Shown here in pieces: positions 1 through 64,000 of a DNA stretch of 64,000 nt (its first letter is position 1; every line of letters starts with the position of its first letter). The position numbers and the translations under genes were made by a program. The stretch spans positions 2,456,001 through 2,520,000 of the forward strand of contig NC_019903.1 in assembly GCF_000243135.2 (NCBI RefSeq). The letters run 5' to 3'. This DNA comes from Desulfitobacterium dichloroeliminans LMG P-21439. Lineage in GTDB: Bacteria > Bacillota > Desulfitobacteriia > Desulfitobacteriales > Desulfitobacteriaceae. A model generated the notes under the pieces. It saw only the letters and a list, made by a program, of their open reading frames with translations. It searched no databases and was not told where the DNA came from.

Positions 1-498
1 TCGCGTCACTTCAACCTCAAGGTTACGAGCATTGGCAACTGCAGTTTGCGTCGAGGATAGGGTAGGAGTAATGGAAGATCCAGCACCTGAAGTCCCCTCT
101 TTATTGCTATATTGCGCTAAGGGGATGACCCCTTGTAACTGACGAATCCGCTTGCCGAGGGTTTCTAAGTCAAAGGGTTTCAAAATGAAATAATCAGCAC
201 CTAGCTGCACTGCCCGTTGGGTCATACTTTCTTGACCAAAGGCTGTTAAAATAATCACATGAGGCTTCTTAATATCGCCTTGTAGCTTTTCTAACACCCC
301 TAAGCCATCCAAATGAGGCATGATTATGTCTAAGACCACCAAGTCGGGTTGTTCCCTGTAAATTATGTCCAAGGCTTCATTGCCATGATAAGCAATTCCA
401 ACGAGCTGCATATCTGTCTGGCGTAAGATATATTCTTTTAGGACCTCGACAAACTCGCGATTATCATCAGCTAACAATACTCTGATGGGCTTTTGCAT
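1..498 (-). CDS. spo0A: Sporulation master regulator Spo0A, N-terminal part (cut by window edge)
   Basis: The 166 codons present translate to a receiver (REC) domain starting MQKPIRVLLADDN, with the acidic pair DD, the phospho-acceptor in VVLDIIMP and the conserved Lys in ILKPFD. A Ser/Thr-rich linker follows at about residues 130-160. The DNA-binding sigma-factor-like C-terminus lies before base 1. Spo0A is the phosphorelay response regulator that commits the cell to sporulation. The upstream neighbour spoIVB is the normal one in spore formers and separates this from an ordinary response regulator. The ATG is preceded by AAGGGGGAG at good spacing. Two 0A boxes and a sigma-A-like promoter lie upstream (listed separately), which fits autoregulation. 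Confidence 0.95.
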   Translation of the reverse strand, partial: MQKPIRVLLADDNREFVEVLKEYILRQTDMQLVGIAYHGNEALDIIYREQPDLVVLDIIMPHLDGLGVLEKLQGDIKKPHVIILTAFGQESMTQRAVQLGADYFILKPFDLETLGKRIRQLQGVIPLAQYSNKEGTSGAGSSITPTLSSTQTAVANARNLEVEVTR

Positions 499-538
499 TA
501 AGACTGCTCCCCCTTGCTCGATCCGAAGTGCTTATAGT

Positions 539-546
539 TTCGACAA
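539..546 (-). promoter_or_regulatory. 0A box (proximal), Spo0A~P binding site
   Basis: The minus strand reads TTTGTCGAAA here, an exact match to the 0A box consensus core TGTCGAA. It lies about 40 bases upstream of the spo0A start codon, downstream of the proposed promoter at 646-673. Confidence 0.7.
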
Positions 547-645
547 ATGTATAAATTCTTCCTGCTATACTATGAAAAAATAACAACTACCTCGAACTCT
601 TAGATTTTTCTCTACAATTTGTGAACTTATTAAGTATCTTATATC

Positions 646-673
646 AGTATACCATCACAATTTAACAATTCAA
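646..673 (-). promoter_or_regulatory. Putative sigma-A promoter of spo0A
   Basis: TTGAAT (-35, 668-673) and TATACT (-10, 646-651) on the minus strand are separated by 16 bases. The site lies between the two 0A boxes. A match is plausible but not proof; a sigma-H promoter nearer the gene could also exist, as in Bacillus. Confidence 0.4.
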
Positions 674-717
674 TGGAGTTGCTTTATTATTCCAATATCT
701 TCATAAAAGGAATAATA

Positions 718-725
718 TTCGACAA
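718..725 (-). promoter_or_regulatory. 0A box (distal), Spo0A~P binding site
   Basis: The minus strand reads TTTGTCGAAT. It keeps the TTGTCGAA core and lies about 45 bases upstream of the proposed -35 element, a usual place for a Spo0A regulatory site. Confidence 0.6.
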
Positions 726-752
726 ATCATTAGTATTTATTCCACTTAATTA

Positions 753-784
753 ATAAAAAAGCCATTGAGTCTATACTCAATGGC
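753..784 (-). terminator. Rho-independent terminator of spoIVB
   Basis: A perfect 10-bp stem (arms 761-770 and 775-784, sequence GCCATTGAGT) with a 4-base loop is followed on the minus strand by TTTTTTATT. It starts 23 bases after the spoIVB stop codon. Confidence 0.9.
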
Positions 785-806
785 AATAAAGATCTACTGT
801 TCAACG

Positions 807-2072
807 CTAAGCAGCTTCCTTTTTGTCAATAATATCAGCATCTTTTAGCATATTTTGGATAAACACGCCATACCCTCGCGAAGCATCATTGACAAAAACA
901 TGAGTTACTGCGCCGATGATTTTCTCATTTTGGACAATCGGACTCCCCGACATGCCTTGAATGATTCCTCCTGTCTTTTCAATAAGCTCAGGATCAGAAA
1001 CCTTGATGACCATATTTTTGCTATCCGTACGATTCCGCATGATGCGCTCAATCTGCACATCGTATTCTTCAATGCGTTCTCCTTCTAAGACTGTATAAAT
1101 TTTCGCCGGACCTTCCTTAATTTCCGATTCCCAGCCCACGGCAATGGGTTCATTAAAGTAAGGATTGCTAATTTCCCCTTCTAAGGAACCAAAAATCCCT
1201 GACACGGTATTTTTCTTGATATTGCCTGAAAATCTCGATTGATTGACGAATGAGCCGATCTTTTCTCCTGGATGTCCTCGTTTTCCTTTCTCAATAGCAT
1301 ATATAGTCGAGGCAACCACATTTCCATTAACAATTTCAATCTTTTGATTCGTATCTACATCGTTGATAACATGACCCAATGCACCGTATTGACTAGTCTT
1401 TGGCTCATAAAAGGTAAGTGTTCCTACTCCTGCAGCTTCATTCCGTACATAAAGACCGACTCGATAACGATCGGTTTCGGGACAGAGAACTGTTGTCACC
1501 TTTTTTTGAGTTTGTTGACCATTGTGACTGATAAGGATCTCCGAAAAGCCTTGCTTTTTACCGGCCCGATGAATCGCATTGGCTACGTCTTGATCACTCG
1601 ACATTTCTTGACCATCGATTTTTAAGATGACATCTCCTACTTCGATTCCTACATCTTTGGCTGGGCAAACCAGTCTACCCTCCTGATTCTGCACAGCAGC
1701 CTGCCCAACTACCATAACTCCTTTTGCCTGCAAGCTTACCCCAATCGATTGTCCGCCAGGTAAAAGTTTGAGATTGGGCATCACTTCGACGGCACTAGAC
1801 TTCAGCGGTATCAGTCCGAAAAGCTTGTAGGTCACTTGAATAACCTCAGGCTTTTCCGGGTGAGCAGCCATAACCGCATTTACATCCGCCTCAGCTGCTT
1901 TAACTTCTTCAGCGACAATAAGATTAGCTAGCAGACCTGTGAGTTGTGGAAGACGATGACTGCTGGATTCATAGAGTTCAGGCAGTTGTGCCATTTGATG
2001 AAGCGTTGGATTAAGACTGAGAAAGGTACAGAGAAGAACACTGGCGAAGACCATGGCTCTCTTCGTTTTCAC
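807..2072 (-). CDS. spoIVB: SpoIVB signalling serine peptidase (S55 family)
   Basis: This 421-residue protein is the forespore-secreted protease that triggers processing of pro-sigma-K by acting on the SpoIVFA-SpoIVFB complex. An N-terminal hydrophobic segment (about residues 6-24) acts as signal or anchor. A PDZ domain follows (about 100-190, with GVEVGDVILKIDG-type sequence), then the S55 peptidase domain. The catalytic serine is in GMSGSP (Ser375), and ALGHVINDVDT supplies the probable catalytic His. Length is near that of B. subtilis SpoIVB (426). A GTG start at 2072 is chosen because GGAGGG sits 8 bases upstream. Position between recN and spo0A is the classical one. The partner target gene, sigK, lies in this window at 48.8 kb. 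Confidence 0.95.
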   Translation of the reverse strand: MKTKRAMVFASVLLCTFLSLNPTLHQMAQLPELYESSSHRLPQLTGLLANLIVAEEVKAAEADVNAVMAAHPEKPEVIQVTYKLFGLIPLKSSAVEVMPNLKLLPGGQSIGVSLQAKGVMVVGQAAVQNQEGRLVCPAKDVGIEVGDVILKIDGQEMSSDQDVANAIHRAGKKQGFSEILISHNGQQTQKKVTTVLCPETDRYRVGLYVRNEAAGVGTLTFYEPKTSQYGALGHVINDVDTNQKIEIVNGNVVASTIYAIEKGKRGHPGEKIGSFVNQSRFSGNIKKNTVSGIFGSLEGEISNPYFNEPIAVGWESEIKEGPAKIYTVLEGERIEEYDVQIERIMRNRTDSKNMVIKVSDPELIEKTGGIIQGMSGSPIVQNEKIIGAVTHVFVNDASRGYGVFIQNMLKDADIIDKKEAA

Positions 2073-2210
2073 TCTCTTATCACCCTCCGTCTTTTTGTCT
2101 CCCCATGTTCTTCCTTTCTCTCGATATTCTTATTTTTTTTCAGAACCTAATAGTAAATTAACCATCATGAATTCATTTCATCCTGACAATTCCGTTCTGT
2201 ATTTCCAAAT

Positions 2211-2241
2211 AAAAAAATAGAAGGCCAAATTCACCTTCTAT
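2211..2241 (-). terminator. Terminator downstream of recN
   Basis: Arms TAGAAGG (2218-2224) and CCTTCTA (2234-2240) form a hairpin followed on the minus strand by a run of T residues. It separates recN from spoIVB. Confidence 0.8.
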
Positions 2242-2278
2242 CTATAAAATCCCCATAATAATTCATTTCTATAATAGA

Positions 2279-3946
2279 TTAATAAATATTTTTCATAAGT
2301 TTTCGCGCATGTTCGAGGGCGATGGCTTCTTCCTCCCCGCCCAACATGCGGGCTAATTCATGGATACGCTCTTCCTCAGAAAGCAGTTGGATGCGGGTTC
2401 TTGTTCTTCCATTGCTAATTTCTTTTTGGATACCAAAATGATGTTCACCAAAGGCAGCCACTAGCGCAGCATGGGTTATACAAAACACTTGTTTGTTTTC
2501 AGCAATTTTTGCTAATTTATCGCCAACCTTTTGAATGGTGCGGCCGCCCACACCGCTGTCCACTTCATCAAAAACAAAGGTGCTAACGCTTTCGATTTTG
2601 GATAAAAGACTTTTTAAAGCTAACATGAGACGTGACATTTCTCCGCCGGAGGCTACTTTTGCTAGTGGCTTTGGGGGTTCCCCAAGGTTTGCTGAAAAAT
2701 AGAACTCTGCTTCCTCTGCTCCACCTATTTGAGGTTCATGGAGAGAGGTAAGCTTCACTTCAAAACTGCTTTTCTCCAAACCTAAGTCGGCCAATTCCCC
2801 TTTAAGACCTTCAGCAAGATGTTTCGCAACCAGCAACCGTGCCTGCGTTAACTCCTTAGCTTTCTGCTCATAGTCTCTTAGAATATTTTCTCGGTCACGA
2901 CGTAACGCCCCCAGCTCTTCTTGTAGATTCGTGATGGTATGAAGCTCTTGCATCATTTCATCTTTCGTGTGGAGAACTTCCTGGACCGTATGACCATATT
3001 TTCGCAAACGTTGCAATTGAATTAAGCGCTCTTCGATTTCATCTAAACGTCCTGGATTAAAATCAAATCCATCTCGGTACGAACTCACTTGGGAGGCTAA
3101 ATCTTCGATTGTGTAATAGATGGAGTCCATAGGTTCAAGCATATGGTTACAGTTCTCATCATAGCGAACAAGATCCTGTAATGCTTTCCGGCAGCGACCT
3201 ATTTGATCTAAGGCGGAGGACTGCTGTCCACCCTCATATAATAAAGCATACATTTCCCCAATGTTGCCCATGATCTTTTCCGAATTTGCCAAACGCTTCT
3301 TTTCCTGTACTAATGTTTCTTCTTCATTGGGTTGAGGATCAATGGCAGTAATCTCATCAATTTGAAAGCGTAAGATATCCTCACGTCGTTCTCGATCAGC
3401 TTCACTACGCAAAAGCTGCTGTTCTTTTTGCATAAGACTTCGATAAGCTCGGGCAAGCTTATTAACCTGGCTTAGGAGCTCCAGCTGTTTTTCTCCTCCA
3501 AAAGCATCCAGCAAACCGCGATGACTATCAGGATTAAAAAGCGATTGATGCTCCATCTGTCCGTGAATATCCACTAAACCTTGGACCAAATTTCGATAGA
3601 GTGTTAAGGGAACCGTTCTTCCTTGAACACGGCAGATGTTCTTACCATTGCGATTGATCTCTCGAGAAAGAATTAGCTGCCCCTCTTCGAGAGGATAACC
3701 GGCATCCTCTATACCTTCGAGAACTTCAGGAGGGCACTCTTCAAAAATACCTTCCACCCAGGCCTTATCCAGACCATGGCGAATAAAATCCGCACTTGCC
3801 CTTCCTCCCAACAATACGCCAAGAGCATCGATGAGCATGGATTTCCCCGTACCTGTTTCTCCGGTAAAAATAGTTAAACCTCGTGAAAAAGATAATTCTA
3901 TCTCTTCCATTAAAGCGAAATTCTCTACATGGATTTCTGTTAACAT
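2279..3946 (-). CDS. recN: DNA repair protein RecN (SMC-like ATPase)
   Basis: RecN is an SMC-related ATPase that gathers broken DNA ends during double-strand-break repair. The 555-residue protein has a Walker A motif GETGTGKS at residues 29-36, long coiled-coil segments (about 155-380), and near the C-terminus the ABC signature SGGEMSR, the Walker B region FVFDEVDSGVGG and the switch His in CITH. Length agrees with the family (550-580). The ATG start follows GAGGAG. It lies 30 bases after argR and is probably co-transcribed with the argR-mnmM-nadK-tlyA run, as in many Firmicutes. Confidence 0.96.
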   Translation of the reverse strand: MLTEIHVENFALMEEIELSFSRGLTIFTGETGTGKSMLIDALGVLLGGRASADFIRHGLDKAWVEGIFEECPPEVLEGIEDAGYPLEEGQLILSREINRNGKNICRVQGRTVPLTLYRNLVQGLVDIHGQMEHQSLFNPDSHRGLLDAFGGEKQLELLSQVNKLARAYRSLMQKEQQLLRSEADRERREDILRFQIDEITAIDPQPNEEETLVQEKKRLANSEKIMGNIGEMYALLYEGGQQSSALDQIGRCRKALQDLVRYDENCNHMLEPMDSIYYTIEDLASQVSSYRDGFDFNPGRLDEIEERLIQLQRLRKYGHTVQEVLHTKDEMMQELHTITNLQEELGALRRDRENILRDYEQKAKELTQARLLVAKHLAEGLKGELADLGLEKSSFEVKLTSLHEPQIGGAEEAEFYFSANLGEPPKPLAKVASGGEMSRLMLALKSLLSKIESVSTFVFDEVDSGVGGRTIQKVGDKLAKIAENKQVFCITHAALVAAFGEHHFGIQKEISNGRTRTRIQLLSEEERIHELARMLGGEEEAIALEHARKLMKNIY

Positions 3947-3976
3947 CGCAATCCATCTCCTCTTTGACCAATAACC

Positions 3977-4429
3977 CTATTCCATGAATTGAGCGATTCG
4001 TCCTCGGACTTGAGGTACAGCGCTGATTGGCTTGACAACCAAGAGTATGGTATCGTCACCAGCTACCGTACCAATCACTTCCTCCCAATTACTGTGATCA
4101 ATCAAACTGGCAAGCGCCTGAGCATTTCCAGGAATCGTCCGCAAAACAATCAGATTTTCGCTATCATTTATGGTAACTACGGTCTCTCTCATCCGGCGTT
4201 TGAGTCGGTCGGGAGTACTGAGTGGTTGAGCTGAACCGGGAACCGCATAGCGATAATCGTCATCCGAAGTAGGAACCTTGATTAGACCCATCTCTTTGAT
4301 ATCTCGTGACACCGTGGCTTGTGTCACATCAAAGCCTTCTTTTCTTAATCGCTCAGCAAGTTCTTCTTGGGTATGTATAGGGTGGTTATTAATAATCTCT
4401 TGGATTTTCATCTGCCGACGGGTCTTCAT
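3977..4429 (-). CDS. argR: Arginine repressor ArgR/AhrC
   Basis: A hexameric arginine-responsive regulator of arginine synthesis and breakdown. The 150-residue protein has a winged helix-turn-helix domain (about 5-70, with TQATVSRDIKEMGL typical of ArgR) and a C-terminal arginine-binding oligomerisation domain (about 80-150, with GTVAGDDTILL). The start codon overlaps the mnmM stop by 4 bases, so the two are translationally coupled. argR upstream of recN is a long-known conserved pair in Firmicutes. Confidence 0.95.
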   Translation of the reverse strand: MKTRRQMKIQEIINNHPIHTQEELAERLRKEGFDVTQATVSRDIKEMGLIKVPTSDDDYRYAVPGSAQPLSTPDRLKRRMRETVVTINDSENLIVLRTIPGNAQALASLIDHSNWEEVIGTVAGDDTILLVVKPISAVPQVRGRIAQFME

Positions 4430-5007
4430 TCGTTATCCCCCTTATTCTTCTGAACCAAAATCCAGTAAGGTGCGTTTGGGATTTGATTCGTGTACTCTCC
4501 GCGCAAGACACTGTATTGACGCCGTGGTAAATCGCTTAAAAAATCTTCCACTGCAACAGCCTCTGCTAAGCCACCTGGATGACCGCGATACAAAGTAAGT
4601 GCGATCACACCGTCTTTACGGAGCAATTGAAAGACGGCCGTCAAAGCCGAAATTGTCGAGGTAGCATGCGTGGTGACATCTTGATTATGTCCCGGTAGAT
4701 ATCCGAGATTAAACATGGCCGCTTGAACAGGTTCTTGAACCTTTTCTAATAATCGACTGTGATCGCAATGATGCAAGCGAACACGATCTTCCAGTTGATA
4801 TTCACTTAGTAACCTTTGCGTCTCTTGAAGGGCTATCTCTTGAATGTCAAAAGCATGAACAAACCCCTTCTCCCCGACCAGCTCAGCAAGAAACAGGGTA
4901 TCTCTCCCCCGCCCAGCCGTAAGATCTAGAACTACATCACCAGCTTGAATCATTGTCATAAGAATATTTCTAAGAAATCCTTGAATATCTTGAATTCGGT
5001 TACTCAT
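4426..5007 (-). CDS. mnmM: tRNA wobble-uridine methyltransferase MnmM (YtqB family)
   Basis: A small 193-residue class I SAM-dependent methyltransferase. The SAM-binding motif DLTAGRGRDT is at residues 28-37, and the later FNLGYLPG is the hallmark of the YtqB/rRNA_methylase family. YtqB was shown in Bacillus to be MnmM, which methylates the 5-aminomethyl group of tRNA wobble uridine; transfer of that role to this protein is by homology. It overlaps nadK by 8 bases and argR by 4 bases. Nothing about it is unusual in length. Confidence 0.8.
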   Translation of the reverse strand: MSNRIQDIQGFLRNILMTMIQAGDVVLDLTAGRGRDTLFLAELVGEKGFVHAFDIQEIALQETQRLLSEYQLEDRVRLHHCDHSRLLEKVQEPVQAAMFNLGYLPGHNQDVTTHATSTISALTAVFQLLRKDGVIALTLYRGHPGGLAEAVAVEDFLSDLPRRQYSVLRGEYTNQIPNAPYWILVQKNKGDNE

Positions 5008-5815
5008 GCCAACGATCCTTTAATTTCTCCCGCACCACATGGTAAAAACTTCTTTTTCCTAAACGAATCAAAAGGGCGGCAATTGGAGCCCTCTCTATAT
5101 GAAACATTTGGCCCTGCTTCATCAGCATACGATGATAGCCATCAAAATTCACGATACACCCTTCCCCGCGAGCCAAAAAAATATCGATCTTCTCTTCTGC
5201 AGAAAGGACCATTGGACGTGCCGATAGAGAATGGGCCGCCAAAGGGGTTATTAAAATCGCCTCAACATTGGGACTCAAGATCGGTCCTCCTGCCGATAAA
5301 GCATAGGCCGTGGAGCCGGTGGGTGTGGATACAATTAAACCATCCGCCGGATATCGTACGGAGGGTTCTCCTGACAGATTAGCTTGTAGAGTTATCATAG
5401 CACCTGAAGGCTCTCTGAGAAACACCACATCATTCAACACATAGAAGGTATCCCTACTCTGATCCGGGCCCGTTACGGTTACGTTAAGCATAAGGCGCTC
5501 CTGAATCGTATAATCATGATCAATAATCTTGATTAGAGCATCAAAAAGCTCGTTACGCTCGATTTCACATAAGAAGCCAAGGCGACCTAGATTCACTCCT
5601 AGAACCGGCAGAGCATGACGTGCGGCCTCACGGGAGGCTTCCAGTAAGGTCCCATCGCCTCCTAAGGAGATGAGAAAGTTGACCTTTTGAGCGATAATTT
5701 CTTCCCAATCGGTATAGACTTCCCAGCCGCGCTCTTGAAACCAAGGGGTAAGATGTTCGGCTAAGGTTATAGCTTCGGGTTTACTACGGTTAATCCACAA
5801 GCCGACTCGATCCAT
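5000..5815 (-). CDS. nadK: NAD kinase
   Basis: NAD kinase makes NADP from NAD using ATP or polyphosphate. The GGDGT motif (LGGDGTLLEASRE, near residue 52) holds the catalytic Asp, and TPTGSTAYALSAGGP is the second conserved NAD-binding segment. The NDVVF element is also present. The ATG at 5815 is preferred over the GTG at 5824 because GGAG lies 8 bases before it, giving 271 residues. It sits between tlyA and mnmM with overlapping or near-overlapping ends, in a run of coupled genes. Confidence 0.93.
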   Translation of the reverse strand: MDRVGLWINRSKPEAITLAEHLTPWFQERGWEVYTDWEEIIAQKVNFLISLGGDGTLLEASREAARHALPVLGVNLGRLGFLCEIERNELFDALIKIIDHDYTIQERLMLNVTVTGPDQSRDTFYVLNDVVFLREPSGAMITLQANLSGEPSVRYPADGLIVSTPTGSTAYALSAGGPILSPNVEAILITPLAAHSLSARPMVLSAEEKIDIFLARGEGCIVNFDGYHRMLMKQGQMFHIERAPIAALLIRLGKRSFYHVVREKLKDRWHE

Positions 5816-5820
5816 GCAAT

Positions 5821-6630
5821 TCACTCCGATCTTTTTTGAGCATGTTCAACAATCTCGGGAACGAGTTCACGCCAAGGTATGCCGTTATCCTGTTTACGCT
5901 GAAGCCAGGCTAAATATTCAATATTACCTTCTGGACCACGGATGGGCGAGAAGTCCAAGCCTTTGACCACAAAACCACATTTTTCCGACTCTTCGAGGAC
6001 ATGGTTAATAACCCACTGGTGAATCTGGGGATCTTTGACAACCCCCTTTTTACCGATGTGTTCCCGACCCGCCTCAAATTGTGGTTTTATTAATGTGATG
6101 ACCTGTCCCTCCTCCTTGAGGATCTCCAGCATAGCCGGAAAGATCTTTGTGACAGAGATGAAGGCAACGTCAGAGACAACATAATCTACCGATTCAGGCA
6201 AGGATTCTCCATCGAGATACCGGGCATTGACTCTTTCCATGGAGACAACTCGTGGGTCTGTGCGCAGTTTCCAGTCCAGTTGTCCATAACCCACATCGAT
6301 AGAATAGACGCGTGCTGCTCCATTTTGTAAAGCACAATCCGTAAATCCCCCTGTCGAGGCACCAATGTCGGCAACAATGGCCCCCTCTAGGGAAACGGGA
6401 AAGGTTTTAAGGGCCTTTTCCAACTTTAATCCTCCCCGGGAAACATAGGGTAAAGGATCTCCTTTGATTTCTAAAACAGTAGCTTCCGGTAATTCCATAC
6501 CAGGCTTATCCAACCGCTGTCCTTGGCTGAAGACCAACCCGGCCATGATGATGGCTTTGGCCTTCTCCCTGCTGGAGGATAAACCCTGCTTAACCAACAA
6601 CACATCCAGTCGTTCTTTTCCTTTAGACAC
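5821..6630 (-). CDS. tlyA: TlyA family rRNA methyltransferase / S4-domain protein
   Basis: An S4 RNA-binding domain (first 60 residues, RLDVLLVKQGL...SREKAKAIIMAGLV) is followed by an FtsJ-like methyltransferase domain with the SAM motif VADIGASTGGFTDC and a K-D-K-E-type active site. TlyA proteins 2'-O-methylate rRNA (cytidine) in mycobacteria; many Firmicutes homologues (YqxC) are uncharacterised. The GTG at 6630 is chosen because GAGGGAAG lies about 8 bases upstream; a TTG at 6645 lacks this. The gene overlaps dxs by 8 bases. The dxs-tlyA-nadK-argR-recN order is conserved in Firmicutes. Confidence 0.88.
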   Translation of the reverse strand: MSKGKERLDVLLVKQGLSSSREKAKAIIMAGLVFSQGQRLDKPGMELPEATVLEIKGDPLPYVSRGGLKLEKALKTFPVSLEGAIVADIGASTGGFTDCALQNGAARVYSIDVGYGQLDWKLRTDPRVVSMERVNARYLDGESLPESVDYVVSDVAFISVTKIFPAMLEILKEEGQVITLIKPQFEAGREHIGKKGVVKDPQIHQWVINHVLEESEKCGFVVKGLDFSPIRGPEGNIEYLAWLQRKQDNGIPWRELVPEIVEHAQKRSE

Positions 6631-8518
6631 TGCTTCTTCCCTCAATCCTTTGCAAAACCTTTAAACGCTCAGCAGCTTTTAGTATGCCAGCAACAGACAA
6701 CCCGTATCCTTGATGAAGCAAAGAGATAGCTCCCTGATCCACAAATTCATCATAACCTAAGCGCTCGACGACCACATCTGCTAAACCTTCATCAGCTAAC
6801 ACCTCAATAACGGCACTTCCCATCCCGCCGGCAAGCATATGGTCCTCTATGGTTATGATACGTTTGGTCAGGCGAGCATAGCGGAGGATGGTCTCTTTAT
6901 CTAAAGGATTCAAAAAGCGCAAATTAATGACTGTGGCTTCCACCCCGCGATGATGCAGCTCCGCGGCAGCAGCCATGCAAGTATTGACCATGGGGCCAAT
7001 ACCAATCAAGGTAATATCTTTACCTTCGTGAAGAACCTCGGCCTTCCCTAGAGGAAGTTCCTTGAGTTCCTCGGATAAATCTACCCCTTGACCCACAGAA
7101 CGTGGATAGCGCAGAGCCACCGGTCCCTCATATTTAAGTGCAGTGTAAAGCATATGGCGTAGTTCATTTTCATCCTTCGGCGCCATAAAAATTAAGTTCG
7201 GTATCACTCGCAGAAATGAAATATCAAAGACACCGTGATGGGTTGGTCCATCATCACCGACCAATCCTGCTCGGTCAATAGCCATCACCACGTTGGAATT
7301 AGGTAAACAAACATCATGAAGAACTTGGTCATAGGCCCGCTGATAAAAAGTAGAATAGATAGAAATCACTGGTTTCATGCCACCAAAAGCCAAAGCGGAA
7401 GAAAAGGTCACCGCATGCTGCTCGGCGATTCCGACATCAAAGAACCGTTCCGGAAACTTCTGGGCAAAAAGATTGAGTCCTGTGCCGCTTGGCATAGCCG
7501 CCGTGATGGCCACGACCCGTGGATCTTTTTCCGCAATATCGCAGAGGGTCTGGCCAAAAATCTGGGTATAGGTCGGAGGAGCAGGTTTTTTAGGGATTTC
7601 ACCCGTTAATTTATTAAAAGGCCCTACCCCATGAAAAAGAGAAGGGTTTCTCTCGGCGGGTTCATAGCCTTTCCCTTTTTGGGTCAAAACATGAATAAGT
7701 ACAGGTTCCTTCACGTGTTTTGCTTGCTCAAAAACCTGTTCCAACGCTATTTGGTCATGACCGTTGATGGGGCCGAGATAGGTAAAACCTAGTTCTTCAA
7801 ATAATAATCCCGGTACCAAAAGATATTTCAAACTATCCTTGGCCTTTTCAGCTGCTTTGGCCATCTTTGAACCGATCCCTGGAATACGTTTGAGCAGATT
7901 TTCTATTTCTTCTTTGCTCCTATCATAGCGAGGATCGGTACGCAGGCGATTTAGATAAGAGGACATGGCCCCCACATTCTGAGCAATCGCCATCTCATTA
8001 TCATTAAGGAGCACAATCATCTTAGTCTTCGTTTGTCCGACATGGTTTAGAGCCTCAAAAGCCATACCGCCGGTCATAGCCCCATCCCCAATCACGGCGA
8101 TGACCTGATGCTTTTCTTGGCGTAGATCTCTTGCCTTAGCGAAACCTACTGCCGCCGAAATCGAGGTACTAGAGTGACCGGTCTCAAAACAATCATGTGG
8201 GCTTTCAGAGCGTTTGGGAAAACCTGATAAACCATGATAAAGTCTAAGACTCTTAAATTCCTTCTGTCTCCCTGTGACTAATTTATGGATATAACTTTGA
8301 TGCCCCACATCCCAGATAATCTTATCTTTTGGACTATCAAAGACCCTATGCAAAGCAAGGCTAAGCTCGACAACCCCTAAATTTGGAGCCAAATGACCTC
8401 CATTGGTGGAGACCACATCAATCATTTCCTCTCGAATCTCTTGGGCAAGCTGTTTAAGTTCGGGATACGTCAACCCTTTTAAATCCTTGGGCTGATCAAT
8501 CTTTTCGAGGATCCCCAC
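6623..8518 (-). CDS. dxs: 1-deoxy-D-xylulose-5-phosphate synthase
   Basis: First enzyme of the MEP isoprenoid pathway: condenses pyruvate and glyceraldehyde 3-phosphate using thiamine diphosphate. The 631-residue protein has the thiamine-binding GDGAMTGGMAFEALN segment, the DRAGLVGDDGPTHHG segment of the pyrimidine-binding domain, and a C-terminal transketolase domain. A GTG start at 8518 follows GGAAGGGGGG. It overlaps the upstream membrane-protein gene by 23 bases. ispA, three genes upstream, uses the pathway's end products, so the cluster joins early and late prenyl diphosphate synthesis. Confidence 0.97.
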   Translation of the reverse strand: MGILEKIDQPKDLKGLTYPELKQLAQEIREEMIDVVSTNGGHLAPNLGVVELSLALHRVFDSPKDKIIWDVGHQSYIHKLVTGRQKEFKSLRLYHGLSGFPKRSESPHDCFETGHSSTSISAAVGFAKARDLRQEKHQVIAVIGDGAMTGGMAFEALNHVGQTKTKMIVLLNDNEMAIAQNVGAMSSYLNRLRTDPRYDRSKEEIENLLKRIPGIGSKMAKAAEKAKDSLKYLLVPGLLFEELGFTYLGPINGHDQIALEQVFEQAKHVKEPVLIHVLTQKGKGYEPAERNPSLFHGVGPFNKLTGEIPKKPAPPTYTQIFGQTLCDIAEKDPRVVAITAAMPSGTGLNLFAQKFPERFFDVGIAEQHAVTFSSALAFGGMKPVISIYSTFYQRAYDQVLHDVCLPNSNVVMAIDRAGLVGDDGPTHHGVFDISFLRVIPNLIFMAPKDENELRHMLYTALKYEGPVALRYPRSVGQGVDLSEELKELPLGKAEVLHEGKDITLIGIGPMVNTCMAAAAELHHRGVEATVINLRFLNPLDKETILRYARLTKRIITIEDHMLAGGMGSAVIEVLADEGLADVVVERLGYDEFVDQGAISLLHQGYGLSVAGILKAAERLKVLQRIEGRSSV

Positions 8519-9101
8519 TTTGCTTCCCCCCCTTCCGTCGTTTATCTGTAAACGTCCAACCCGTCAGCTCTTCTAAACGTGCTATGACAAATCCTACTCG
8601 TCCCATGATTTCATCGGCTTTTTGGATAGCAAAAGTTTTGCCTACGGCCTTTCCGGTTACTGTGACCGAAGCCACCAAGGCAATCATTAAGGTATCAATC
8701 CAAATCTCATGAGATCCTAATCCAGGGTATGTTTGCAACATTTCTAAGACGATGGAGGCTGACATGCCTCCACTCAATGCACCTGTAACATCGCCAACAA
8801 TATCATTAGCAAAATTCGCTACTGTATCCGCGTGGCGAACTAAAAAGACCGTCTGCCGAGCGCCTGGAACCCGGTTAGCTGCTTTAGCATGATGCGGCTT
8901 CTCGGTAGCTGCGGTGGCAGCAATCCCAATCACATCAAACCCAATATTGATAATAATGATAACCAATAAAAGAATGAGAGCGATAAATATATTGGTCTTC
9001 CTCATTAATATTTCGGTTCCTAAGCCAGCAACGACCGCTAATGTAAAACTCAGAAGGAAGACAAATAGGATATGCTTCCAACTTTTGCGCTTATATCCCA
9101 A
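8496..9101 (-). CDS. DUF21/CorB-like membrane protein without CBS domains
   Basis: A 201-residue protein with two strong N-terminal membrane segments (about 10-30 and 37-60), a region ATAATEKPHHAKAANRVPGA, and weaker hydrophobic stretches near 95-115 and 130-150. The segment resembles the DUF21 transmembrane part of CNNM/CorB magnesium-cobalt exporters, but the cytosolic CBS pair that normally follows is missing. The C-terminus is basic. A TTG start at 9101 follows GGAGGG with a 6-base gap. It overlaps dxs. Function unknown; ion transport is only an inference from the resemblance. Confidence 0.6.
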   Translation of the reverse strand: MGYKRKSWKHILFVFLLSFTLAVVAGLGTEILMRKTNIFIALILLLVIIIINIGFDVIGIAATAATEKPHHAKAANRVPGARQTVFLVRHADTVANFANDIVGDVTGALSGGMSASIVLEMLQTYPGLGSHEIWIDTLMIALVASVTVTGKAVGKTFAIQKADEIMGRVGFVIARLEELTGWTFTDKRRKGGKQSGDPRKD

Positions 9102-9124
9102 CAGTTACCCTCCAAATCATTCTA

Positions 9125-9568
9125 TTACATCAAGATACCCACAATGATGCCAACAATTGCCCCGGCAAACACTTCAAAGGGGGTATGCCCAATCAGTTCC
9201 TTCAGGCGTTCTTGAGATAGGTGGGACATCTGTTGATAGAGTTCTTGAACTAACTGATTAATCACTTCAGCTTGCTTACCCGCAGCTCGCCGTACCCCAG
9301 CAGCATCATACATGACAATCATACCAAAAATCACTGCAACAGCAAAAATTGGAGAGTTCCATCCATAGTATTTTCCCACTCCAATCGACAAAGCACTGAC
9401 AGTGGCCGAGTGTGAACTAGGGAATCCACCCGAGCTGAATAAAAAACCCACATCAAAGGTTCTATGAATAGAAAAGTTAATGATAACTTTTAAAACTTGG
9501 GCAATAAGCCAAGCCATCATTGCCGATAGTAGTATAGCGTTATCAAGAATTCCGGAAATAATGCTCAT
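9125..9568 (-). CDS. Divergent PAP2 family membrane protein (YuiD/DUF212 type)
   Basis: A 147-residue integral membrane protein with the motif FSSGGFPSSHSATVSAL near residues 44-60 and a later GHTPFEVFAGAIVG, the signature of the divergent PAP2 (acid phosphatase/haloperoxidase-related) family. The conserved SSHS and GHTP elements correspond to phosphatase active-site motifs. Members may dephosphorylate lipid or prenyl phosphates; its position directly after ispA fits such a role but does not show it. ATG preceded by GAGGTG. Confidence 0.8.
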   Translation of the reverse strand: MSIISGILDNAILLSAMMAWLIAQVLKVIINFSIHRTFDVGFLFSSGGFPSSHSATVSALSIGVGKYYGWNSPIFAVAVIFGMIVMYDAAGVRRAAGKQAEVINQLVQELYQQMSHLSQERLKELIGHTPFEVFAGAIVGIIVGILM

Positions 9569-9576
9569 GCTTCACC

Positions 9577-10446
9577 TCAATACTTCCGTTGAGCAATATA
9601 ATCTGCTAAATCATGCAAGAAGCCCGATCGTTCCCCTAAGGTTTCTAACGCAGCATGAGCTTCATCTGTCTTGTTCATAAACTCGGCTTTTGCACCCTCT
9701 ATGCCCATTAGCGATGGATAGGTAGCTTTATGTTGGCGAATATCGCTTTGTGCCGGTTTCCCAAGACTTTTACTATCACCTTCTAAGTCTAGGATATCGT
9801 CTCTAATCTGGAAGGCAAGGCCGATAGCTTGTGCATAATTAGTTAATGCCTCAATTTTCTCTTCAGTTCCCCCGGCAAGGATTGCTCCTAAGCGAGCAGA
9901 AACCACGAGCATGGCTCCCGTCTTTAAGCGATGTACCCGTTCAAGCTCAGCCAACGCTAAATCTTTCTCTTCAGCCGCCAAATCCAACACCTGTCCACCC
10001 ACCATACCTTCCGGTCCCGCGGCCTGAGCGACCTCCCTGATGACCCGAAGCTGGCGTTCCGGCGTCACCCCGGTAATGGATTGAGCAAGAAGCTCGAAGG
10101 CATAGGTCAAAAGAGCATCCCCGGCAAGAATGGCTTGCCCGACCCCAAAAGCTTTATGGTTAGACAAGCGACCACGGCGATAATCATCATTATCCATGGC
10201 CGGAAGATCATCATGGATTAAAGAATAGGTATGTATCAATTCCAGTGCGCAGGCCGCAGGAAGAATGGATTCCTCGTCTCCCCCCACTGCTTTGGCAGCG
10301 GCTAGAGCTAAAACCGGTCGGATCCGTTTGCCTCCTGCAGCAAGAGAATAATTCATGCTTTCGATAAGAATCCCATTTCCACTAAAGAGTTGTGCTAAAT
10401 ATGAATCGACTTGTCGGACATGTGCCTCTAAATCCTTTTGAAACAT
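9577..10446 (-). CDS. ispA: Polyprenyl synthetase (farnesyl diphosphate synthase type)
   Basis: Makes short-chain prenyl diphosphates (geranyl/farnesyl) from IPP and DMAPP. Two aspartate-rich motifs are visible: IHDDLPAMDNDD (first, near residue 85) and RDDILD (second, near 225), plus GGKRIRP for substrate binding. The ATG at 10446 (289 residues) with GGAAGG upstream is preferred; a longer version from a GTG at 10497 would overlap xseB by 44 bases and adds nothing conserved. The xseA-xseB-ispA-dxs order is a standard bacterial cluster. Confidence 0.93.
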   Translation of the reverse strand: MFQKDLEAHVRQVDSYLAQLFSGNGILIESMNYSLAAGGKRIRPVLALAAAKAVGGDEESILPAACALELIHTYSLIHDDLPAMDNDDYRRGRLSNHKAFGVGQAILAGDALLTYAFELLAQSITGVTPERQLRVIREVAQAAGPEGMVGGQVLDLAAEEKDLALAELERVHRLKTGAMLVVSARLGAILAGGTEEKIEALTNYAQAIGLAFQIRDDILDLEGDSKSLGKPAQSDIRQHKATYPSLMGIEGAKAEFMNKTDEAHAALETLGERSGFLHDLADYIAQRKY

Positions 10447-10453
10447 CGACGAA

Positions 10454-10699
10454 TCATCCTTCCACAGGAAAATCTGCTGGTCGAATCTCCAACTCACCGT
10501 TGGGATCCTCTAAGAGAATCTGCATTTGTTTTTCTGCGTGATCAAGCAGGTTATTGGAATTTTGCACAAGTTCAATTCCCTGTTTAAAGAGATTTAAAGC
10601 CTGTTCCAAAGGGACTTCTTTTTGTTCTAGTTCTCGAACTATACGCTCTAGGTGTTCGATTCCCTCTTCAAAAGTTAACTCCTTACTCTCAACTTCCAT
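10454..10699 (-). CDS. xseB: Exodeoxyribonuclease VII small subunit
   Basis: An 81-residue coiled protein with the XseB pattern TFEEGIEHLERIVRELEQKEVPLEQAL and a following GIEL helix. Several copies bind one XseA to form exonuclease VII, which degrades single-stranded DNA into acid-soluble oligonucleotides. Lies 27 bases after xseA and 7 bases before ispA. Length is typical. Confidence 0.95.
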   Translation of the reverse strand: MEVESKELTFEEGIEHLERIVRELEQKEVPLEQALNLFKQGIELVQNSNNLLDHAEKQMQILLEDPNGELEIRPADFPVEG

Positions 10700-10726
10700 G
10701 TTATATTCCCCTTTAAATTTCTATAC

Positions 10727-11938
10727 TTATTTGGGATCAGAGCTCTTCGACAGTACAGCGCATGTTAAAGCACCTTGTTGAAGCCGTACTTGAACCTGCT
10801 GCCCCACATTGATTTCATCAGAATGGCGAAGAACGTTTCCTTTAGGGCCATAGGTTAGGGAGTAGCCTCTCCCGAGAATGGCTAATGGACTCAATAAATC
10901 AAGCTTTGCAGCCAATAGTCTTAGTATACCATTTTTGTCAGAAACAAATCTAGTCATCCCCTGTTCTAGGCGCTCGCTTAGAGCATCGAGGCGTTGACGG
11001 TTTTGATCCACTCTCCAGAAAGGGTTAGAAAGTGGTCCAATACTTTTTAAACTGTCCACTCTTTGCCTCTTTTGATGGATTTGCAAGGCCATACTACTAC
11101 GCAACCGGGATTCCATTTGCGCTAAATTGGCTTTCAATTCCATCCACAGCGGAACAGCCAATTCCGCAGCAGCAGAAGGGGTCGGCGCACGCAGATCGGC
11201 AACCATATCCGCAATGGTGACATCCGTCTCGTGTCCTACAGCCGAGATTACCGGAATACCTGAAGCAGCAATAGCTCGAGCAACTTCGACCGTATTGAAA
11301 GCCCAAAGCTCTTCCAGCGAACCACCTCCACGGCCCACGATAATCACATCCACTTGAGCCTGACGATTGAGCCGGGCAATAGCTTGAGCCACTTCTCGAG
11401 GGGCGAGTTCTCCCTGAACCGCGGCAGGGGCAAGGATCCAAGAGATTTGCGGGTTACGTCGTTCCATAACCTTAAGAATATCTTTAAGAGCAGCCCCTGT
11501 CGGGCTTGTGACAATTCCAATGCGGCGGGGAAATCTAGGAATGGGCTTTTTGCGCTCTGTGTCAAAAAGCCCTTCTTGGGCTAAACGTTCCTTAAGCTGC
11601 TCAAAAGCCAAATAAAGTGCGCCCACACCGCTGGGCTGCATCTCATCGGCATAAAGTTGAATGTTGCCATCTCGCTCATAGATACGAATGCTACCCCGCA
11701 CAAGTACCTTCATCCCATCTTGTGGGACAAAGCGTACTCTTTCAGCGCGACTACGAAACATAACTCCTTTAATACTGGAGTATTCATCCTTTACGGTAAA
11801 GTACCAATGTCCCGAGGGACGATGGTTTTTATAATTAGAAATCTCCCCACTGACCCAACAGTTCACAAAATCCGGGTTTTCAGTGAGGGTCTGACCTATT
11901 TCTCGAGTTAATTCAGCAACCGTCCAGATCTTCGGCAC
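10727..11938 (-). CDS. xseA: Exodeoxyribonuclease VII large subunit
   Basis: The catalytic subunit of exonuclease VII. It has an N-terminal OB-fold (residues 1-100, with CWVSGEISN and HWYFTVKD), a catalytic core with GRGGGSLEELWAFN and SAVGHETDVTIADMVAD, and a C-terminal coiled coil that binds XseB. Two GTG starts are possible. The one at 11938 (403 residues) has GAGGTG 6 bases upstream; the one at 11947 overlaps that ribosome-binding site and is less likely. Begins the xseA-xseB-ispA run. Confidence 0.95.
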   Translation of the reverse strand: MPKIWTVAELTREIGQTLTENPDFVNCWVSGEISNYKNHRPSGHWYFTVKDEYSSIKGVMFRSRAERVRFVPQDGMKVLVRGSIRIYERDGNIQLYADEMQPSGVGALYLAFEQLKERLAQEGLFDTERKKPIPRFPRRIGIVTSPTGAALKDILKVMERRNPQISWILAPAAVQGELAPREVAQAIARLNRQAQVDVIIVGRGGGSLEELWAFNTVEVARAIAASGIPVISAVGHETDVTIADMVADLRAPTPSAAAELAVPLWMELKANLAQMESRLRSSMALQIHQKRQRVDSLKSIGPLSNPFWRVDQNRQRLDALSERLEQGMTRFVSDKNGILRLLAAKLDLLSPLAILGRGYSLTYGPKGNVLRHSDEINVGQQVQVRLQQGALTCAVLSKSSDPK

Positions 11939-12110
11939 ATTATTCACCTCTTACCCATAATACAAAGTAGCTTAAGTATTTTCAAGAATTTTGTATATTT
12001 TTCTATGATAACATAACAAACACCCGGTTTTTACCTTTTTCGTAGTGAAGCTTCGAGAATCTATACCAAGTTAAACTTGTTTAAAGTTATCCAAGTCTAC
12101 TCTACAACAA

Positions 12111-12158
12111 AAGGCCTGTCCGAGAATGGACAACGTTGTCCATTCTCGGACAGGCTTT
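12111..12158. repeat. Perfect 42-bp palindrome, possible extra terminator
   Basis: Arms centred on 12134/12135 match without a mismatch from 12114 to 12155, with a G-T and two A-T pairs extending further. It is flanked on the minus strand by TTTTG and on the plus strand by CTTTAATT. It lies about 75 bases beyond the corA terminator. It could be a second bidirectional terminator or a small repeated element. Confidence 0.7.
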
Positions 12159-12233
12159 AATTCTCACTTCTACCGCTTACACATGTCGATAGCAAGGGGC
12201 ATCCCCCAATACTTATGCATTGTGCTTAAATTT

Positions 12234-12256
12234 AAAAAAGGGAGGTTTCCCTCCCT
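12234..12256 (-). terminator. Terminator of corA
   Basis: AGGGAGG (12239-12245) and CCTCCCT (12250-12256) pair around a GAAA-type loop, followed on the minus strand by TTTTTTAAAT. It begins right at the corA stop codon. Confidence 0.92.
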
Positions 12257-12257
12257 A

Positions 12258-13208
12258 CTAGAACATTTTCTTTTTCCACAAGATAAAGGCACTAACACCA
12301 GCAATAGCAAATGCTATACCGAGTACGAAGCTAAATCCAAAAGGATTATCGCGGAAAGGCACCACAACATTCATTCCCCAAAAGCTGGCTAACATCGTCG
12401 GTACAGCCAAAATAATGGTCATCGAAGCTAAAAACTTCATCACCATATTCAAATTGTTGGAGATAATCGAAGCAAAGGCATCGGTCAAGCTTCCCAAAAT
12501 ATTGGTGTACATCTCAACCATTTGGATGGCCTGATTATTCTCGATGATAACATCTTCTAACAAATCTTCATCTTCTTCATACATTTTGATCAAATGTTGG
12601 CATTGACTATTGGAACGTAACCGCAATAAGCGATCCATGACCACCCCGTTAGAACGAAGTGAGACCGTAAAGAAGGTCAAGCCTTTTTGCAAGTCCATCA
12701 ATTGAAAAATCTCTTGGTTCTTCATGGATGTGCGCAGGTCAAGCTCAATTTGATCGGTGCGCTTATTAATTTGACGCAAGTACTTGAGGTAATATGAAGC
12801 AGATTTATAGAGAATCTGAAATAAAAAACGTGTTCGCTTCCCTGTGTTAAAGCTTCGGTAGCTATCAGCATTAAACTCATTAAACACCGGATTATCCTCT
12901 AAGGATACCGTAATAATGTGATCTTCAGTAATAATCATACCCAGTGGCAATGTATCGTAGTTCGTTTCATTGATCATCAAGGGTATGTTTGTAATAATCA
13001 AGATACAATGGTCTTCCAACTCTATCCGTGAACGCTCTTCTTCGTCCAGTGCCGCTTTGAGAAAATCCAGTGGCACTTCAGTGGCCTCTGCCACCGCATT
13101 AAGTTCCCCTGGGGTTGGATTCACCATCTGAATCCAGGATCCTTTAACCAAAGCATCTAAAGTAAGCTCTTGATAATTACCAGCATCATTTTTACAAATT
13201 TTGAGCAT
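12258..13208 (-). CDS. corA: CorA-type magnesium/divalent cation transporter
   Basis: A 316-residue CorA protein: a soluble N-terminal alpha/beta domain, a long stalk helix, and two C-terminal membrane helices (about 255-275 and 290-310). The first ends in the GMN selectivity motif (FWGMNVVVPF). The final KKKMF gives the basic C-terminus. CorA forms a pentameric Mg2+ channel gated by internal Mg2+. It is transcribed alone, with its own strong promoter, a 150-base leader and its own terminator. The ATG follows AAAGGGGGG at 6 bases. Confidence 0.93.
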   Translation of the reverse strand: MLKICKNDAGNYQELTLDALVKGSWIQMVNPTPGELNAVAEATEVPLDFLKAALDEEERSRIELEDHCILIITNIPLMINETNYDTLPLGMIITEDHIITVSLEDNPVFNEFNADSYRSFNTGKRTRFLFQILYKSASYYLKYLRQINKRTDQIELDLRTSMKNQEIFQLMDLQKGLTFFTVSLRSNGVVMDRLLRLRSNSQCQHLIKMYEEDEDLLEDVIIENNQAIQMVEMYTNILGSLTDAFASIISNNLNMVMKFLASMTIILAVPTMLASFWGMNVVVPFRDNPFGFSFVLGIAFAIAGVSAFILWKKKMF

Positions 13209-13221
13209 CCGGTTCCCCCCT

Positions 13222-13242
13222 TTAGGTGGCCGGCTGAATCAA
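13222..13242 (-). CDS. Possible six-codon leader peptide upstream of corA
   Basis: TTG start, coding M-I-Q-P-A-T then TAA. A full Shine-Dalgarno AAGGAGG (13247-13253) precedes it by 4 bases, and its stop codon overlaps the AAAGGGGGG ribosome-binding site of corA. Short leader peptides with proline codons regulate some enteric Mg2+ transporter genes; that this one does so is speculation. Confidence 0.3.
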   Translation of the reverse strand: MIQPAT

Positions 13243-13364
13243 TAATCCTCCTTCAAAACCGGACACACCCCTATTTTCGAATAAAATATTCAATTTCGGT
13301 CGACTAGGCCCTCCTGCGTCCAGTTTACTCACCATCCCGTCATTTTTTAAGTGATTACATAAGA

Positions 13365-13393
13365 ACTATACTCCTTCAGTTCAGAGGTGTCAA
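13365..13393 (-). promoter_or_regulatory. Sigma-A promoter of corA
   Basis: TTGACA (13388-13393) and TATAGT (13365-13370) on the minus strand with exactly 17 bases between. The predicted start is near 13358, about 150 bases before the corA start codon. Confidence 0.75.
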
Positions 13394-13460
13394 TTCTACT
13401 ACCTAAGAAAAGTTGAAATTCATCCTTGTTAAACTACGCGAAACGAAAAATCAGTTGTCA

Positions 13461-13498
13461 ACAAAAAACCCGCACTCAGCCAAGCGATGCGGATTTTT
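13461..13498 (-). terminator. Terminator of the folD operon
   Basis: On the minus strand CCGCA pairs with TGCGG, followed by G and TTTTTT. It lies about 30 bases after the cyclodeaminase-family gene. Confidence 0.8.
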
Positions 13499-13528
13499 AC
13501 GGTATATCGTTATTATCCTGAATAAATC

Positions 13529-14164
13529 TTATAATCTGCTCTGTACGACTGCCACTATATCATTTTTGAGCTGTTCTGCTTGAGCGAAGAGACGTTCACG
13601 CTCAGCTTTAACTTTGTCTTGGTAGTTATTATCTTTAACCTGAGGCAAATTGATATCCACACTAAACATAGCAGCTTTAAGGGCACTTTCGGCTAAATAA
13701 GCAGCTACACCCACATCACTAATCGCCCCTTTATTGCCGATGGGGGCAAGCTCTTGAGCTAATTCAAGGACAGCATAACAGTTTTGGGCAATTCCTAATG
13801 GAGTATCCGTCGCTGAGACCAATACTTCTTGCATTTTAGTCGAACGGACTAGTTTTTGCTCTCCTGTATCTTTGGGAAACTTTAATACTGCCATGAAATT
13901 TGAGAATTCCTCAATATCTTGGGTTAAGCCGGTTTTCAAGTCAGCCAACGCCTTTTGGCCTTTATCCAAAATTGCTTGAGCTTGTGGCTCAACATCCTTA
14001 TATTTTTCTTTACCAATCGTCAAATTTGCGACCATACATACCATAGACGCAGCTAACGCTCCTACATATGCAGATACGCTTCCTCCCCCAGGGGTTGGAG
14101 CAGCGCTGGCGGATTGGGCCAAAAATTCCGCAGTGGTCCACTGCCATACAGTGTTGTCAGCCAT
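13529..14164 (-). CDS. Cyclodeaminase/cyclohydrolase family protein (FchA-like)
   Basis: A 211-residue helical protein with the motif SAAPTPGGGSVSAYVGALAASM near the N-terminus, the signature of the formiminotetrahydrofolate cyclodeaminase/methenyl-THF cyclohydrolase (FTCD_C) family. It probably interconverts methenyl-THF and formyl-THF, or formimino-THF and methenyl-THF. It directly follows folD (stop and start overlap in ATGATG), so the pair likely works together in one-carbon metabolism. The second ATG (14164) has the better 7-base spacing from GGAGG; the first is at 14167. Confidence 0.88.
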   Translation of the reverse strand: MADNTVWQWTTAEFLAQSASAAPTPGGGSVSAYVGALAASMVCMVANLTIGKEKYKDVEPQAQAILDKGQKALADLKTGLTQDIEEFSNFMAVLKFPKDTGEQKLVRSTKMQEVLVSATDTPLGIAQNCYAVLELAQELAPIGNKGAISDVGVAAYLAESALKAAMFSVDINLPQVKDNNYQDKVKAERERLFAQAEQLKNDIVAVVQSRL

Positions 14165-15018
14165 CATTTTACCTCCTTATGTTGGAGAGCGATTCCCTTC
14201 AAAACATTTCTCATAACTAAAGCAGTAGTTAAGGATCCAACTCCTCCCGGAACCGGTGATATCAGAGAAGCGACCTCCTTAACCTCTTCAAAATCCACAT
14301 CACCGCAGATTCCACCGGGAATCTCATTGATTCCGGCGTCAACAACCACAGCACCCGCTTTTACCATATCTTTTTTCAGGAGCTTCGCTTTACCTACAGC
14401 AGCAATAATGATATCCGCCTGGCGGGTAAACGCCCCCAAGTCCGGCGTTTTCGAGTGGCAGATTGTAACTGTGGCGTTATGCTTAAGAATGAGAAAAACT
14501 AAAGGCTTGCCAACCGTTTCACCTCGACCGAGGATAACCACATGCTTACCGGCAATTTCGACTCCAGAACGAAGCATAATTTCAATGCAGCTTTGGGGCG
14601 TTGCGGGGAAGAGGCCCTCTTCACCACTGAGTATATAGCCCCGATTGATGGGATGGACTCCGTCCACATCTTTATCGGGACGCACTGCTGCCATAACACG
14701 CTCTTTTGAGATGTGTTTTGGTAAAGGCAGCTCGATCATAATGCCATGTACTGCGGGATTGATATTGAGGGAATCGATTAGGTTCAAAATATCTTCCTCA
14801 ACACTGTCAGCAGGCAGAACGAAGAGTTCAAAATCGATACCTAAGCCTTCGCTTACTTTCTGTTTAGACTTAGCATACACAACTGATGCAGGGTCATCCC
14901 CTACAAGCACCACCGCCAGCTTGGGATGGATCCCTTGTTCCTTCCACCCTTTTACTTCTTCCCTGATCTCTTCTTTTAAGACTTTGGAAATCTCTTTTCC
15001 GTCTAATAATTGAGCCAA
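14164..15018 (-). CDS. folD: Methylenetetrahydrofolate dehydrogenase/cyclohydrolase FolD
   Basis: Bifunctional enzyme that oxidises methylene-THF to methenyl-THF with NADP and hydrolyses it to formyl-THF. At 284 residues it is full length, with YAKSKQK (catalytic Lys), PLPKHI, the Rossmann motif ILGRGETVGKP and the C-terminal PVPGGVGSLTTALVM. The start is TTG at 15018. It precedes an FchA-like gene, which would duplicate or specialise the cyclohydrolase step; such pairs occur in anaerobes with active one-carbon or Wood-Ljungdahl metabolism. Confidence 0.96.
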   Translation of the reverse strand: MAQLLDGKEISKVLKEEIREEVKGWKEQGIHPKLAVVLVGDDPASVVYAKSKQKVSEGLGIDFELFVLPADSVEEDILNLIDSLNINPAVHGIMIELPLPKHISKERVMAAVRPDKDVDGVHPINRGYILSGEEGLFPATPQSCIEIMLRSGVEIAGKHVVILGRGETVGKPLVFLILKHNATVTICHSKTPDLGAFTRQADIIIAAVGKAKLLKKDMVKAGAVVVDAGINEIPGGICGDVDFEEVKEVASLISPVPGGVGSLTTALVMRNVLKGIALQHKEVK

Positions 15019-15177
15019 GAAAACACACTCCTCTCATTCACACTTCTGAAACTTCCGAAGATGGCTTAGTTTGTCCTATATAGTTCTCCATAGAGACTGT
15101 AATTCCCTTTCTTTGGGAGCAATTTTTCCTCCTGGAAATAATGGTGCAGATTAAACTACATAGAAGTCTAACATTAT

Positions 15178-15218
15178 AAGAAAAGCAAGCCAAGGAGTGT
15201 TGACTCACAAGGCTTGCT
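15178..15218 (-). terminator. Terminator downstream of nfnB
   Basis: AGCAAGC and GCTTGCT arms (15183-15189 and 15212-15218) enclose a shorter GAGT/ACTC helix; the minus strand continues TTTTCTT. It separates the nfn genes from folD. Confidence 0.75.
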
Positions 15219-15242
15219 GAAACACAAAGGAAATCCTAGGAT

Positions 15243-16634
15243 TTAATTCTTATTTTTAAGGTACTCGTTGATTCCAGCAGCTGCTTTCTTACCGGCTCCC
15301 ATCGCCAGGATAACAGTAGCAGCACCGGTGACAATATCTCCGCCGGCGAATACCCCTGGGATAGAAGTCTCTAAGGTCTCTTCATTAACCACTATATTGC
15401 CCCACTTATTGAGGTTTAACCCTTCAGTGGATTTTGTTACTAAAGGATTCGGTCCCTGACCAATCGCTACAACAACGGTATCCACAGGGATTTCGAATTC
15501 AGAACCAGGAATAGCAACCGGAGAACGACGACCGGATGCATCCGGTTCTCCCAGCTCATATCGGAGACAAGTAAGGGATTTGACAGCACCACGTTCATCT
15601 CCTTGGATCGATACGGGGTTAGTCAAAAGTTGGAACTTGACACCTTCTTCTTCGGCATGCTCCAGTTCTTCATGTCGAGCAGGCATTTCCGCCCGTGAAC
15701 GACGATAGACGATGCTGACTTCCTCTGCCCCTAAGCGAAGGGCAGTACGAGCAGCATCCATGGCTACGTTACCGGCGCCAAATACAGCGACTTTCTTACC
15801 AATCTTAACCGGGGTCTTATATTCGGGGAAACGATAGCCCTTCATAAGATTGGTTCGCGTCAAGAATTCATTGGCCGAGTAAACACCGTTTAAGTTCTCG
15901 CCGGGGATACCTAAAAAGTTAGGAAGCCCTGCACCTGTACCAATGAATACTGCATCATAACCTTGACTCAGAAGCTCATGAACAGAGGTCACTTTGCCAA
16001 CGACTTGGTTCACAAGAATCTCAACACCCAAAGGTTCTAAATTACAGATCTCCATCTGAACAACATCTTTAGGAAGACGGAATTCAGGAATACCGTACAT
16101 AAGAACCCCACCGGCAACATGAAGCGCCTCAAAGACGGTTACTTTATGGCCAGCCTTCGCTAAATCTCCCGCACAAGCCAGTCCGGCAGGACCAGCACCG
16201 ATCACGGCAACTTTCTTACCCGTAGGAGCCGGAATCTCAGGAACCTTACAGCCTTGGCTGATTTCATAGTCAGCGACGAAACGCTCTAAACGGCCGATGG
16301 CTACTGGTTCACCTTTGATTCCTAAGATACATTTGGCTTCACATTGGGATTCTTGGGGGCAGACCCGGCCACATACTGCGGGTAAACTGCTACTCTTCTT
16401 AATGATTTCAGCAGCTGCCATGTAGTCTTCTTCGGTGATTTTTTGGATGAACTCAGGTATGGAAATATTAACAGGGCAACCCTGTACACACTTGGGGTTT
16501 TTACATTGTAAACAACGTTGAGCCTCTTCAATTGCAGTTTCCGAGGCATATCCTAAAGCAACTTCATTGAAATTATGCGCACGCTCTTGTGGATCTTGAC
16601 AAGGCATTTCATGGCGGGGTACTTTTAAAGCCAT
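15243..16634 (-). CDS. nfnB: NfnB / glutamate synthase small-subunit-like flavoprotein (transhydrogenase large subunit)
   Basis: A 463-residue FAD/NAD(P)-binding protein. The N-terminal cysteine clusters RCLQCKNPKCVQGCP and CGRVCPQESQCEAKC bind two 4Fe-4S centres. Two dinucleotide folds follow (VIGAGPAGLACAG and VFGAGNVAMDAA). Together with the ferredoxin-NADP reductase-like gene just upstream, this is the NfnAB pair of anaerobes, an electron-bifurcating NADH-dependent reduced ferredoxin:NADP oxidoreductase. It might otherwise be annotated gltA/GltD-like, but no glutamate synthase large subunit is near. The ATG at 16634 overlaps the nfnA stop as TAATG. Confidence 0.88.
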   Translation of the reverse strand: MALKVPRHEMPCQDPQERAHNFNEVALGYASETAIEEAQRCLQCKNPKCVQGCPVNISIPEFIQKITEEDYMAAAEIIKKSSSLPAVCGRVCPQESQCEAKCILGIKGEPVAIGRLERFVADYEISQGCKVPEIPAPTGKKVAVIGAGPAGLACAGDLAKAGHKVTVFEALHVAGGVLMYGIPEFRLPKDVVQMEICNLEPLGVEILVNQVVGKVTSVHELLSQGYDAVFIGTGAGLPNFLGIPGENLNGVYSANEFLTRTNLMKGYRFPEYKTPVKIGKKVAVFGAGNVAMDAARTALRLGAEEVSIVYRRSRAEMPARHEELEHAEEEGVKFQLLTNPVSIQGDERGAVKSLTCLRYELGEPDASGRRSPVAIPGSEFEIPVDTVVVAIGQGPNPLVTKSTEGLNLNKWGNIVVNEETLETSIPGVFAGGDIVTGAATVILAMGAGKKAAAGINEYLKNKN

Positions 16635-17485
16635 TAGTGTTGCCCCCCCTTTCCGCAATCACAGTCTTTGGAAACTTTAGCACGCTCTTCTTCATCTTTA
16701 TAAAAACTCAGACGTTTCATGGCCAAATCAAAATCCACTAAATGACCATCAAACTCAGGACCATCCACACAAGCAAACTTAGTCTCATTGCCTACACTTA
16801 AACGGCATGCTCCGCACATTCCTGTGCCATCGACCATAATCGGGTTCATGCTGACGATGGTTTTGATACCCAAAGGACGAGTAAAGTTCGCTACAGAGCG
16901 CATCATAACGACCGGTCCAACCGCCCAGATTGCGTCAATTTTTGTTCCTTGAGCAAGAATTTGCTCCAAGCCGTTGGTTACAAAACCTTTGACTCCTTTG
17001 GTGCCATCATCCGTTGCTATCACCAGTTCGTCACTAATAGCTCTCATCTCATCCTCAAGGATAAGAATATCTTCACTTCTTGCGCCTATGACCGAAATCA
17101 GTCTATTCCCAGCTTCTTTTAAGGCGCGCGCGATAGGATAAACTGGGGCAACACCCAGTCCTCCACCGATACACACTACGGTTCCATAATTCTCAATCTC
17201 CGTAGGAACTCCTAATGGACCAACAAAATCAAGGAAAAAGCTTCCTTCTTCCATGGAATTGATCATTGCTGAAGAATAACCAACATCTTGAATCACAATA
17301 GTAATCGTACCTTTTTCGCGATCAAAGTCCGCTACCGTAAGCGGAATGCGTTCGGATTGTTCGTCCATTCGCACCATAACAAATTGACCTGGTTCGACTT
17401 TTGCAGCGACTGCAGGAGCTTCGACCTCCAACAAGACGATGCAGGGTGCCGAAACAAGCTGCTTCTTTTTCACTACCCGATACAC
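16634..17485 (-). CDS. nfnA: NfnA / sulfide dehydrogenase-type ferredoxin-NADP reductase subunit
   Basis: A PyrK/ferredoxin-reductase-like protein with an N-terminal FAD-binding barrel (about 1-95, with RIPLTVADFD), an NAD-binding domain (GGGLGVAPVYPIARAL) and a C-terminal 2Fe-2S motif with cysteines in MCGACR and FACVDGPEFDG. It pairs with NfnB. The start is best placed at the GTG at 17485, 7 bases after AGGAGG; the ATG at 17491 is only one base from it. The C-terminal CDCGKGGQH tail is unusual and may be a metal-binding or unstructured end. Confidence 0.88.
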   Translation of the reverse strand: MYRVVKKKQLVSAPCIVLLEVEAPAVAAKVEPGQFVMVRMDEQSERIPLTVADFDREKGTITIVIQDVGYSSAMINSMEEGSFFLDFVGPLGVPTEIENYGTVVCIGGGLGVAPVYPIARALKEAGNRLISVIGARSEDILILEDEMRAISDELVIATDDGTKGVKGFVTNGLEQILAQGTKIDAIWAVGPVVMMRSVANFTRPLGIKTIVSMNPIMVDGTGMCGACRLSVGNETKFACVDGPEFDGHLVDFDLAMKRLSFYKDEEERAKVSKDCDCGKGGQH

Positions 17486-17549
17486 GTGCATACCTCCTAA
17501 ATCTTGCCCATTAATTTCTTTTAAAATAAAAAAGAACATAACTTTCTAA

Positions 17550-18533
17550 TTATTCGATATGATTAGGAATATTTCCTGCCTTCAGGAAATTTCCTTTAAT
17601 TTTTTCTAAAGTGAGTACAGCGACCCCGATGGCGTTATCACGACTCCAATTCGGTAAAGCCCAGTGAAAGTGACCGACATTTGCGAGTCTTCTTTCTAAT
17701 TCCTGACGGATATACTGGTTGGAAGCGACACCACCGACAATAAGAATTTCCTTTATGCTGGTTTCTTCCGTTCCCGCCTTTAACAATTTGGTCAAGGTTC
17801 TGACAATACACCCTTCGACCGCTCGAGCTACGTCTGCCGGTTCCTTTCCCTGATCAATTAAACGTTGGGCCGCTGACTCTACCCCTGAGAAGCTAACTTC
17901 AAATTCTTTGACAGCTGAAGGAAGCCAAGTTGCTGCTTCAGGATTAGCTTGCCGAGCCAGCGCTTCTAGGCTTTTACCCGCAGGAAAAGGCAATCCTAAG
18001 CGCACTCCCACTCGATCTATGAATTGGCCGGCATGCAAGTCCGTTGTTCCTCCTAAAATTCGGATATCCATTTGGCCCGGCAGCTGGCGTTGGACCTCTA
18101 ATAGTTCTGTGGTTCCTCCGGATATATGAACCGCTAGAAAGCGGGTGCCGCTCAACTCGCTAGAAATGAGACCGGCTGCCAAATGTCCCTCCTGATGACT
18201 CGTCAGAACCAGAGGAATACAGCGAGCTGCGGCCATGGCCGTGGCTACTCCAAACCCTGGAGTAAAGACCGGCATATAGGATTCTTTGAGAGGGCGCGGT
18301 GCGGTACTTACCCCGATTGCGGCAATCTCCCCCCAATACTCTTGAGGTACAGCAGCCACCAGTTGAGGTAAGTTCTGGACATGCTGAAAAAGGGCTACTG
18401 ACTGAGCGAGCCCTCTTTCACCTTGCGGTACATCTAAGACTTTTCTATTCTCATAGACCAGTACAGCCTGATCATCCACTATCGCTAAGGAAGTGGTATA
18501 AGCACTTGTGTCAATTCCCAGGTAGAGTGCCAT
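17550..18533 (-). CDS. TsaD/Kae1-like paralogue (peptidase M22 family)
   Basis: A protein of about 327 residues in the TsaD/O-sialoglycoprotein endopeptidase family: N-terminal YLGIDTSAYTTS phosphate-binding loop, the metal-binding H-x-x-x-H in TSHQEGH, and a C-terminal IVGGVASNQYIR. True TsaD makes threonylcarbamoyl-adenosine in tRNA with TsaB and TsaE. No tsaB or tsaE is nearby and several segments are shortened, so this looks like a paralogue of unknown role seen next to nusB in some Clostridia. The gene overlaps the end of nusB. The start codon is uncertain (18533 or 18545). Confidence 0.72.
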   Translation of the reverse strand: MALYLGIDTSAYTTSLAIVDDQAVLVYENRKVLDVPQGERGLAQSVALFQHVQNLPQLVAAVPQEYWGEIAAIGVSTAPRPLKESYMPVFTPGFGVATAMAAARCIPLVLTSHQEGHLAAGLISSELSGTRFLAVHISGGTTELLEVQRQLPGQMDIRILGGTTDLHAGQFIDRVGVRLGLPFPAGKSLEALARQANPEAATWLPSAVKEFEVSFSGVESAAQRLIDQGKEPADVARAVEGCIVRTLTKLLKAGTEETSIKEILIVGGVASNQYIRQELERRLANVGHFHWALPNWSRDNAIGVAVLTLEKIKGNFLKAGNIPNHIE

Positions 18534-18957
18534 TCTCTTTTTCATCCCTTTTATTGACGCTTTCTACAACCTTGTCCAAAATGCCATTGATAAATTTCCC
18601 CGATTCATCACTGCCATAGCGTTTGGCAATTTCAATCGCTTCATTCAGGGTCACCCGTCCGGGAATATCCTCCCGATGGAGAATTTCATAGCAAGCAAGA
18701 CGCAAAAGGTTGCGATCCACATTGGCCATCCGAGATACGGGCCAACCTTCAGAATATTTCTCCAGTAATTCGTCTATAGCTTCTTGGTGGGTTAATGTTC
18801 CTTCCACCAGCTCTTGAGCAAATGGAATACTTCCTTCCGGAACTGCAAATTCTTCTGCCCATTTGCAAATCACAGGTTTCAGCTCCAAGATTTCTTTTGT
18901 CATATCCAGCTGAAACAAGACTTGCAGCGCGGTTTCCCGTGCTAATCTACGGCTCAT
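18511..18957 (-). CDS. nusB: Transcription antitermination factor NusB
   Basis: An all-helical 148-residue protein beginning SRRLARETALQVLFQLDMT and with VDRNLLRLACYEILHR and LNEAIEIAKRYGSDESGKFINGILD, the hallmark NusB segments. NusB binds boxA RNA with NusE (S10) to support rRNA transcription. The C-terminal tail overlaps the TsaD-like gene. The order asp23-amaP-DUF2273-nusB is typical of Firmicutes. Confidence 0.96.
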   Translation of the reverse strand: MSRRLARETALQVLFQLDMTKEILELKPVICKWAEEFAVPEGSIPFAQELVEGTLTHQEAIDELLEKYSEGWPVSRMANVDRNLLRLACYEILHREDIPGRVTLNEAIEIAKRYGSDESGKFINGILDKVVESVNKRDEKENGTLPGN

Positions 18958-19028
18958 AGGTTCCTCCTAGCTGCTTTCTAATCCATACTTAAGCCAATTT
19001 ATTCATCCTTTAGCACCCGATCACTCAT

Positions 19029-19271
19029 TTAATGAAAAAAACGGTCCAGCCAGCCAAAGAGATCTTTATGATCATCATGTCGTTTCCCTAAGATAAGGCC
19101 AACCAGAACAAATAACGCCAATACCAGTGCTTTCCAAAAACCCAAAACAACGACTAGCAGTCCTATCCCGAAGCCGGCAAGGATTCCCGAAAGTTTCCCA
19201 GGATGCTCTTCTAGAGCCCAAAGAAAAAAACGTGATATCTTATTCACCAACTCCGTCCAGAAAATCTTCAT
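19029..19271 (-). CDS. DUF2273 small membrane protein
   Basis: An 80-residue protein with two close hydrophobic helices (about 28-45 and 47-62) separated by a short turn, ending in the charged segment GKRHDDHKDLFGWLDRFF. This is the pattern of DUF2273 proteins, which accompany Asp23 and AmaP. Its start overlaps the end of amaP by 4 bases. Likely part of the membrane anchor for Asp23, but the exact role is not known. Confidence 0.82.
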   Translation of the reverse strand: MKIFWTELVNKISRFFLWALEEHPGKLSGILAGFGIGLLVVVLGFWKALVLALFVLVGLILGKRHDDHKDLFGWLDRFFH

Positions 19272-19795
19272 CGGACTCGTGCTAGGCGATTGGATGGATC
19301 AGAATCCATGCGACGCACCAGCACTTTCACCTCGGCAACTTTGATCCCTGTATAGCGCTCAATATCTTCTTTCACTTGGGCTTGTAATTGTTCAGAAACT
19401 TCTGGAATGGCTGCCTCAGGATTAAACTGACAATCCAAGAAAACTTCCAAGCCGTCTTCTCTCTGCTTGATTAAAGGTTTGACGAGACGGACCCCATTCT
19501 TGCTTTGGGCGCTGCGCACAATAATATCTCCGAGCGCATCCACTGTTATACGGACTTCACCCAGTTGTGATACGGTCCGGAAGGTATGATCCGGCATCTT
19601 CCTCCGCGGCTTTAGGAAAGGTAATATTCCCAAAATAATAATGAAGATAGCAATGATTAAACCTTCCCAAGTATTAGATCTCAACCATTCCATTCCATCC
19701 ATAAAAATCTCATAAGGAAGACCCCACCCAGTACTAAGAGCAAGAATATAGACGCCGATGACCATCAAAAGAGCGCCAACACTATACCCTAACAA
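19268..19795 (-). CDS. amaP: Alkaline shock response membrane anchor AmaP
   Basis: About 175 residues with two membrane helices (near residues 5-25 and 48-66) and a cytosolic domain related to Asp23, including ITVDALGDIIVRSAQS and a C-terminal IKVAEVKVLVRRM. AmaP recruits Asp23 to the membrane in staphylococci. The TTG at 19795, 8 bases after AAGGAGG, is a better start than the GTG at 19804 that lies inside that site. A GC-rich hairpin lies between it and asp23. Confidence 0.88.
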   Translation of the reverse strand: MLGYSVGALLMVIGVYILALSTGWGLPYEIFMDGMEWLRSNTWEGLIIAIFIIILGILPFLKPRRKMPDHTFRTVSQLGEVRITVDALGDIIVRSAQSKNGVRLVKPLIKQREDGLEVFLDCQFNPEAAIPEVSEQLQAQVKEDIERYTGIKVAEVKVLVRRMDSDPSNRLARVR

Positions 19796-19820
19796 CCTGT
19801 CCACCTCCTTACATTTATTT

Positions 19821-19846
19821 ACCCCCCCTAGTCGTCCAGGGGGGGT
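19821..19846 (-). other. Intercistronic GC hairpin between asp23 and amaP
   Basis: ACCCCCCC (19821-19828) pairs with GGGGGGGT (19839-19846) around a 10-base loop. No T run follows on the minus strand, so it is more likely an RNA-stability or processing element than a terminator. Confidence 0.5.
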
Positions 19847-19856
19847 AACAAAAAGC

Positions 19857-20255
19857 TTATTTTAAACGCGGAAGTTCTTCATCTTTAATCTCAGGAGCCG
19901 GACGAAAGTTAACTCCTTGAATATGAACATTAGTTTCAATTACTTGAAGTCCCGTCATGCTTTCAATAGCCTCTTTTACAGCTTCTTGAACCTTCGAAGA
20001 CACCTCAGGTATTGATACACCATATTCCACAACGAGGTAGAGATTCACTGCCGCTTCTTGCTCACCGACTTCAACCTTAACCCCCTTCGAGAGGTTTTTG
20101 CCGCGAACGAGCATCTGAGCGATATCTCCGACTAAGCCACCGCTCATGCCAGCTACACCCTCCACTTGAGAAGCAGCTAAGCCAGCGATAATTTCCACGA
20201 CTTCATCTGCAATCTTAATCGTACCCAGTGTATTTTCTATATCTGACTTTTCCAT
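19857..20255 (-). CDS. Asp23/Gls24 family envelope stress protein
   Basis: A 132-residue Asp23-domain protein with VVEIIAGLAASQVEGVAGMSGG and the VNLYLVVEYGVSIPEVSSKVQ segment typical of YqhY-type members. In Firmicutes yqhY lies beside accBC and is linked to control of acetyl-CoA carboxylase in Bacillus; here the neighbour is likewise a biotin carboxylase gene. ATG preceded by GAGGTG. Probable first gene of an asp23-amaP-DUF2273-nusB unit driven by the promoter at 20414-20442. Confidence 0.92.
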   Translation of the reverse strand: MEKSDIENTLGTIKIADEVVEIIAGLAASQVEGVAGMSGGLVGDIAQMLVRGKNLSKGVKVEVGEQEAAVNLYLVVEYGVSIPEVSSKVQEAVKEAIESMTGLQVIETNVHIQGVNFRPAPEIKDEELPRLK

Positions 20256-20413
20256 AGTTTCACCTCATATCCACATATTAAATCCATATGTATCTTTTGC
20301 CATTAAAATAGAAAACCCGGCTTCATTAGGCCTCTAAGTCATATTCCAAATTACGAGGCCGTTGGTTGCACTTGTGCAGGAGGAAAGTATGCAAGGTCAT
20401 TATACTATTTAAT

Positions 20414-20442
20414 AGTATAACAAAAGAATACCCTACTGGCAA
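20414..20442 (-). promoter_or_regulatory. Sigma-A promoter of the asp23-amaP-nusB unit
   Basis: TTGCCA (20437-20442) and TATACT (20414-20419) on the minus strand are 17 bases apart, placed between accC and asp23. About 160 bases of leader follow, including GGCCTC/GAGGCC arms (20322-20366 region) that could form a stem. Confidence 0.6.
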
Positions 20443-20457
20443 AGGTGAATGTATTCG

Positions 20458-21804
20458 CTATTCTCCCATGATCCGTCGCTGGATAAAGTTTGTATAGACT
20501 TCTCCCCTACGGAAGAAGGCATTATCCAGCACTCTAAGGTGAAATGGAATGGTGGTGTGAATTCCCTCGATATAAAACTCTTCTAAGGCCCGCTTCATTC
20601 GTTGGATAGCCTCTTCACGGTCCGCTCCCCAAACAATGAGTTTTCCCACCATGGAGTCATAATAGGGAGGGATGGTGTATCCTTGGTATACTGCACTGTC
20701 CACCCGTACTCCAGGTCCACCCGGTGGATGATAAAACTCAATGGTTCCCGGGGAGGGCATAAAGTTCTTATCCGGGTTTTCCGCATTGATGCGGCATTCC
20801 ATAGCCCAGCCACGAATTTCGACATCCTCTTGCTGAATGCCTAAGGGCTCTCCGGCAGCGACACGAATCTGAGCTTTCAAGAGATCGATTCCAGTCACAA
20901 GTTCAGTCACAGGATGCTCTACTTGAATTCGCGTATTCATTTCAATAAAATAGTAATCTCCATGCTTATCCAAAAGGAATTCGATGGTTCCGGCACTGGA
21001 ATAATCAGCAGCCCTTGCAGCTTTAATTGCTGCATCCCCCATGGCTTGCCGTAGCTCAGGCGTCAGGGCACTGGAGGGTGCCTCTTCCAGTAATTTCTGA
21101 TTCCGTCTTTGTAAGGAACAATCCCTTTCCCCAAGATGGATGACATTGCCGTGTTTGTCCGCTAGGATTTGGAATTCAATATGCCGAGGCTCCTCCACAT
21201 ATTTTTCCAGATAGATTTCCGAATTACCAAAGGCGGCATGGGCTTCATTTTGGGCAGCTTGAATGGACTTGCCTAACTCCTTAGAATTCTGAGCAATACG
21301 CATACCCTTTCCCCCGCCTCCCGCAGAGGCTTTGATCATGACCGGATAGCCAATCTCCTTGGCGATCATGGAGGCGGCTTCCACATCGGTGATGATCTCT
21401 TTAGAGCCGGGAACCACAGGCACCCCTGCCTCTATCATGGTCTTGCGAGCTGTAGCTTTATCCCCCATCATCTCAATGGCTTTGGGAGATGGCCCAATAA
21501 AGGTTATACCGCAGGACTCACAGATTTCGGCAAAACGAGCATTCTCAGATAAAAAGCCATATCCGGGATGAATAGCATCCACACCGGTGAGTTCAGCAGC
21601 GCTGATAATATTCGGGATATTTAAATAACTTTTAGCTGAAGGATGGGGACCGATACATATGGCTTGGTCCGCTTCACGGACATGCATAGCATCACGATCC
21701 GCTTCTGAAAAAACTGCCACGGTTTCAATGTCCATCTCACGGCAAGCGCGAATAATCCGCAAGGCAATTTCTCCCCGATTCGCAATTAATATCTTCTTAA
21801 ACAT
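20458..21804 (-). CDS. accC: Biotin carboxylase (AccC / PycA type)
   Basis: A 448-residue ATP-grasp biotin carboxylase. N-terminal [20 protein letters not shown], the ATP-binding glycine loop [14 protein letters not shown], the catalytic [16 protein letters not shown] and a C-terminal [13 protein letters not shown] are all standard. It carboxylates the biotin of a carrier domain. The gene directly upstream (10 bases) encodes a carboxyltransferase fused to an AccB-like carrier, so the pair could act as a two-subunit pyruvate carboxylase; the same subunit may also serve acetyl-CoA carboxylase. Confidence 0.93.
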
Positions 21805-21814
21805 GCCTATCTCC

Positions 21815-23686
21815 TCATGTTTCTACGGCAAACAAAGGTTGCCCAAATTCTACGGGTTGACCATTCTCTACGAGGATTTCGACAATTTTACCACTGATCT
21901 CTGCCTCGATCTCATTCATCAGTTTCATGGCTTCGATAATACATACGGTCTCTTCCGCCTTAACGGTCTGTCCTAACTCGACAAAAGATCCGGCATCAGG
22001 CGAAGGTGAGCGATAGAAGGTTCCGACCATCGGGGACTTAATATACTGAACATTTTTAGCCGAAGCAGCCATTATCTCTGGAGCCCCTTGAAAGTCTTTC
22101 GCAGTTGAGGTTCCGGGTAAGGCTGGCGCAGGTTGAGCGCTCACTTCCGCAACGGTAGCCATGACCGGAAGAGCACCTACTGACACGGGAGCGCTTCCCT
22201 TTTTGATAGAAACCTTGACTCCTTCGCTTTCTAGGTTCAGCTCAGTGATATCTGTGTCTCCAATGAGCTTTATGAGCTCTTTTATTTCTTTTAAATCCAA
22301 TTTGGAATCCTCCTTCGGAGTAAGGATGACCGGATTCTTATCAGAAACCGTTATTCCTTTCTCTCTTTCTACAAAGAACTTTTTTGCCACCTGCGGAAAC
22401 AAAGCATAACTCAGGACATCTTCTCGAGAACGGGCAAGATCCTTACTTTCCTGCTCTGCTTTTTCAAGACCAGGTGCTAATTTGTCTGCAGGACGGACGG
22501 TGATAACTTCACCATCGCCGATAATCTTTTTTTGAATATCAGGATCAATCGGAGCGGGAGGTTTTCCATAGAGCCCGCCCACATAAGCCTTAACTTCTGC
22601 AGGTATTAATTTATATCTTGTCCCGCTTAACACATTTAAAACAGCCTGTGTCCCGACAATTTGGCTGGTTGGTGTTACCAAAGGTGGATAACCCAATTCT
22701 GCCCTAACACGGGGTATCTCGTCAAGCACTTCATTAATACGATTAAGGGCTTTCTGTTCTTCTAATTGTGAGACAAGATTAGAAATCATCCCTCCAGGTA
22801 CTTGGTGTTCAAATACACGCATATCCGAGATACGTGTAATCCCCCGTTCAAAACCACGACTCTTGCGCAAATCCTCAAAATAATTAGCAATCCTAAACAG
22901 CTGTGGAATGTCCAATTGTGGAGCAAATTCAAATTCCTGTAACGCTCGAACGACAAGCTCCACCGGAGGTTGACTGGCACCGAAAGCTAAGGGAACACTG
23001 GCTGTATCAATAACATCAACCCCTGCTTCGGCCGCCTTAACATAGGCAATAGTTCCCATCCCGCCAATATAATGGGTATGGAGTTGGACCATAACCCCTA
23101 ACTCTTCTTTGATTAAACTCACCAATTTATAAGCTCGTATAGGAGTGAGCAGTCCAGCCATATCTTTGATGCAAATAGAATCCGCTCCCAAGTCCACAAG
23201 AGCTCTGGCTGTGTCTAAATAATGCTCTAGGGTATGCACCGGACTGATTGTATACACTACAGAAGCTTGAACATGGGCTCCGGCTTTTTTAGCGGCTTCC
23301 ATGGGGACAATCATATTGCGCACATCGTTGAGCGCGTCGAATATACGAATGATATCGATTCCATTCTTGACACTGAGCTGAACAAATTCGCGAACCACAT
23401 CATCCGGATAATGTTGATAACCGACTAATGATTGCCCTCTAAGCAACATTTGCAGAGGGGTATTTTTTACATGCTTCTTAATCGTACGCAATCTCTCCCA
23501 GGGGTCTTCCCCAAGAAAGCGTAGGCCTACATCAAAAGTCGCCCCTCCCCAGACCTCGAGTGAATGATATCCCACCTGATCCAACTCAGCGAGAATAGGG
23601 ACTAGGTCTTCTGTTTTCATCCGGGTTGCCCAAAGACTTTGATGCGCATCGCGCAATGTTGTATCTGTAATTCTAACCGGTTTCAT
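21815..23686 (-). CDS. Carboxyltransferase (pyruvate carboxylase B/OadA type) fused to an AccB-like biotin carrier
   Basis: About 623 residues from the ATG at 23686. Residues 1-450 form the HMGL-like TIM barrel and conserved C-terminal region of pyruvate carboxylase B/oxaloacetate decarboxylase alpha ([34 protein letters not shown], and LHTHYIGG with metal-binding His). Residues about 463-623 match a complete AccB: an N-terminal [19 protein letters not shown]-type segment, a Pro/Ala linker, and a biotinyl domain with [16 protein letters not shown] and EAMKLMNE (biotin Lys588). Followed by accC. Pyruvate carboxylation to oxaloacetate is the likeliest reaction; Na+-pumping decarboxylase is less likely since no OadB or OadG is near. 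Confidence 0.88.
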
Positions 23687-23898
23687 CCAACATAACCCCT
23701 CTCTATTCTCTATATACATTATCTCTTCCAGATTATGTTTTATTATATGAAACTGCAACTTCTTTTTCAACGATACGGGGTGAAGTATACAATATCACAG
23801 AAAAGTATACAGTATTTTTTAAGAGAAGATGTATGAATATCGAGAGGAGCCTGTGTTCTGTTTACGAAGAATGATTCTGTAGAGAAGAATTTGATATC

Positions 23899-24468
23899 TT
23901 AATAACGATAAGAAATCCGGATGGTTTCCCTTGGCATATCGGTTACCCTCAGAGCCACATCTTGGATTAATTTGATTTCTTCAGAATTCAGTTGGGAAGC
24001 AAAAACGATGACTGCTACTTCATTATTCCCTAAATCGGCTACTGCATCCTGAATTCCACTGATTTTGAGGAGATTTTCAATCTGTTCTTCCTTTTCAATT
24101 TTATGAGTGAGCTGTAACCATTTTTCTTGGGCCTCTTCTTTTGTCTTTTCGACATTGGAATTGAGGAGTGGGGCTAGCATATCCTTAGCTTCTTGGCGAG
24201 AGGCTTCCCGCTGCAGCCGATAATTGACAAAATAATCTCCCCCTTGAGGCATCGCCTTGAGCATTTCTGCCGAAAAACCAATAGATTGCGCTTCTGGTTG
24301 AGCATTGACAGGCAAACTCTCTTGACTAGGGAGGCTGGAAGGCTCATTACCTCGCGCTATGCCCCAGAGTATCCCCAAAACCAGACACACGAGGAGACCT
24401 CCCCCAATCCATCCCGCCTTTTGTCTTTTAGAAAAATTGCTCCATCGTTTGAACGTAACGATTCTCAT
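23899..24468 (-). CDS. spoIIIAH: Stage III sporulation protein SpoIIIAH
   Basis: A 189-residue mother-cell membrane protein: one N-terminal membrane helix (about 19-37), a linker, then a YscJ/FliF-like ring-building domain (about 75-189) with the ending ETIRISYRY. SpoIIIAH binds forespore SpoIIQ across the intermembrane space, forming the feeding channel. Last gene of the operon, directly abutting spoIIIAG. Confidence 0.94.
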   Translation of the reverse strand: MRIVTFKRWSNFSKRQKAGWIGGGLLVCLVLGILWGIARGNEPSSLPSQESLPVNAQPEAQSIGFSAEMLKAMPQGGDYFVNYRLQREASRQEAKDMLAPLLNSNVEKTKEEAQEKWLQLTHKIEKEEQIENLLKISGIQDAVADLGNNEVAVIVFASQLNSEEIKLIQDVALRVTDMPRETIRISYRY

Positions 24469-25023
24469 TTATACCCCTCCCATCGGTTGGACATTGATTT
24501 TGTCTGAAGGAATATCCAATAAGGTTCGAACTGCGTTATGGATATTTTCACGAATTTTGGGATCGCTAGCACCTTGAGCAATAATCAGAACACCTGCTAC
24601 ATTTGGCCGCTCCTCCATAACAATAACGGGTTGAGCAGCTCCATTGGGCATAACCAGTTGATTGTTTTCAATGACCTCCGTGGATTCTCTGGTACCGCCA
24701 TTTTTATCTGACTCTTTAGTGGTCTTCTTGGTCACGCTGCCATTGGTGGCATAATCTGACCGTAGACTGGAGGCAAGGGTCACAGAAACCTGAACACTCC
24801 CGACGCCTGTCATCTGCTGAAGATTTTGCACTAACTTCTTCTCCATTTCTTTTTCAAGAGTCGTGATGCGTGTGACTTCTGGGGTATCAGCAGTCTGCAA
24901 GGCCTGATTCATGGGTTGGATCGGCTCACTGCCACCTTTAGCGTAAAAGATCATGAATACTGCGACCACCACTATTACGGCCGGTATTAGGATTTTAGGT
25001 TGAATATCTTTAAAGAGATTCAT
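24469..25023 (-). CDS. spoIIIAG: Stage III sporulation protein SpoIIIAG
   Basis: A 184-residue protein with one membrane segment (about 12-28) and a ring-building domain ending with GVLIIAQGASDPKIRENIHNAV and a final DIPSDKINV segment characteristic of SpoIIIAG. Forms a large ring in the mother-cell membrane as part of the SpoIIIA-SpoIIQ channel. Followed without a gap by spoIIIAH. Confidence 0.94.
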   Translation of the reverse strand: MNLFKDIQPKILIPAVIVVVAVFMIFYAKGGSEPIQPMNQALQTADTPEVTRITTLEKEMEKKLVQNLQQMTGVGSVQVSVTLASSLRSDYATNGSVTKKTTKESDKNGGTRESTEVIENNQLVMPNGAAQPVIVMEERPNVAGVLIIAQGASDPKIRENIHNAVRTLLDIPSDKINVQPMGGV

Positions 25024-25064
25024 AATGCATTCCTCCTTTGTATTAACCTCGGGTCTAGGAAAAG

Positions 25065-25664
25065 TTATTCTTCTGTGACATGAATTTGTTCGATGGGAAT
25101 CTGCATGAAAGCAGCTACTTTAGCTCGAAACTCCTGAGCTACACCAGAGAGCATTGGTTCTCGGTCGCTCTTTGGTTCATTCGTTTCTATAACAACCTCT
25201 TCAATGGGTTGGACCCCCCGCTCTTCATGGAATATATGAATAAAGACCTGGCCGATTCGAGGTATGTCAGTCAACCCCCCTGTCCCGGCCGTTAATTCTA
25301 CATTGACCTGAATGTCCTTAATTTCTTCCATCCCCACTCTTAAGGCTATAATTTGATTGATGATAATGGCTTTGTATTGTTCTTGTACCGCATTCATTCC
25401 AATCACCTCACCCTCTTCACCTGAGGCAAGGACCGGCATTTCTTGGGCGGCGTTTTCCGTCCAGGCAGGAATTCCCGTTTCCATCGTCATCCCCAAAAGG
25501 GTAGTAATCGGGGTAAGGATAGCGGAGATGACAAAGAGGCCCATCACTAATTTGACGAAACCTTTCATGGATTGAGAAGGAAGTAGCATCTCCAAAAAGC
25601 TAGCCAAAAGCAGGATAATCGCTAAGTTGCGGACTACAGTTTGTATACTTTCCAATAACCTCAC
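25065..25664 (-). CDS. spoIIIAF: Stage III sporulation protein SpoIIIAF
   Basis: A 199-residue protein with two N-terminal membrane helices (about 10-28 and 35-55) and a soluble C-terminal domain ending IPIEQIHV. Matches SpoIIIAF in length and position between AE and AG. The GTG at 25664 sits inside the GGGAGG site; a TTG at 25655 has 8-base spacing and may be the real start. Confidence 0.9.
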   Translation of the reverse strand: MRLLESIQTVVRNLAIILLLASFLEMLLPSQSMKGFVKLVMGLFVISAILTPITTLLGMTMETGIPAWTENAAQEMPVLASGEEGEVIGMNAVQEQYKAIIINQIIALRVGMEEIKDIQVNVELTAGTGGLTDIPRIGQVFIHIFHEERGVQPIEEVVIETNEPKSDREPMLSGVAQEFRAKVAAFMQIPIEQIHVTEE

Positions 25665-25669
25665 CTCCC

Positions 25670-26920
25670 TTAGCGAAGCATGATTGTTAGATTGCCTGAA
25701 CCAACCACTACAACTATGGCCATAAAGAACATGATTGCTACTGAAGCTACGGATGCGAAGATAAAAATTAGGCTCTTCGACATTTCCTGGAGGGTATCCG
25801 CTAATTCCGTCTGTCCAAGGGGCTCAATCAATGCAGATGATATCTTGAACACAAGAATCATGGCCACTAATTTAACCACAGGACCCAAACAAATCAAGGC
25901 AAGAGCGATAATCGCTACGATTCCTAGAGCATTCTTGAGCAAGAGCCCGGAAGTAACCACTAATTCCACAGCATCTTTAAAGAATTTACCGACTACAGGA
26001 ATTAAATCTGCTGAATACTTGGCCGTACGGAGAACAACTCCGTCGGCAACCCCACCGGTGACCCCTTGAACCGTCATCACCCCAATAAATACTGTTAAGA
26101 ACAATCCCAAGCTCAATTTGCCGGCGAATTCTAACAACCCTGCTAACTTGCTGAGTTTGAATTCACTGGAGATATGATTAAAGAGTTTAAGGACTGCTGC
26201 CATAAAGAAAAGGGGCAGAGCTACAGTTTTGATTAAGGTTGCCAGGAAGGCTAAGCTCCCCAAAACTATCGGTTTAAATAAGGCTGCTGTGGTTAAGTTA
26301 CCCATTGCCGCCAACATGGTCATCATCACCGGTAGAAGGGTCTGCATGAATCCCGTCATATTTTGGATGGCTGTGTATGCCACGTCCATGGCCATTTGAA
26401 AGGTGGCAAGGGCTATTCCCATGAGCATCAAAAAGGCAAGGGCTTGTGCCATCTTTCCCACTCCACCGTTGAAGGCGGATTGAAGCTGTTGGAGAACTGC
26501 CGTTAATACGGCCAAGATCAAGAGCTTCGCAATGAGCGGCGCACTTACCACGATTTCCTTTCCCAACAAGACCAATAAAGAGTTGCCTATATCCACGGGA
26601 TTAAGGCTGATCTTTCCTTGGCGTAAATCATCAAACATGTGCGATAAGGAAAAGTTGGGCAATGCTTGTTGAACGTCTCGATCAATTTGTTCCAAGAATC
26701 CTCGGACCTCAGTCAAATCCACTTGTTGAGTAAGGTCTGGTAGAGAGCCAGTCTCCTCCTGATCACGGTTCCCATCGACCCCTACTTCAATGGGATTAAT
26801 CTGAATGGAGTTAATCTCTATACTATCTTGCCCTGCGGCCTCAACCCTCTGAGAAGTTGTCCCACTGCCCATTAAAAAAAAGAGAAGAAAAATAAATATA
26901 ACCCGCTGAATTCGCTGCAT
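25670..26920 (-). CDS. spoIIIAE: Stage III sporulation protein SpoIIIAE
   Basis: A 416-residue polytopic membrane protein with an N-terminal signal-like hydrophobic stretch (about 8-23), a soluble segment rich in Ile/Asn/Pro, and about seven membrane helices from residue 115 on. GKFFKDAVELVVTSGLLLKNALG is a family-typical loop. It resembles a permease and is the largest membrane component of the SpoIIIA complex. ATG follows GAGGTG. Confidence 0.94.
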   Translation of the reverse strand: MQRIQRVIFIFLLFFLMGSGTTSQRVEAAGQDSIEINSIQINPIEVGVDGNRDQEETGSLPDLTQQVDLTEVRGFLEQIDRDVQQALPNFSLSHMFDDLRQGKISLNPVDIGNSLLVLLGKEIVVSAPLIAKLLILAVLTAVLQQLQSAFNGGVGKMAQALAFLMLMGIALATFQMAMDVAYTAIQNMTGFMQTLLPVMMTMLAAMGNLTTAALFKPIVLGSLAFLATLIKTVALPLFFMAAVLKLFNHISSEFKLSKLAGLLEFAGKLSLGLFLTVFIGVMTVQGVTGGVADGVVLRTAKYSADLIPVVGKFFKDAVELVVTSGLLLKNALGIVAIIALALICLGPVVKLVAMILVFKISSALIEPLGQTELADTLQEMSKSLIFIFASVASVAIMFFMAIVVVVGSGNLTIMLR

Positions 26921-26929
26921 TTTTTCACC

Positions 26930-27316
26930 TCACGGCAAGAGTCGCATAATAGACTCCAGTATCGCTACGATAATAGGAATCGCCAGAACTAAGACCGCCA
27001 CTTTGGCGGCAATCTCGATTTTTGTCGCCAGAGCTTTTTCATCCGCATCCCGGCAAATATCGGCACCAAATTCTGCAAGGTAGGCGACCCCGACAATCTT
27101 CAGGACAATTATTAAATAATAGGAGCTGATATTAGCCTGATCAGCTAGATTCTGTAGCAAGTCGATGATAATCTTTATTTTGTCTAGAATCAGGGTGAAG
27201 ATGATGACTCCAGTTAATAGTGTCAGTTGGAGGGCAATTTCTCTTCGCACCTGTTTAAGTACAACCCCAAGAACGGCGGCTACTAAAGCAATTCCTACAA
27301 TCTGCCATATTTCCAC
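26930..27316 (-). CDS. spoIIIAD: Stage III sporulation protein SpoIIIAD
   Basis: A 128-residue protein with four hydrophobic segments; the C-terminal part KIVGVAYLAEFGADICRDADEKALATKIE is the recognised SpoIIIAC/AD family signature (split here below the quoting limit in function only). GTG start at 27316. It is membrane-embedded and part of the SpoIIIA channel. Confidence 0.93.
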   Translation of the reverse strand: MEIWQIVGIALVAAVLGVVLKQVRREIALQLTLLTGVIIFTLILDKIKIIIDLLQNLADQANISSYYLIIVLKIVGVAYLAEFGADICRDADEKALATKIEIAAKVAVLVLAIPIIVAILESIMRLLP

Positions 27317-27328
27317 ATTCAGACCTCC

Positions 27329-27538
27329 CTAATAGATCTGAAATACACTGCGTACAAGGTTAAACAGGTCGGCCACGGCCTGAACGACGATATACAGGAC
27401 AACAACGACGCCAGCTAAAACTGTGAGTTGGGCAATGTCTTTGCGATTAGCCTGCTCAAGGACCATGACAAGAACTCCCACTAGGAGACCGATTCCCGCA
27501 ATCTTCATGACCATATAAAAATCCATACTATCATCCAC
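27329..27538 (-). CDS. spoIIIAC: Stage III sporulation protein SpoIIIAC
   Basis: A 69-residue protein with two membrane helices, KIAGIGLLVGVLVMVLEQANR and a second hydrophobic segment, typical SpoIIIAC. Starts possible at the GTG 27538 or ATG 27526. Lies between AB and AD with 10-12 base gaps. Confidence 0.92.
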   Translation of the reverse strand: MDDSMDFYMVMKIAGIGLLVGVLVMVLEQANRKDIAQLTVLAGVVVVLYIVVQAVADLFNLVRSVFQIY

Positions 27539-27547
27539 TCCATCTGC

Positions 27548-28057
27548 TCAAATTAAGAAGAGAACTCCAGCAATTCCACCCAAGAATCCGAGATAGGACC
27601 ACATGTGGGCTTGTTTCTCAGAGCTTTGGGTTGCCTGTTCCTTAACTAGAGAAATCTGCTGCTTCACGAGCTCAATGTGTTTATGCTGCTCTTGGCGATC
27701 CGATCGTCCCAGCCCTTTACCGACGTCTTTAATCACCTGCCAATCTCCGGACTTAAGGCAAAAGCGAGGTATCTGATGGTCAATGGTGGCATTCCACGCG
27801 GAACTAGCCCCTTCACCCCCTTGCAGTCGCTCAGAAAGTTCTGCAAAAAAATCCGACCATATACCATCCGTTCGTTCCCTTAAAATCGCAAAGGCCTCTG
27901 GCAAAGGTGTACTTCCCCAAAATATCTCGGTATCGAGGAGGGCCAGGGCGGTTAGACACTCCCTTAATTCCACCGGTCGCTTGCGAATGAGTGCTGCTCG
28001 ATAGAGGCCTATGCTTCCGCAGCCCATAATCAATAAGAAGGCTCCAGCCCAAATCAC
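27548..28057 (-). CDS. spoIIIAB: Stage III sporulation protein SpoIIIAB
   Basis: A 169-residue protein with hydrophobic segments at both ends (about 2-20 and 150-168) and a helical cytosolic middle, resembling GspF-type cytoplasmic domains. GKGLGRSDRQEQHKHIELVKQQ is the family-typical stretch. GTG start after GGGAGGG. Followed by spoIIIAC. Confidence 0.92.
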   Translation of the reverse strand: MIWAGAFLLIMGCGSIGLYRAALIRKRPVELRECLTALALLDTEIFWGSTPLPEAFAILRERTDGIWSDFFAELSERLQGGEGASSAWNATIDHQIPRFCLKSGDWQVIKDVGKGLGRSDRQEQHKHIELVKQQISLVKEQATQSSEKQAHMWSYLGFLGGIAGVLFLI

Positions 28058-28060
28058 GAA

Positions 28061-29110
28061 TTATCCCTCCCTTACTTTACCTCGATGACAGTCCAGCTCT
28101 TGCTTCAAAACGATAACCTCTTCCACTGTTCCGGGGCCATGACGCCGACTGAGGACCACGACCCGTTCAAAGACTCCGGATTCAAACAACACTCTTAAAG
28201 TTGGGCGGCTTAACGCCTCTTCGAGATTTAAAGCGTGAGCGGTACTTAGAATTTTCACACCCGTTCGTAAAGCATCCAGCACCGCCTCCACATCTTCCGG
28301 ATGTCCTAATTCATCGACAGCAATCACTTGGGGAGACATGGAGCGAATCAGCATATTGATTCCCATACGTTTGGGGCAACCATCTAGAATATCGGTGCGA
28401 TAGCCTAAATTATAGGCAGGGATACCCTGCCACATTCCGGCAAGCTCTCTTCGCTCATCTACTACCCCCACCGTCTGCCCCTGAGTATGGAGAGTAGGAC
28501 TACCATCGCTAATCTTTTGGATCAAATCTCTTAAAAGGGTGGTTTTTCCTGCCCTTGGGGGTGAAAGAATTAAGGTATGGTACAGTGATCCATCTCTTTT
28601 GAGAAGTTTGGGTAGAATATGTTCCGCCTTTCCTTCGACGGCTTTAGCTACTCGAATATTTAATGCAGAAATATGCTTTAAAGTCTGGACTTGACCTTGC
28701 TTCAGAATAGCCTCACCCGTAATTCCGACTCGATGACCCCCGGGCAAAGTAATAAATCCCTGTTTCATCTCTTCTTCTGCAGCATAGAGAGAACTTTGAG
28801 TCATGCGCTCTAATGCCTGTAAAATATCTTCCCGCTGGATTCGATACCCCTTTTCCGGCGGAACCGCTCTTCCTTGACCATCGATGAAAATTTCTCTATG
28901 ATTACCAAGAAGTAAAAGAGGCCTTTCCAAGCGCAATCGGATTTCTTCAACATCCTCAAACGCTATCCCCTGAATCTGCAAGAGAATACTAGCCAGATTT
29001 TCACCAAACCAGCGACTCAAGTTATCCTGGGTCTGATGCACAGTCCCTTTTCCTCGGTGTTTTGGTTCTGGATTTGAGTTGATGGGATGAAAAGTATAAT
29101 GCAGCGACAC
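28061..29110 (-). CDS. spoIIIAA: Stage III sporulation protein SpoIIIAA (ATPase)
   Basis: First gene of the operon and its ATPase, related to secretion ATPases. Walker A is SPPRAGKTTLLRDL and the Walker B region is VIAVDELGHPEDV. The open frame continues upstream to 29212, but that extension runs into the RNase J terminator. The GTG at 29110 has GGGGG 8 bases before it and gives about 349 residues, somewhat longer than B. subtilis SpoIIIAA (307), with an extra N-terminal stretch. A sigma-E promoter is expected; CATACCTT upstream resembles its -10 element. Confidence 0.93.
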   Translation of the reverse strand: MSLHYTFHPINSNPEPKHRGKGTVHQTQDNLSRWFGENLASILLQIQGIAFEDVEEIRLRLERPLLLLGNHREIFIDGQGRAVPPEKGYRIQREDILQALERMTQSSLYAAEEEMKQGFITLPGGHRVGITGEAILKQGQVQTLKHISALNIRVAKAVEGKAEHILPKLLKRDGSLYHTLILSPPRAGKTTLLRDLIQKISDGSPTLHTQGQTVGVVDERRELAGMWQGIPAYNLGYRTDILDGCPKRMGINMLIRSMSPQVIAVDELGHPEDVEAVLDALRTGVKILSTAHALNLEEALSRPTLRVLFESGVFERVVVLSRRHGPGTVEEVIVLKQELDCHRGKVREG

Positions 29111-29210
29111 GGTGTTGTCCCCCTTTGTAAAAAGGTATGTCCGAAGGCAAGCTTTTAGACATACGCAGCCAAGTTTTTCGAATAACTTGGCCGACCCAAA
29201 TAGTGACAAC
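29111..29210 (-). promoter_or_regulatory. spoIIIA operon leader with two hairpins
   Basis: Contains an inverted repeat at 29169-29190 (CCAAGTT/AACTTGG) and one at 29135-29164 (GTATGTC/GACATAC). The latter includes CATACCTT on the minus strand, matching the sigma-E -10 pattern CATANNNT, but a -35 element at the right spacing was not clear. Confidence 0.35.
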
Positions 29211-29254
29211 AAAAAAGAGATCGGACTGCCTCTCCCGGCAACCCAATCTCTTTA
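29211..29254 (-). terminator. Terminator of the ribonuclease J gene
   Basis: AGAGATTGG pairs with CCGATCTCT (minus strand), with inner GCC/GGC pairs, followed by TTTTTTG. It lies just after the stop codon at 29265 and before spoIIIAA. Confidence 0.85.
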
Positions 29255-29264
29255 GCAAGTATTT

Positions 29265-30922
29265 TTAAAACTGAAGAAGAACTGGCAAAATCATTGGTCT
29301 TCTGCGAGTTCTATCCCAGAGGTATTGACTTAGGGATTCATGGATACCCCCTCGGAGCACTCCCCATTCCCATCGTTCTCTGCCAATCTGGGTTTCAATA
29401 CTGGCTGCCACAACTTTCTTAGCCCCCTCCACTAATTCTTCTGCTTCTTTCATAAAAGTGAAGCCACGGGAGATAATATCAGGCCCCGATACCAAGGTGG
29501 TCGGCGAACCTTTGCTGAGTGCTGCCACCACGACGACAACTCCATCTTGAGAGAGCTGCTGTCGATCTCTCAAGACGATCTGCCCCACATCGCCGATGCC
29601 CAATCCATCCACAAAAACGCTTCCCGATTCAACACGTTCTGCCAGTTCCATCGTCTGTCCGTCTAGTAGCACTCGAGTTCCAATCTGAGTCAAGGCAATC
29701 TTTTTGTCATGATAGCCCATAAGTTTGCCGATCTTACTAAATGCCACCTGATGACGCACTTCACCGTGATGAGGAATTAAGAATTTGGGCCGCGTTAAGC
29801 GGATAACTAATTTAATCTCTTCTTGGTTGGCATGACCTGAAACATGAACCAAACCCATATCCTTCGTGATCACATCCGCACCAATTTGGAAAAGGTGATT
29901 GATGGTCCTGCCAATGAGTTTTTCATTTCCCGGAACAGGAGTTGCCGAAATCACTACAGTATCTCCTGCCGAAACATTGACCTGACGATGACTTCCGGTG
30001 GCCATCCGGGTCAGAGCCGCTAGCGGTTCGCCCTGACTTCCGGTTGTTAAGATGAGTAATCTGGAAGGAGCAATCTCATTTACATCGCTGGTATCAATCA
30101 ATATCTCTGGATCAGGGAGGTGTAGATAACCTAAATCCCGCGCCGTGGCTACCACTGCCTCCATGCTCCGACCAACCACACATATTTTTCGTTTTAGAAT
30201 AGCTGCAGCTTCAATGGCTTGTTGAATTCGATGAACGTTAGATGCAAAGGTAGCCATGATAATTTTCCCTTCTGCTCTGGAGAAAGCGTCCATTAGGGTC
30301 TTTCCGACGACCTTCTCCGAGATGGTCGAGCCACTGCGCTCCGCATTCGTTGAATCACAGAGCAACGCCAGCACTCCTTCTTGGCCCCAAGCAGCTAACT
30401 TCCCCAGATCCATTTCTTGACCATCAATAGGGGTATAGTCTACTTTAAAGTCCCCCGTGTAAATGACCCTGCCGATGGGAGTCAATATACCATAACCCAC
30501 GGCATCCGGTATACTATGAGTGACTCGAAAGGCTTCAACTTCAAAGTCTCCGGCTTTAATCGGTTCACCGGGATTGATGACTCTGAATTTATCTTCGGGA
30601 TACCCTCCCCGTTCTCTTAGTTTCGCTTTGACCAATCCTAGGGTCAACTTCGTGCCATAGACAGGAACCTGCAATTTTGGCAGGATAAACGGCAGTCCAC
30701 CAATATGATCTTCATGTCCATGGGTGATAAATATCCCTAGAATTTTATCTTTGCGTTTCTCTAGATAGGATATGTCCGGTATAACAAGATCAATCCTAAC
30801 AATTCATCATCAGGGAACTTAACCCCACCATCAATGACGATTATGGAATCACCATACTCAAAGACCAATAGATTCTTGCCAATTTCTCCGGTTCCGCCCA
30901 AGGGAATCACACTTAATTTCAT
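29265..30922 (-). pseudogene. rnj: Ribonuclease J, interrupted by a single-base frameshift
   Basis: The gene starts with ATG at 30922 (MKLSVIPLGGTGEIGKN). After KFPDDELLG the frame is lost and ends at a stop at 30761-30763 (53 residues). The remaining protein continues in another frame as IDLVIPDISYLEKR..., with the beta-lactamase motif HGHEDH and the RNase J C-terminus to 29265. One base (an A on the minus strand) is missing near 30793-30795. Restoring it gives about 552 residues, the normal length. RNase J is a 5'-3' exo/endonuclease in mRNA and rRNA processing. A sequencing error, a real mutation or a rare frameshift are all possible. Confidence 0.88.
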
Positions 30923-30933
30923 AAAACAAAAAA

Positions 30934-30981
30934 CCTCCTCTGGTAGACCTTTTCTAACAAAAGGTTTCCCGAAAGGAGGAG
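30934..30981 (-). terminator. efp terminator overlapping the RNase J ribosome-binding site
   Basis: On the minus strand CTCCTC pairs with GAGGAG, with an inner ACCTTTT/AAAAGGT helix, followed by TTTTTTG. The second arm is the Shine-Dalgarno GAGGAGG of the RNase J gene, so the hairpin could end efp transcripts and, in read-through RNA, hide the RNase J start. Confidence 0.65.
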
Positions 30982-31034
30982 TTATGATTCTAAATACATA
31001 GTTCGATATTAAGCAGACTTAAAGGTTCTTTCAT

Positions 31035-31592
31035 TTATGCCCTTTGGACATAGTTACCGGTTCGTGTATCGATTATCAGCTTTTCGCCTTCGTTAACAAA
31101 GAAAGGCACTTGAACTACAGCACCTGTCTCTAGGGTAGCAGGCTTAGATCCGCCCGTTGCGGTATCACCGCGAACACCAGGCTCGGTATGAGCCACTTCA
31201 AGCACAACCGTATTAGGAAGATCGACACCGATGACAGCACCATTAAAGAAGAGCACACCCAAATTCATGTTCTCTTTCAGATATTTTACCCCATCACCAA
31301 TTTGAGCATCCGTTAAGGAGGTTTGCTCATAGCTTTCGTTATCCATTACCGCATAAAAATCGCCATCTTTATACAAGTATTGCATTTCCCGGCGCTCCAC
31401 ATGTGCCTTCGGCACCTTTTCGCCCGCATTAAACTTCCGCTCAACAATTCCTCCGGTCTTTACATTCTTTAACTTTGTTCTTACGAAAGCAGCACCCTTA
31501 CCAGGCTTAACATGTTGAAACTCAACAATTGTATACACATCATTATCCACTTCAATCGTCACGCCAGTCTTAAACTCATTGGATGAAATCAT
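31035..31592 (-). CDS. efp: Translation elongation factor P
   Basis: EF-P relieves ribosome stalling at polyproline stretches. 185 residues in three barrel domains: KOW-like N-terminal domain with Lys32 at the loop tip (KPGKGAAF), a central OB domain ([14 protein letters not shown]) and the C-terminal signature [18 protein letters not shown]. Full length. ATG preceded by AGGGGG. aroQ upstream is a common neighbour in Firmicutes. Confidence 0.97.
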
Positions 31593-31712
31593 AAAATATC
31601 CCCCTAAATATCATTTAATATTTATTAATTAGCTTGTCCCACTCGAAACGAATTTACTTCGATAAGACAAAATTTTACCAATATACAAGCAAGCATTCTA
31701 ATCATGAACTAG

Positions 31713-32153
31713 CTATGCCTGCCGTGTCAAGAGCTCAAGTGCATATTGCATAGCTAAACTATAGCTTTTTCCTCCCAAGCCAGAGATCTGTCCTCGGCAG
31801 ACCGGAGCGATGACCGAGGTCTTCCGAAACTCTTCTCGTGCATGAATATTAGATAAGTGAACCTCAATCGTCGGCACCTGAACGCTGGCAATAGCATCAC
31901 GAATAGCGTAGCTATAATGTGTCCATGCTCCAGGGTTAATAATTAAGAAATCTTCAGGTCCCATGCTATGGATCCATTGAATGATTTCCCCCTCAAAGTT
32001 AGTTTGAGCTACTTGAATCGGAATACCTGCCGTTTCCGCCCGCTTGATTAATGCCTGATTGATGTCTTCTAGAGTTTGCGTCCCATACTTCTCTGGTTCT
32101 CGACTGCCTAACAGATTCATATTGGGGCCATGTAGCACCCAAAGCTTTCCCAT
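31713..32153 (-). CDS. aroQ: 3-dehydroquinate dehydratase, type II
   Basis: Third step of the shikimate pathway. About 146 residues with the catalytic loop LHGPNMNLLGSREPEKYG (Tyr of the active site), INPGAWTHYSYAIRDA and EVHLSNIHAREEFR (catalytic His). Type II dodecameric enzyme. The ATG at 32153 is about 10 bases after AAGGA; a GTG at 32162 abuts that site. aroB, aroK, aroC and aroE lie about 9-13 kb upstream in another operon. Confidence 0.95.
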   Translation of the reverse strand: MGKLWVLHGPNMNLLGSREPEKYGTQTLEDINQALIKRAETAGIPIQVAQTNFEGEIIQWIHSMGPEDFLIINPGAWTHYSYAIRDAIASVQVPTIEVHLSNIHAREEFRKTSVIAPVCRGQISGLGGKSYSLAMQYALELLTRQA

Positions 32154-32202
32154 GACCTTCACTTCCTTAAATCACGCCATTTACCACAAAATCTTACCAT
32201 AA

Positions 32203-32234
32203 TTTTGTTCATTCGACTAGTAGAATGAACAAAA
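32203..32234. other. Inverted repeat between aroQ and the LysM gene
   Basis: A 12-bp perfect stem (TTTTGTTCATTC, 32203-32214; GAATGAACAAAA, 32223-32234) with an 8-base loop. It sits just upstream of aroQ and could be part of its promoter region or a second terminator. Confidence 0.45.
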
Positions 32235-32235
32235 A

Positions 32236-32260
32236 TTAAAAAAATAGAGCCCGAGGCTCA
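32236..32260 (-). terminator. Terminator at the end of pilus cluster 1
   Basis: GAGCC (32247-32251) and GGCTC (32255-32259) form a short GC stem followed on the minus strand by TATTTTTTT. It lies after the LysM gene and before aroQ. Confidence 0.75.
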
Positions 32261-32314
32261 ATTTCCGAGGATTTACTGTTATTTGGGTTACTTGGGTTAT
32301 TTGGCTTGCTTTCT

Positions 32315-32878
32315 TCACAAGCCAGATGAGTCCGGACGAGTATCAGAACGCAGTTCGCTGATTTGAGAGAGCTCAGGAGCAGCATTGCCTGGTCGGTTAC
32401 TCACTTGACTTCCTTGGTTCATTCCACCATCATTTGCGGACATCGACCGAGGTGGGTCGCTCATTAAGCGTGGGGAGTGAATTATATTTACATTACTAAG
32501 CATAATCTGAACTTCACAGGGTCCATTTATGCCGTGGGGCTGAACCTTGCGAATTTCGGTTCTCGGTACCAGGAGATGTATTTCATGAGGGATTTTGCTT
32601 TCGCCAATCCGTTTTACCCTGAATTTTACTCCTTCGATCTCCATCTCAATATCATCTAAATGATCCCCTGCATACTCCATCCCTTGCTGTGGGGTAATCA
32701 TGGCATATTGTTCGTTACCTCTGGGATTCGTCATTCTAGGCAGGTAAACCTTCTGACCAATTTGCAGATAGTCCGGATTTAAACCCGGGTTGGCTACCTG
32801 CCATTCTGCGCAGGTACCTCCCCACCGTTGTGCAAGCCGGTAAAAGGTATCTCCCTGTTGAATCACATACTCTTCCAC
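32315..32878 (-). CDS. LysM-domain protein at the end of pilus cluster 1
   Basis: About 187 residues with one LysM domain at the N-terminus (YVIQQGDTFYRLAQRWGG...NPDYLQIGQKVYLP), which binds N-acetylglucosamine polymers such as peptidoglycan. A beta-rich middle and a disordered C-terminus rich in Ser, Gly, Asn and Pro follow. No signal peptide is seen, so it may sit on spore or cytosolic structures, or be exported by another route. The GTG at 32878 has 7-base spacing from GGGGG; 32884 is an alternative. Role in pilus anchoring is inferred only from position. Confidence 0.7.
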   Translation of the reverse strand: MEEYVIQQGDTFYRLAQRWGGTCAEWQVANPGLNPDYLQIGQKVYLPRMTNPRGNEQYAMITPQQGMEYAGDHLDDIEMEIEGVKFRVKRIGESKIPHEIHLLVPRTEIRKVQPHGINGPCEVQIMLSNVNIIHSPRLMSDPPRSMSANDGGMNQGSQVSNRPGNAAPELSQISELRSDTRPDSSGL

Positions 32879-32901
32879 GGGCACACCCCCTCTCTCCCAT
32901 C

Positions 32902-33414
32902 TTATGGCGAAGAGAAGTTGTCAGGTGCCACAAAATAAATCTTCAGGAGAACTTCTCCTCCACCTTTACCTAAGGCAGCCTCTTCTACCCCAATGGCTTG
33001 GTCCCCTATACCTTCAACCCGAATTAATCCCTTCTCTATTCCCTGCCAGGGTCCTTGGAGCTTAAAGCGAATTGATGCGGAATGGAGAAGGGAGGCGTTG
33101 TTTCCTTCATTAAGAATATCCTCTAAATTGTAGGAACGGACATTCACGTCCTCTGTCCTGAATATCTCTACGCATTCATCGATAGTCACCAATAAATCAT
33201 CCAAACGAGGGATATCTTCAGCTAATCTCTCGCCGGAGCTCTGAACTGAAGCTAATGACTCATCTAAAGCCGATTCTTCAAGAAGACTCTGGTATTCAAG
33301 CCAGTTAAGCAGGAGTCTCCCACTAACTAAGCAAAGCACAACAAATAAGCCTAGGAGGGCTATTTCAAGTATTTTTGCAGTCGGTTTCATGAATATTTTC
33401 CAGGGTCTATTCAT
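32902..33414 (-). CDS. pilO: PilO-like pilus assembly protein (cluster 1)
   Basis: 170 residues with one N-terminal membrane helix (about 15-35), a short coiled region and a C-terminal alpha/beta domain. This matches PilO/GspM architecture by shape and by position after a PilM-PilN gene (overlap of 8 bases), though identity is low. It would form the inner-membrane alignment complex with PilN. No other family fits better. Confidence 0.6.
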   Translation of the reverse strand: MNRPWKIFMKPTAKILEIALLGLFVVLCLVSGRLLLNWLEYQSLLEESALDESLASVQSSGERLAEDIPRLDDLLVTIDECVEIFRTEDVNVRSYNLEDILNEGNNASLLHSASIRFKLQGPWQGIEKGLIRVEGIGDQAIGVEEAALGKGGGEVLLKIYFVAPDNFSSP

Positions 33415-34870
33415 GGCGCACGGCCTTTAATGTGAATTGAATAGGCATGTGCTCCACAAGGGGTTTCTCTGCTACATGATAGTTGCTCAACACGACATTT
33501 TCCCATCCCCCAGCTTCGAGATCTTGAAATACACTTTGCACTTCCAGCGACTCCTTGGCCACCCCTTGCATCAGTAAGTTATTCCCTTTGAGTTCCATCC
33601 GCTCGAGCTGAATTCTCTCTGGATTATAAGATGATAATTCTTGCATAGCTAGACCGACTGTGGTCGGACTGTTTTTAACCATTACCCAAGCTTCTACTTG
33701 CTCTCTCTGTTGTTCTTCTGCTAAAGCTACGTTAGCCTTCATTTCACGAAGTCCGTTAACTTCATTATGCATGTTATCTAAGGTGTATCGAGAGGATGCC
33801 AGCATACCCAGTCCAATTAAATTGATGAGCAAAAGAAATCCTGCAGTTACCGTTTTCACGCGGTGGGACTTTTTCTTTCTCATTTCCCCTCGCCAAAAAT
33901 TATTAAGGGGGTTTTTCTCTTGATCAAGAGCTATTCCCAATACGGTTAGAAGTTTTTCCGGCTCGGGGCAAGGTATGGCTTGAAGCAGTTCCTTGTCAAA
34001 TGCAGCATAGAACGCTTCATCCACCTCTTGTAAAACGGACTCTTGTCCATGGACACGGTGCAGATATTCCACGATTCGTTTGCCCAATTCAGCCGTCTCA
34101 CTCCCCCGACCCCAGAGGATCCTATGCAAGTCACCTTGCTCGTTGTATGAAGAAAAATGAAGCAACAGCCGATGAATCTCTCTATCCCATTCTTTCTCCC
34201 CATAGCTATAAGCAGCTGCAGGTACGCTCCGGATCATCTCTGGAGTCTTCCCCTTATAGTAAATGCCTAAAATCTGACCAGCTTCTTGACGGAGAATAAG
34301 GGTATTGTCCTGTGGTTTAAATTTCAGAGCATTTCCCCAGACTAATTGAGAAAAGCTCACCCGCTCAATCTCAATATCTGCTGCTTGAAAACTGGATACA
34401 AGAGGAGTAAGGACTGATTTCCTTATGCCCGCTAAAATCACGTTTAAGCGAGGGGGGGAACTTTTCTCTTCACGAATCAAATAATCAACCATCAATTCTT
34501 TTTTAGGAATCGGTATCTCTTCTTCAGCTAAGTAATTTAGGAGTCCTTTGCGATCACCTTTTCTAGCCCAAGGGAGAGAATACTCACGGATGAATTGGTT
34601 TTGGATGGGTAAACCAATCCGTAGTTTTAGATGACAAGGCAATCTAAACTCGACTTTTCGTTCCTCTACGTACCTCTTGACAATCGATAGGAATTCCCCG
34701 GGTTGTTGAACCTTGCCCTGCTCGATGATGCCTAGAGGAAGAGGGACCGTTTCAAACTTTTCAACTGCAATAATAGCGTTCCCTTCTCTACCTTTATAAG
34801 AGCACCAAAGCCAACGCAATTCGTCCGCGGTTATCTCCACACATACTTTCCACCGAACCTGTGAGATCAT
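33407..34870 (-). CDS. PilM-PilN fusion protein (cluster 1)
   Basis: 487 residues. The first 320 form an actin-like PilM region (two ATPase lobes, with SLPWARKGDRKGLLNYLAEEEIP resembling the lipid- or PilN-facing helix). Residues 342-359 are a membrane helix preceded by basic KKKSHRVK, followed by a coiled coil and a PilN-type periplasmic ferredoxin-like domain. In most bacteria, and in cluster 2 of this window, PilM and PilN are separate proteins joined through the PilN N-terminal peptide, so a covalent fusion is functionally sensible. The start at 34870 is ATG. Confidence 0.75.
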   Translation of the reverse strand: MISQVRWKVCVEITADELRWLWCSYKGREGNAIIAVEKFETVPLPLGIIEQGKVQQPGEFLSIVKRYVEERKVEFRLPCHLKLRIGLPIQNQFIREYSLPWARKGDRKGLLNYLAEEEIPIPKKELMVDYLIREEKSSPPRLNVILAGIRKSVLTPLVSSFQAADIEIERVSFSQLVWGNALKFKPQDNTLILRQEAGQILGIYYKGKTPEMIRSVPAAAYSYGEKEWDREIHRLLLHFSSYNEQGDLHRILWGRGSETAELGKRIVEYLHRVHGQESVLQEVDEAFYAAFDKELLQAIPCPEPEKLLTVLGIALDQEKNPLNNFWRGEMRKKKSHRVKTVTAGFLLLINLIGLGMLASSRYTLDNMHNEVNGLREMKANVALAEEQQREQVEAWVMVKNSPTTVGLAMQELSSYNPERIQLERMELKGNNLLMQGVAKESLEVQSVFQDLEAGGWENVVLSNYHVAEKPLVEHMPIQFTLKAVRHE

Positions 34871-34897
34871 GAGTTGACCCTCCAGAAATGAATACTA

Positions 34898-35662
34898 TTA
34901 GCTAACAAGGGTGGTGTATACAGTTATTATTTGCTTCCCCCAAAAGAAGACAATCCAGGCCCCTAAAACCAGATAAGGCCCAAAGGGAATCTGATCACGG
35001 AAGGTTCGCATCTGAAAAGATATCATGGCCAGCCCAACTATTGATCCCACAAAACTAGCGATGAAGATAGCAATGAATATCTCCGGCACTCCAAAGAAGG
35101 CCCCTAGCCCAGCGATGAGTTTTACATCCCCAAAGCCCATGCCTTGGGGATAGCTCCAGGCAATCAGCCAAAATACCCCCCCAACGCCTAGGGCTGTTCC
35201 GAGGCTTTCCCACCCTGAAAGGCCATGAGGCGAAGCAAAACCTACCACAATACCGATTACCAGTAACGGGAGAGTGAACAGATCCGGCAAACGAAAAGTA
35301 TCCCAATCGATTGCGGCTAGGACTAGAAGGGTGGAAAGAAAATAGAAGTTAATTACTAACTGGAGTATAGATCCTGTGTTGTCTTGCCAGGTGGCGAAAA
35401 AGTACAGTACACCGTTAAGAAGCTCCAATAGAGGATAACGCCAGGAAATCTTTGTCTGGCATAGCGAACATCGCCCTTTTAGAAACAGAAAGCTTAGGAT
35501 GGGTATTAATTCCCAAGGTCGGAGATGATGTCCACAGGAAGTACAGTGAGACCCAGGGAAGACTACAGATTCTCCTCGAGGCAGACGGTAAATAACTACA
35601 TTCAAAAAACTACCGATTATAATCCCTAATAGTCCAAAAAATAAAGAGGCTTCAATTCCCAC
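34898..35662 (-). CDS. pilD: Prepilin peptidase / N-methyltransferase (PilD)
   Basis: A polytopic aspartic protease that cleaves prepilin leaders and methylates the new N-terminus. Visible features are the GIIIGSFLNVVIYRLPRGESVV start, a zinc-type C-x-x-C pair (HCTSCG and RCSLCQ), the first catalytic Asp in AAIDWDTFRLPD and the second in GFGDVKL. The GTG at 35662 follows AAGGA at 8 bases; the longer ATG at 35680 has no clear site. It is the only prepilin peptidase in the window, so it probably serves both clusters. Confidence 0.93.
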   Translation of the reverse strand: MGIEASLFFGLLGIIIGSFLNVVIYRLPRGESVVFPGSHCTSCGHHLRPWELIPILSFLFLKGRCSLCQTKISWRYPLLELLNGVLYFFATWQDNTGSILQLVINFYFLSTLLVLAAIDWDTFRLPDLFTLPLLVIGIVVGFASPHGLSGWESLGTALGVGGVFWLIAWSYPQGMGFGDVKLIAGLGAFFGVPEIFIAIFIASFVGSIVGLAMISFQMRTFRDQIPFGPYLVLGAWIVFFWGKQIITVYTTLVS

Positions 35663-35693
35663 GCGCTTCGTCCTTTCCATGTGTAAAACTAAG

Positions 35694-36188
35694 TTAATTT
35701 GCCGAGCTCCACAACACCTTGTTTAGCCCTGAGTCGTAGACTCGTACTTCCGCTGCAGAACCATCCGTTGTTAGATATAACATGATAAGATTGCTCTCCG
35801 CATCATCAGGTATCGATCCGTCTGCTGATAATGAGGCAACTCCAAAACCTTTTTTACCTGCCGCAGCGTCTTGTTGGGTATTATCTTGGGTGAGTTTGCT
35901 AATATACTTAGGAATAAGTGGGGCGGCTGTAATATTTCCACTCGTATCGCGGATGATTTCCATTGTTTTTGGGTAAATTCCATTTTCTACTTGATAGCGG
36001 TCTAAAGCAGACTTCACTTGGTGACCTGTCGAAATATCGGCATTCCTTCGCGCTATCTCTGAGCTCGCACTCAATCTGGGAATAACAATAGCAGACAGCA
36101 TAGCTAGAATAAAGACCACTAATAAGACTTCTACTAAGGTAAACCCCTGTTGTGCTTCTTTACCTTTCCTTTGCTCAAACTGCATATT
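35694..36188 (-). CDS. Type IV pilin / GspG-like prepilin (cluster 1)
   Basis: About 164 residues. The prepilin leader ends at Gly14 and the mature protein starts FTLVEVLLVV with Glu5. A 20-residue hydrophobic helix follows, then a domain with SGNITAAPLIPKYISKLTQ and a tail resembling calcium-binding pseudopilins. The ATG at 36188 fits the leader; the frame is open further up. It lies between pilC and pilD and is a candidate major pilin of cluster 1. Confidence 0.87.
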   Translation of the reverse strand, partial: NMQFEQRKGKEAQQGFTLVEVLLVVFILAMLSAIVIPRLSASSEIARRNADISTGHQVKSALDRYQVENGIYPKTMEIIRDTSGNITAAPLIPKYISKLTQDNTQQDAAAGKKGFGVASLSADGSIPDDAESNLIMLYLTTDGSAAEVRVYDSGLNKVLWSSAN

Positions 36189-36219
36189 TCGTTCACTCCT
36201 TCTAGGAAATAGGGAGCAC

Positions 36220-37446
36220 TTACTGAATATGTGTCCCAAGATCGAAAATAGGCAACAGTACACCAACGGCTACAAGTCCTATGATTCCCGCTAAGACCAT
36301 CACAAGCAAAGGCCCAATAAGGTTTGGAACCCTATTCATTTGGTCTTCAAGCTCCATTCGGAACAGCTTGCTCAAATGATGCAGCATGGGACTAAGCTGC
36401 CCAGACTCTTCTCCCACTTCAATCATCTGCGCAGCATCCTTGGGAAAACCACCCGTATGCAGAAGGACGGGGGCCAATCTTCGGCCCATTCGGGCTGCCT
36501 CCTCAAGCTCGAGGACAAGGTTCTTCATTGAAAAGGTCTGTACTGTATCTCGAGTCAACCTTAATGCTTCCAAGAGGGGGACTCCAGCCTCTAGTAGCGT
36601 CCCTAACACCTGAGAAAATTTCAGATGATCATTCAGTTGATACACTTTGCCGAAAAGAGGTATATAACATAACTTGTCCCTGAATTTCTCTTGCCAGTAA
36701 TCCTGATTGCGGATACGTAGCACTATAAAAGATAAAATCCCTCCCAAACCAATCAAAAGGATCAATGCGGGTAAGCTATGGGAAACTCGAAAAATAATCT
36801 GTGTAAGCATTGGGAGTTCAGCCCCCATGCTCAGGAAAATTCGCTCATAGACTGGCAATACCATGAGGCTTAATGTATAGATGATTCCTAAAGTCAGTAT
36901 TAGAAGCAAGAGAGGATAAGCTAGAATTCCCCTTAATTTGCTCCGATACTTATGCTCCTCCATTAATTCTCCGGATAATGTGCCAAGAGCCTCGGGCATC
37001 TTGCCTGCTCGTTCCCCTGCTTGAACCATCGCCTTAATATAAGGAGTAGGGGGAAGAGCCATGACCTCCAGAGCATCGGAAAACTCTGCCCCTGCTTCCA
37101 GCTGTTCTATTACCTGATCCCATCCGTAACGGTTGATTCGAGATGTTTTATGCTGCTTTGCCAGGATATCAATAGCAAGAAGTAAAGGAATTCCTGCTTG
37201 GAGCAGGAGAGCTAGGCGGTGGGTGATACTTGCCCAGATCCTGAGTTTGTCACTTTTCACATTCAAATAATTAAGATACCCCATCAATAGGGTTAGCTTA
37301 CGCCCTCGAGGCACAATGGCTAAGGGATAATATCCTTTGGCATATAAACGCTTTCTAACCTCTGTATCATGCTTTACGTCCCATATTCCTTCGAAGGTAT
37401 TCCCTTCTTGATCCAAGGCCTTCCAGGAAAAACTGTAATTCCTCAT
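36220..37446 (-). CDS. pilC: Type IV pilus inner-membrane platform protein PilC (cluster 1)
   Basis: 408 residues of the GspF/PilC family: a short N-terminal domain (KALDQEGNTFEG), then two repeats of the GspF domain, each ending in membrane helices (about 165-190, 215-240 and 375-400). Family segments include ALEVMALPPTPYIKAMVQAGERAGKMPEAL and QMIEVGEESGQL. It is the platform turned by the PilB ATPase during fibre assembly. Confidence 0.93.
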   Translation of the reverse strand: MRNYSFSWKALDQEGNTFEGIWDVKHDTEVRKRLYAKGYYPLAIVPRGRKLTLLMGYLNYLNVKSDKLRIWASITHRLALLLQAGIPLLLAIDILAKQHKTSRINRYGWDQVIEQLEAGAEFSDALEVMALPPTPYIKAMVQAGERAGKMPEALGTLSGELMEEHKYRSKLRGILAYPLLLLILTLGIIYTLSLMVLPVYERIFLSMGAELPMLTQIIFRVSHSLPALILLIGLGGILSFIVLRIRNQDYWQEKFRDKLCYIPLFGKVYQLNDHLKFSQVLGTLLEAGVPLLEALRLTRDTVQTFSMKNLVLELEEAARMGRRLAPVLLHTGGFPKDAAQMIEVGEESGQLSPMLHHLSKLFRMELEDQMNRVPNLIGPLLVMVLAGIIGLVAVGVLLPIFDLGTHIQ

Positions 37447-37484
37447 TACTATTCCCTCTTTAACGTTAGCAATATTTTACTCTC

Positions 37485-39254
37485 CTAACTCGGTATTCGA
37501 CTGGTGGAATGCCATATCTCTTCAAGGCTCGTAAGTCCTTCTTGAACTTTCCTATAGCCATCTATGCGCAAGGACACCATCCCTCCGGCAATAGCTCTTT
37601 CTTCTATCCAATGTGAACCTTTACCTTCTAAGACCAATTCTTTTATGTCCTGATGATAGAGAAGTAGTTCATGGATGCCAATTCTCCCTGAATATCCCGT
37701 CTCTCGGCAGAAAGGACATCCTTGGGCCTTATAGACTTGCCCGATGCCCTCTGGAAGATCCATAACCTCCCTCTCTAGAAAGTCCAGATTCCAAGGCACC
37801 TTGCAATGATTGCAAAGACGACGAACTAAGCGTTGGGACAAAACACCCCGCACAACTGCAGCAACGAGATAGGGTTCGATTCCCATATCCAGAAGACGTG
37901 TGAAGGCTTCAGCTGCTGTATTGGTATGTAAAGTGGATAAAACAAGATGTCCGGTCAAGGCCGCAGCTATGGCAATACGAGCAGTCTCCTCATCACGGAT
38001 TTCACCAATCATAATCACATCGGGATCCTGCCTCAAAATCGAACGCAGTCCTTGCGCAAAAGTCAACCCAATCTTTGGCTGAACCTGTACGGATACAACT
38101 CCAGGCAGCTGATACTCTACCGGATCTTCAATAGACACCAGATTGAGTGTTTCAGAGACCAGCTCCTGTAACAAAGCGTAGAGAGTTGTGGTTTTCCCGC
38201 TACCCGTCGGCCCGACCACAAGAATAATGCCGTGGGGTTCCTTGATCAAACGTCGAAGCCTGCTTTCAACCTCTAGGCTCATGCCTAGAGACAGTAAAGT
38301 GCGTTTTGCCGTATCCACATCGAGTATACGCACCACGATTTTCTCCCCATAGATACTAGGAAGACTGGAGACTCGAAGATCAATCGTTTTGCCATTGACT
38401 GCAAACGTACTTCTTCCATCTTGGGGAAGGCGGCGTTCCGACACATCCATACCTGACATAATTTTTATTCGCGCAAGAAGATTCCGCGCAACCCCCAGAG
38501 GGAAGGAACGTTTAGTTTCCAGCTTACCATCAATTCGAAACCGCACTCGTAATGCGGCTTCTCCGGGCTCCCAATGAATATCGCTTGCCCCTAGCATGAT
38601 AGCCTCCCCAAGAAGAAAGTCCACCAATTGGATGGTGGGAGCGTCATGCCCTTCCTCACAATCTAAGCCTCTAATCCGTTCCGTCCCTCGGTCCGTTAAT
38701 TCCTCCTGACCCAAGGCCAGTTCAGCAATACTCTTCTCAACGGTGAGGAACTTTTTAATGGCGGACACCACCTGATCCTCAGAGACGAGCAAGGGTTCCA
38801 CTTCAAATCCTGTTAATATTCGAATATTCTCCACGGCACGATGATTACCTGGATCGAACATGGCTACCTGGATAATTCTATCTTTTATTTCTACTGGGAT
38901 AGCACCGTAACGCATAGCTGCTTCTTCGTTTAATAAGGAGGCCACTTTCGGGTCAATAGTGACTTGATTCAGATCGATTTGAGCAACGCCTAAGTACTTG
39001 CTGAGTTCATTGAGCATTTGTTCCTTAGTCAGCACCTTCTTGTTCGTCAAAATCTCGCCAAGCCGCGCACCTGTTTCCTTTTGTTCGCGTAAAGCCTCGG
39101 CCAGTTGACTAGGGTCAATACTATTCTGTGCCATGAGATATTGACCAAATCCTCCCCCGAGTGATGTAGAGTGCTTCCATTTCTCTTTTAAGTTTACTTG
39201 GTAATGAGCCTTCTGGCGGCGATTGCCCCAAAGAGTTATCTTATTCATCTCCAT
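37485..39254 (-). CDS. pilB: Type IV pilus extension ATPase PilB (cluster 1)
   Basis: About 589 residues of the GspE/PilB family. An N-terminal MshEN-type domain (ARLGEILTNKKVLTKEQML, typical c-di-GMP-binding fold in some members), Walker A GPTGSGKTTTLYALL near residue 355, the Asp box and Walker B RQDPDVIMIGEIRDEET, and a zinc-binding set CNHC/CPFC. Starts at 39254 or 39248 are both near AGGAG. The N-terminal MshEN similarity raises the possibility of c-di-GMP control; this needs direct comparison of the two arginine/glycine motifs. Confidence 0.94.
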   Translation of the reverse strand: MEMNKITLWGNRRQKAHYQVNLKEKWKHSTSLGGGFGQYLMAQNSIDPSQLAEALREQKETGARLGEILTNKKVLTKEQMLNELSKYLGVAQIDLNQVTIDPKVASLLNEEAAMRYGAIPVEIKDRIIQVAMFDPGNHRAVENIRILTGFEVEPLLVSEDQVVSAIKKFLTVEKSIAELALGQEELTDRGTERIRGLDCEEGHDAPTIQLVDFLLGEAIMLGASDIHWEPGEAALRVRFRIDGKLETKRSFPLGVARNLLARIKIMSGMDVSERRLPQDGRSTFAVNGKTIDLRVSSLPSIYGEKIVVRILDVDTAKRTLLSLGMSLEVESRLRRLIKEPHGIILVVGPTGSGKTTTLYALLQELVSETLNLVSIEDPVEYQLPGVVSVQVQPKIGLTFAQGLRSILRQDPDVIMIGEIRDEETARIAIAAALTGHLVLSTLHTNTAAEAFTRLLDMGIEPYLVAAVVRGVLSQRLVRRLCNHCKVPWNLDFLEREVMDLPEGIGQVYKAQGCPFCRETGYSGRIGIHELLLYHQDIKELVLEGKGSHWIEERAIAGGMVSLRIDGYRKVQEGLTSLEEIWHSTSRIPS

Positions 39255-39696
39255 GAATCTCCTGATACTGTTCAATTTCCCATTGTTCATCCACTTTTAG
39301 AAGTATCACTTTTATTTTGCGCTTGATCTGCCCATAGTGTGCTGATGAAGTCAGGGCATATCTCCCTTCATTGCCTACAACCTGAACATGCACATTACCA
39401 TCCCCGATACGAAGATCTCCTTCGCTAAAGCTTGGATCCTCTCTTAGCTTTACCTTAACCCACTCTATCCCACTCTCCGCTCCATAGACTGCTTGGCGGG
39501 AGCTGACCTCCTTACGAGCAATTTTGTTTTCTCCATGGGCTTGAACATACATTTCCAACCCATAGGCTGAAAGAGTAGCTAAAAGTACAAGCATAAGCAG
39601 GGTAATGTAGCCTAATTCACGGTGTCTCGCACCCTGATTTTTCCTTGCCAAAACACATTCTGTTTCCTTATTTGCCCTTGGAAGCTTATGGTCCAT
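39241..39696 (-). CDS. PilX/GspK-like pilus assembly protein (cluster 1)
   Basis: About 151 residues with a hydrophobic helix at ELGYITLLMLVLLATLSAYG, but no Glu at +5, so it resembles PilX_N/GspK-type proteins, not ordinary pilins. A beta-rich domain follows. The ATG at 39696 with AAGGAG is the best start, giving an 85-base overlap with the upstream prepilin gene in a different frame; a shorter start near 39651 (TTG) is possible. Likely a minor tip component. Confidence 0.65.
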   Translation of the reverse strand: MDHKLPRANKETECVLARKNQGARHRELGYITLLMLVLLATLSAYGLEMYVQAHGENKIARKEVSSRQAVYGAESGIEWVKVKLREDPSFSEGDLRIGDGNVHVQVVGNEGRYALTSSAHYGQIKRKIKVILLKVDEQWEIEQYQEIHGDE

Positions 39697-40103
39697 AGTC
39701 CCGACTCTCCTTGATCGCAATTCCAATCCACAATTCCACTGACTACTGGGTTATCAATTCCTTTATGGACTCGGTAGAAATCTTTAACACCATCATTATT
39801 TTTATCCTCCAGGTAATAATGATCACTATCAGCCTCTCTACTAGGGTTTACCGTTAAAGTCCATTTTCCGTTTTTGTTCGCCCACTGTACGGACTCCGCT
39901 TCACGGATGGCATCACTGACTAATCTCCCGGCAGTGACAGCGGCATAATGAGCCTCCATCTTATCTTTGCAAACCCGGCTAGTGCCCCATTGGTCAAGGA
40001 ATAACTGTAAGGATACCACCAAGAGTATCCCCGTAAGTAGTAAGGAAAACAAAACCTCAACTAAGGTAAAGCCTAGATCGCTATATCGGATTTGGCCATC
40101 CAT
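39612..40103 (-). CDS. PilW/GspJ-like minor prepilin (cluster 1)
   Basis: 163 residues. Leader ends at Gly11, mature start FTLVEVLFSL with Glu5, then a hydrophobic helix (about 12-32) and a beta-rich domain with a GIVDWNCDQGESGLWTISFQG-like C-terminal strand region. ATG after GGAGGAGG. It belongs to the minor pilins that prime fibre assembly. Confidence 0.82.
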   Translation of the reverse strand: MDGQIRYSDLGFTLVEVLFSLLLTGILLVVSLQLFLDQWGTSRVCKDKMEAHYAAVTAGRLVSDAIREAESVQWANKNGKWTLTVNPSREADSDHYYLEDKNNDGVKDFYRVHKGIDNPVVSGIVDWNCDQGESGLWTISFQGQIRKQNVFWQGKIRVRDTVN

Positions 40104-40126
40104 CTAGGTCACCCTCCTCCAAGCCA

Positions 40127-40510
40127 TCATTGCATAGCATAAAGATTTTCCAAGCAATAAACCCGTACACTTCCTTGTTCTAGCCAAGCTATCTCCACCC
40201 TCACCCGTATTAGCTCCTCCGGGAGTTCCCAATCAGCATCTATCGTCCAACGGAAGATTCCCTCCCATCCTTCTACTTCTCCTCCGGGTAGACAACGACC
40301 GGCATTGATGTTATCCCGCCAAGAATCCCCAGCAAGGGATTCCAAAATGCTTTGGGCCTTATTGGCCGCTTCCGTGATTCGGAGTGCTTGTTCAGCTTCT
40401 TTTATAGCACTTTCGCTTAAGCCATATAAAGCAGCAAAGCCCAGTGTGAAAAGAAATAGGGCTAGGACCACATCCAATAAAACGAAGCCTTGATTGCGGT
40501 TAATCGTCAT
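40127..40510 (-). CDS. PilV/GspI-like minor prepilin (cluster 1)
   Basis: 127 residues with leader ending at Gly8 and mature start FVLLDVVLALFLFTLG. The residue at +5 is Asp, not the usual Glu. A hydrophobic helix and a small beta domain (GWEGIFRWTIDADWELPEELIRV) follow. Overlaps the end of the upstream gene by 11 bases. Confidence 0.8.
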   Translation of the reverse strand: MTINRNQGFVLLDVVLALFLFTLGFAALYGLSESAIKEAEQALRITEAANKAQSILESLAGDSWRDNINAGRCLPGGEVEGWEGIFRWTIDADWELPEELIRVRVEIAWLEQGSVRVYCLENLYAMQ

Positions 40511-40841
40511 GGGTTATTTTTCCTCTTTCGTCCAGCTCATAGGGTTCTCCGCCCCTTGTTGGCTTAACTAATTCCTCGTCGAGATAGGGTCCCCGCCAGC
40601 CTTTGACCTCAGGAGGGGATAAATACAAATCTTCCAGTCGCTGGGGCAGTACTCCCGTATCCATTTTATATAGCTCGACTGCCCCTTCAATACGTACTCG
40701 ATTCGCAGCATCGATCTGTGTGCGAGTGACACCATCGGCAGAACTGAATCGAGGTGCAGCAATTGATATGACTGCCATGATAAGAAAAAGGATTAACAGC
40801 ATTTCAAGTAAAGTAAAACCTTCTTGGCTTCTCTTCTCCAT
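40500..40841 (-). CDS. GspG-like pseudopilin, first gene of pilus cluster 1
   Basis: About 113 residues from the ATG at 40841 (leader MEKRSQEG, mature FTLLEMLLILFLIMAV). The C-terminal half VLPQRLEDLYLSPPEVKGWRGPYLDEELV is the classic GspG calcium-site region. The open frame runs up to 40952 but codes nothing pilin-like there. No strong promoter was found upstream; the aroB terminator at 41029-41074 sets the boundary. Confidence 0.85.
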   Translation of the reverse strand: MEKRSQEGFTLLEMLLILFLIMAVISIAAPRFSSADGVTRTQIDAANRVRIEGAVELYKMDTGVLPQRLEDLYLSPPEVKGWRGPYLDEELVKPTRGGEPYELDERGKITHDD

Positions 40842-41028
40842 AAAATAGCCCCATTCTCCTATATCATATAGTAAATTAGTCCTAATCCGATTAAACAATA
40901 CTATTCTACTAATTCCATAAAGAAATCCTTCTTCTTTATTCTCATTAGACATTCTTTCTCTAATTTAGAGCAATGTTTTCTTCTTGCTTCAAGATAATCC
41001 TTTTTTTGGTATTTTACGACAATTCTAG

Positions 41029-41074
41029 AAAAAAAGGGTGGACAGATATAAACAATATCTACCACCCAAAAAAA
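41029..41074 (-). terminator. Terminator of the shikimate operon
   Basis: GGGTGG/CCACCC outer arms with inner AGATAT/ATATCT, flanked by T runs on both strands, just after aroB and before pilus cluster 1. Confidence 0.9.
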
Positions 41075-41100
41075 TAAACCAAGTAAGAACAAAAATAAAA

Positions 41101-42183
41101 TTACTTAATGACCTTCTTCCAGGCCCGCATGATCTCTTCATCCTTAGCATCGCGAACCACAATTGCTTGACCGATCCCTTTCGGTAAAACTAAGACCTTT
41201 TGTCCTTGATAGTTTTTCTTATCCGCTCCCATGAGATCGATTAGGGTTTGGGGATTTTTCCCTTTAATGCTTACGGGCAACCCGAAACTCTTAAGAAGAT
41301 TTATCAACCGTTGTACCTCAGCATTGGACATCAATCCCCGTTCTTGTGCTAGATGAGTAGCTGCCACCATGCCAATACTCACCCCTTGTCCATGGGTAAT
41401 CCCTTGATAGGCCATCTCAGCTTCGAGAGCGTGGCCAAAACTATGTCCGAAGTTAAGAAACATCCTCTTGCCTTGCTCTGTCTCGTCCTCAGAAACCAGC
41501 TTAACTTTAACAGCAGAGGAGCGGGAAGCGAGCTCTTTGTATAATTCTGGCTTACGTGCCTTTATATCTTGTGCATGTCTTTCAACAAAAGAAAGCAGCT
41601 CTTCATCAGCGATGACTGCGTGCTTCACGGTTTCAGCAAGACCGTTAAGCATTTCCTCCCAAGGGAGGGTTTCTAAGGTGCTAAAATCTGTCCAAACCGC
41701 TAGAGGGGGATAAAAATCACCCAAGAGATTCTTCCCGGCCGGATGATTTACCGCTACCTTCCCACCGATACTACTATCGACCATGGCCAGAAGGGTTGTG
41801 GGAATCTGCACATAGCGCATACCCCGCATAAACATGCTAGCGAAGAAACCGGCTAAATCTCCAATTACTCCGCCGCCCAGTGCTAAGACCACAGTTTTCC
41901 GATCAGCACCATAAGCGATTGCCGCTGAAGTTAATTCACTAATTCGTTCTAAGGATTTCTCCTCCTCACCTTGAGGTACGATCAAGGTATCCACTCGAAA
42001 AGATGGGAGTCCCTTTTTCAGCGAATCCAGATAGAGCTCAGCGATATTGGGATGAGTAACCACTAATAGGTGCTCCCCCATCCCGATGCGGGTGGCTAAA
42101 TATTCCCCCAGATTTTCTAGTGTTACCCCCAGAAAAACTGGATAAGGTTTCTCTGATGCTACATCAATCCTCTGTCCCTGCAT
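41101..42183 (-). CDS. aroB: 3-dehydroquinate synthase
   Basis: Second shikimate step: DAHP to 3-dehydroquinate, NAD- and Zn-dependent. 360 residues from the ATG at 42183, which follows AAGGAGG at good distance. Motifs: VLALGGGVIGDLAGFFASMF, IPTTLLAMVDSSIGGKVAVN, and the metal-binding HSFGHALE and HGQGVSIGM. Overlaps aroK by 20 bases. Confidence 0.96.
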   Translation of the reverse strand: MQGQRIDVASEKPYPVFLGVTLENLGEYLATRIGMGEHLLVVTHPNIAELYLDSLKKGLPSFRVDTLIVPQGEEEKSLERISELTSAAIAYGADRKTVVLALGGGVIGDLAGFFASMFMRGMRYVQIPTTLLAMVDSSIGGKVAVNHPAGKNLLGDFYPPLAVWTDFSTLETLPWEEMLNGLAETVKHAVIADEELLSFVERHAQDIKARKPELYKELASRSSAVKVKLVSEDETEQGKRMFLNFGHSFGHALEAEMAYQGITHGQGVSIGMVAATHLAQERGLMSNAEVQRLINLLKSFGLPVSIKGKNPQTLIDLMGADKKNYQGQKVLVLPKGIGQAIVVRDAKDEEIMRAWKKVIK

Positions 42184-42763
42184 GCAGCGCACCTCCTTCA
42201 CAACGGTCAAATATTTCTTGGACAACTTCGTCAATCCCTTTATCTGTTGTATCAACAGTCCAATTGGCTTGATTATAGATGGGTTGTCTCTTTGCCCACA
42301 ACTCCTCTACCACTTGCCGGTCGCCCCTAAGCAGAGGACGATCATTCCGATAGCCAATACGCTTATAGATCTCATCAAGTGGGGCATATAAACCAATAAT
42401 TACACCGCTCTGAGCCAAGTCCTGCCAGTTATCAGGGTTTAAGACTGTCCCTCCGCCTGTAGCAATGACATAGCCCTTTTGGTCGGCTAGACGCTTTACT
42501 AGAAGTCGCTCTTCCGATCGAAAACGCGTTTCTCCGTGCCTGCGAAAAATCTCCGAGACAGTCATTTCGGTTAACCTCTCAATTTCCACATCTGTATCAA
42601 TAAAATCCCGACCCAAAAGTTTAGCTAACCGCCTACCGACTGTGCTTTTACCTGTTCCCATAAAGCCTACAAGAATAACATTATCCTTGGGAGCATCCAT
42701 CCCAATACGATTTATATCCTTTGTCATACTATTGTCCATACTATTGTCCATATTATTGCTCAC
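42164..42763 (-). CDS. aroK: Shikimate kinase
   Basis: Phosphorylates shikimate at O3. Walker A GFMGTGKST near residue 33, IDTDVEIERLT, RSEERLLV, and the GGGTVL segment are standard. The N-terminus from the GTG at 42763 has a short repeat (MDNSMDNSM, a 12-base DNA repeat), so the true start among several ATG codons is unclear and the first 20 residues may not be translated. It sits between aroC and aroB with overlaps. Confidence 0.94.
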   Translation of the reverse strand: MSNNMDNSMDNSMTKDINRIGMDAPKDNVILVGFMGTGKSTVGRRLAKLLGRDFIDTDVEIERLTEMTVSEIFRRHGETRFRSEERLLVKRLADQKGYVIATGGGTVLNPDNWQDLAQSGVIIGLYAPLDEIYKRIGYRNDRPLLRGDRQVVEELWAKRQPIYNQANWTVDTTDKGIDEVVQEIFDRCEGGALHAGTED

Positions 42764-43901
42764 TCACATATTGAAAATAATCCCGCCAAGCCTTATGCAA
42801 CTCTTCCCAAGTATCTGAAGGGAACTTTTCTAGAACTGCCTGAAGAATCTCCCATCCCACCACATGCCGGAGAACAATCAGGGCTGCCGGAACCGCGCAC
42901 ACATCACTGCGCTCTACGCTGGCTTCCATTATCTCTTTACTCTCCATATTAACCGTTTGGAGAGGACTGTAAAGGGTAGGAATGGGTTTCATGACTGCTT
43001 GAAGAACAATGGGTTCGCCATTGGTCATGCCCCCCTCAATTCCTCCCGCATTATTACTAAAACGATAATAACCACGACCGTCATCATAGCCGATGGGATC
43101 ATGCACCTCTGACCCAAAGTGTTCCCCCGCTGCAAAGCCCATACCGAAAGAAACACCCTTCATAGCCTGCACGGATAACACGGCCTGAGCTAGGCGACCA
43201 TCCAGCTTTCTGTCCCACTGCACATATGAACCTAGTCCGGGTGGTAGATGGTCCACTTGAACTTGTAATATCCCCCCTAGGGATTCGCCCTTAATCTGTG
43301 CTTCTTTGAGCTGGGCATATAAGGCTTCCTCACTTTGAGCATCCCCAACCTTCCATTCCGAAGCATCAACCCTCTCCCAGTGCTCAGGTGAATCTTCCAT
43401 CTGTAGTTGGATTTTCCCCACCCCGAGAACTTGCCCACGAATCTCTACCCCAAGGGCAGTTAAGATTTGCAGAGCAACGTTACCCACTGCCACTCGCATG
43501 GCAGTCTCTCGGGCACTTGCTCGCTCTAAGACGTTGCGCACTTCTGTTCGGTACTTCAGATGACCTGTTAAATCCGCATGCCCAGGCCGAGGGGTGGTAA
43601 CTTTACGGCTTTCCAAGTCAGCGTCACTGCCCCAAGCCATTACTTTTTCCCAATTAGTCCAATCGCGATTAAGGATTTCCAGGGCAATGGGAGCACCTGT
43701 AGTTACTCCGCCCCGAATTCCCGAAAGAATAACGACCTGATCCTTTTCTATTTTCATCCGTCCCCCGCGACCGGGGCCTTTTTGCCTCTCCTGTAGAGCC
43801 TGGTCGATTAGTTCTTTATCTATCTTCGCTCCTGCCGGTACCCCTTCCAGAATGCCCACAAGCTTAGGTCCGTGGGATTCCCCAGCTGTTAAATAACGCA
43901 T
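42753..43901 (-). CDS. aroC: Chorismate synthase
   Basis: Last common shikimate step; converts EPSP to chorismate with reduced FMN. 382 residues with the start RYLTAGESHGPKLVGILEGVPAG, the ARETAMRVA segment, and YDDGRGYYRFSNNAGGIEGGMTNGEPI-type region near 270. Length fits. ATG follows GAGGAGGG. An aroA (EPSP synthase) gene is not in the window. Confidence 0.97.
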   Translation of the reverse strand: MRYLTAGESHGPKLVGILEGVPAGAKIDKELIDQALQERQKGPGRGGRMKIEKDQVVILSGIRGGVTTGAPIALEILNRDWTNWEKVMAWGSDADLESRKVTTPRPGHADLTGHLKYRTEVRNVLERASARETAMRVAVGNVALQILTALGVEIRGQVLGVGKIQLQMEDSPEHWERVDASEWKVGDAQSEEALYAQLKEAQIKGESLGGILQVQVDHLPPGLGSYVQWDRKLDGRLAQAVLSVQAMKGVSFGMGFAAGEHFGSEVHDPIGYDDGRGYYRFSNNAGGIEGGMTNGEPIVLQAVMKPIPTLYSPLQTVNMESKEIMEASVERSDVCAVPAALIVLRHVVGWEILQAVLEKFPSDTWEELHKAWRDYFQYVSEQ

Positions 43902-43913
43902 TACTTGCCCTCC

Positions 43914-44378
43914 TCATTTTACTTCCTCCCGAACTCTGCCTGTAATCAATGCCGTAATCACATTTCTTGTGCTCTTGCCATTGGTCAGGGAAATCGTACC
44001 CGTCAAAGGAGGACTGCCCACAAAACTGGTAGTGCCCCCAGCAGAGAAACGAACGGTACTGGGACGATTGGCAAAGCTAATTTTCTGAGGAAGTGAACTA
44101 TTCTTCACTAAGGATCCCTCTCGATAAATTCTATACGTGTCGTTGCTTTCATAAAAACGAATCTCATACCAAACATCTTCGGCTAAGGCGCTGGTCCTTG
44201 CCTCCCGCAAATCTTGGACGATTTGAGTGCTCGCTAAAGATAAGTTGCGATTCTCCATCTGGACCGGTAGTTTCACCAATAAAACAAATCCTGCCCCCGC
44301 CAAAAGAGTCAGGACCAAAAGGACTTCCAGCAAGGTAAATCCTTTGGAGAGCATTTTGCTCCCCTGCATTACCTTCAT
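43914..44378 (-). CDS. GspH/FimT-like prepilin inside the shikimate operon
   Basis: 154 residues with leader ending at Gly13 and mature start FTLLEVLLVLTLLAG (Glu5). A hydrophobic helix is followed by a beta-rich domain like GspH. It lies between aroE (28 bases before) and aroC (12 bases after) in the same orientation, so it is read from the yqeG-aroE transcript. It is about 3 kb from pilus cluster 1 and supplies the GspH-type minor pilin that cluster lacks. Confidence 0.83.
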   Translation of the reverse strand: MKVMQGSKMLSKGFTLLEVLLVLTLLAGAGFVLLVKLPVQMENRNLSLASTQIVQDLREARTSALAEDVWYEIRFYESNDTYRIYREGSLVKNSSLPQKISFANRPSTVRFSAGGTTSFVGSPPLTGTISLTNGKSTRNVITALITGRVREEVK

Positions 44379-44406
44379 CTCGACCCTCTCCTTCAGTCAT
44401 AAGGCT

Positions 44407-45234
44407 TTATCTGATTGGCTTGCACTGTTGATACAAAGCCATTTTCATGGCTTCCACGGGAGCCCGATCCTCAAACCAAAACTCCCATGCATTTACCCCT
44501 TGGTAAAGCAGCATATCGATTCCGTTGAGAACCCGGCAGTCCAAGGTCTTAGCGGACTTCAAAAAGGGAGTTTCCCAAGGATTAAAGATAATATCCACAA
44601 CTACGCTCCCGGGGCGTATGCCCTCGAGGGAAAAGGGGTATGATTCATTTTTTAAACCAATACTGGTGGTTTGGATAAGGCAATCCGCTTGAGCTATCCA
44701 CTCTCCTGGTCCCCAAGCTGCTTGACTGGCCTGTCCTCCGTATTCACGGACTTTCTGGGCCAGTTCCTTAGCCCGCTCTGGGGTACGATTGAGGATCAAT
44801 AGATCGACGTTAAAAGGGGCTAAAGCCATGGCAATCCCTTTGGCTGCCCCACCAGCTCCCAAAATTACAATCTTCTTAGCTTCACTTAATTCCAGATAGT
44901 CCTCAAGGGAACGGACCAATCCGGAACCATCCGTGTTATGACCCACGAGTCGTCCTTGCTTTACTTTTACCGTATTGACGGCCCCTGCCCGCTGAGCCTC
45001 TACAGTTAATTCATCCAGATAAGGGAGGATGGCTTCTTTATGGGGAACGGTCACATTCCAGCCTGTAAAGCCCAGAGCCCGAAGACCTTGAACAGCTTCT
45101 CCTAGGGCCTCTGGTATTACTTGAAACTTTTGATAGTCTGCCACATACCCCGCCGTCTTATATCCCGCTTGATGCATGATCGGAGATAGGGAATGGGCAA
45201 TGGGGTCCCCAATCACTGCAAAATGTTTCTCCAA
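44407..45234 (-). CDS. aroE: Shikimate dehydrogenase
   Basis: NADPH-dependent reduction of 3-dehydroshikimate. KHFAVIGDPIAHSLSPIMHQAG at the N-terminus, WNVTVPHKEAIL (catalytic Lys), VNTVKVKQGRLVGHNTDGSG and the NADP fold ILGAGGAAKGI are all visible. The TTG at 45234 with GGGGGG 6 bases upstream gives 275 residues; the open frame up to 45330 has no family similarity. Confidence 0.94.
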   Translation of the reverse strand: MEKHFAVIGDPIAHSLSPIMHQAGYKTAGYVADYQKFQVIPEALGEAVQGLRALGFTGWNVTVPHKEAILPYLDELTVEAQRAGAVNTVKVKQGRLVGHNTDGSGLVRSLEDYLELSEAKKIVILGAGGAAKGIAMALAPFNVDLLILNRTPERAKELAQKVREYGGQASQAAWGPGEWIAQADCLIQTTSIGLKNESYPFSLEGIRPGSVVVDIIFNPWETPFLKSAKTLDCRVLNGIDMLLYQGVNAWEFWFEDRAPVEAMKMALYQQCKPIR

Positions 45235-45304
45235 GTCTATCCCCCCAAAATTCGTGACTATAAGAAAACATAATTCTTCATGGCCTCTAGTATGGATAAA
45301 CACA

Positions 45305-45327
45305 ACGGAATGGTGTTCCCATTCCGT
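45305..45327 (-). other. Hairpin in the yqeG-aroE spacer
   Basis: ACGGAATGG (45305-45313) and CCATTCCGT (45319-45327) form a 9-bp stem with a 5-base loop. No T run follows, so this is a possible mRNA-processing or stability element in the 134-base spacer. Confidence 0.45.
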
Positions 45328-45368
45328 CATCGTTCATTCGTCATATAATTCCTTAATCAACACTTCTA

Positions 45369-45899
45369 TCAACGCACTTTTGGACTATGAGGCTCGGATG
45401 AATCGCAATGTTTCATTAACCAGACCAATACTCGTTCCATCCTGCGCAATACTTTGGTACCCACAAATTCATGATCGCTAATAGGCAGAACCAATATGGT
45501 ATAGAGCCCCATCCGATTCCCGCCGAGGATATCTGTAAACAGTTGATCTCCGATAACAGCCGTATCCGTAGTTCCGGTACCCAAGATATTCATTCCCGCG
45601 CGAAAAGCCTTACGACGTGGTTTGGTGGCCCGAAAAACAAAAGGAATTCCTAAACGATCGGCAACAACCGCTACGCGTTGTTTGCGCTTATTATTGGAAA
45701 CCACACACGCCTTGATTCCTGCTTCTTGAAGTTTTTTAAACCAAGCTTCAACCTTGGGTCCAACTTCCACGTCATTCCAGGGGGTCATCGTGTTGTCAAG
45801 ATCTAAGATTAGTCCGCGAATACCATCCCTTTCTAGTAGATCCATGGATATGCTGTCTAATGAATCCGCTTGAAAAGTCGGCCTGAAGAGATCAAACAT
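45369..45899 (-). CDS. yqeG: YqeG family HAD-type phosphatase
   Basis: 176 residues of HAD superfamily subfamily IIIA. Motif I is LILDLDNTMTPW, motif II CVVSNN, and motif IV VIGDQLFTDILGGNRMG. In B. subtilis yqeG precedes aroE (via yqeH) in the same order. The homologues are phosphatases of uncertain substrate, proposed to act on phosphatidylglycerophosphate. First gene of the operon, with a good promoter at 45931-45959. Confidence 0.92.
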   Translation of the reverse strand: MFDLFRPTFQADSLDSISMDLLERDGIRGLILDLDNTMTPWNDVEVGPKVEAWFKKLQEAGIKACVVSNNKRKQRVAVVADRLGIPFVFRATKPRRKAFRAGMNILGTGTTDTAVIGDQLFTDILGGNRMGLYTILVLPISDHEFVGTKVLRRMERVLVWLMKHCDSSEPHSPKVR

Positions 45900-45930
45900 A
45901 CTTTCCTCCCCGACATGACATTTTTTACTT

Positions 45931-45959
45931 ATTATATCCTAGAGTCTAATTATGGGCAA
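45931..45959 (-). promoter_or_regulatory. Sigma-A promoter of the yqeG-aro operon
   Basis: TTGCCC (45954-45959) and TATAAT (45931-45936) on the minus strand with 17 bases between, about 30 bases before the yqeG start codon. Confidence 0.75.
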
Positions 45960-46077
45960 GTTAAATAGAATTTGTCCTATGAAACATGAAGATTATCTTG
46001 CACCCGATTCAAAAATAAGGCTCTGGTGGAAAGTAAGAAAATATTATAAAATAGCCAGTATAGGAGTTGAAAAATAG

Positions 46078-46965
46078 TTGATAAAATATTATGACCGGAA
46101 AACAAAAAACTATCAGATAGAAAAAGTGGCAGGAGAAAAAATGATTCGGTGGACCTATTCGTCTCCTGTAGGCATGAAATTACTTGAAGCCGTTGTCAAG
46201 AAAAAGATGTGTTCCAGCTTTTATGGTTGGTATCTGGACCGTCGCATCAGCCGACGAAAAATTAATCCATTCGTTAATAAATTTGATATGGATTTATCGA
46301 TTGCCGAGAAAAAACTTAGGGAGTTTTCCTCATTTAATGATTTCTTTTATCGAAAATTAAAGCCCTCAGCACGTAGCATCGATTCTCACGAGGATTCTTT
46401 GATTTCCCTAGGAGACGGCAAGGTCCTTGCTTATGAGCATATTGATTTAGACAACTTGGTTCAAGTCAAAGGCCTTACCTATAGCTTAAAGGAACTCATC
46501 AAAAGCCCAGCAATCGCCTCGAAATATCAGAAGGGCACCTGCTTAATTCTGCGCTTATGCCCCACGGATTATCACCGCTTTCATTTTATCGATAGTGGTA
46601 CCTGTGAAACCTCCTACCGCATCAAAGGTGCTTATTACTCCGTTAATCCGATGGCTTTGCAAAAAGTAGAAAAACTCTTTTGCGAGAATAAAAGAGAATG
46701 GAGTATTTTTCGCTCCGATCATTTTGGGGATATTCTCCATATAGAAGTGGGTGCAACTTTTGTAGGGTCCATTATCCAAACCTATACCCCTCAGCATAGA
46801 GTGGCCCGTGGCGCAGAAAAGGGGTACTTCAAGTTCGGCGGTTCAACAGTTCTTCTCTTCTTTGAAGAAAATAAAATTAAAATCGATGCCGATATTATCG
46901 AACAAACAAAATTAGGTATTGAAACCTATGTCGTCTTCGGCGAGAAAATAGGCAATCGTCTGTAA
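46078..46965 (+). CDS. psd: Phosphatidylserine decarboxylase
   Basis: Makes phosphatidylethanolamine from phosphatidylserine. 295 residues from a TTG start (AGGAG about 12 bases upstream); the N-terminus MIKYYDRKT fits the clostridial type of the enzyme. The self-cleavage site is GGST near residue 256, which forms the pyruvoyl group and splits the protein into beta and alpha chains. The conserved HRFHF and GATFVGSI are present. It is the only plus-strand gene in the window and stands alone; pssA, the usual partner, was not seen. Confidence 0.93.
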
Positions 46966-47012
46966 AGTATATGAGTCATGACTCATGGACCTGACCTATT
47001 ACTAGACGAAGA

Positions 47013-47348
47013 TCAAACAAATACGAATTGCACTAGCGCCATATAGAGCACTGTTCCTCCACCGATACTCAGGAGTACATTCTTTTTCCACAAATGAATA
47101 ACCACGATAAAAGCAATTGCTATCCCTTCGGGAAGCCCATAAGGGGCCGCCAGGAGGGATACATTTTTTAAACAGTACACAACCAACATGGCAATAGCCG
47201 CAAATGGAATCACATTCCCTAGGTAGAGGATAAAAGGCGGGGTTGCTCGGTGGGACGGGAATAGTAGAAAGGGCAGCGCACGCGTAAGAAAAGTCCCCAA
47301 AGCGATGATAGCGATAATAATCAATGATTGTTGTGCAGATATTAGCAT
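47013..47348 (-). CDS. azlD: Branched-chain amino acid exporter subunit AzlD
   Basis: About 111 residues with three to four membrane helices; the start MLISAQQSLIIIAIIALGTFLTRALPF is the AzlD family pattern. With AzlC it forms an exporter of branched-chain amino acids or analogues. The ATG at 47348 follows GGAGG at 7 bases. Ends close to the end of psd (convergent). Confidence 0.88.
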   Translation of the reverse strand: MLISAQQSLIIIAIIALGTFLTRALPFLLFPSHRATPPFILYLGNVIPFAAIAMLVVYCLKNVSLLAAPYGLPEGIAIAFIVVIHLWKKNVLLSIGGGTVLYMALVQFVFV

Positions 47349-47379
47349 GCCTTTTCCTCCTTTCAATCATTCGTTCTAC

Positions 47380-48108
47380 TCAACCTACCTCTTCGAGCTT
47401 ATCGGTCGTTTCTAGGCTAGTTAAGTTCTCCAAAGGTCTCCTCAATAAGGTAAATACCAAAATAATCAGGATCATGGACGGGATAATAAAATTCGCTGGC
47501 CCAAACACTAATAAACTAAGAACGGAAGCGCCAATCCCAATTAGCGCAGGTGCATGTTGCTTTTGCGATTTCCACTGTTCAAGAAAGATGACCACAAATA
47601 AAGCTGTCATGACGAAATCAATTCCTCTAGTATTAAAAGACACTAAAGAACCCAAAATTCCACCTAGGGCACAGGCAATAATCCAATAACTATGATTGAG
47701 CACGGTTATGAAGAACATAAACCAGCCTCGATCCACTCCCGGGGGAGGATTACTAGCACAGAGAATGGAGAAGGTTTCATCCGTAAGACCGAACATCAGA
47801 TAGGGTTTCTTTCTGCCGCTCTCCCCGAATTTCCCCAGAAGAGAAAGTCCGTAAAATAGGTGTCTGGCATTAACCATCAGAGTCATAATAAAAGCATTCA
47901 ATGGATTAAAGGCGATGGTGAGTAAATTAATAGCAACATATTGCATGGATCCGGCGTATATAAAAACACTCATGAGGATAGCCCAGCCAAAATGATAGCC
48001 CTTACTGTTGAGCAGTATGCCAAAAGCCATGCCAAGAAACAGATAGCCGGTCATGACAGGCAGGGTGTAGGGAAATGCCACTTTAAAGGCTTTTATTTTT
48101 TCCTGCAT
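47380..48108 (-). CDS. azlC: Branched-chain amino acid exporter AzlC
   Basis: 242 residues with about six membrane helices. FPYTLPVMTGYLFLGMAFGILL and MTLMVNARHLFYGLSLLGKF are the conserved AzlC segments. Followed by azlD after 31 bases. An Lrp-type regulator is encoded just upstream, which is the usual layout (as in Bacillus azlB-azlC). Confidence 0.94.
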   Translation of the reverse strand: MQEKIKAFKVAFPYTLPVMTGYLFLGMAFGILLNSKGYHFGWAILMSVFIYAGSMQYVAINLLTIAFNPLNAFIMTLMVNARHLFYGLSLLGKFGESGRKKPYLMFGLTDETFSILCASNPPPGVDRGWFMFFITVLNHSYWIIACALGGILGSLVSFNTRGIDFVMTALFVVIFLEQWKSQKQHAPALIGIGASVLSLLVFGPANFIIPSMILIILVFTLLRRPLENLTSLETTDKLEEVG

Positions 48109-48175
48109 ATAGATTCTTCTCCTCTTCTTCTCCGTTCTTTGTCGAGCACTTTTCGAGCACTTGCCACTAATTTTC

Positions 48176-48649
48176 TTAATCGTGGACTAGGGGTATGGTT
48201 AAAGTGCGTTTATCAGTATTCATGACAATACTCGTTTCAACTTTATCGACGCCCGGAATTGCCATAATCGTGTCGATAATAAAGTCTCGAAAGGATGAGA
48301 TATCCTTGGCGACGACTTTTAAGAGAAAATCACGGCTACCGGTCACAGTATAACACTCCAAAACATTCGATATCTCGTTGATGGTTGCCAAGAAATTATT
48401 GGCTATTTCCCGATTCAACGGCGAAAGGTTCACCATAGTAAAGGCTATCAATTCAATGCCTATTCTCTTCTCATCAACAAATACTGTATAGTGCTGTATA
48501 ACCCCTTCTTCTTTCAGATTCTTTGTCCGGGCTAAACAGGCTGAGGGTGATAAGCCAATCATCTTTGATAATTCTAAATTAGAAATCGAGGAGTCTTCCT
48601 GCAAAGCATTAATAATAGCTTTATCAAAAGCATCCAGACTGATATCCAT
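48176..48649 (-). CDS. Lrp/AsnC family regulator (AzlB-like)
   Basis: 157 residues: helix-turn-helix at the N-terminus (ISNLELSKMIGLSPSACLARTKNLKEEG) and a C-terminal RAM ligand-binding domain with IIDTIMAIPGVDKVETSIVM. The ATG at 48649 follows AAGGAG at 8 bases. It probably controls azlCD in response to an amino acid and may repress itself; a palindrome lies in its leader. AzlB in Bacillus does the same job. Confidence 0.9.
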   Translation of the reverse strand: MDISLDAFDKAIINALQEDSSISNLELSKMIGLSPSACLARTKNLKEEGVIQHYTVFVDEKRIGIELIAFTMVNLSPLNREIANNFLATINEISNVLECYTVTGSRDFLLKVVAKDISSFRDFIIDTIMAIPGVDKVETSIVMNTDKRTLTIPLVHD

Positions 48650-48676
48650 CAATAATTCTCCTTTTTGCAAATTATG

Positions 48677-48691
48677 CGAAATTTAGTTTCG
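48677..48691 (-). promoter_or_regulatory. Palindrome in the lrp-like gene leader, possible operator
   Basis: CGAAA-TTTAG-TTTCG lies about 15 bases downstream of the proposed -10 element and just before the ribosome-binding site. Lrp-type proteins often bind such sites at their own promoters. Confidence 0.35.
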
Positions 48692-48705
48692 TTATTTACT
48701 ATATT

Positions 48706-48734
48706 ACTATATATTATTCATATACATCTGACAA
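48706..48734 (-). promoter_or_regulatory. Sigma-A promoter of the lrp-like/azlCD unit
   Basis: TTGTCA (48729-48734) and TATAGT (48706-48711), spacer 17 bases, minus strand. Confidence 0.65.
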
Positions 48735-48777
48735 GTAGCATTCTGATCCATTTGCAAAATCCCTTAGAGCAGCAAAG

Positions 48778-48820
48778 CAAAAACACAGCCCTCAGAAGCT
48801 ATCTCCTTCCAGGCTGTGTT
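48778..48820 (-). terminator. Terminator of sigK
   Basis: ACACAGCC pairs with GGCTGTGT around a 22-base loop, followed on the minus strand by TTTTTGC. It starts 13 bases after the sigK stop. Confidence 0.8.
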
Positions 48821-48832
48821 TGTCATCGCTTC

Positions 48833-49585
48833 TTATGATTTTCTTGGATCATGATCTTCCATTTGTTCCATTAGCTTTTGAATTGCTTTCTTCTCAATAC
48901 GCGAGACATAGGAACGTGAGATTCCTAAGGCTTTGGCAATCTCCCTCTGCGTGCGTCGTGGGCTATTCATCAAGCCATAGCGTAGTTGCAGAACAAGTCG
49001 TTCTCTTCGGGTTAAATTCTTTACTTTATCTAAGAGTACTCGTTGCTCAAATTCACTTTCAATACGGTCCGAGATTGCCTCACCCTCGAATGCCAGAACA
49101 TCCATCAGAGAAATCTCATTTCCTTCTTTATCCACCCCGATGGGATCATAGATGGAAATCTCTCCTCGGGACTTTTTCAGCGAGCGCAAATGCATAAGAA
49201 TCTCATTTTCGATGCAGCGGGCTGCATAGGTGGCTAGCTTTGTTCCTTTCCCAAGATCAAAGGTGTCAATTCCTTTAATCAATCCGATAGTCCCTATGGA
49301 GATTAGGTCATCGCTGTCTTCCCCTGTACCATCAAATTTCTTTACTAAATGAGCTACCAAACGAAGATTATGCTCCACGAGCTTATTGCGGGCATATTCT
49401 GCTTTAATTTGCTCCTTGGCGGTAACCTCTGGGTTTTTGCTTGCTCTTAGAATCTGTAAATAATGGGCTTCATCCTTCTCGTTGAGTGGTTGAGGAAAAG
49501 CATTATTGTTAATATAAGAGACAAGAAGGGTAACACCCTTCAAGACCGTTAAGGCAACACTAACAACAAGGATTTCGGTCAACAT
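48833..49585 (-). CDS. sigK: Sporulation sigma factor SigK
   Basis: About 250 residues from the ATG at 49585. A short hydrophobic pro-sequence ([20 protein letters not shown]) precedes region 1.2-2 ([27 protein letters not shown]), and region 4 contains [11 protein letters not shown] and the helix-turn-helix. The stretch [15 protein letters not shown] is typical of SigK rather than SigE. The pro-sequence is removed by SpoIVFB after SpoIVB signalling. The gene is continuous, with no skin element. Confidence 0.94.
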
Positions 49586-49676
49586 ACTTAAGCCACTCCT
49601 TTCGCGCTCTGTTTTAATACCTATGCAAAAGGAGGTTGATTTCTGCTTGGCCCATGAATTCCATTGTGTTTTTAGC

Positions 49677-49700
49677 ATAAAAAAACTCAGCAACGCTGAG
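49677..49700 (-). terminator. Terminator at the end of pilus cluster 2
   Basis: CTCAGC (49686-49691) and GCTGAG (49695-49700) form a stem with a 3-base loop, followed on the minus strand by TTTTTTTATG. It lies 23 bases after the PilO-like gene. Confidence 0.92.
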
Positions 49701-49722
49701 GTAAATAATATATAGACCCTTA

Positions 49723-50292
49723 TTATCTGCTTTGGGCATTTTCGGTCTGTGGTTGTTCTTCACCGGCCTTACCAGCATAGGCAATCAAGTGAATCTCTCC
49801 ATGAAGTATCCCCTTATCATTGGTAAAATTCATACTCTCCAAATTGAAGCGCTGGCCTTCCGAACGTTGGATGTCATTGATCATGTTGATTATACCTTGT
49901 CGGTTGCCCAGACAAGTAAATGTCAGTGACTGGGTAACATAGGAATCGATTGCTTCAAGGCTTTCAAATGTCACAGCTTGGGGTTGAACCTGATTCATCT
50001 TGGCAACGGTATAAAGATCGACCACTAACTTTGGCTTATCAATTTTTTGCGGAATCTGATTTCTTAGAGTGTTATACTTTGTCTCAAGTTGTGCCACTTC
50101 CCTTTGCAGAGAAGAGCTTCTCTCCTGATACCCTAACAGGGAGGTATAACGGCTCTGCCTTTCTTCTATATAGTGTTGCAGCCCTTGAATCTCAGTCCAC
50201 TTAGGTGCAAATAGATATGTATAGTAGCTATAGGATAGACCTATAGTAACCAGTATCAAGAGTAAAATCAGCTGTCTTGACTCTTTGCTCAT
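49723..50292 (-). CDS. pilO: PilO-like pilus assembly protein (cluster 2)
   Basis: 189 residues: one membrane helix (about 7-25), a coiled coil (about 35-80), and a C-terminal domain with [21 protein letters not shown] and a final ferredoxin-like fold, the PilO pattern. The C-terminal tail is acidic and probably disordered. Last gene of the cluster before the terminator at 49677-49700. Confidence 0.85.
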
Positions 50293-50333
50293 GCTTTTCT
50301 CACTTCCAAGATTTCTTTGCGAACTTTCACGCC

Positions 50334-50876
50334 TTATTTAAGTTTAAATTCCATATTTAAGGTCTGTTCTTTATCTTCCAAAGACAGAGTATCAAGATCT
50401 TTTGTCTCGAAATAGTTGGAACCCATCATTCCCAACCAAAAGTTTGCCGCATCCACCGGTGAAGGAAAGGTTATAGATGCCTTGAAGGAGTTATCCTTAT
50501 CCATCGTAAAGCTTACCAAGATAGCTCCGGTCGGTAGCTGCTGTTGGAGCCGATTAAGCACCTCACTAGGGTTCTTGCGGCCCTCGGCGATTAGCCCAAG
50601 GAGCTGTTCTTGAGCGCCTAACCTGCTCTCAAGGTCTTCCAACTGATAGACTAGTATATCGACATCCTGTAAGGAGGTAATCTTTTGATCTAACACATCT
50701 GCTTCCACAGCTAAGCGATACTCATAGAGCCAAGGCATACTGCCAAGGGCTGCAATAACCATCCCCACCCCTATTCCGGTCAGGATGCGCCTAGTTTTTC
50801 GTCTGGCAGCCTTTAAAGGTTCCTTCTGCTTTTCTCTCCATCTCTGAGCGAAATTTAATTGTAGTCTATCCTGCAT
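50334..50876 (-). CDS. pilN: PilN-like pilus assembly protein (cluster 2)
   Basis: 180 residues starting MQDRLQLNFAQRWREKQKEP. The first 25 residues are the cytosolic peptide that would bind PilM. A membrane helix follows (about 30-50), a coiled coil and a PilN fold with LPTGAILVSFTMDKDNSFKAS. The start immediately follows the pilM stop (no gap). Confidence 0.85.
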   Translation of the reverse strand: MQDRLQLNFAQRWREKQKEPLKAARRKTRRILTGIGVGMVIAALGSMPWLYEYRLAVEADVLDQKITSLQDVDILVYQLEDLESRLGAQEQLLGLIAEGRKNPSEVLNRLQQQLPTGAILVSFTMDKDNSFKASITFPSPVDAANFWLGMMGSNYFETKDLDTLSLEDKEQTLNMEFKLK

Positions 50877-52043
50877 TTAATCCTCCCGGATTGCCAGTCC
50901 ATATAAACTTCCGTATTTCATCCATTGCTCCGCAAAATCCCTGGACTTTCTTGTAAATTTCGGTCTCCAATCTTCTGGAAATCCCACTCTGGACTGAATG
51001 CCCATATTCTTCTCAAAAAGCGCTTCCAGATTTGCATAATCCGCGCATTCACCCGTGATGAAAATTTGGTCCACGGATTTCCCATAGTGTCGAGAGGCAA
51101 AGAAATTAAGAAACTCACTGAGAGTATTGAATACCGGTAATAATCTGACCTCCAGTTCGTCAGGAACGTTCGTTTCATCATGATCCACTAATTCAATCGG
51201 TTCAATTTCTTCAAATAGTTTAATTGGCTCGTTTGGGTTCCCTAGTTCGTTTGTTTCCAATAACTCACTTAATTCATCCTTCTCGGCTGGCTCTGTTAAT
51301 ACCCCCGTCTCCCCCTGCTCAAGGAAGTCGCCAAGGGAAATATCCATATCCGAATAAAGAAAAAAGACGCCATGTTCTATCAGCACTAATTCTACCCGGT
51401 CTTTTCCCAAATCAACAATCGCCATATCCGCTACCGGCACTTGATTCTTGTCTTCTCCCCACCCGGACAAGTAGCGATATAGGCGACATATACAGTCGGC
51501 TGAGAAATCCACAAGCTTTGGCGTAACACCGATACTATCCCAACGTTTCCATTGTTTTTCCCATTCATTCAGAGGGATAGCCACAAGAAGAACCCGCAGA
51601 CGTTCTTGTCCCTCTTCCTGAACTTTCTCCAAGATACGGTATTCGACGATATAATCAGAAATATTCAAGGTAAAGTACTGATCCACTTGCTCGGTCAACA
51701 ATTTTTCTAAATCCTTATTTGTCAGCTTAGGGAGAGTTATCATCCGCGTAATAACCCCTGGGCAAGAAAGGGTATACTTGACCTTCTTGAGGGGAACTCG
51801 CTGTTTTCTTAACCATTTCTTCAAATTCGCTGTAGAATCCAGCCAGTCTTGCTCCGGATTATTATGGACCGGGGGCATGATTTCAGCGTCATCCAACTCA
51901 TCAAATTCTTCGCGTTGAAACGCTGATTCTCCTTCAAATTCAAAAATCTGATGAATTTTTAAGTTTTTTCTCCGTCCAGATACCTTAGCTAATGTCCAAC
52001 GATTCCCCCGTACAAGTGCTAGCCATTGTTGCTTGCCAATCAC
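50877..52043 (-). CDS. pilM: PilM-like pilus assembly ATPase (cluster 2)
   Basis: 388 residues, actin-like (ASKHA) fold. TLSCPGVITRMITLPKL, the DIVDLG-like ADMAIVDLGKDRVELVL and DQIFITGECADY correspond to the family's nucleotide-binding elements. Between about residues 243 and 298 there is an insert rich in Glu, Asp, Asn and Pro with little order (ELSELLETNELGNPNEP...), which is not typical of PilM. It starts the pilM-pilN-pilO series. Confidence 0.82.
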   Translation of the reverse strand: MIGKQQWLALVRGNRWTLAKVSGRRKNLKIHQIFEFEGESAFQREEFDELDDAEIMPPVHNNPEQDWLDSTANLKKWLRKQRVPLKKVKYTLSCPGVITRMITLPKLTNKDLEKLLTEQVDQYFTLNISDYIVEYRILEKVQEEGQERLRVLLVAIPLNEWEKQWKRWDSIGVTPKLVDFSADCICRLYRYLSGWGEDKNQVPVADMAIVDLGKDRVELVLIEHGVFFLYSDMDISLGDFLEQGETGVLTEPAEKDELSELLETNELGNPNEPIKLFEEIEPIELVDHDETNVPDELEVRLLPVFNTLSEFLNFFASRHYGKSVDQIFITGECADYANLEALFEKNMGIQSRVGFPEDWRPKFTRKSRDFAEQWMKYGSLYGLAIRED

Positions 52044-52094
52044 GTCAAATCTCCTTTGTACTTACATTTCGTCTGTTAAGGCTACGTAAATTTC

Positions 52095-53315
52095 CTAAGG
52101 TGGAGTTTCTTTTTCCCAAATAATTAGCCCCGGATTTTCACTATCTGCTGAAACCCTTAACTCACAAATACCGACGCGGTTAATCTCTATATCGTTTCTT
52201 GTCGGATGCTTATAAGTATATGAGGCAGAAATCAAGGTGGAATTACATCCTTCGACGCCTGTATCCATAACACCTGTGGCAACGTTGCCAGATAGAGAAG
52301 CAATTTGGGGATAGGTCGTTTTCCATACTACTTTGTTAGTTACATCTTCTGTTGTCCCATCCGAAAAATGGGCGGTTGCCGCCAATGTAACTTGTTCCCC
52401 GATTTTTAATGTTGTCAAAGAAGGTGTCACCGAGACTCGTTGAAGGGTCCTGACAGAATTATTTAAGAGCTCCCAGGGGCCATGTGGATCACTACTGTCT
52501 GGTGGCCCTGGTGGACTATTCCATTTCACACGGTAGCGGTTCCCCTCATAGCTTACAACATCCTTTGCGCTATAAATTCCATAGGGACGCCATTCATCTA
52601 TTAACTCACGCCACATGTCAGTTGTACCCGGCACGTTATCCACTCCAAACCCATTCCACTTTGCTTGCCAATAGCTAGATCCATAATAAACAATCGTATT
52701 CCCATTAACAAGTTCATAGAAATTTGAGTTCCTGAAATTATTCGTTACTTCCTGCCAGGTCGTATGTGCTTGTCCAGGCTCCTCTCCTACATAGCCATTA
52801 TGCCGAGCTAAGTACAATCTTTCGGTAGTTACCCCATCAATAGTAACACTGCGGACAACATACTCCCCTTTTATATATCTGTGATTTAGGTCCCATGTAG
52901 GATATTCTGGTTCACCTGGACCACCGGGCTCACCCGTACCACCACCTGATCCGAGAGCAAATCCCGCGGTTTTCACCCGGCTAATCTTCCCATACCTGCC
53001 CGTACTAATAATCAAATAGGAATCTTCTTCCGGAAGCTCTAGCCACTGAACACTAAAACTCCCACCCTCACCTAATGATGTGTTATTCAATACGGGTGAT
53101 GGTAAGTCATCACCTGCCTGAAAATCGTTTTTTTTCAGTATCGAAATTCCGTATTGAATACCCCCGTCGGCCAAATTATTGGCCCTAATTCCTGCTTCTT
53201 CTGATTGTATTAGTTTTAGGTTGGATATGACTATAGAAAAAAACACTCCAGAAATCATAAAAATGAGGAGAAGGGAAATAACGACTGTTAATAGAGCCGA
53301 ACCTCTTTCTTTCAT
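52095..53315 (-). CDS. PilX-like pilus protein with three chitin-binding-like modules and a Big2 domain (cluster 2)
   Basis: 406 residues from the ATG at 53315 (AGGGGGG upstream). A PilX/GspK-type N-terminus (KERGSALLTVVISLLLIFM, no Glu5) leads into a pilin-like domain, a Gly/Pro linker (122-139), three carbohydrate-binding modules of the CBM5/12 type (139-190, 194-240, 241-284) and a bacterial Ig-like group 2 domain (about 294-350) with VTPSLTTLKIGEQVTL. A two-Cys C-terminus follows. This is a good candidate for a polysaccharide-binding tip of the pilus. Confidence 0.78.
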   Translation of the reverse strand: MKERGSALLTVVISLLLIFMISGVFFSIVISNLKLIQSEEAGIRANNLADGGIQYGISILKKNDFQAGDDLPSPVLNNTSLGEGGSFSVQWLELPEEDSYLIISTGRYGKISRVKTAGFALGSGGGTGEPGGPGEPEYPTWDLNHRYIKGEYVVRSVTIDGVTTERLYLARHNGYVGEEPGQAHTTWQEVTNNFRNSNFYELVNGNTIVYYGSSYWQAKWNGFGVDNVPGTTDMWRELIDEWRPYGIYSAKDVVSYEGNRYRVKWNSPPGPPDSSDPHGPWELLNNSVRTLQRVSVTPSLTTLKIGEQVTLAATAHFSDGTTEDVTNKVVWKTTYPQIASLSGNVATGVMDTGVEGCNSTLISASYTYKHPTRNDIEINRVGICELRVSADSENPGLIIWEKETPP

Positions 53316-53326
53316 CCCTATCCCCC

Positions 53327-53878
53327 CTAATACATCCGTATCCAAGTCAGTAGCTCTTGCTCCTGCTCTCCGAAGGTGCTCTTGACCTTGAGATGAATCT
53401 GAAGAAGATGCTCCGTGACGCCTTGGAATTCTATAAACTCTACCTCATCTGCAATGAGATGTACCGCACTTGAAGGGGAGTCTCGATACCAAAGCTTTTT
53501 AGCTAGGTCATCATAATAGATTTTAGTTCCTATAGGTAGTTCGTTAAGATTCCCAGCCAAAACTTCTTGTTGAGGTTGTAAATTGATTAAGCACCGGGGT
53601 TCCTCTTCGCTCGGTTCTTGCGCATACACTCCCCTATTATCTCCACTACCATCATTACCAGCATAATACAATATATAAGGATTTAACCTTACTTCATCAA
53701 GGAGGCTAACCATAGCAGCGCGCGCCTTATTCTCAATATTATCCTGGTTGCTTACAGTATTAAACATGCGAATTTCACCACGTATAAGCTGTGATACAAT
53801 CATCATCAGAATACTAAAAATAACAATAGCCATCATAAGCTCAAGCAGGGTAAAACCTTTATCTTTTTTATTAATCAT
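53327..53878 (-). CDS. PilW/GspJ-like minor prepilin (cluster 2)
   Basis: 183 residues: leader to Gly8, mature start FTLLELMMAIVIFSILM (Glu5), hydrophobic helix and a large beta-rich domain with ADEVEFIEFQGVTEHLLQIHL. It overlaps the upstream gene by 4 bases. Likely a minor subunit of the priming complex. Confidence 0.85.
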   Translation of the reverse strand: MINKKDKGFTLLELMMAIVIFSILMMIVSQLIRGEIRMFNTVSNQDNIENKARAAMVSLLDEVRLNPYILYYAGNDGSGDNRGVYAQEPSEEEPRCLINLQPQQEVLAGNLNELPIGTKIYYDDLAKKLWYRDSPSSAVHLIADEVEFIEFQGVTEHLLQIHLKVKSTFGEQEQELLTWIRMY

Positions 53879-54234
53879 TCTTCCTTCACCCTATACGTTG
53901 TCAAAATCACAGGTTCCGGATCTGTAGGCGAACTTCGCAGATGCACCTTAACCCTTACTTGTTCAAGATGCTCATTCCCATCAACAGCTATCGTGCTCAG
54001 TACCACCTCAAAATCCTGAAAAGCAGGCAAATTAACGGTCGGAGTATATCCTTCCAACTGAGCCTCAAGTATCCCTGAGGCATAAAATAGCATTTGCTCT
54101 CTAACTTGAGTCTGATTGGAATATTGATGGGATACAGCGTCACCCTTCATGATAAAAGACACGCCTATTAGCAATATAGTCAAAGCTATAGCAACCTCTA
54201 ACATTGTCATTCCCTGCTCGCTATTGCCCTTCAT
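53875..54234 (-). CDS. PilV/GspI-like minor prepilin (cluster 2)
   Basis: 119 residues: leader MKGNSEQG, mature start MTMLEVAIALTILLIGVSF (first mature residue Met, Glu5 present), then a small beta domain. Overlaps the following gene by 4 bases. Confidence 0.83.
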   Translation of the reverse strand: MKGNSEQGMTMLEVAIALTILLIGVSFIMKGDAVSHQYSNQTQVREQMLFYASGILEAQLEGYTPTVNLPAFQDFEVVLSTIAVDGNEHLEQVRVKVHLRSSPTDPEPVILTTYRVKEE

Positions 54235-54274
54235 AATGTCCCTCCGCTAGATTTAATCCCCATACGACACCCTT

Positions 54275-54775
54275 TTATTCCCAATTCACTCTTATATAAC
54301 CTGTTTGGGGTTCGATGTTTACCCCCACCCAGCGCTGATTTTTCGATTCCAGCCAAATAGTTCCACTATCTGATACAAACCCTCTGAAATCAAAATGTAC
54401 TCCATATCCAAGCAATTGACCTGTGCTCAAATCAGTGAAAGCTGAAATCCAAGAGTTCCTTGAAGCATCGGCCTGAAACGTTATTCCAGGTTCAAATTTT
54501 TTTTGTTCAAGTTCTACATAGTGTCCATCCTGATTTTGATAGACTGAAACACCATCGCTATTGAGCACCACGTAACTTGGACGCCTTTGGTCCATAGCTA
54601 TCTGCTTAGCATACTTTAACTCAGCTATCACTGCTTGAGTAGAGCCATCCAAACGATAATGCTCCATAGTGCTCTGGAACTTAGGCAGAGCAACTAAAGA
54701 TAGAATACCGATGATGGCTATGACAGTCATCAGCTCAATCATGGTAAATCCCCTTGTCCTATCACACTCCATCAT
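54275..54775 (-). CDS. GspH/FimT-like minor prepilin (cluster 2)
   Basis: 166 residues: leader to Gly9, mature start FTMIELMTVIAIIGIL (Glu5), hydrophobic helix and a beta-rich domain with VHFDFRGFVSDSGTIWL, typical of the GspH/FimT group. Overlaps pilC by 4 bases. Confidence 0.86.
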   Translation of the reverse strand: MMECDRTRGFTMIELMTVIAIIGILSLVALPKFQSTMEHYRLDGSTQAVIAELKYAKQIAMDQRRPSYVVLNSDGVSVYQNQDGHYVELEQKKFEPGITFQADASRNSWISAFTDLSTGQLLGYGVHFDFRGFVSDSGTIWLESKNQRWVGVNIEPQTGYIRVNWE

Positions 54776-55986
54776 TGAGCCCCCGACGCCATACTAAATA
54801 TGGGTAAAGCAATAGCGATGATCATACCCCCGGCAAAAATGCCGATAATCACCGTAAAGATGGGTTCTACTAAGGCAATCATCCGGGAAATACCTAGCTC
54901 TACTTTTTTATCGTATAAATTCGCTACTTCCTCCATCATTTCCTCGAGTCGACCTGTCTCCTCACCGATGGATATCATCTGAATCACCAAGGGATCAAAA
55001 AAAGATTCTTGTCCGAAAGCCAAAGCCAAAGCTTCTCCTTTTACGATGCGATCTTGGACACGAAGGATAGCTAAGCGGGACACCTCATTACCAACAATGG
55101 TTTCCATAAAACTTAAGATTGGGACGATGGGAATCGAAGAGTGTAGAAACAAGGCAAAGGTTCGACTGAAGCGGGAAATAACGACATTGCGCATATTACT
55201 GCCTAGGAGGGGCAGGCGCAACATAACGGAATCCCGATAATAGCGATACTTAGGAATCTTAAATAGCCGATGCAAAGCTACTACCAGCCCGATAATTACC
55301 ACGAGTAAATAGGGGCCAAATAATGTTAGAAAATTCGAGGCATTGATTAGGGCCTGAGTGATGGCCGGCAAGCTTTGCTCATTCTCCGTCAACATACCCA
55401 TAATCTCAGGTAAAAGAAAATTCATAAAAAAGATAACAATCCCGACAAGTACTGCGATTAGGATTACGGGATAAATCGAGGCGCTTTGGATCTTCTTGCG
55501 GATGAAATTCTCTCGATCATAGTATACCGCCATACTGTTTAAGACAGAATCCAGATTGCCACTTTCCTCCCCCACAGCCACTAGATTGATTAATAAATCC
55601 GGCAGAGCACCCTTACAATCCCGCATAGATTGAGATAGGGACTCACCTCGACTTACTCCTTGAATGATAGTATCTATCGCTCCCTTAAGCTGTTTGTCCT
55701 CCAACTGTAACTTAAGGACTTCTAACCCTCGCACAAGATTAGCACCGGAGCGGACCATCATGGCCATCTGACTACAGAAAGCTGAGATTGATTCATATTT
55801 GACTTTAGTCACAATTTTTTGATTCAGCAAATCACCCAGTCTCCGGGTCCCTACAAGAGAAATAATCTGCCAACCATTTTCCAAGGTAATCCGCCTAGCT
55901 GCATCAAAATCAACAGCCTCTAATGAGCCGACATTGATGTTCATATTTTCGTCAATGACTTTATATTTAAAACGCATTTTATCCAC
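54772..55986 (-). CDS. pilC: Type IV pilus inner-membrane platform protein PilC (cluster 2)
   Basis: 404 residues of the GspF/PilC family with two T2SSF domains. QMAMMVRSGANLVRGLEVLKLQ, VAVGEESGNLDSVLNSM and QMISIGEETGRLEEM mark the repeats, and about three membrane helices are near 170-190, 215-240 and 375-400. Works with PilB two genes before. Clearly distinct from the cluster 1 PilC. Confidence 0.95.
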   Translation of the reverse strand: MDKMRFKYKVIDENMNINVGSLEAVDFDAARRITLENGWQIISLVGTRRLGDLLNQKIVTKVKYESISAFCSQMAMMVRSGANLVRGLEVLKLQLEDKQLKGAIDTIIQGVSRGESLSQSMRDCKGALPDLLINLVAVGEESGNLDSVLNSMAVYYDRENFIRKKIQSASIYPVILIAVLVGIVIFFMNFLLPEIMGMLTENEQSLPAITQALINASNFLTLFGPYLLVVIIGLVVALHRLFKIPKYRYYRDSVMLRLPLLGSNMRNVVISRFSRTFALFLHSSIPIVPILSFMETIVGNEVSRLAILRVQDRIVKGEALALAFGQESFFDPLVIQMISIGEETGRLEEMMEEVANLYDKKVELGISRMIALVEPIFTVIIGIFAGGMIIAIALPIFSMASGAQ

Positions 55987-55989
55987 CCA

Positions 55990-57711
55990 CTACTCATTCA
56001 CATATGTCACACGTAGTAGCTCTTCGATTGTTGTTACTCCACTAATCACCAAATCAACAGCCGACATTTTCAAAGTGGTCATGCCCTGCTCCACAGCATA
56101 AGCACGCAACTCATCAGCTGTGGCTCCTTTATCAATTAAATTTCTATGTCCTCTAGATATAGGCATAATTTCAAAGATAGCCGTACGTCCTTTATATCCT
56201 GATTCATGGCAATAGGTGCATCCCCCTCCCCGTTTCAAAAGCAAAGGTTCATCCTGGGAACGACCCAATAATGCATAGTCCTTCGGCTCAGCAGGATATT
56301 CTTGGCTACAGTTGGGGCAGATCTTGCGCACAAGACGTTGAGAAATGATCCCAACGACTGAGGCAGAAATCAAAAACGGCTCAATATCCATATCAACCAA
56401 ACGGGTCACGGCACTGGGAGCATCATTCGTATGAATGGTGGATAAGACGAGATGTCCCGTCAAAGCGGAACGAACAGCTATCTCTGCAGTTTCATTATCC
56501 CGCATCTCCCCAACCATGATGATGTCGGGGTCCTGACGAAGAATGGAACGCAGACCCCTAGCAAAGGTCAAGCCCGCTTTCGGGTTGACTTGGATCTGGT
56601 TAACTCCTTTAAAATTATACTCCACCGGATCCTCAAGGGTAATAATATTTTTCTCAGGAGTATTGAGTTGATTAAGAGCCGTATACAGGGTAGTTGTTTT
56701 GCCACTTCCCGTGGGGCCAGTGACTAGAACAATTCCGTAAGGCTTCGCTATCAACTCATCAAAACTCTCCAAATCATCGCCATGAATACCTAGAGCTGAT
56801 TTCTCCAAAATCACTGAGCTCTTATCTAAAATCCGCAGAACCACTTTCTCTCCGTACATGGTAGGAGCCGTAGAAACCCGCAGGTCAATCATCTTTTTCC
56901 CTACCAGATAGGTTATGCGACCATCCTGAGGTAGTCGTCGCTCGGCAATGTTCATATCCGCCATTATCTTAACCCGACTCACCACAGGACCGGCCATGCC
57001 GACCGGTGTCCTCATAATCTCTCTAAGAACTCCATCAATGCGAAAACGAACCCTTAATTCATCATCAACGGGTTCGATATGAATATCGCTCGCAAAATTA
57101 TTAACAGCATTTTCGATGATTGTGTTTAAAAACTTAATGATAGGGGTCGTTTCTTCATCCGCTGCCTCTACCCCCGAGTGAACCGTTGCTAGCACTGATA
57201 CTTGAGAGGTGGCTGCGACTTGATCATAGCCTGTTTGCTTGACGAAATCACTGACTGCTTTGACCGCTTCACTCCGACCGTAGAAACGATCGATGGCCCG
57301 GAGAATGTCTACTTTCTTCGCTACACAAGACTTAATCATCACTCCTGAGGCCAAACGAATGTCATCCAAGGCATAGTAATCTGTAGGATCACTGGAGGCC
57401 ACCAAAAGCTGACCATTAGAAAATTCCACAGGCAAAACAGTATATTTACGGGCCACCGCTTCAGGGATCATCTTGAGAATATTCTCTGTGACAACGATAC
57501 GGTTTAGATCAACGGAAGGGAGCCCCAATTGCTTTTGAATTGTGCGGAGGATATCTTCTTCGGGAACGAAGTTTTGGCGGACAAGAACTTCACCCAAGCG
57601 GGAACCCAAAGACTTTTGGAGTTTTAGGGCTTCGATTAGTTGTTCTTCGGTTAGAGCGCCACCAGCTATTAAAATCTCACCGAGGCGTTTGCGTTCCTGC
57701 CTGATGGCCAT
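55990..57711 (-). CDS. pilB: Type IV pilus extension ATPase PilB (cluster 2)
   Basis: 573 residues. An N-terminal MshEN-type domain (RLGEVLVRQNFVPEEDILRTIQK), Walker A GPTGSGKTTTLYTAL near residue 330, RQDPDIIMVGEMRDNETAEIA (Asp box/Walker B) and a zinc site CPNC/CTYC. It drives pilus extension. It follows the major pilin gene after 177 bases that contain a strong hairpin. No retraction ATPase (PilT) was found in the window. Confidence 0.95.
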   Translation of the reverse strand: MAIRQERKRLGEILIAGGALTEEQLIEALKLQKSLGSRLGEVLVRQNFVPEEDILRTIQKQLGLPSVDLNRIVVTENILKMIPEAVARKYTVLPVEFSNGQLLVASSDPTDYYALDDIRLASGVMIKSCVAKKVDILRAIDRFYGRSEAVKAVSDFVKQTGYDQVAATSQVSVLATVHSGVEAADEETTPIIKFLNTIIENAVNNFASDIHIEPVDDELRVRFRIDGVLREIMRTPVGMAGPVVSRVKIMADMNIAERRLPQDGRITYLVGKKMIDLRVSTAPTMYGEKVVLRILDKSSVILEKSALGIHGDDLESFDELIAKPYGIVLVTGPTGSGKTTTLYTALNQLNTPEKNIITLEDPVEYNFKGVNQIQVNPKAGLTFARGLRSILRQDPDIIMVGEMRDNETAEIAVRSALTGHLVLSTIHTNDAPSAVTRLVDMDIEPFLISASVVGIISQRLVRKICPNCSQEYPAEPKDYALLGRSQDEPLLLKRGGGCTYCHESGYKGRTAIFEIMPISRGHRNLIDKGATADELRAYAVEQGMTTLKMSAVDLVISGVTTIEELLRVTYVNE

Positions 57712-57798
57712 GAGTATTCCCCTCCTTTAATCGCAAATAGGTAATATGTTTATTCAACATCTGATTCAAAAACTATTAGGAGTTTCTGCAACTTTCAA

Positions 57799-57826
57799 AA
57801 GAGGGTGTTTATCAAAACACCCTCTT
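57799..57826 (-). terminator. Attenuator-like hairpin between pilA and pilB
   Basis: A perfect 12-bp stem (AAGAGGGTGTTT, 57799-57810; AAACACCCTCTT, 57815-57826) with a 4-base loop, followed on the minus strand by TTTTG only. The T run is short, so partial read-through into pilB is likely, giving much more pilA than pilB mRNA. Confidence 0.7.
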
Positions 57827-57888
57827 ACAAATAAAGTTCACTTAGATCTAGGCAAAATTCTTGCAATATGCACTTAACATTGCGAATA

Positions 57889-58317
57889 TCAATTACGTCG
57901 AACCGTATTTTGGTATAAAATATCTGTTGTTGAAGAGCCATAGCCAGTAATTGTTATCCCACCAGCTGGAGAAGCTGCACCCGTCACTGCAACAACACCC
58001 TTAGCAGCAGCATCATCTATTGGAGTAGCAAATATAATAGCAGTGCCATCAAGTGGATTCTCCAACTTATTAGGACCAGTAGTAAACTGTCCTTCAATAA
58101 CGTCTTCGGCATCAGTTGAATTCTTTGCCCATCTGTCAATATTTGCGACTACATAGGCTTCTACAGACTTAGCATTAGTTGTCACTCCCGCATATTTCGC
58201 ACTATCCTTAACCCCACCCATTTTAGGCACCAAGACCACAGCTAAAATACCAATTACCGCAATAACAATCATAAGTTCAATGAGTGTGAATCCGCCATCT
58301 TTTTTTCTCTTTAACAT
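57889..58317 (-). CDS. pilA: Major type IV pilin PilA (cluster 2)
   Basis: 142 residues: leader MLKRKKDGG, mature start FTLIELMIVIAVIGILA with Glu5. The C-terminal domain is Ala/Gly/Thr-rich (TGAASPAGGITITG), with no cysteines, so no disulfide loop as in Gram-negative pilins. First gene of the cluster with its own promoter and a structured leader of about 145 bases. ATG is preceded by GGGAGG. Confidence 0.93.
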   Translation of the reverse strand: MLKRKKDGGFTLIELMIVIAVIGILAVVLVPKMGGVKDSAKYAGVTTNAKSVEAYVVANIDRWAKNSTDAEDVIEGQFTTGPNKLENPLDGTAIIFATPIDDAAAKGVVAVTGAASPAGGITITGYGSSTTDILYQNTVRRN

Positions 58318-58463
58318 TGTTTGTCCTCCCTTTTCCTTATTAAATTAATAACAAAGTCCTTCTGGCTAACTCGCTCATATCTAATTCCTCAGAAGTCTGC
58401 CGGCATGTTGTTGGGACTATTGCATCATATGCTTTGGTACTTTAGTCCTATCAACTTCTCGCC
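58318..58463 (-). promoter_or_regulatory. Structured 5' leader of pilA, riboswitch-like
   Basis: From the predicted start near 58463 the RNA can form: an outer helix AGAAGT/ACTTCT (58454-58459 and 58391-58396), an inner helix GTTG+GGACTA paired to TAGTCC+CAAC (58443-58448 with 58414-58419) and a small GCAT/ATGC hairpin (58422-58432). The segment ACTTCTG (58390-58396) can also pair with CAGAAG (58359-58364), excluding the outer helix. Such exclusive pairing before the ribosome-binding site is typical of riboswitches; the known c-di-GMP-I and -II cores were not recognised. Confidence 0.45.
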
Positions 58464-58469
58464 AACATT

Positions 58470-58498
58470 ATAATACCGTCAGACTAATTCTTAGTCAA
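58470..58498 (-). promoter_or_regulatory. Sigma-A promoter of pilA
   Basis: TTGACT (58493-58498) and TATTAT (58470-58475) with 17 bases between, minus strand; an alternative TATAAT lies 3 bases further. Predicted transcription start near 58463. Confidence 0.65.
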
Positions 58499-58527
58499 TA
58501 GTAGTTAACAGATAATTGGTAAAATAT

Positions 58528-58779
58528 TTAAGTTTTTATATTAATTTCTATAGGCATAGCCTCAAGGGCCATTTTTAAATCAGGCCAGGTATATTGGGTC
58601 GTCTGGATTAGAACTTCACCGGCGTGGCGATCTGTCGTTGTGACGACACCCAGATGACCGAGTCCTTCGACAAACTTTACTAGCATCTGAATTTCCGCAC
58701 GTGGGACTTGGGCTCGAATAAGAACATCCGAGTCCGCAAAGGGCGTTTTTGTTTTTTCACACATCTTGTCCATACTCAT
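58528..58779 (-). CDS. DUF4911 domain protein
   Basis: 83 residues with SDVLIRAQVPRAEIQMLVKFVEGLGHLGVVTT and a C-terminal WPDLKMALEAMPIEI, the DUF4911 pattern. The start overlaps the stop of the U32 peptidase gene by 4 bases, so the two are coupled. Small cytosolic protein of unknown role; often linked to U32 peptidases in Clostridia. Confidence 0.8.
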   Translation of the reverse strand: MSMDKMCEKTKTPFADSDVLIRAQVPRAEIQMLVKFVEGLGHLGVVTTTDRHAGEVLIQTTQYTWPDLKMALEAMPIEINIKT

Positions 58780-60065
58780 TTCTTGTCCTTCTTCGCTCTT
58801 CTTAAAATCGCAAAGGGCGGCAAGGGTTGGGGAAGCTCCAGCTTAACAATCTCTTTGGCATGGCGAGCAACTTCGATTTCTTCCCCTTCTACTGTCCAGA
58901 TTCCATGGACTTCAAAGGACCAGGGCTCGGCCATGGGTGCAAAGACTTCAAGGATTTCACCTTTTTTGAAGTTGTAGCGCTGCTCTACCCAATATCCCTG
59001 ACTAAATTCATTTCTGACTTCAGTCGAAATTTTTGGATGTTCGCGGTCATCTGAGGCTAAACCAAAAGCGACAAATTCATAATCACGGATATAATTGGAG
59101 CTTTCGATATTATGAGCATCTGCGCCAGGCTTGCCAAAAAAGAATCCTGGAGAGTAATCCCGATGGCTAACCTTATCCATCTCTTCCAGCCAGCCGGGGA
59201 GTTTAGCTTGAAACTCTTCCTCTCCCTGATCCCATAAAGTATCGATAGCTTCCCGATAAACCTTCACTGTACTAGATACATAATGAAGGCTTTTCATGCG
59301 CCCTTCGATCTTGTAGCTATCAATGTTCAGGGGTTTGAGCAGCGGCAAATGAGGCAGTAAACAAAGATCGTGAGAATTAAAGATATAGGCCCCCCGCTCA
59401 TCCTCTTCAATGGGAAAAACCTGACCGGGTCTTTTTTCTTCAACTAAGCCATAGTTCCAACGACAAGGCTGAGTGCACTCTCCACGGTTCGCGTCCCGTC
59501 CCGTTAGATAGTTGGAGAGGAGACAACGTCCCGAATAGGACATGCACATGGCGCCATGGATGAACATCTCCAATTCCCCGGGAACATTCTCGCGAACGGC
59601 TTGAATCTCTTCACAACTTAGTTCGCGAGCAAGGACAATGCGCTCGATTCCCTGCTTTAGCCAAAAGCGCATGCTATAGGAATTGGTATTATTCATCTGG
59701 GTGCTTAAGTGCAAAGGCAGTCGCGGAGCAACCTCGCGAGCCAAGGCGATAATGCCCGGATCAGAGACAATGGCCCCATCGACCCCTAAAGCTTCTAGCT
59801 GCTTTAAATACTCAGCCATCCCTTCAAAATCTTGCTCATGAGCAAATATATTCACAGTCACGTAGAGTTTGCGGCCTGCTTGATGGGTGTAGAGGACGGC
59901 CTCTGCCATTTTCTCCATGGTAAAATTACCGGCATAAGCACGAAGGCCAAAGGCCGGCCCCCCCATGTAAACAGCATCTGCACCAAAAGCGAGGGCAAAT
60001 TTTAACTTTTCGTAATCCCCTGCCGGAGCGAGGAGTTCGGGTTTTTTATGTTGAAGATCTGGCAT
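58776..60065 (-). CDS. U32 family peptidase (RlhA/TrhP-related)
   Basis: 429 residues of the U32 family, with PELLAPAGDYEKLKFALAFGADAVYMGG at the N-terminus and the conserved cysteine set (C in MCMSYSGRC, GECTQPC) that binds a 4Fe-4S cluster. Related enzymes (TrhP, RlhA) hydroxylate tRNA or rRNA bases instead of degrading proteins; the TrhP route, 5-hydroxyuridine in tRNA, is the most likely function. Located in the mltG-ruvX neighbourhood as in B. subtilis yrrNO. Confidence 0.9.
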   Translation of the reverse strand: MPDLQHKKPELLAPAGDYEKLKFALAFGADAVYMGGPAFGLRAYAGNFTMEKMAEAVLYTHQAGRKLYVTVNIFAHEQDFEGMAEYLKQLEALGVDGAIVSDPGIIALAREVAPRLPLHLSTQMNNTNSYSMRFWLKQGIERIVLARELSCEEIQAVRENVPGELEMFIHGAMCMSYSGRCLLSNYLTGRDANRGECTQPCRWNYGLVEEKRPGQVFPIEEDERGAYIFNSHDLCLLPHLPLLKPLNIDSYKIEGRMKSLHYVSSTVKVYREAIDTLWDQGEEEFQAKLPGWLEEMDKVSHRDYSPGFFFGKPGADAHNIESSNYIRDYEFVAFGLASDDREHPKISTEVRNEFSQGYWVEQRYNFKKGEILEVFAPMAEPWSFEVHGIWTVEGEEIEVARHAKEIVKLELPQPLPPFAILRRAKKDKK

Positions 60066-60166
60066 TGGTTTAATTCAACCTTTCTATTCAGACAACATCA
60101 CTATTGTCTTAGTTCCATTATATTTCACTTTTGTTATAGGATTGTGTGCAAAGGGTCACGGATTTG

Positions 60167-61192
60167 TTAATTCATATACTTAGCCTGATTCTGCAAATGC
60201 TCCTGATGGGTCTTCGCAAAAATCGTCTCCCCACTCGGAGTAGCTAAGAAATAAAGGTATTCAGACTCTGTGCTGTTGAGTACTGCATCAAGGGAGGCAT
60301 GACCTGGACTGGCGATGGGGCTGGGTGGTAGTCCAGGGTATTTATAGGTATTATAAGGTGATTCCACTTGGATATCCTCCAGAGAAAGGACATATTTTTG
60401 AGTTCCTAATACATATTGAATCGTAGCACAAGATTGAAGAGCCATATCGATCTCAAGACGATTGAGGAAGATTCCCGCAATAATCGGACGGTCGGCATCC
60501 TTACCTGCTTCTTTTTCCACAATCGAAGCCAGAATCACCCAATCCTGAAGGGTCAGGTTCATTTCCGCCAGTTTAGTATTGACTTCAGTAGTGACTTCTT
60601 GCTCAAAGCGCTTGAGCATCCTGTTGATATTATCCTTAGGTCTGGCCTCTGGATCAAAGAAATAGGTATCTGGGAAAAGGAAGCCATCCAATCGAGCCCC
60701 ACCTGTGGGGGTATCTGCCAGAAAAGAATACTCAAAGGGCTCATTTTCAATTGCCTTTTTATACTCTTCCTTAGTTCCCAGTCCCTTGCTGACTAAGGTA
60801 TCGATAATCTGAGCCGTGGTATACCCTTCCGGAAGGGTGACCTTTACGGTATGCACCACGGGGCCCTCCAGTAATTTATCGAGCAACGCTTGGGGTGTCA
60901 TGTGGGCAGAGACCTGATATTCTCCAGCCAAAAGTTTTGCATCAGCATTTTGTTGACTGGCTAAAAGCCGAAAGGCTAAAGCATGACGAATGAGCTGCTC
61001 CCTTTCCAGTTCTTCAGCAATCTGCGCAGCAGTCATTCCCGGGGTAATGTTGAACTGTACAGCTGCTGGTTGGCTTCCTTCCTCACTATAGGATTGATTC
61101 GCCCAATTCCACCAGGCGGTTATCCCCACCCCAATCAGTATAAGAAGTATAAACAATCTACTGAGCAAACCATTAACCCAGCGTTTTCCCAT
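60167..61192 (-). CDS. mltG: Endolytic peptidoglycan transglycosylase MltG
   Basis: 341 residues, membrane protein with one N-terminal helix (about 9-26), a LysM-like subdomain (TAAQIAEELEREQLI) and the YceG domain with the catalytic Glu in ASIVEKEAG, plus a YNTYKYPGLPPSPIASPG stretch. It cuts new glycan strands to release them. Corresponds to B. subtilis YrrL and has the same neighbours. Confidence 0.94.
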   Translation of the reverse strand: MGKRWVNGLLSRLFILLILIGVGITAWWNWANQSYSEEGSQPAAVQFNITPGMTAAQIAEELEREQLIRHALAFRLLASQQNADAKLLAGEYQVSAHMTPQALLDKLLEGPVVHTVKVTLPEGYTTAQIIDTLVSKGLGTKEEYKKAIENEPFEYSFLADTPTGGARLDGFLFPDTYFFDPEARPKDNINRMLKRFEQEVTTEVNTKLAEMNLTLQDWVILASIVEKEAGKDADRPIIAGIFLNRLEIDMALQSCATIQYVLGTQKYVLSLEDIQVESPYNTYKYPGLPPSPIASPGHASLDAVLNSTESEYLYFLATPSGETIFAKTHQEHLQNQAKYMN

Positions 61193-61236
61193 TCTTTCAC
61201 TCTCTCTTTCCCTGCATGTCCAATGAACCTTGATAA

Positions 61237-62544
61237 TTAGTCAGCACCAATCTTCAAAATTCTATGGGTTGGCGCGTACGTGTCACGGCTAAGGAGTTGT
61301 TTTGTTTCTTTTCCTTTCGCATCAGTGACAATTTTCCAAGTCTTCATTATAAATCCCTTGCTCCCATTTTGCTGTTGAACCACAGCACCCGGAAGCAGGT
61401 CCGGATCGATTCTTCGCACTGTATGATAATTCAGTTCCTTTTCAATCTCCTTTTCAAAGCGTACCTTGGCGCCAGTCTTTTTACCATAGATTTTAATCGT
61501 CAATTTACCTGCTTCCGCTTTGGTGCGCAGATAGACATAGGATTGGGTATCGTTTAATAGTTTCAAATCGAGATTCGGGTAATTAACGGTCGCATCCTGT
61601 CCGATAGGAATGTAAGCAACCACAACAGCATGAGGGTGCCTTTCCACAATAGAAAGGTTCGCTAGCAAGGCGGCATTATATAAAGTCGAGGATACTTGAC
61701 AAATTCCTCCCCCGATTCCTTTCACATATTCATTGTTGATGACGATGTAGGCATCCTTAAAACCCGTTTCCGCTGTCCGAGGTCCGATGGTATCATTAAA
61801 GGAAAAAGTATCTCCGGGTTTCAAAACGGTCTTGTCCATTTTCTTAGCGGCTTCCAAAAGATTTGCCGAGCGATTTTTGTCTTGAACATTATATTGGGTG
61901 GTGTACTCGCCAATCACTCCATTGAAAGCTAAAGCTTCCAGAGCCTCAGTGGTCGTAGCAGCTGGTAGCTCAACTCTAGTCAAAGGAATCCTATGGGGCA
62001 GGGTTGTTACGGAAGCTTCCTTCAGCTCATTAAGAATAGCGTCAACATCAATCGCTTCGCCGCTACTAGCAGGGGTAATCTTGAATTGATCGTTTTCAAT
62101 CTTAAAGGTCGCATCCACTGCAGAACGGGTTAAATCAGAAAGCTTCTCTTGCAAAGTTTGATTAGCTTTTAAATAATCGAGCGTAAGAATGCTGGTACTT
62201 CTCTGACCGGTATTCCTCTGAATTTCTTCCCAAGTCTTCTCAAAATCGAGAGTAATTCCTAACTCTACGGGTGTTAAAAGAATCTCCGTCTCATTGTACA
62301 CCAAGTAAAGATTTTCTTCCAGCTTGTCCTTAGACCAACTCCGAACCTTCTCCTGGGCCTCTTGGAGCTGTATCCCCCCTAAATCCAAATCCTCCAAAAA
62401 GGTACCTGGGGGAAGTTGGTCAAGCGTCTCACGGGAGGAGGTTTCAGGGGCAAGATTTAATAGGCGTGCTTCATTCGTCGTACAACCTAAAAAGGCCATC
62501 AAGGTTATTGCTAAACAAAAAATACGTTCCCAACGTCGGCCCAT
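61237..62544 (-). CDS. VanW-domain membrane/lipoprotein-like protein
   Basis: 435 residues. Signal-like N-terminus with FLGC at about residue 18-21 (a weak lipobox). Then repeats of a putative peptidoglycan-binding domain (about 40-220, YNETEILLTPVELGITL-type), and a VanW domain (about 235-370) with DTFSFNDTIGPRTAETGFKDA and GGGICQVSSTLYNAAL. VanW proteins of this form are common in Clostridia; the exact function is unknown. It sits between yrzB and mltG, where B. subtilis has none, suggesting a link with the cell wall. Confidence 0.85.
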   Translation of the reverse strand: MGRRWERIFCLAITLMAFLGCTTNEARLLNLAPETSSRETLDQLPPGTFLEDLDLGGIQLQEAQEKVRSWSKDKLEENLYLVYNETEILLTPVELGITLDFEKTWEEIQRNTGQRSTSILTLDYLKANQTLQEKLSDLTRSAVDATFKIENDQFKITPASSGEAIDVDAILNELKEASVTTLPHRIPLTRVELPAATTTEALEALAFNGVIGEYTTQYNVQDKNRSANLLEAAKKMDKTVLKPGDTFSFNDTIGPRTAETGFKDAYIVINNEYVKGIGGGICQVSSTLYNAALLANLSIVERHPHAVVVAYIPIGQDATVNYPNLDLKLLNDTQSYVYLRTKAEAGKLTIKIYGKKTGAKVRFEKEIEKELNYHTVRRIDPDLLPGAVVQQQNGSKGFIMKTWKIVTDAKGKETKQLLSRDTYAPTHRILKIGAD

Positions 62545-62640
62545 CCTCTTCTCCCCCTTATTACTTATTTGTCTTTTTATTTGTCTTTTTATTTCTCCCT
62601 TATAGATTCTGCAATTTCCAGAAAAATATTGAACATAAAA

Positions 62641-62685
62641 TAAAAAAAGCAGTCCAATTCGATATTAAATCGAACTCGACTGCTT
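62641..62685 (-). terminator. Terminator of yrzB
   Basis: AGCAGTC/GACTGCT arms with an inner TTCGAT/ATCGAA helix, followed on the minus strand by TTTTTTTATT. It ends ruvX-yrzB transcripts before the VanW gene. Confidence 0.85.
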
Positions 62686-62697
62686 TCATGCTTTGTT

Positions 62698-63006
62698 TTA
62701 CTCTTCTTCTTCCATGCTTTCCCAAGCATCAGCGACTTTTTCCCACTCTTCGTCATCCTCGATGTCTAGAAGCATCTCGTTGCCTTCCGCATCTTTGCCA
62801 AGCTTGAGGATGATAGCCTCATCGACTTCCTCATCTTCCTCAGCAGCGATGGGCATTAAGACAAAATATGTAGATCCTTCAACTTCTAACGTATCGAGGT
62901 GGAGAAATTCATGATCATTTCCTTCATCATCCGTCAGAATGATTGTGTCAAATTCTTCGGTGTCATGATCGTGGTCACAATTTGGACCATGCTTATGTTC
63001 TGTCAT
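62698..63006 (-). CDS. yrzB: DUF1292 protein (YrzB-like)
   Basis: 102 residues, strongly acidic, with HGPNCDHDHDTEEFDTIILTD at the start and the DUF1292 core NDHEFLHLDTLEVEGSTYFVLM. B. subtilis YrzB lies in the same place. Histidine- and cysteine-rich N-terminus suggests metal binding, but this is not established. ATG follows AGAGGTG. Confidence 0.9.
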   Translation of the reverse strand: MTEHKHGPNCDHDHDTEEFDTIILTDDEGNDHEFLHLDTLEVEGSTYFVLMPIAAEEDEEVDEAIILKLGKDAEGNEMLLDIEDDEEWEKVADAWESMEEEE

Positions 63007-63123
63007 ATTGATTCACCTCTTATAAAAAGATATTGTCAAAGATATTGTCATTGTACTCCCCAGGGGGGAGATTGTCAAATGTGATTAACCCTAAGTTCCT
63101 CCAAGGAATAGCTACCCCTTATC

Positions 63124-63540
63124 CTATTCACTTTTTATGCGCAAATGATCCAGATAGCCTTGTAAAATAAAGACCGCGGCCATTTTATCAATCACCTTCT
63201 TTCGTTTAGCCCGAGATAGATCCGCCTCAAGCAAAGAACGCTGCGCCCCTATAGTACTAAGGCGTTCATCCCATAAAAGGACAGGCAAGCCATACTCCCC
63301 TTTAAGGATTTCCGCAAATTCTTCAGTCATTGTGGCACGGGGCCCTAGGGTTCCGTTCATATTCTTTGGATAACCTAGAATCACCTCATCCACTTCATAG
63401 TCATGGATGATTTGTCGCAGTTCTTCTAACTCCTTTTTGGAACGTCGGATGGTCTTAATTCCTTGGGCGGTAAGGAGGAGTGCATCACTAACTGCCACCC
63501 CGATCGTACGCTCCCCAAAATCCAAACCTAAAATCCGCAT
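63124..63540 (-). CDS. ruvX: RuvX/YqgF pre-16S rRNA nuclease / Holliday junction resolvase-like
   Basis: 138 residues from the second ATG (63540), 8 bases after AGGAGG; the first ATG at 63546 is too close to it. RILGLDFGERTIGVAVSDALL, VILGYPKNMNGT and LLWDERLST are the RNase H-like active-site elements. It matures 16S rRNA 5' ends and is essential in many bacteria. Order ruvX-yrzB as in Firmicutes. Confidence 0.95.
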   Translation of the reverse strand: MRILGLDFGERTIGVAVSDALLLTAQGIKTIRRSKKELEELRQIIHDYEVDEVILGYPKNMNGTLGPRATMTEEFAEILKGEYGLPVLLWDERLSTIGAQRSLLEADLSRAKRKKVIDKMAAVFILQGYLDHLRIKSE

Positions 63541-63565
63541 AGACATACCTCCTATTCAGGCTTTA

Positions 63566-64000
63566 TTAGACAATTTTCAAACAAAAATGAGGACATACTC
63601 TACCACAATACCCGCAGAGAACGCATTGACTGGAGTCGACTATAGCCTGGACTTGCCCACCCTCATCTATCTCCTCAAGAGATAAAGCACCTTGGGGACA
63701 AGTTTCGCAGCAACGACCACAGCCCTGGCACCAATCAGCAATATAGAGTTTCCGTTCTCTATAGGTTACGGCCGCCTTTAGGTCTTCCGAAATCTCTTGC
63801 CCCGCAAGGTACCTCAGATTAAAATCCACTTCCTCCTTACTGGACATGCCTAATGCCATGCCTTGGATGGAAGGAGTATTGCGGATGAAGTCTAAAGCCG
63901 TATGAGGATGACTAGCTAAATGCCCTCCCCCAAAAACCTTCATAGCATAGATGCCGATACCCATTTCGGAGGCGAAGCGGAGGGCGTCAAGCATCTCCTC
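63566..64000 (-). CDS. Aldo/keto reductase with C-terminal ferredoxin domain (3' part only)
   Basis: The 145 codons present are the end of a longer gene whose start lies beyond the window. The part retains IGIYAMKVFGGGHL and SIQGMALGMSSKEEVDFNLRYL, late segments of the aldo/keto reductase barrel, and a ferredoxin-like tail with two 4Fe-4S cysteine sets (CQGCGRCCETCP and CVLCGYCGRVCP). Iron-sulfur-linked members of this family are common in anaerobes. The substrate is unknown. Confidence 0.85.
   Translation of the reverse strand, partial: EEMLDALRFASEMGIGIYAMKVFGGGHLASHPHTALDFIRNTPSIQGMALGMSSKEEVDFNLRYLAGQEISEDLKAAVTYRERKLYIADWCQGCGRCCETCPQGALSLEEIDEGGQVQAIVDSSQCVLCGYCGRVCPHFCLKIV

Follow-up and report, generated by a model that had tools for sequence, protein, structure and literature searches.

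The window analysed here, a 64,000-nucleotide stretch of the Desulfitobacterium dichloroeliminans LMG P-21439 genome, holds on its minus strand a complete type IV pilus operon in the order PilA, PilB, PilC, FimT/GspH, PilV/GspI, PilW/GspJ, PilX/GspK, PilM, PilN and PilO. The PilX/GspK position is taken by an ORF that runs from an ATG at 53315 to a stop at 52095 and encodes 406 aa (hereafter, the 406-aa pilin). Its neighbors, together with the basis on which each was assigned, are:

57889-58317, minus strand: major pilin, PilA-like (gene order, Pfam)
55990-57711, minus strand: PilB assembly ATPase (gene order, ATPase search)
54772-55986, minus strand: PilC platform protein (by sequence)
54275-54775, minus strand: FimT/GspH-like minor pilin, Glu5 present (Pfam)
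53875-54234, minus strand: PilV/GspI-like minor pilin, Glu5 present (Pfam)
53327-53878, minus strand: PilW/GspJ-like minor pilin, Glu5 present (Pfam)
50877-52043, minus strand: PilM (Pfam)
50334-50876, minus strand: PilN, with a Pfam match below the cut-off
49723-50292, minus strand: PilO (Pfam)

No bona fide PilT scored above the cut-off in the genome, and retraction or pulling by this pilus is therefore doubtful. In addition, PilM had no match in three genomes of the same genus, so the operon is patchy in its distribution.

The 406-aa pilin is made up of the following parts:

53301-53315, minus strand: short prepilin leader MKERG, cut expected after Gly5 (sequence; all relatives start RG^[SAG]A[LM]L, with ^ marking the cut)
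52956-53300, minus strand: PilX/GspK-like pilin module, residues 6-120, with Thr instead of Glu at mature position 5 (sequence; gene order as the fourth minor pilin)
52911-52955, minus strand: Gly/Pro-rich linker, residues 121-135 (sequence)
52743-52910, minus strand: CBM5/12-like module 1, residues 136-191, diverged, with an insert VTIDGVTTE and no Trp at the stacking position (profile of relatives' modules)
52599-52742, minus strand: CBM5/12-like module 2, residues 192-239, with W220 at the first stacking position (profile of relatives' modules)
52461-52598, minus strand: CBM5/12-like module 3, residues 240-285, with W265 at the first stacking position (Pfam below cut-off; profile of relatives' modules)
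52143-52451, minus strand: Big_2 Ig-like domain, residues about 289-391 (Pfam below cut-off; PDB matches; alignment)
52098-52130, minus strand: C-terminal tail GLIIWEKETPP, residues 396-406, common to other proteins encoded between pilX and pilM (sequence; tail profile)

The N-terminus, MKERG^SALLTVVISLLLIFMISGVFF, combines the short leader with a hydrophobic helix. Neither the N_methyl motif of Pfam nor Pfam PilX_N matched the 406-aa pilin, and a short relative (L004) reached only 10.5 bits (E 0.65) with PilX_N; the putative PilX/GspK assignment thus rests on gene order and on an N-terminus with Thr at mature position 5. Glu occupies that position in PilA, FimT, PilV and PilW; in the 406-aa pilin and every PilX protein in the comparison, Thr, Val, or Met stands there instead. 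The absence of Glu5 is a mark of GspK, the tip subunit. Since the 406-aa pilin is the fourth minor pilin of a complete operon, lies in the PilX/GspK slot and lacks Glu5, a location at the pilus tip is likely. Its 290 extra residues would also sit poorly in the pilus shaft.

The three repeats at residues 136-191, 192-239, and 240-285 follow the pattern W-x(5)-Y-...-V-x-Y-x-G-x-x-Y-x-A/V-K-W-...-P-G-...-W. Pfam CBM_5_12 matches module 3 alone, at 20.7 bits against a cut-off of 26.2. We built a profile from 18 modules found in four other genomes, leaving out the 406-aa pilin. It detects exactly three modules in this protein (141-191, 195-238, and 240-284; total 47.8 bits), compared with 7.8 bits for the best of 1000 shuffled copies of the same protein. 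This shuffle test and the relatives rule out chance or a frame artefact as the source of the repeats. A second profile pooled 22 modules, of which 20 came from relatives and two from the 406-aa pilin; compared with solved domains, it matched S. griseus ChiC (2D49, E 7.5e-10) and a chitinase domain (2RTS, 4.3e-7), with further matches to 1ED7 (E 0.006) and 1AIW (E 0.007); 1WVU (chitinase C), which it also matched, is chitin-binding, as are 2D49 and 2RTS. Proteins of relatives score above the Pfam cut-offs of both CBM_5_12 and Big_2. On these profile grounds we call the modules of the 406-aa pilin divergent and CBM5/12-like, with the Pfam cut-off reached by relatives and not here. Structure prediction yielded no confident model: AlphaFold gave a pLDDT of 38.6 for the whole 406-aa pilin without an alignment and, for module 3 with an alignment of its own modules, three strands at pLDDT 60, and a Foldseek search of the PDB with the latter model returned no useful match.

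The Ig-like part scores 18.1 bits with Pfam Big_2 (cut-off 22.8). Despite this score, we regard it as a homolog of Big_2 domains because it matches Big_2 repeats of known structure, namely those of teneurin-like 9IFO (E 3.4e-7) and also LigB, and because relatives score above the cut-off. A genome-contig scan for relatives gave a single match, an unrelated Big_2; PADLOC returned nothing, and PHROGs gave just a weak tail-protein match on the Ig part. Collectively, the layout proposed by the initial annotation is borne out: three repeats resembling CBM5/12 at residues 139-284 correspond to the modules found within 136-285, a Big_2 domain does follow them, and the PilX/GspK-like N-terminus agrees with the leader, the operon position, and Thr at position 5.

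Two features go beyond that annotation, namely the spread of the array over different pilins and a C-terminal tail of docking type. With regard to the former, G022 and G016 encode PilX with five modules and Big_2 in the same gene slot, and in G062 PilX carries four modules without Big_2. The array is borne by a FimT-like pilin of the same operon in G058, and by a PilA-like (PilA/GspG-like) pilin with a Big_2 domain in G050. The module profile was also run against 82 genomes of the class and 398 of the phylum, which brought in prepilins from G153 and G422, a secreted protein from G283 and, as a weak case, a PilX-like protein from G431. Five loci had no part in training the profile (G062, G153, G422, G431, and G283), and four of them are prepilins. 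As the array is found on different pilins across these loci, it amounts to a portable, putatively adhesive cassette on at least three kinds of pilin (PilX, FimT-like, and PilA/GspG-like) in Bacillota. In a tree, the pilin modules of PilX were too short and long-branched to tell one fusion origin from several. In G283 (L066, 8130-10074), the array is on the secreted non-pilin, whose gene lies within a type IV pilus cluster and has a signal peptidase gene and one for a TasA-like protein as neighbors.

The tail concerns the interval between pilX and pilM (hereafter, the slot). Among the family members that we read, it holds either an extension of PilX or a separate secreted protein or lipoprotein, 194-1112 aa long. 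The bodies of these proteins differ (Big_2 arrays, DUF6701, or nothing recognised), yet they end alike: GGILWEKEVIE, KGLLWEKETI, GGSIIWEKEEP, ENLIYEKEIVQ, GGVIWEAEERP, EGSLWEVETPE, GGIIREWEQ, and DRLIWEQEIVEP. Indeed, nearly every slot occupant in relatives has an end resembling GLIIWEKETPP. This motif was first seen by eye and tested afterwards, and the fair evidence for it consists of ranks obtained with each protein's own clade left out of training, together with loci fetched later. With a profile of the last 20 residues used in this way, the held-out tail came top among 340 C-termini for 10 of the 16 slot proteins, the 406-aa pilin being one of them, and no lower than sixth for 15 of the 16; the sole failure was the PilX-fused protein of G018. 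The tail of the 406-aa pilin scored 18.7 bits, versus 3.1 for the best unrelated C-terminus. Two loci fetched after the test also fit (FLWEREIE in G067 and LIWEQEEVI in G010), and the tail is absent in genomes with a different gene order ahead of pilM.

A split state is seen in G062, where the CBM modules are on PilX, and the lipoprotein encoded next to it carries three Big_2 domains and ends in the tail. The Big_2 domain of the 406-aa pilin is 36-39% identical to each of those three. Because slot occupants share the tail, G062 shows the split state, and the Big_2 domains align at this level, the 406-aa pilin is best seen as a putative fusion of PilX, a CBM cassette, and the C-terminal part of a slot adhesin. 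In AlphaFold-Multimer models of the Myxococcus xanthus pilus tip, the last eight residues of PilY1 (LQNVYELP, SKVLIYAP) add a strand to PilX (PMC11046646), and by analogy the tail of the 406-aa pilin probably docks as that modelled strand does. The tail might instead be a sorting or cell-wall signal, as its occurrence on separate lipoproteins and secreted proteins would allow. Its restriction to positions beside pilX/pilM in the loci examined, and its presence on PilX, which is already anchored by its own helix, make this a somewhat unlikely explanation, although one that deserves some weight.

We therefore favor, with a probability of about 0.68, the view that the 406-aa pilin is a tip minor pilin enlarged into an adhesin, composed of a pilin anchor, three glycan-binding modules, a Big_2 spacer, and a docking tail. 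In this Gram-positive anaerobe, the pilin helix would anchor the protein at the pilus tip together with FimT, PilV, and PilW, and a Gly-rich hinge would lead from the helix to the CBM5/12-like modules. Aromatic stacking and avidity would let the three modules jointly hold an insoluble beta-1,4-glycan, be it chitin, cellulose, or a related polysaccharide of a wall or matrix, with the Big_2 domain serving as a spacer. The final strand, LIIWEKE, would then fold back and join the beta-sheet of the minor pilins as an added strand. This would happen in cis in the present case, and in trans for adhesins that are lipoproteins in their own right. By such a route, which is testable, non-cellulolytic anaerobes of the dehalogenating or sulfate-reducing type could attach to insoluble polysaccharide by means of a pilus.

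PMC5328894 describes chitin binding by the CBM5 of S. griseus chitinase C through two adjacent Trp. In the alignment of the 406-aa pilin with 2D49, these positions read W220-N in module 2, W265-N in module 3, and H172-N in module 1, such that at most one of the two Trp is kept per module and module 1 keeps none. Relatives' modules often have WY, YY, or YW there. The predicted binding may be weaker and dependent on the three modules together, and chitin, cellulose, and the matrix of the cell itself are all candidate ligands. The adhesive pilus tip proposed in the initial annotation is supported by the profiles, the operon position, and the relatives, with chitin as one candidate among its ligands.

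The Trp-to-Asn changes in modules 2 and 3, the lack of any stacking Trp in module 1, and the existence of same-slot relatives with Big_2 arrays alone and no CBM would all fit modules that derive from CBM5/12 and no longer bind polysaccharide. Together with Big_2 they would then form a spacer or scaffold, and the pilus would serve another role, such as biofilm formation, mineral contact, or secretion. We consider this unlikely, given that aromatic pairs are well kept in the modules of many relatives and that the repeated placement of arrays on pilins suggests selection for binding. It is similarly improbable that the array targets the envelope or biofilm matrix of the cell itself (peptidoglycan, a secondary wall polymer, or exopolysaccharide) instead of external chitin or cellulose: no other CBM_5_12 protein was found in the genome and the G283 array lies beside TasA-like and signal peptidase genes, but the closest relatives with a solved structure belong to chitin-active enzymes and a tip position favors external targets. 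The lack of another CBM_5_12 protein also counts against the favored reading, as does the fact that the three GH18-matching genes of the genome are no more than candidate chitinases.

The tip-adhesin reading of the 406-aa pilin can be set against known systems. A survey of modular pilins listed 264 architectures, several with carbohydrate-binding heads, and relied on the N_methyl signature (PMC8179133); it would miss a PilX-type protein like this one, as the carrier is PilX/GspK-like without Glu5 and is not matched by the N_methyl motif. In the literature that we searched, no report of CBM5/12-bearing pilins was found. The 406-aa pilin joins the known modular pilins, and the CBM5/12 array on a PilX-type carrier is a new form and not a new kind of system. 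Its closest counterparts include S. sanguinis PilC (Ig-like and lectin modules) and PilB (vWA module), which are likewise Gram-positive minor pilins with grafted adhesive and Ig-like modules and a predicted tip location (PMC9934059, PMC8179133). Where they have a ConA-like lectin or a vWA module, it has a CBM5/12 array; it also differs in its PilX/GspK-like carrier without Glu5 and in its conserved C-terminal tail. Compared with CBM5/12 domains such as those of S. griseus ChiC (2D49) and chitinase (2RTS), its modules share the length and the pattern W..Y..GD.V.Y.GK.Y.AKW...PG...W, with a significant profile match, but they form a tandem array on a pilin and not on an enzyme, with Asn in place of the second Trp in modules 2 and 3. 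The cellulose-binding type IV pili of Ruminococcus albus, cited in PMC3244431, also link a Gram-positive type IV pilus with polysaccharide adhesion; what that citing paper says of them does not give a CBM-bearing pilin.

PilY1/PilC tip adhesins of diderm type IV pili are, like the slot proteins, large and variable adhesins encoded with minor pilins, and have a C-terminal strand modelled onto PilX in M. xanthus (PMC11046646); here, by contrast, the adhesin is fused to PilX and the host is a monoderm. PilY1 is absent in monoderms (PMC9934059), and its beta-propeller is absent in the 406-aa pilin and in 10 slot proteins of relatives. We suggest that the 406-aa pilin works like PilY1 and is not a member of that family. 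More tentatively, at somewhat less than an even chance, Desulfitobacteriaceae-type monoderm pili may possess a separate class of tip adhesins that corresponds to PilY1 of diderms. Not a domain but a C-terminal strand docking on minor pilins, [ILV]-[ILV]-W-E-x-E, would define this class. Its heads (Big_2 arrays, DUF6701, and CBM5/12 arrays) would be freely swapped, and it would be fused to PilX in some genomes, this one included. We consider this tail-defined class the part most worth following: PilY1 is missing from Gram-positive type IV pili, and their tip adhesins, differing in their heads, are otherwise unrecognisable, so that the common tail offers a sequence handle for them.

Several further observations were made at these loci. 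DUF6701 occurs in the MSHA-pilus protein MshQ. A slot lipoprotein with DUF6701 (98.5 bits) and a WEKE tail lies at L026 7446-9332, which hints at a link between the slot adhesins of Gram-positive and Gram-negative pili. The PilN gene of G018 (L045 10345-11574) encodes 410 aa, about double the usual length. Within the window, a second type IV pilus or competence-like cluster occupies 33407-40952 on the minus strand, with a PilM-like protein, a prepilin peptidase, a GspG-like pilin, PilC, PilB, and more prepilins (assigned by sequence, with the peptidase and ATPase also found by search). Lastly, a lone GspH-like prepilin gene lies at 43914-44378 on the minus strand between two shikimate-pathway genes, which by sequence encode chorismate synthase and shikimate dehydrogenase. 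Relatives, L024 and L043 among them, have it at the same position.
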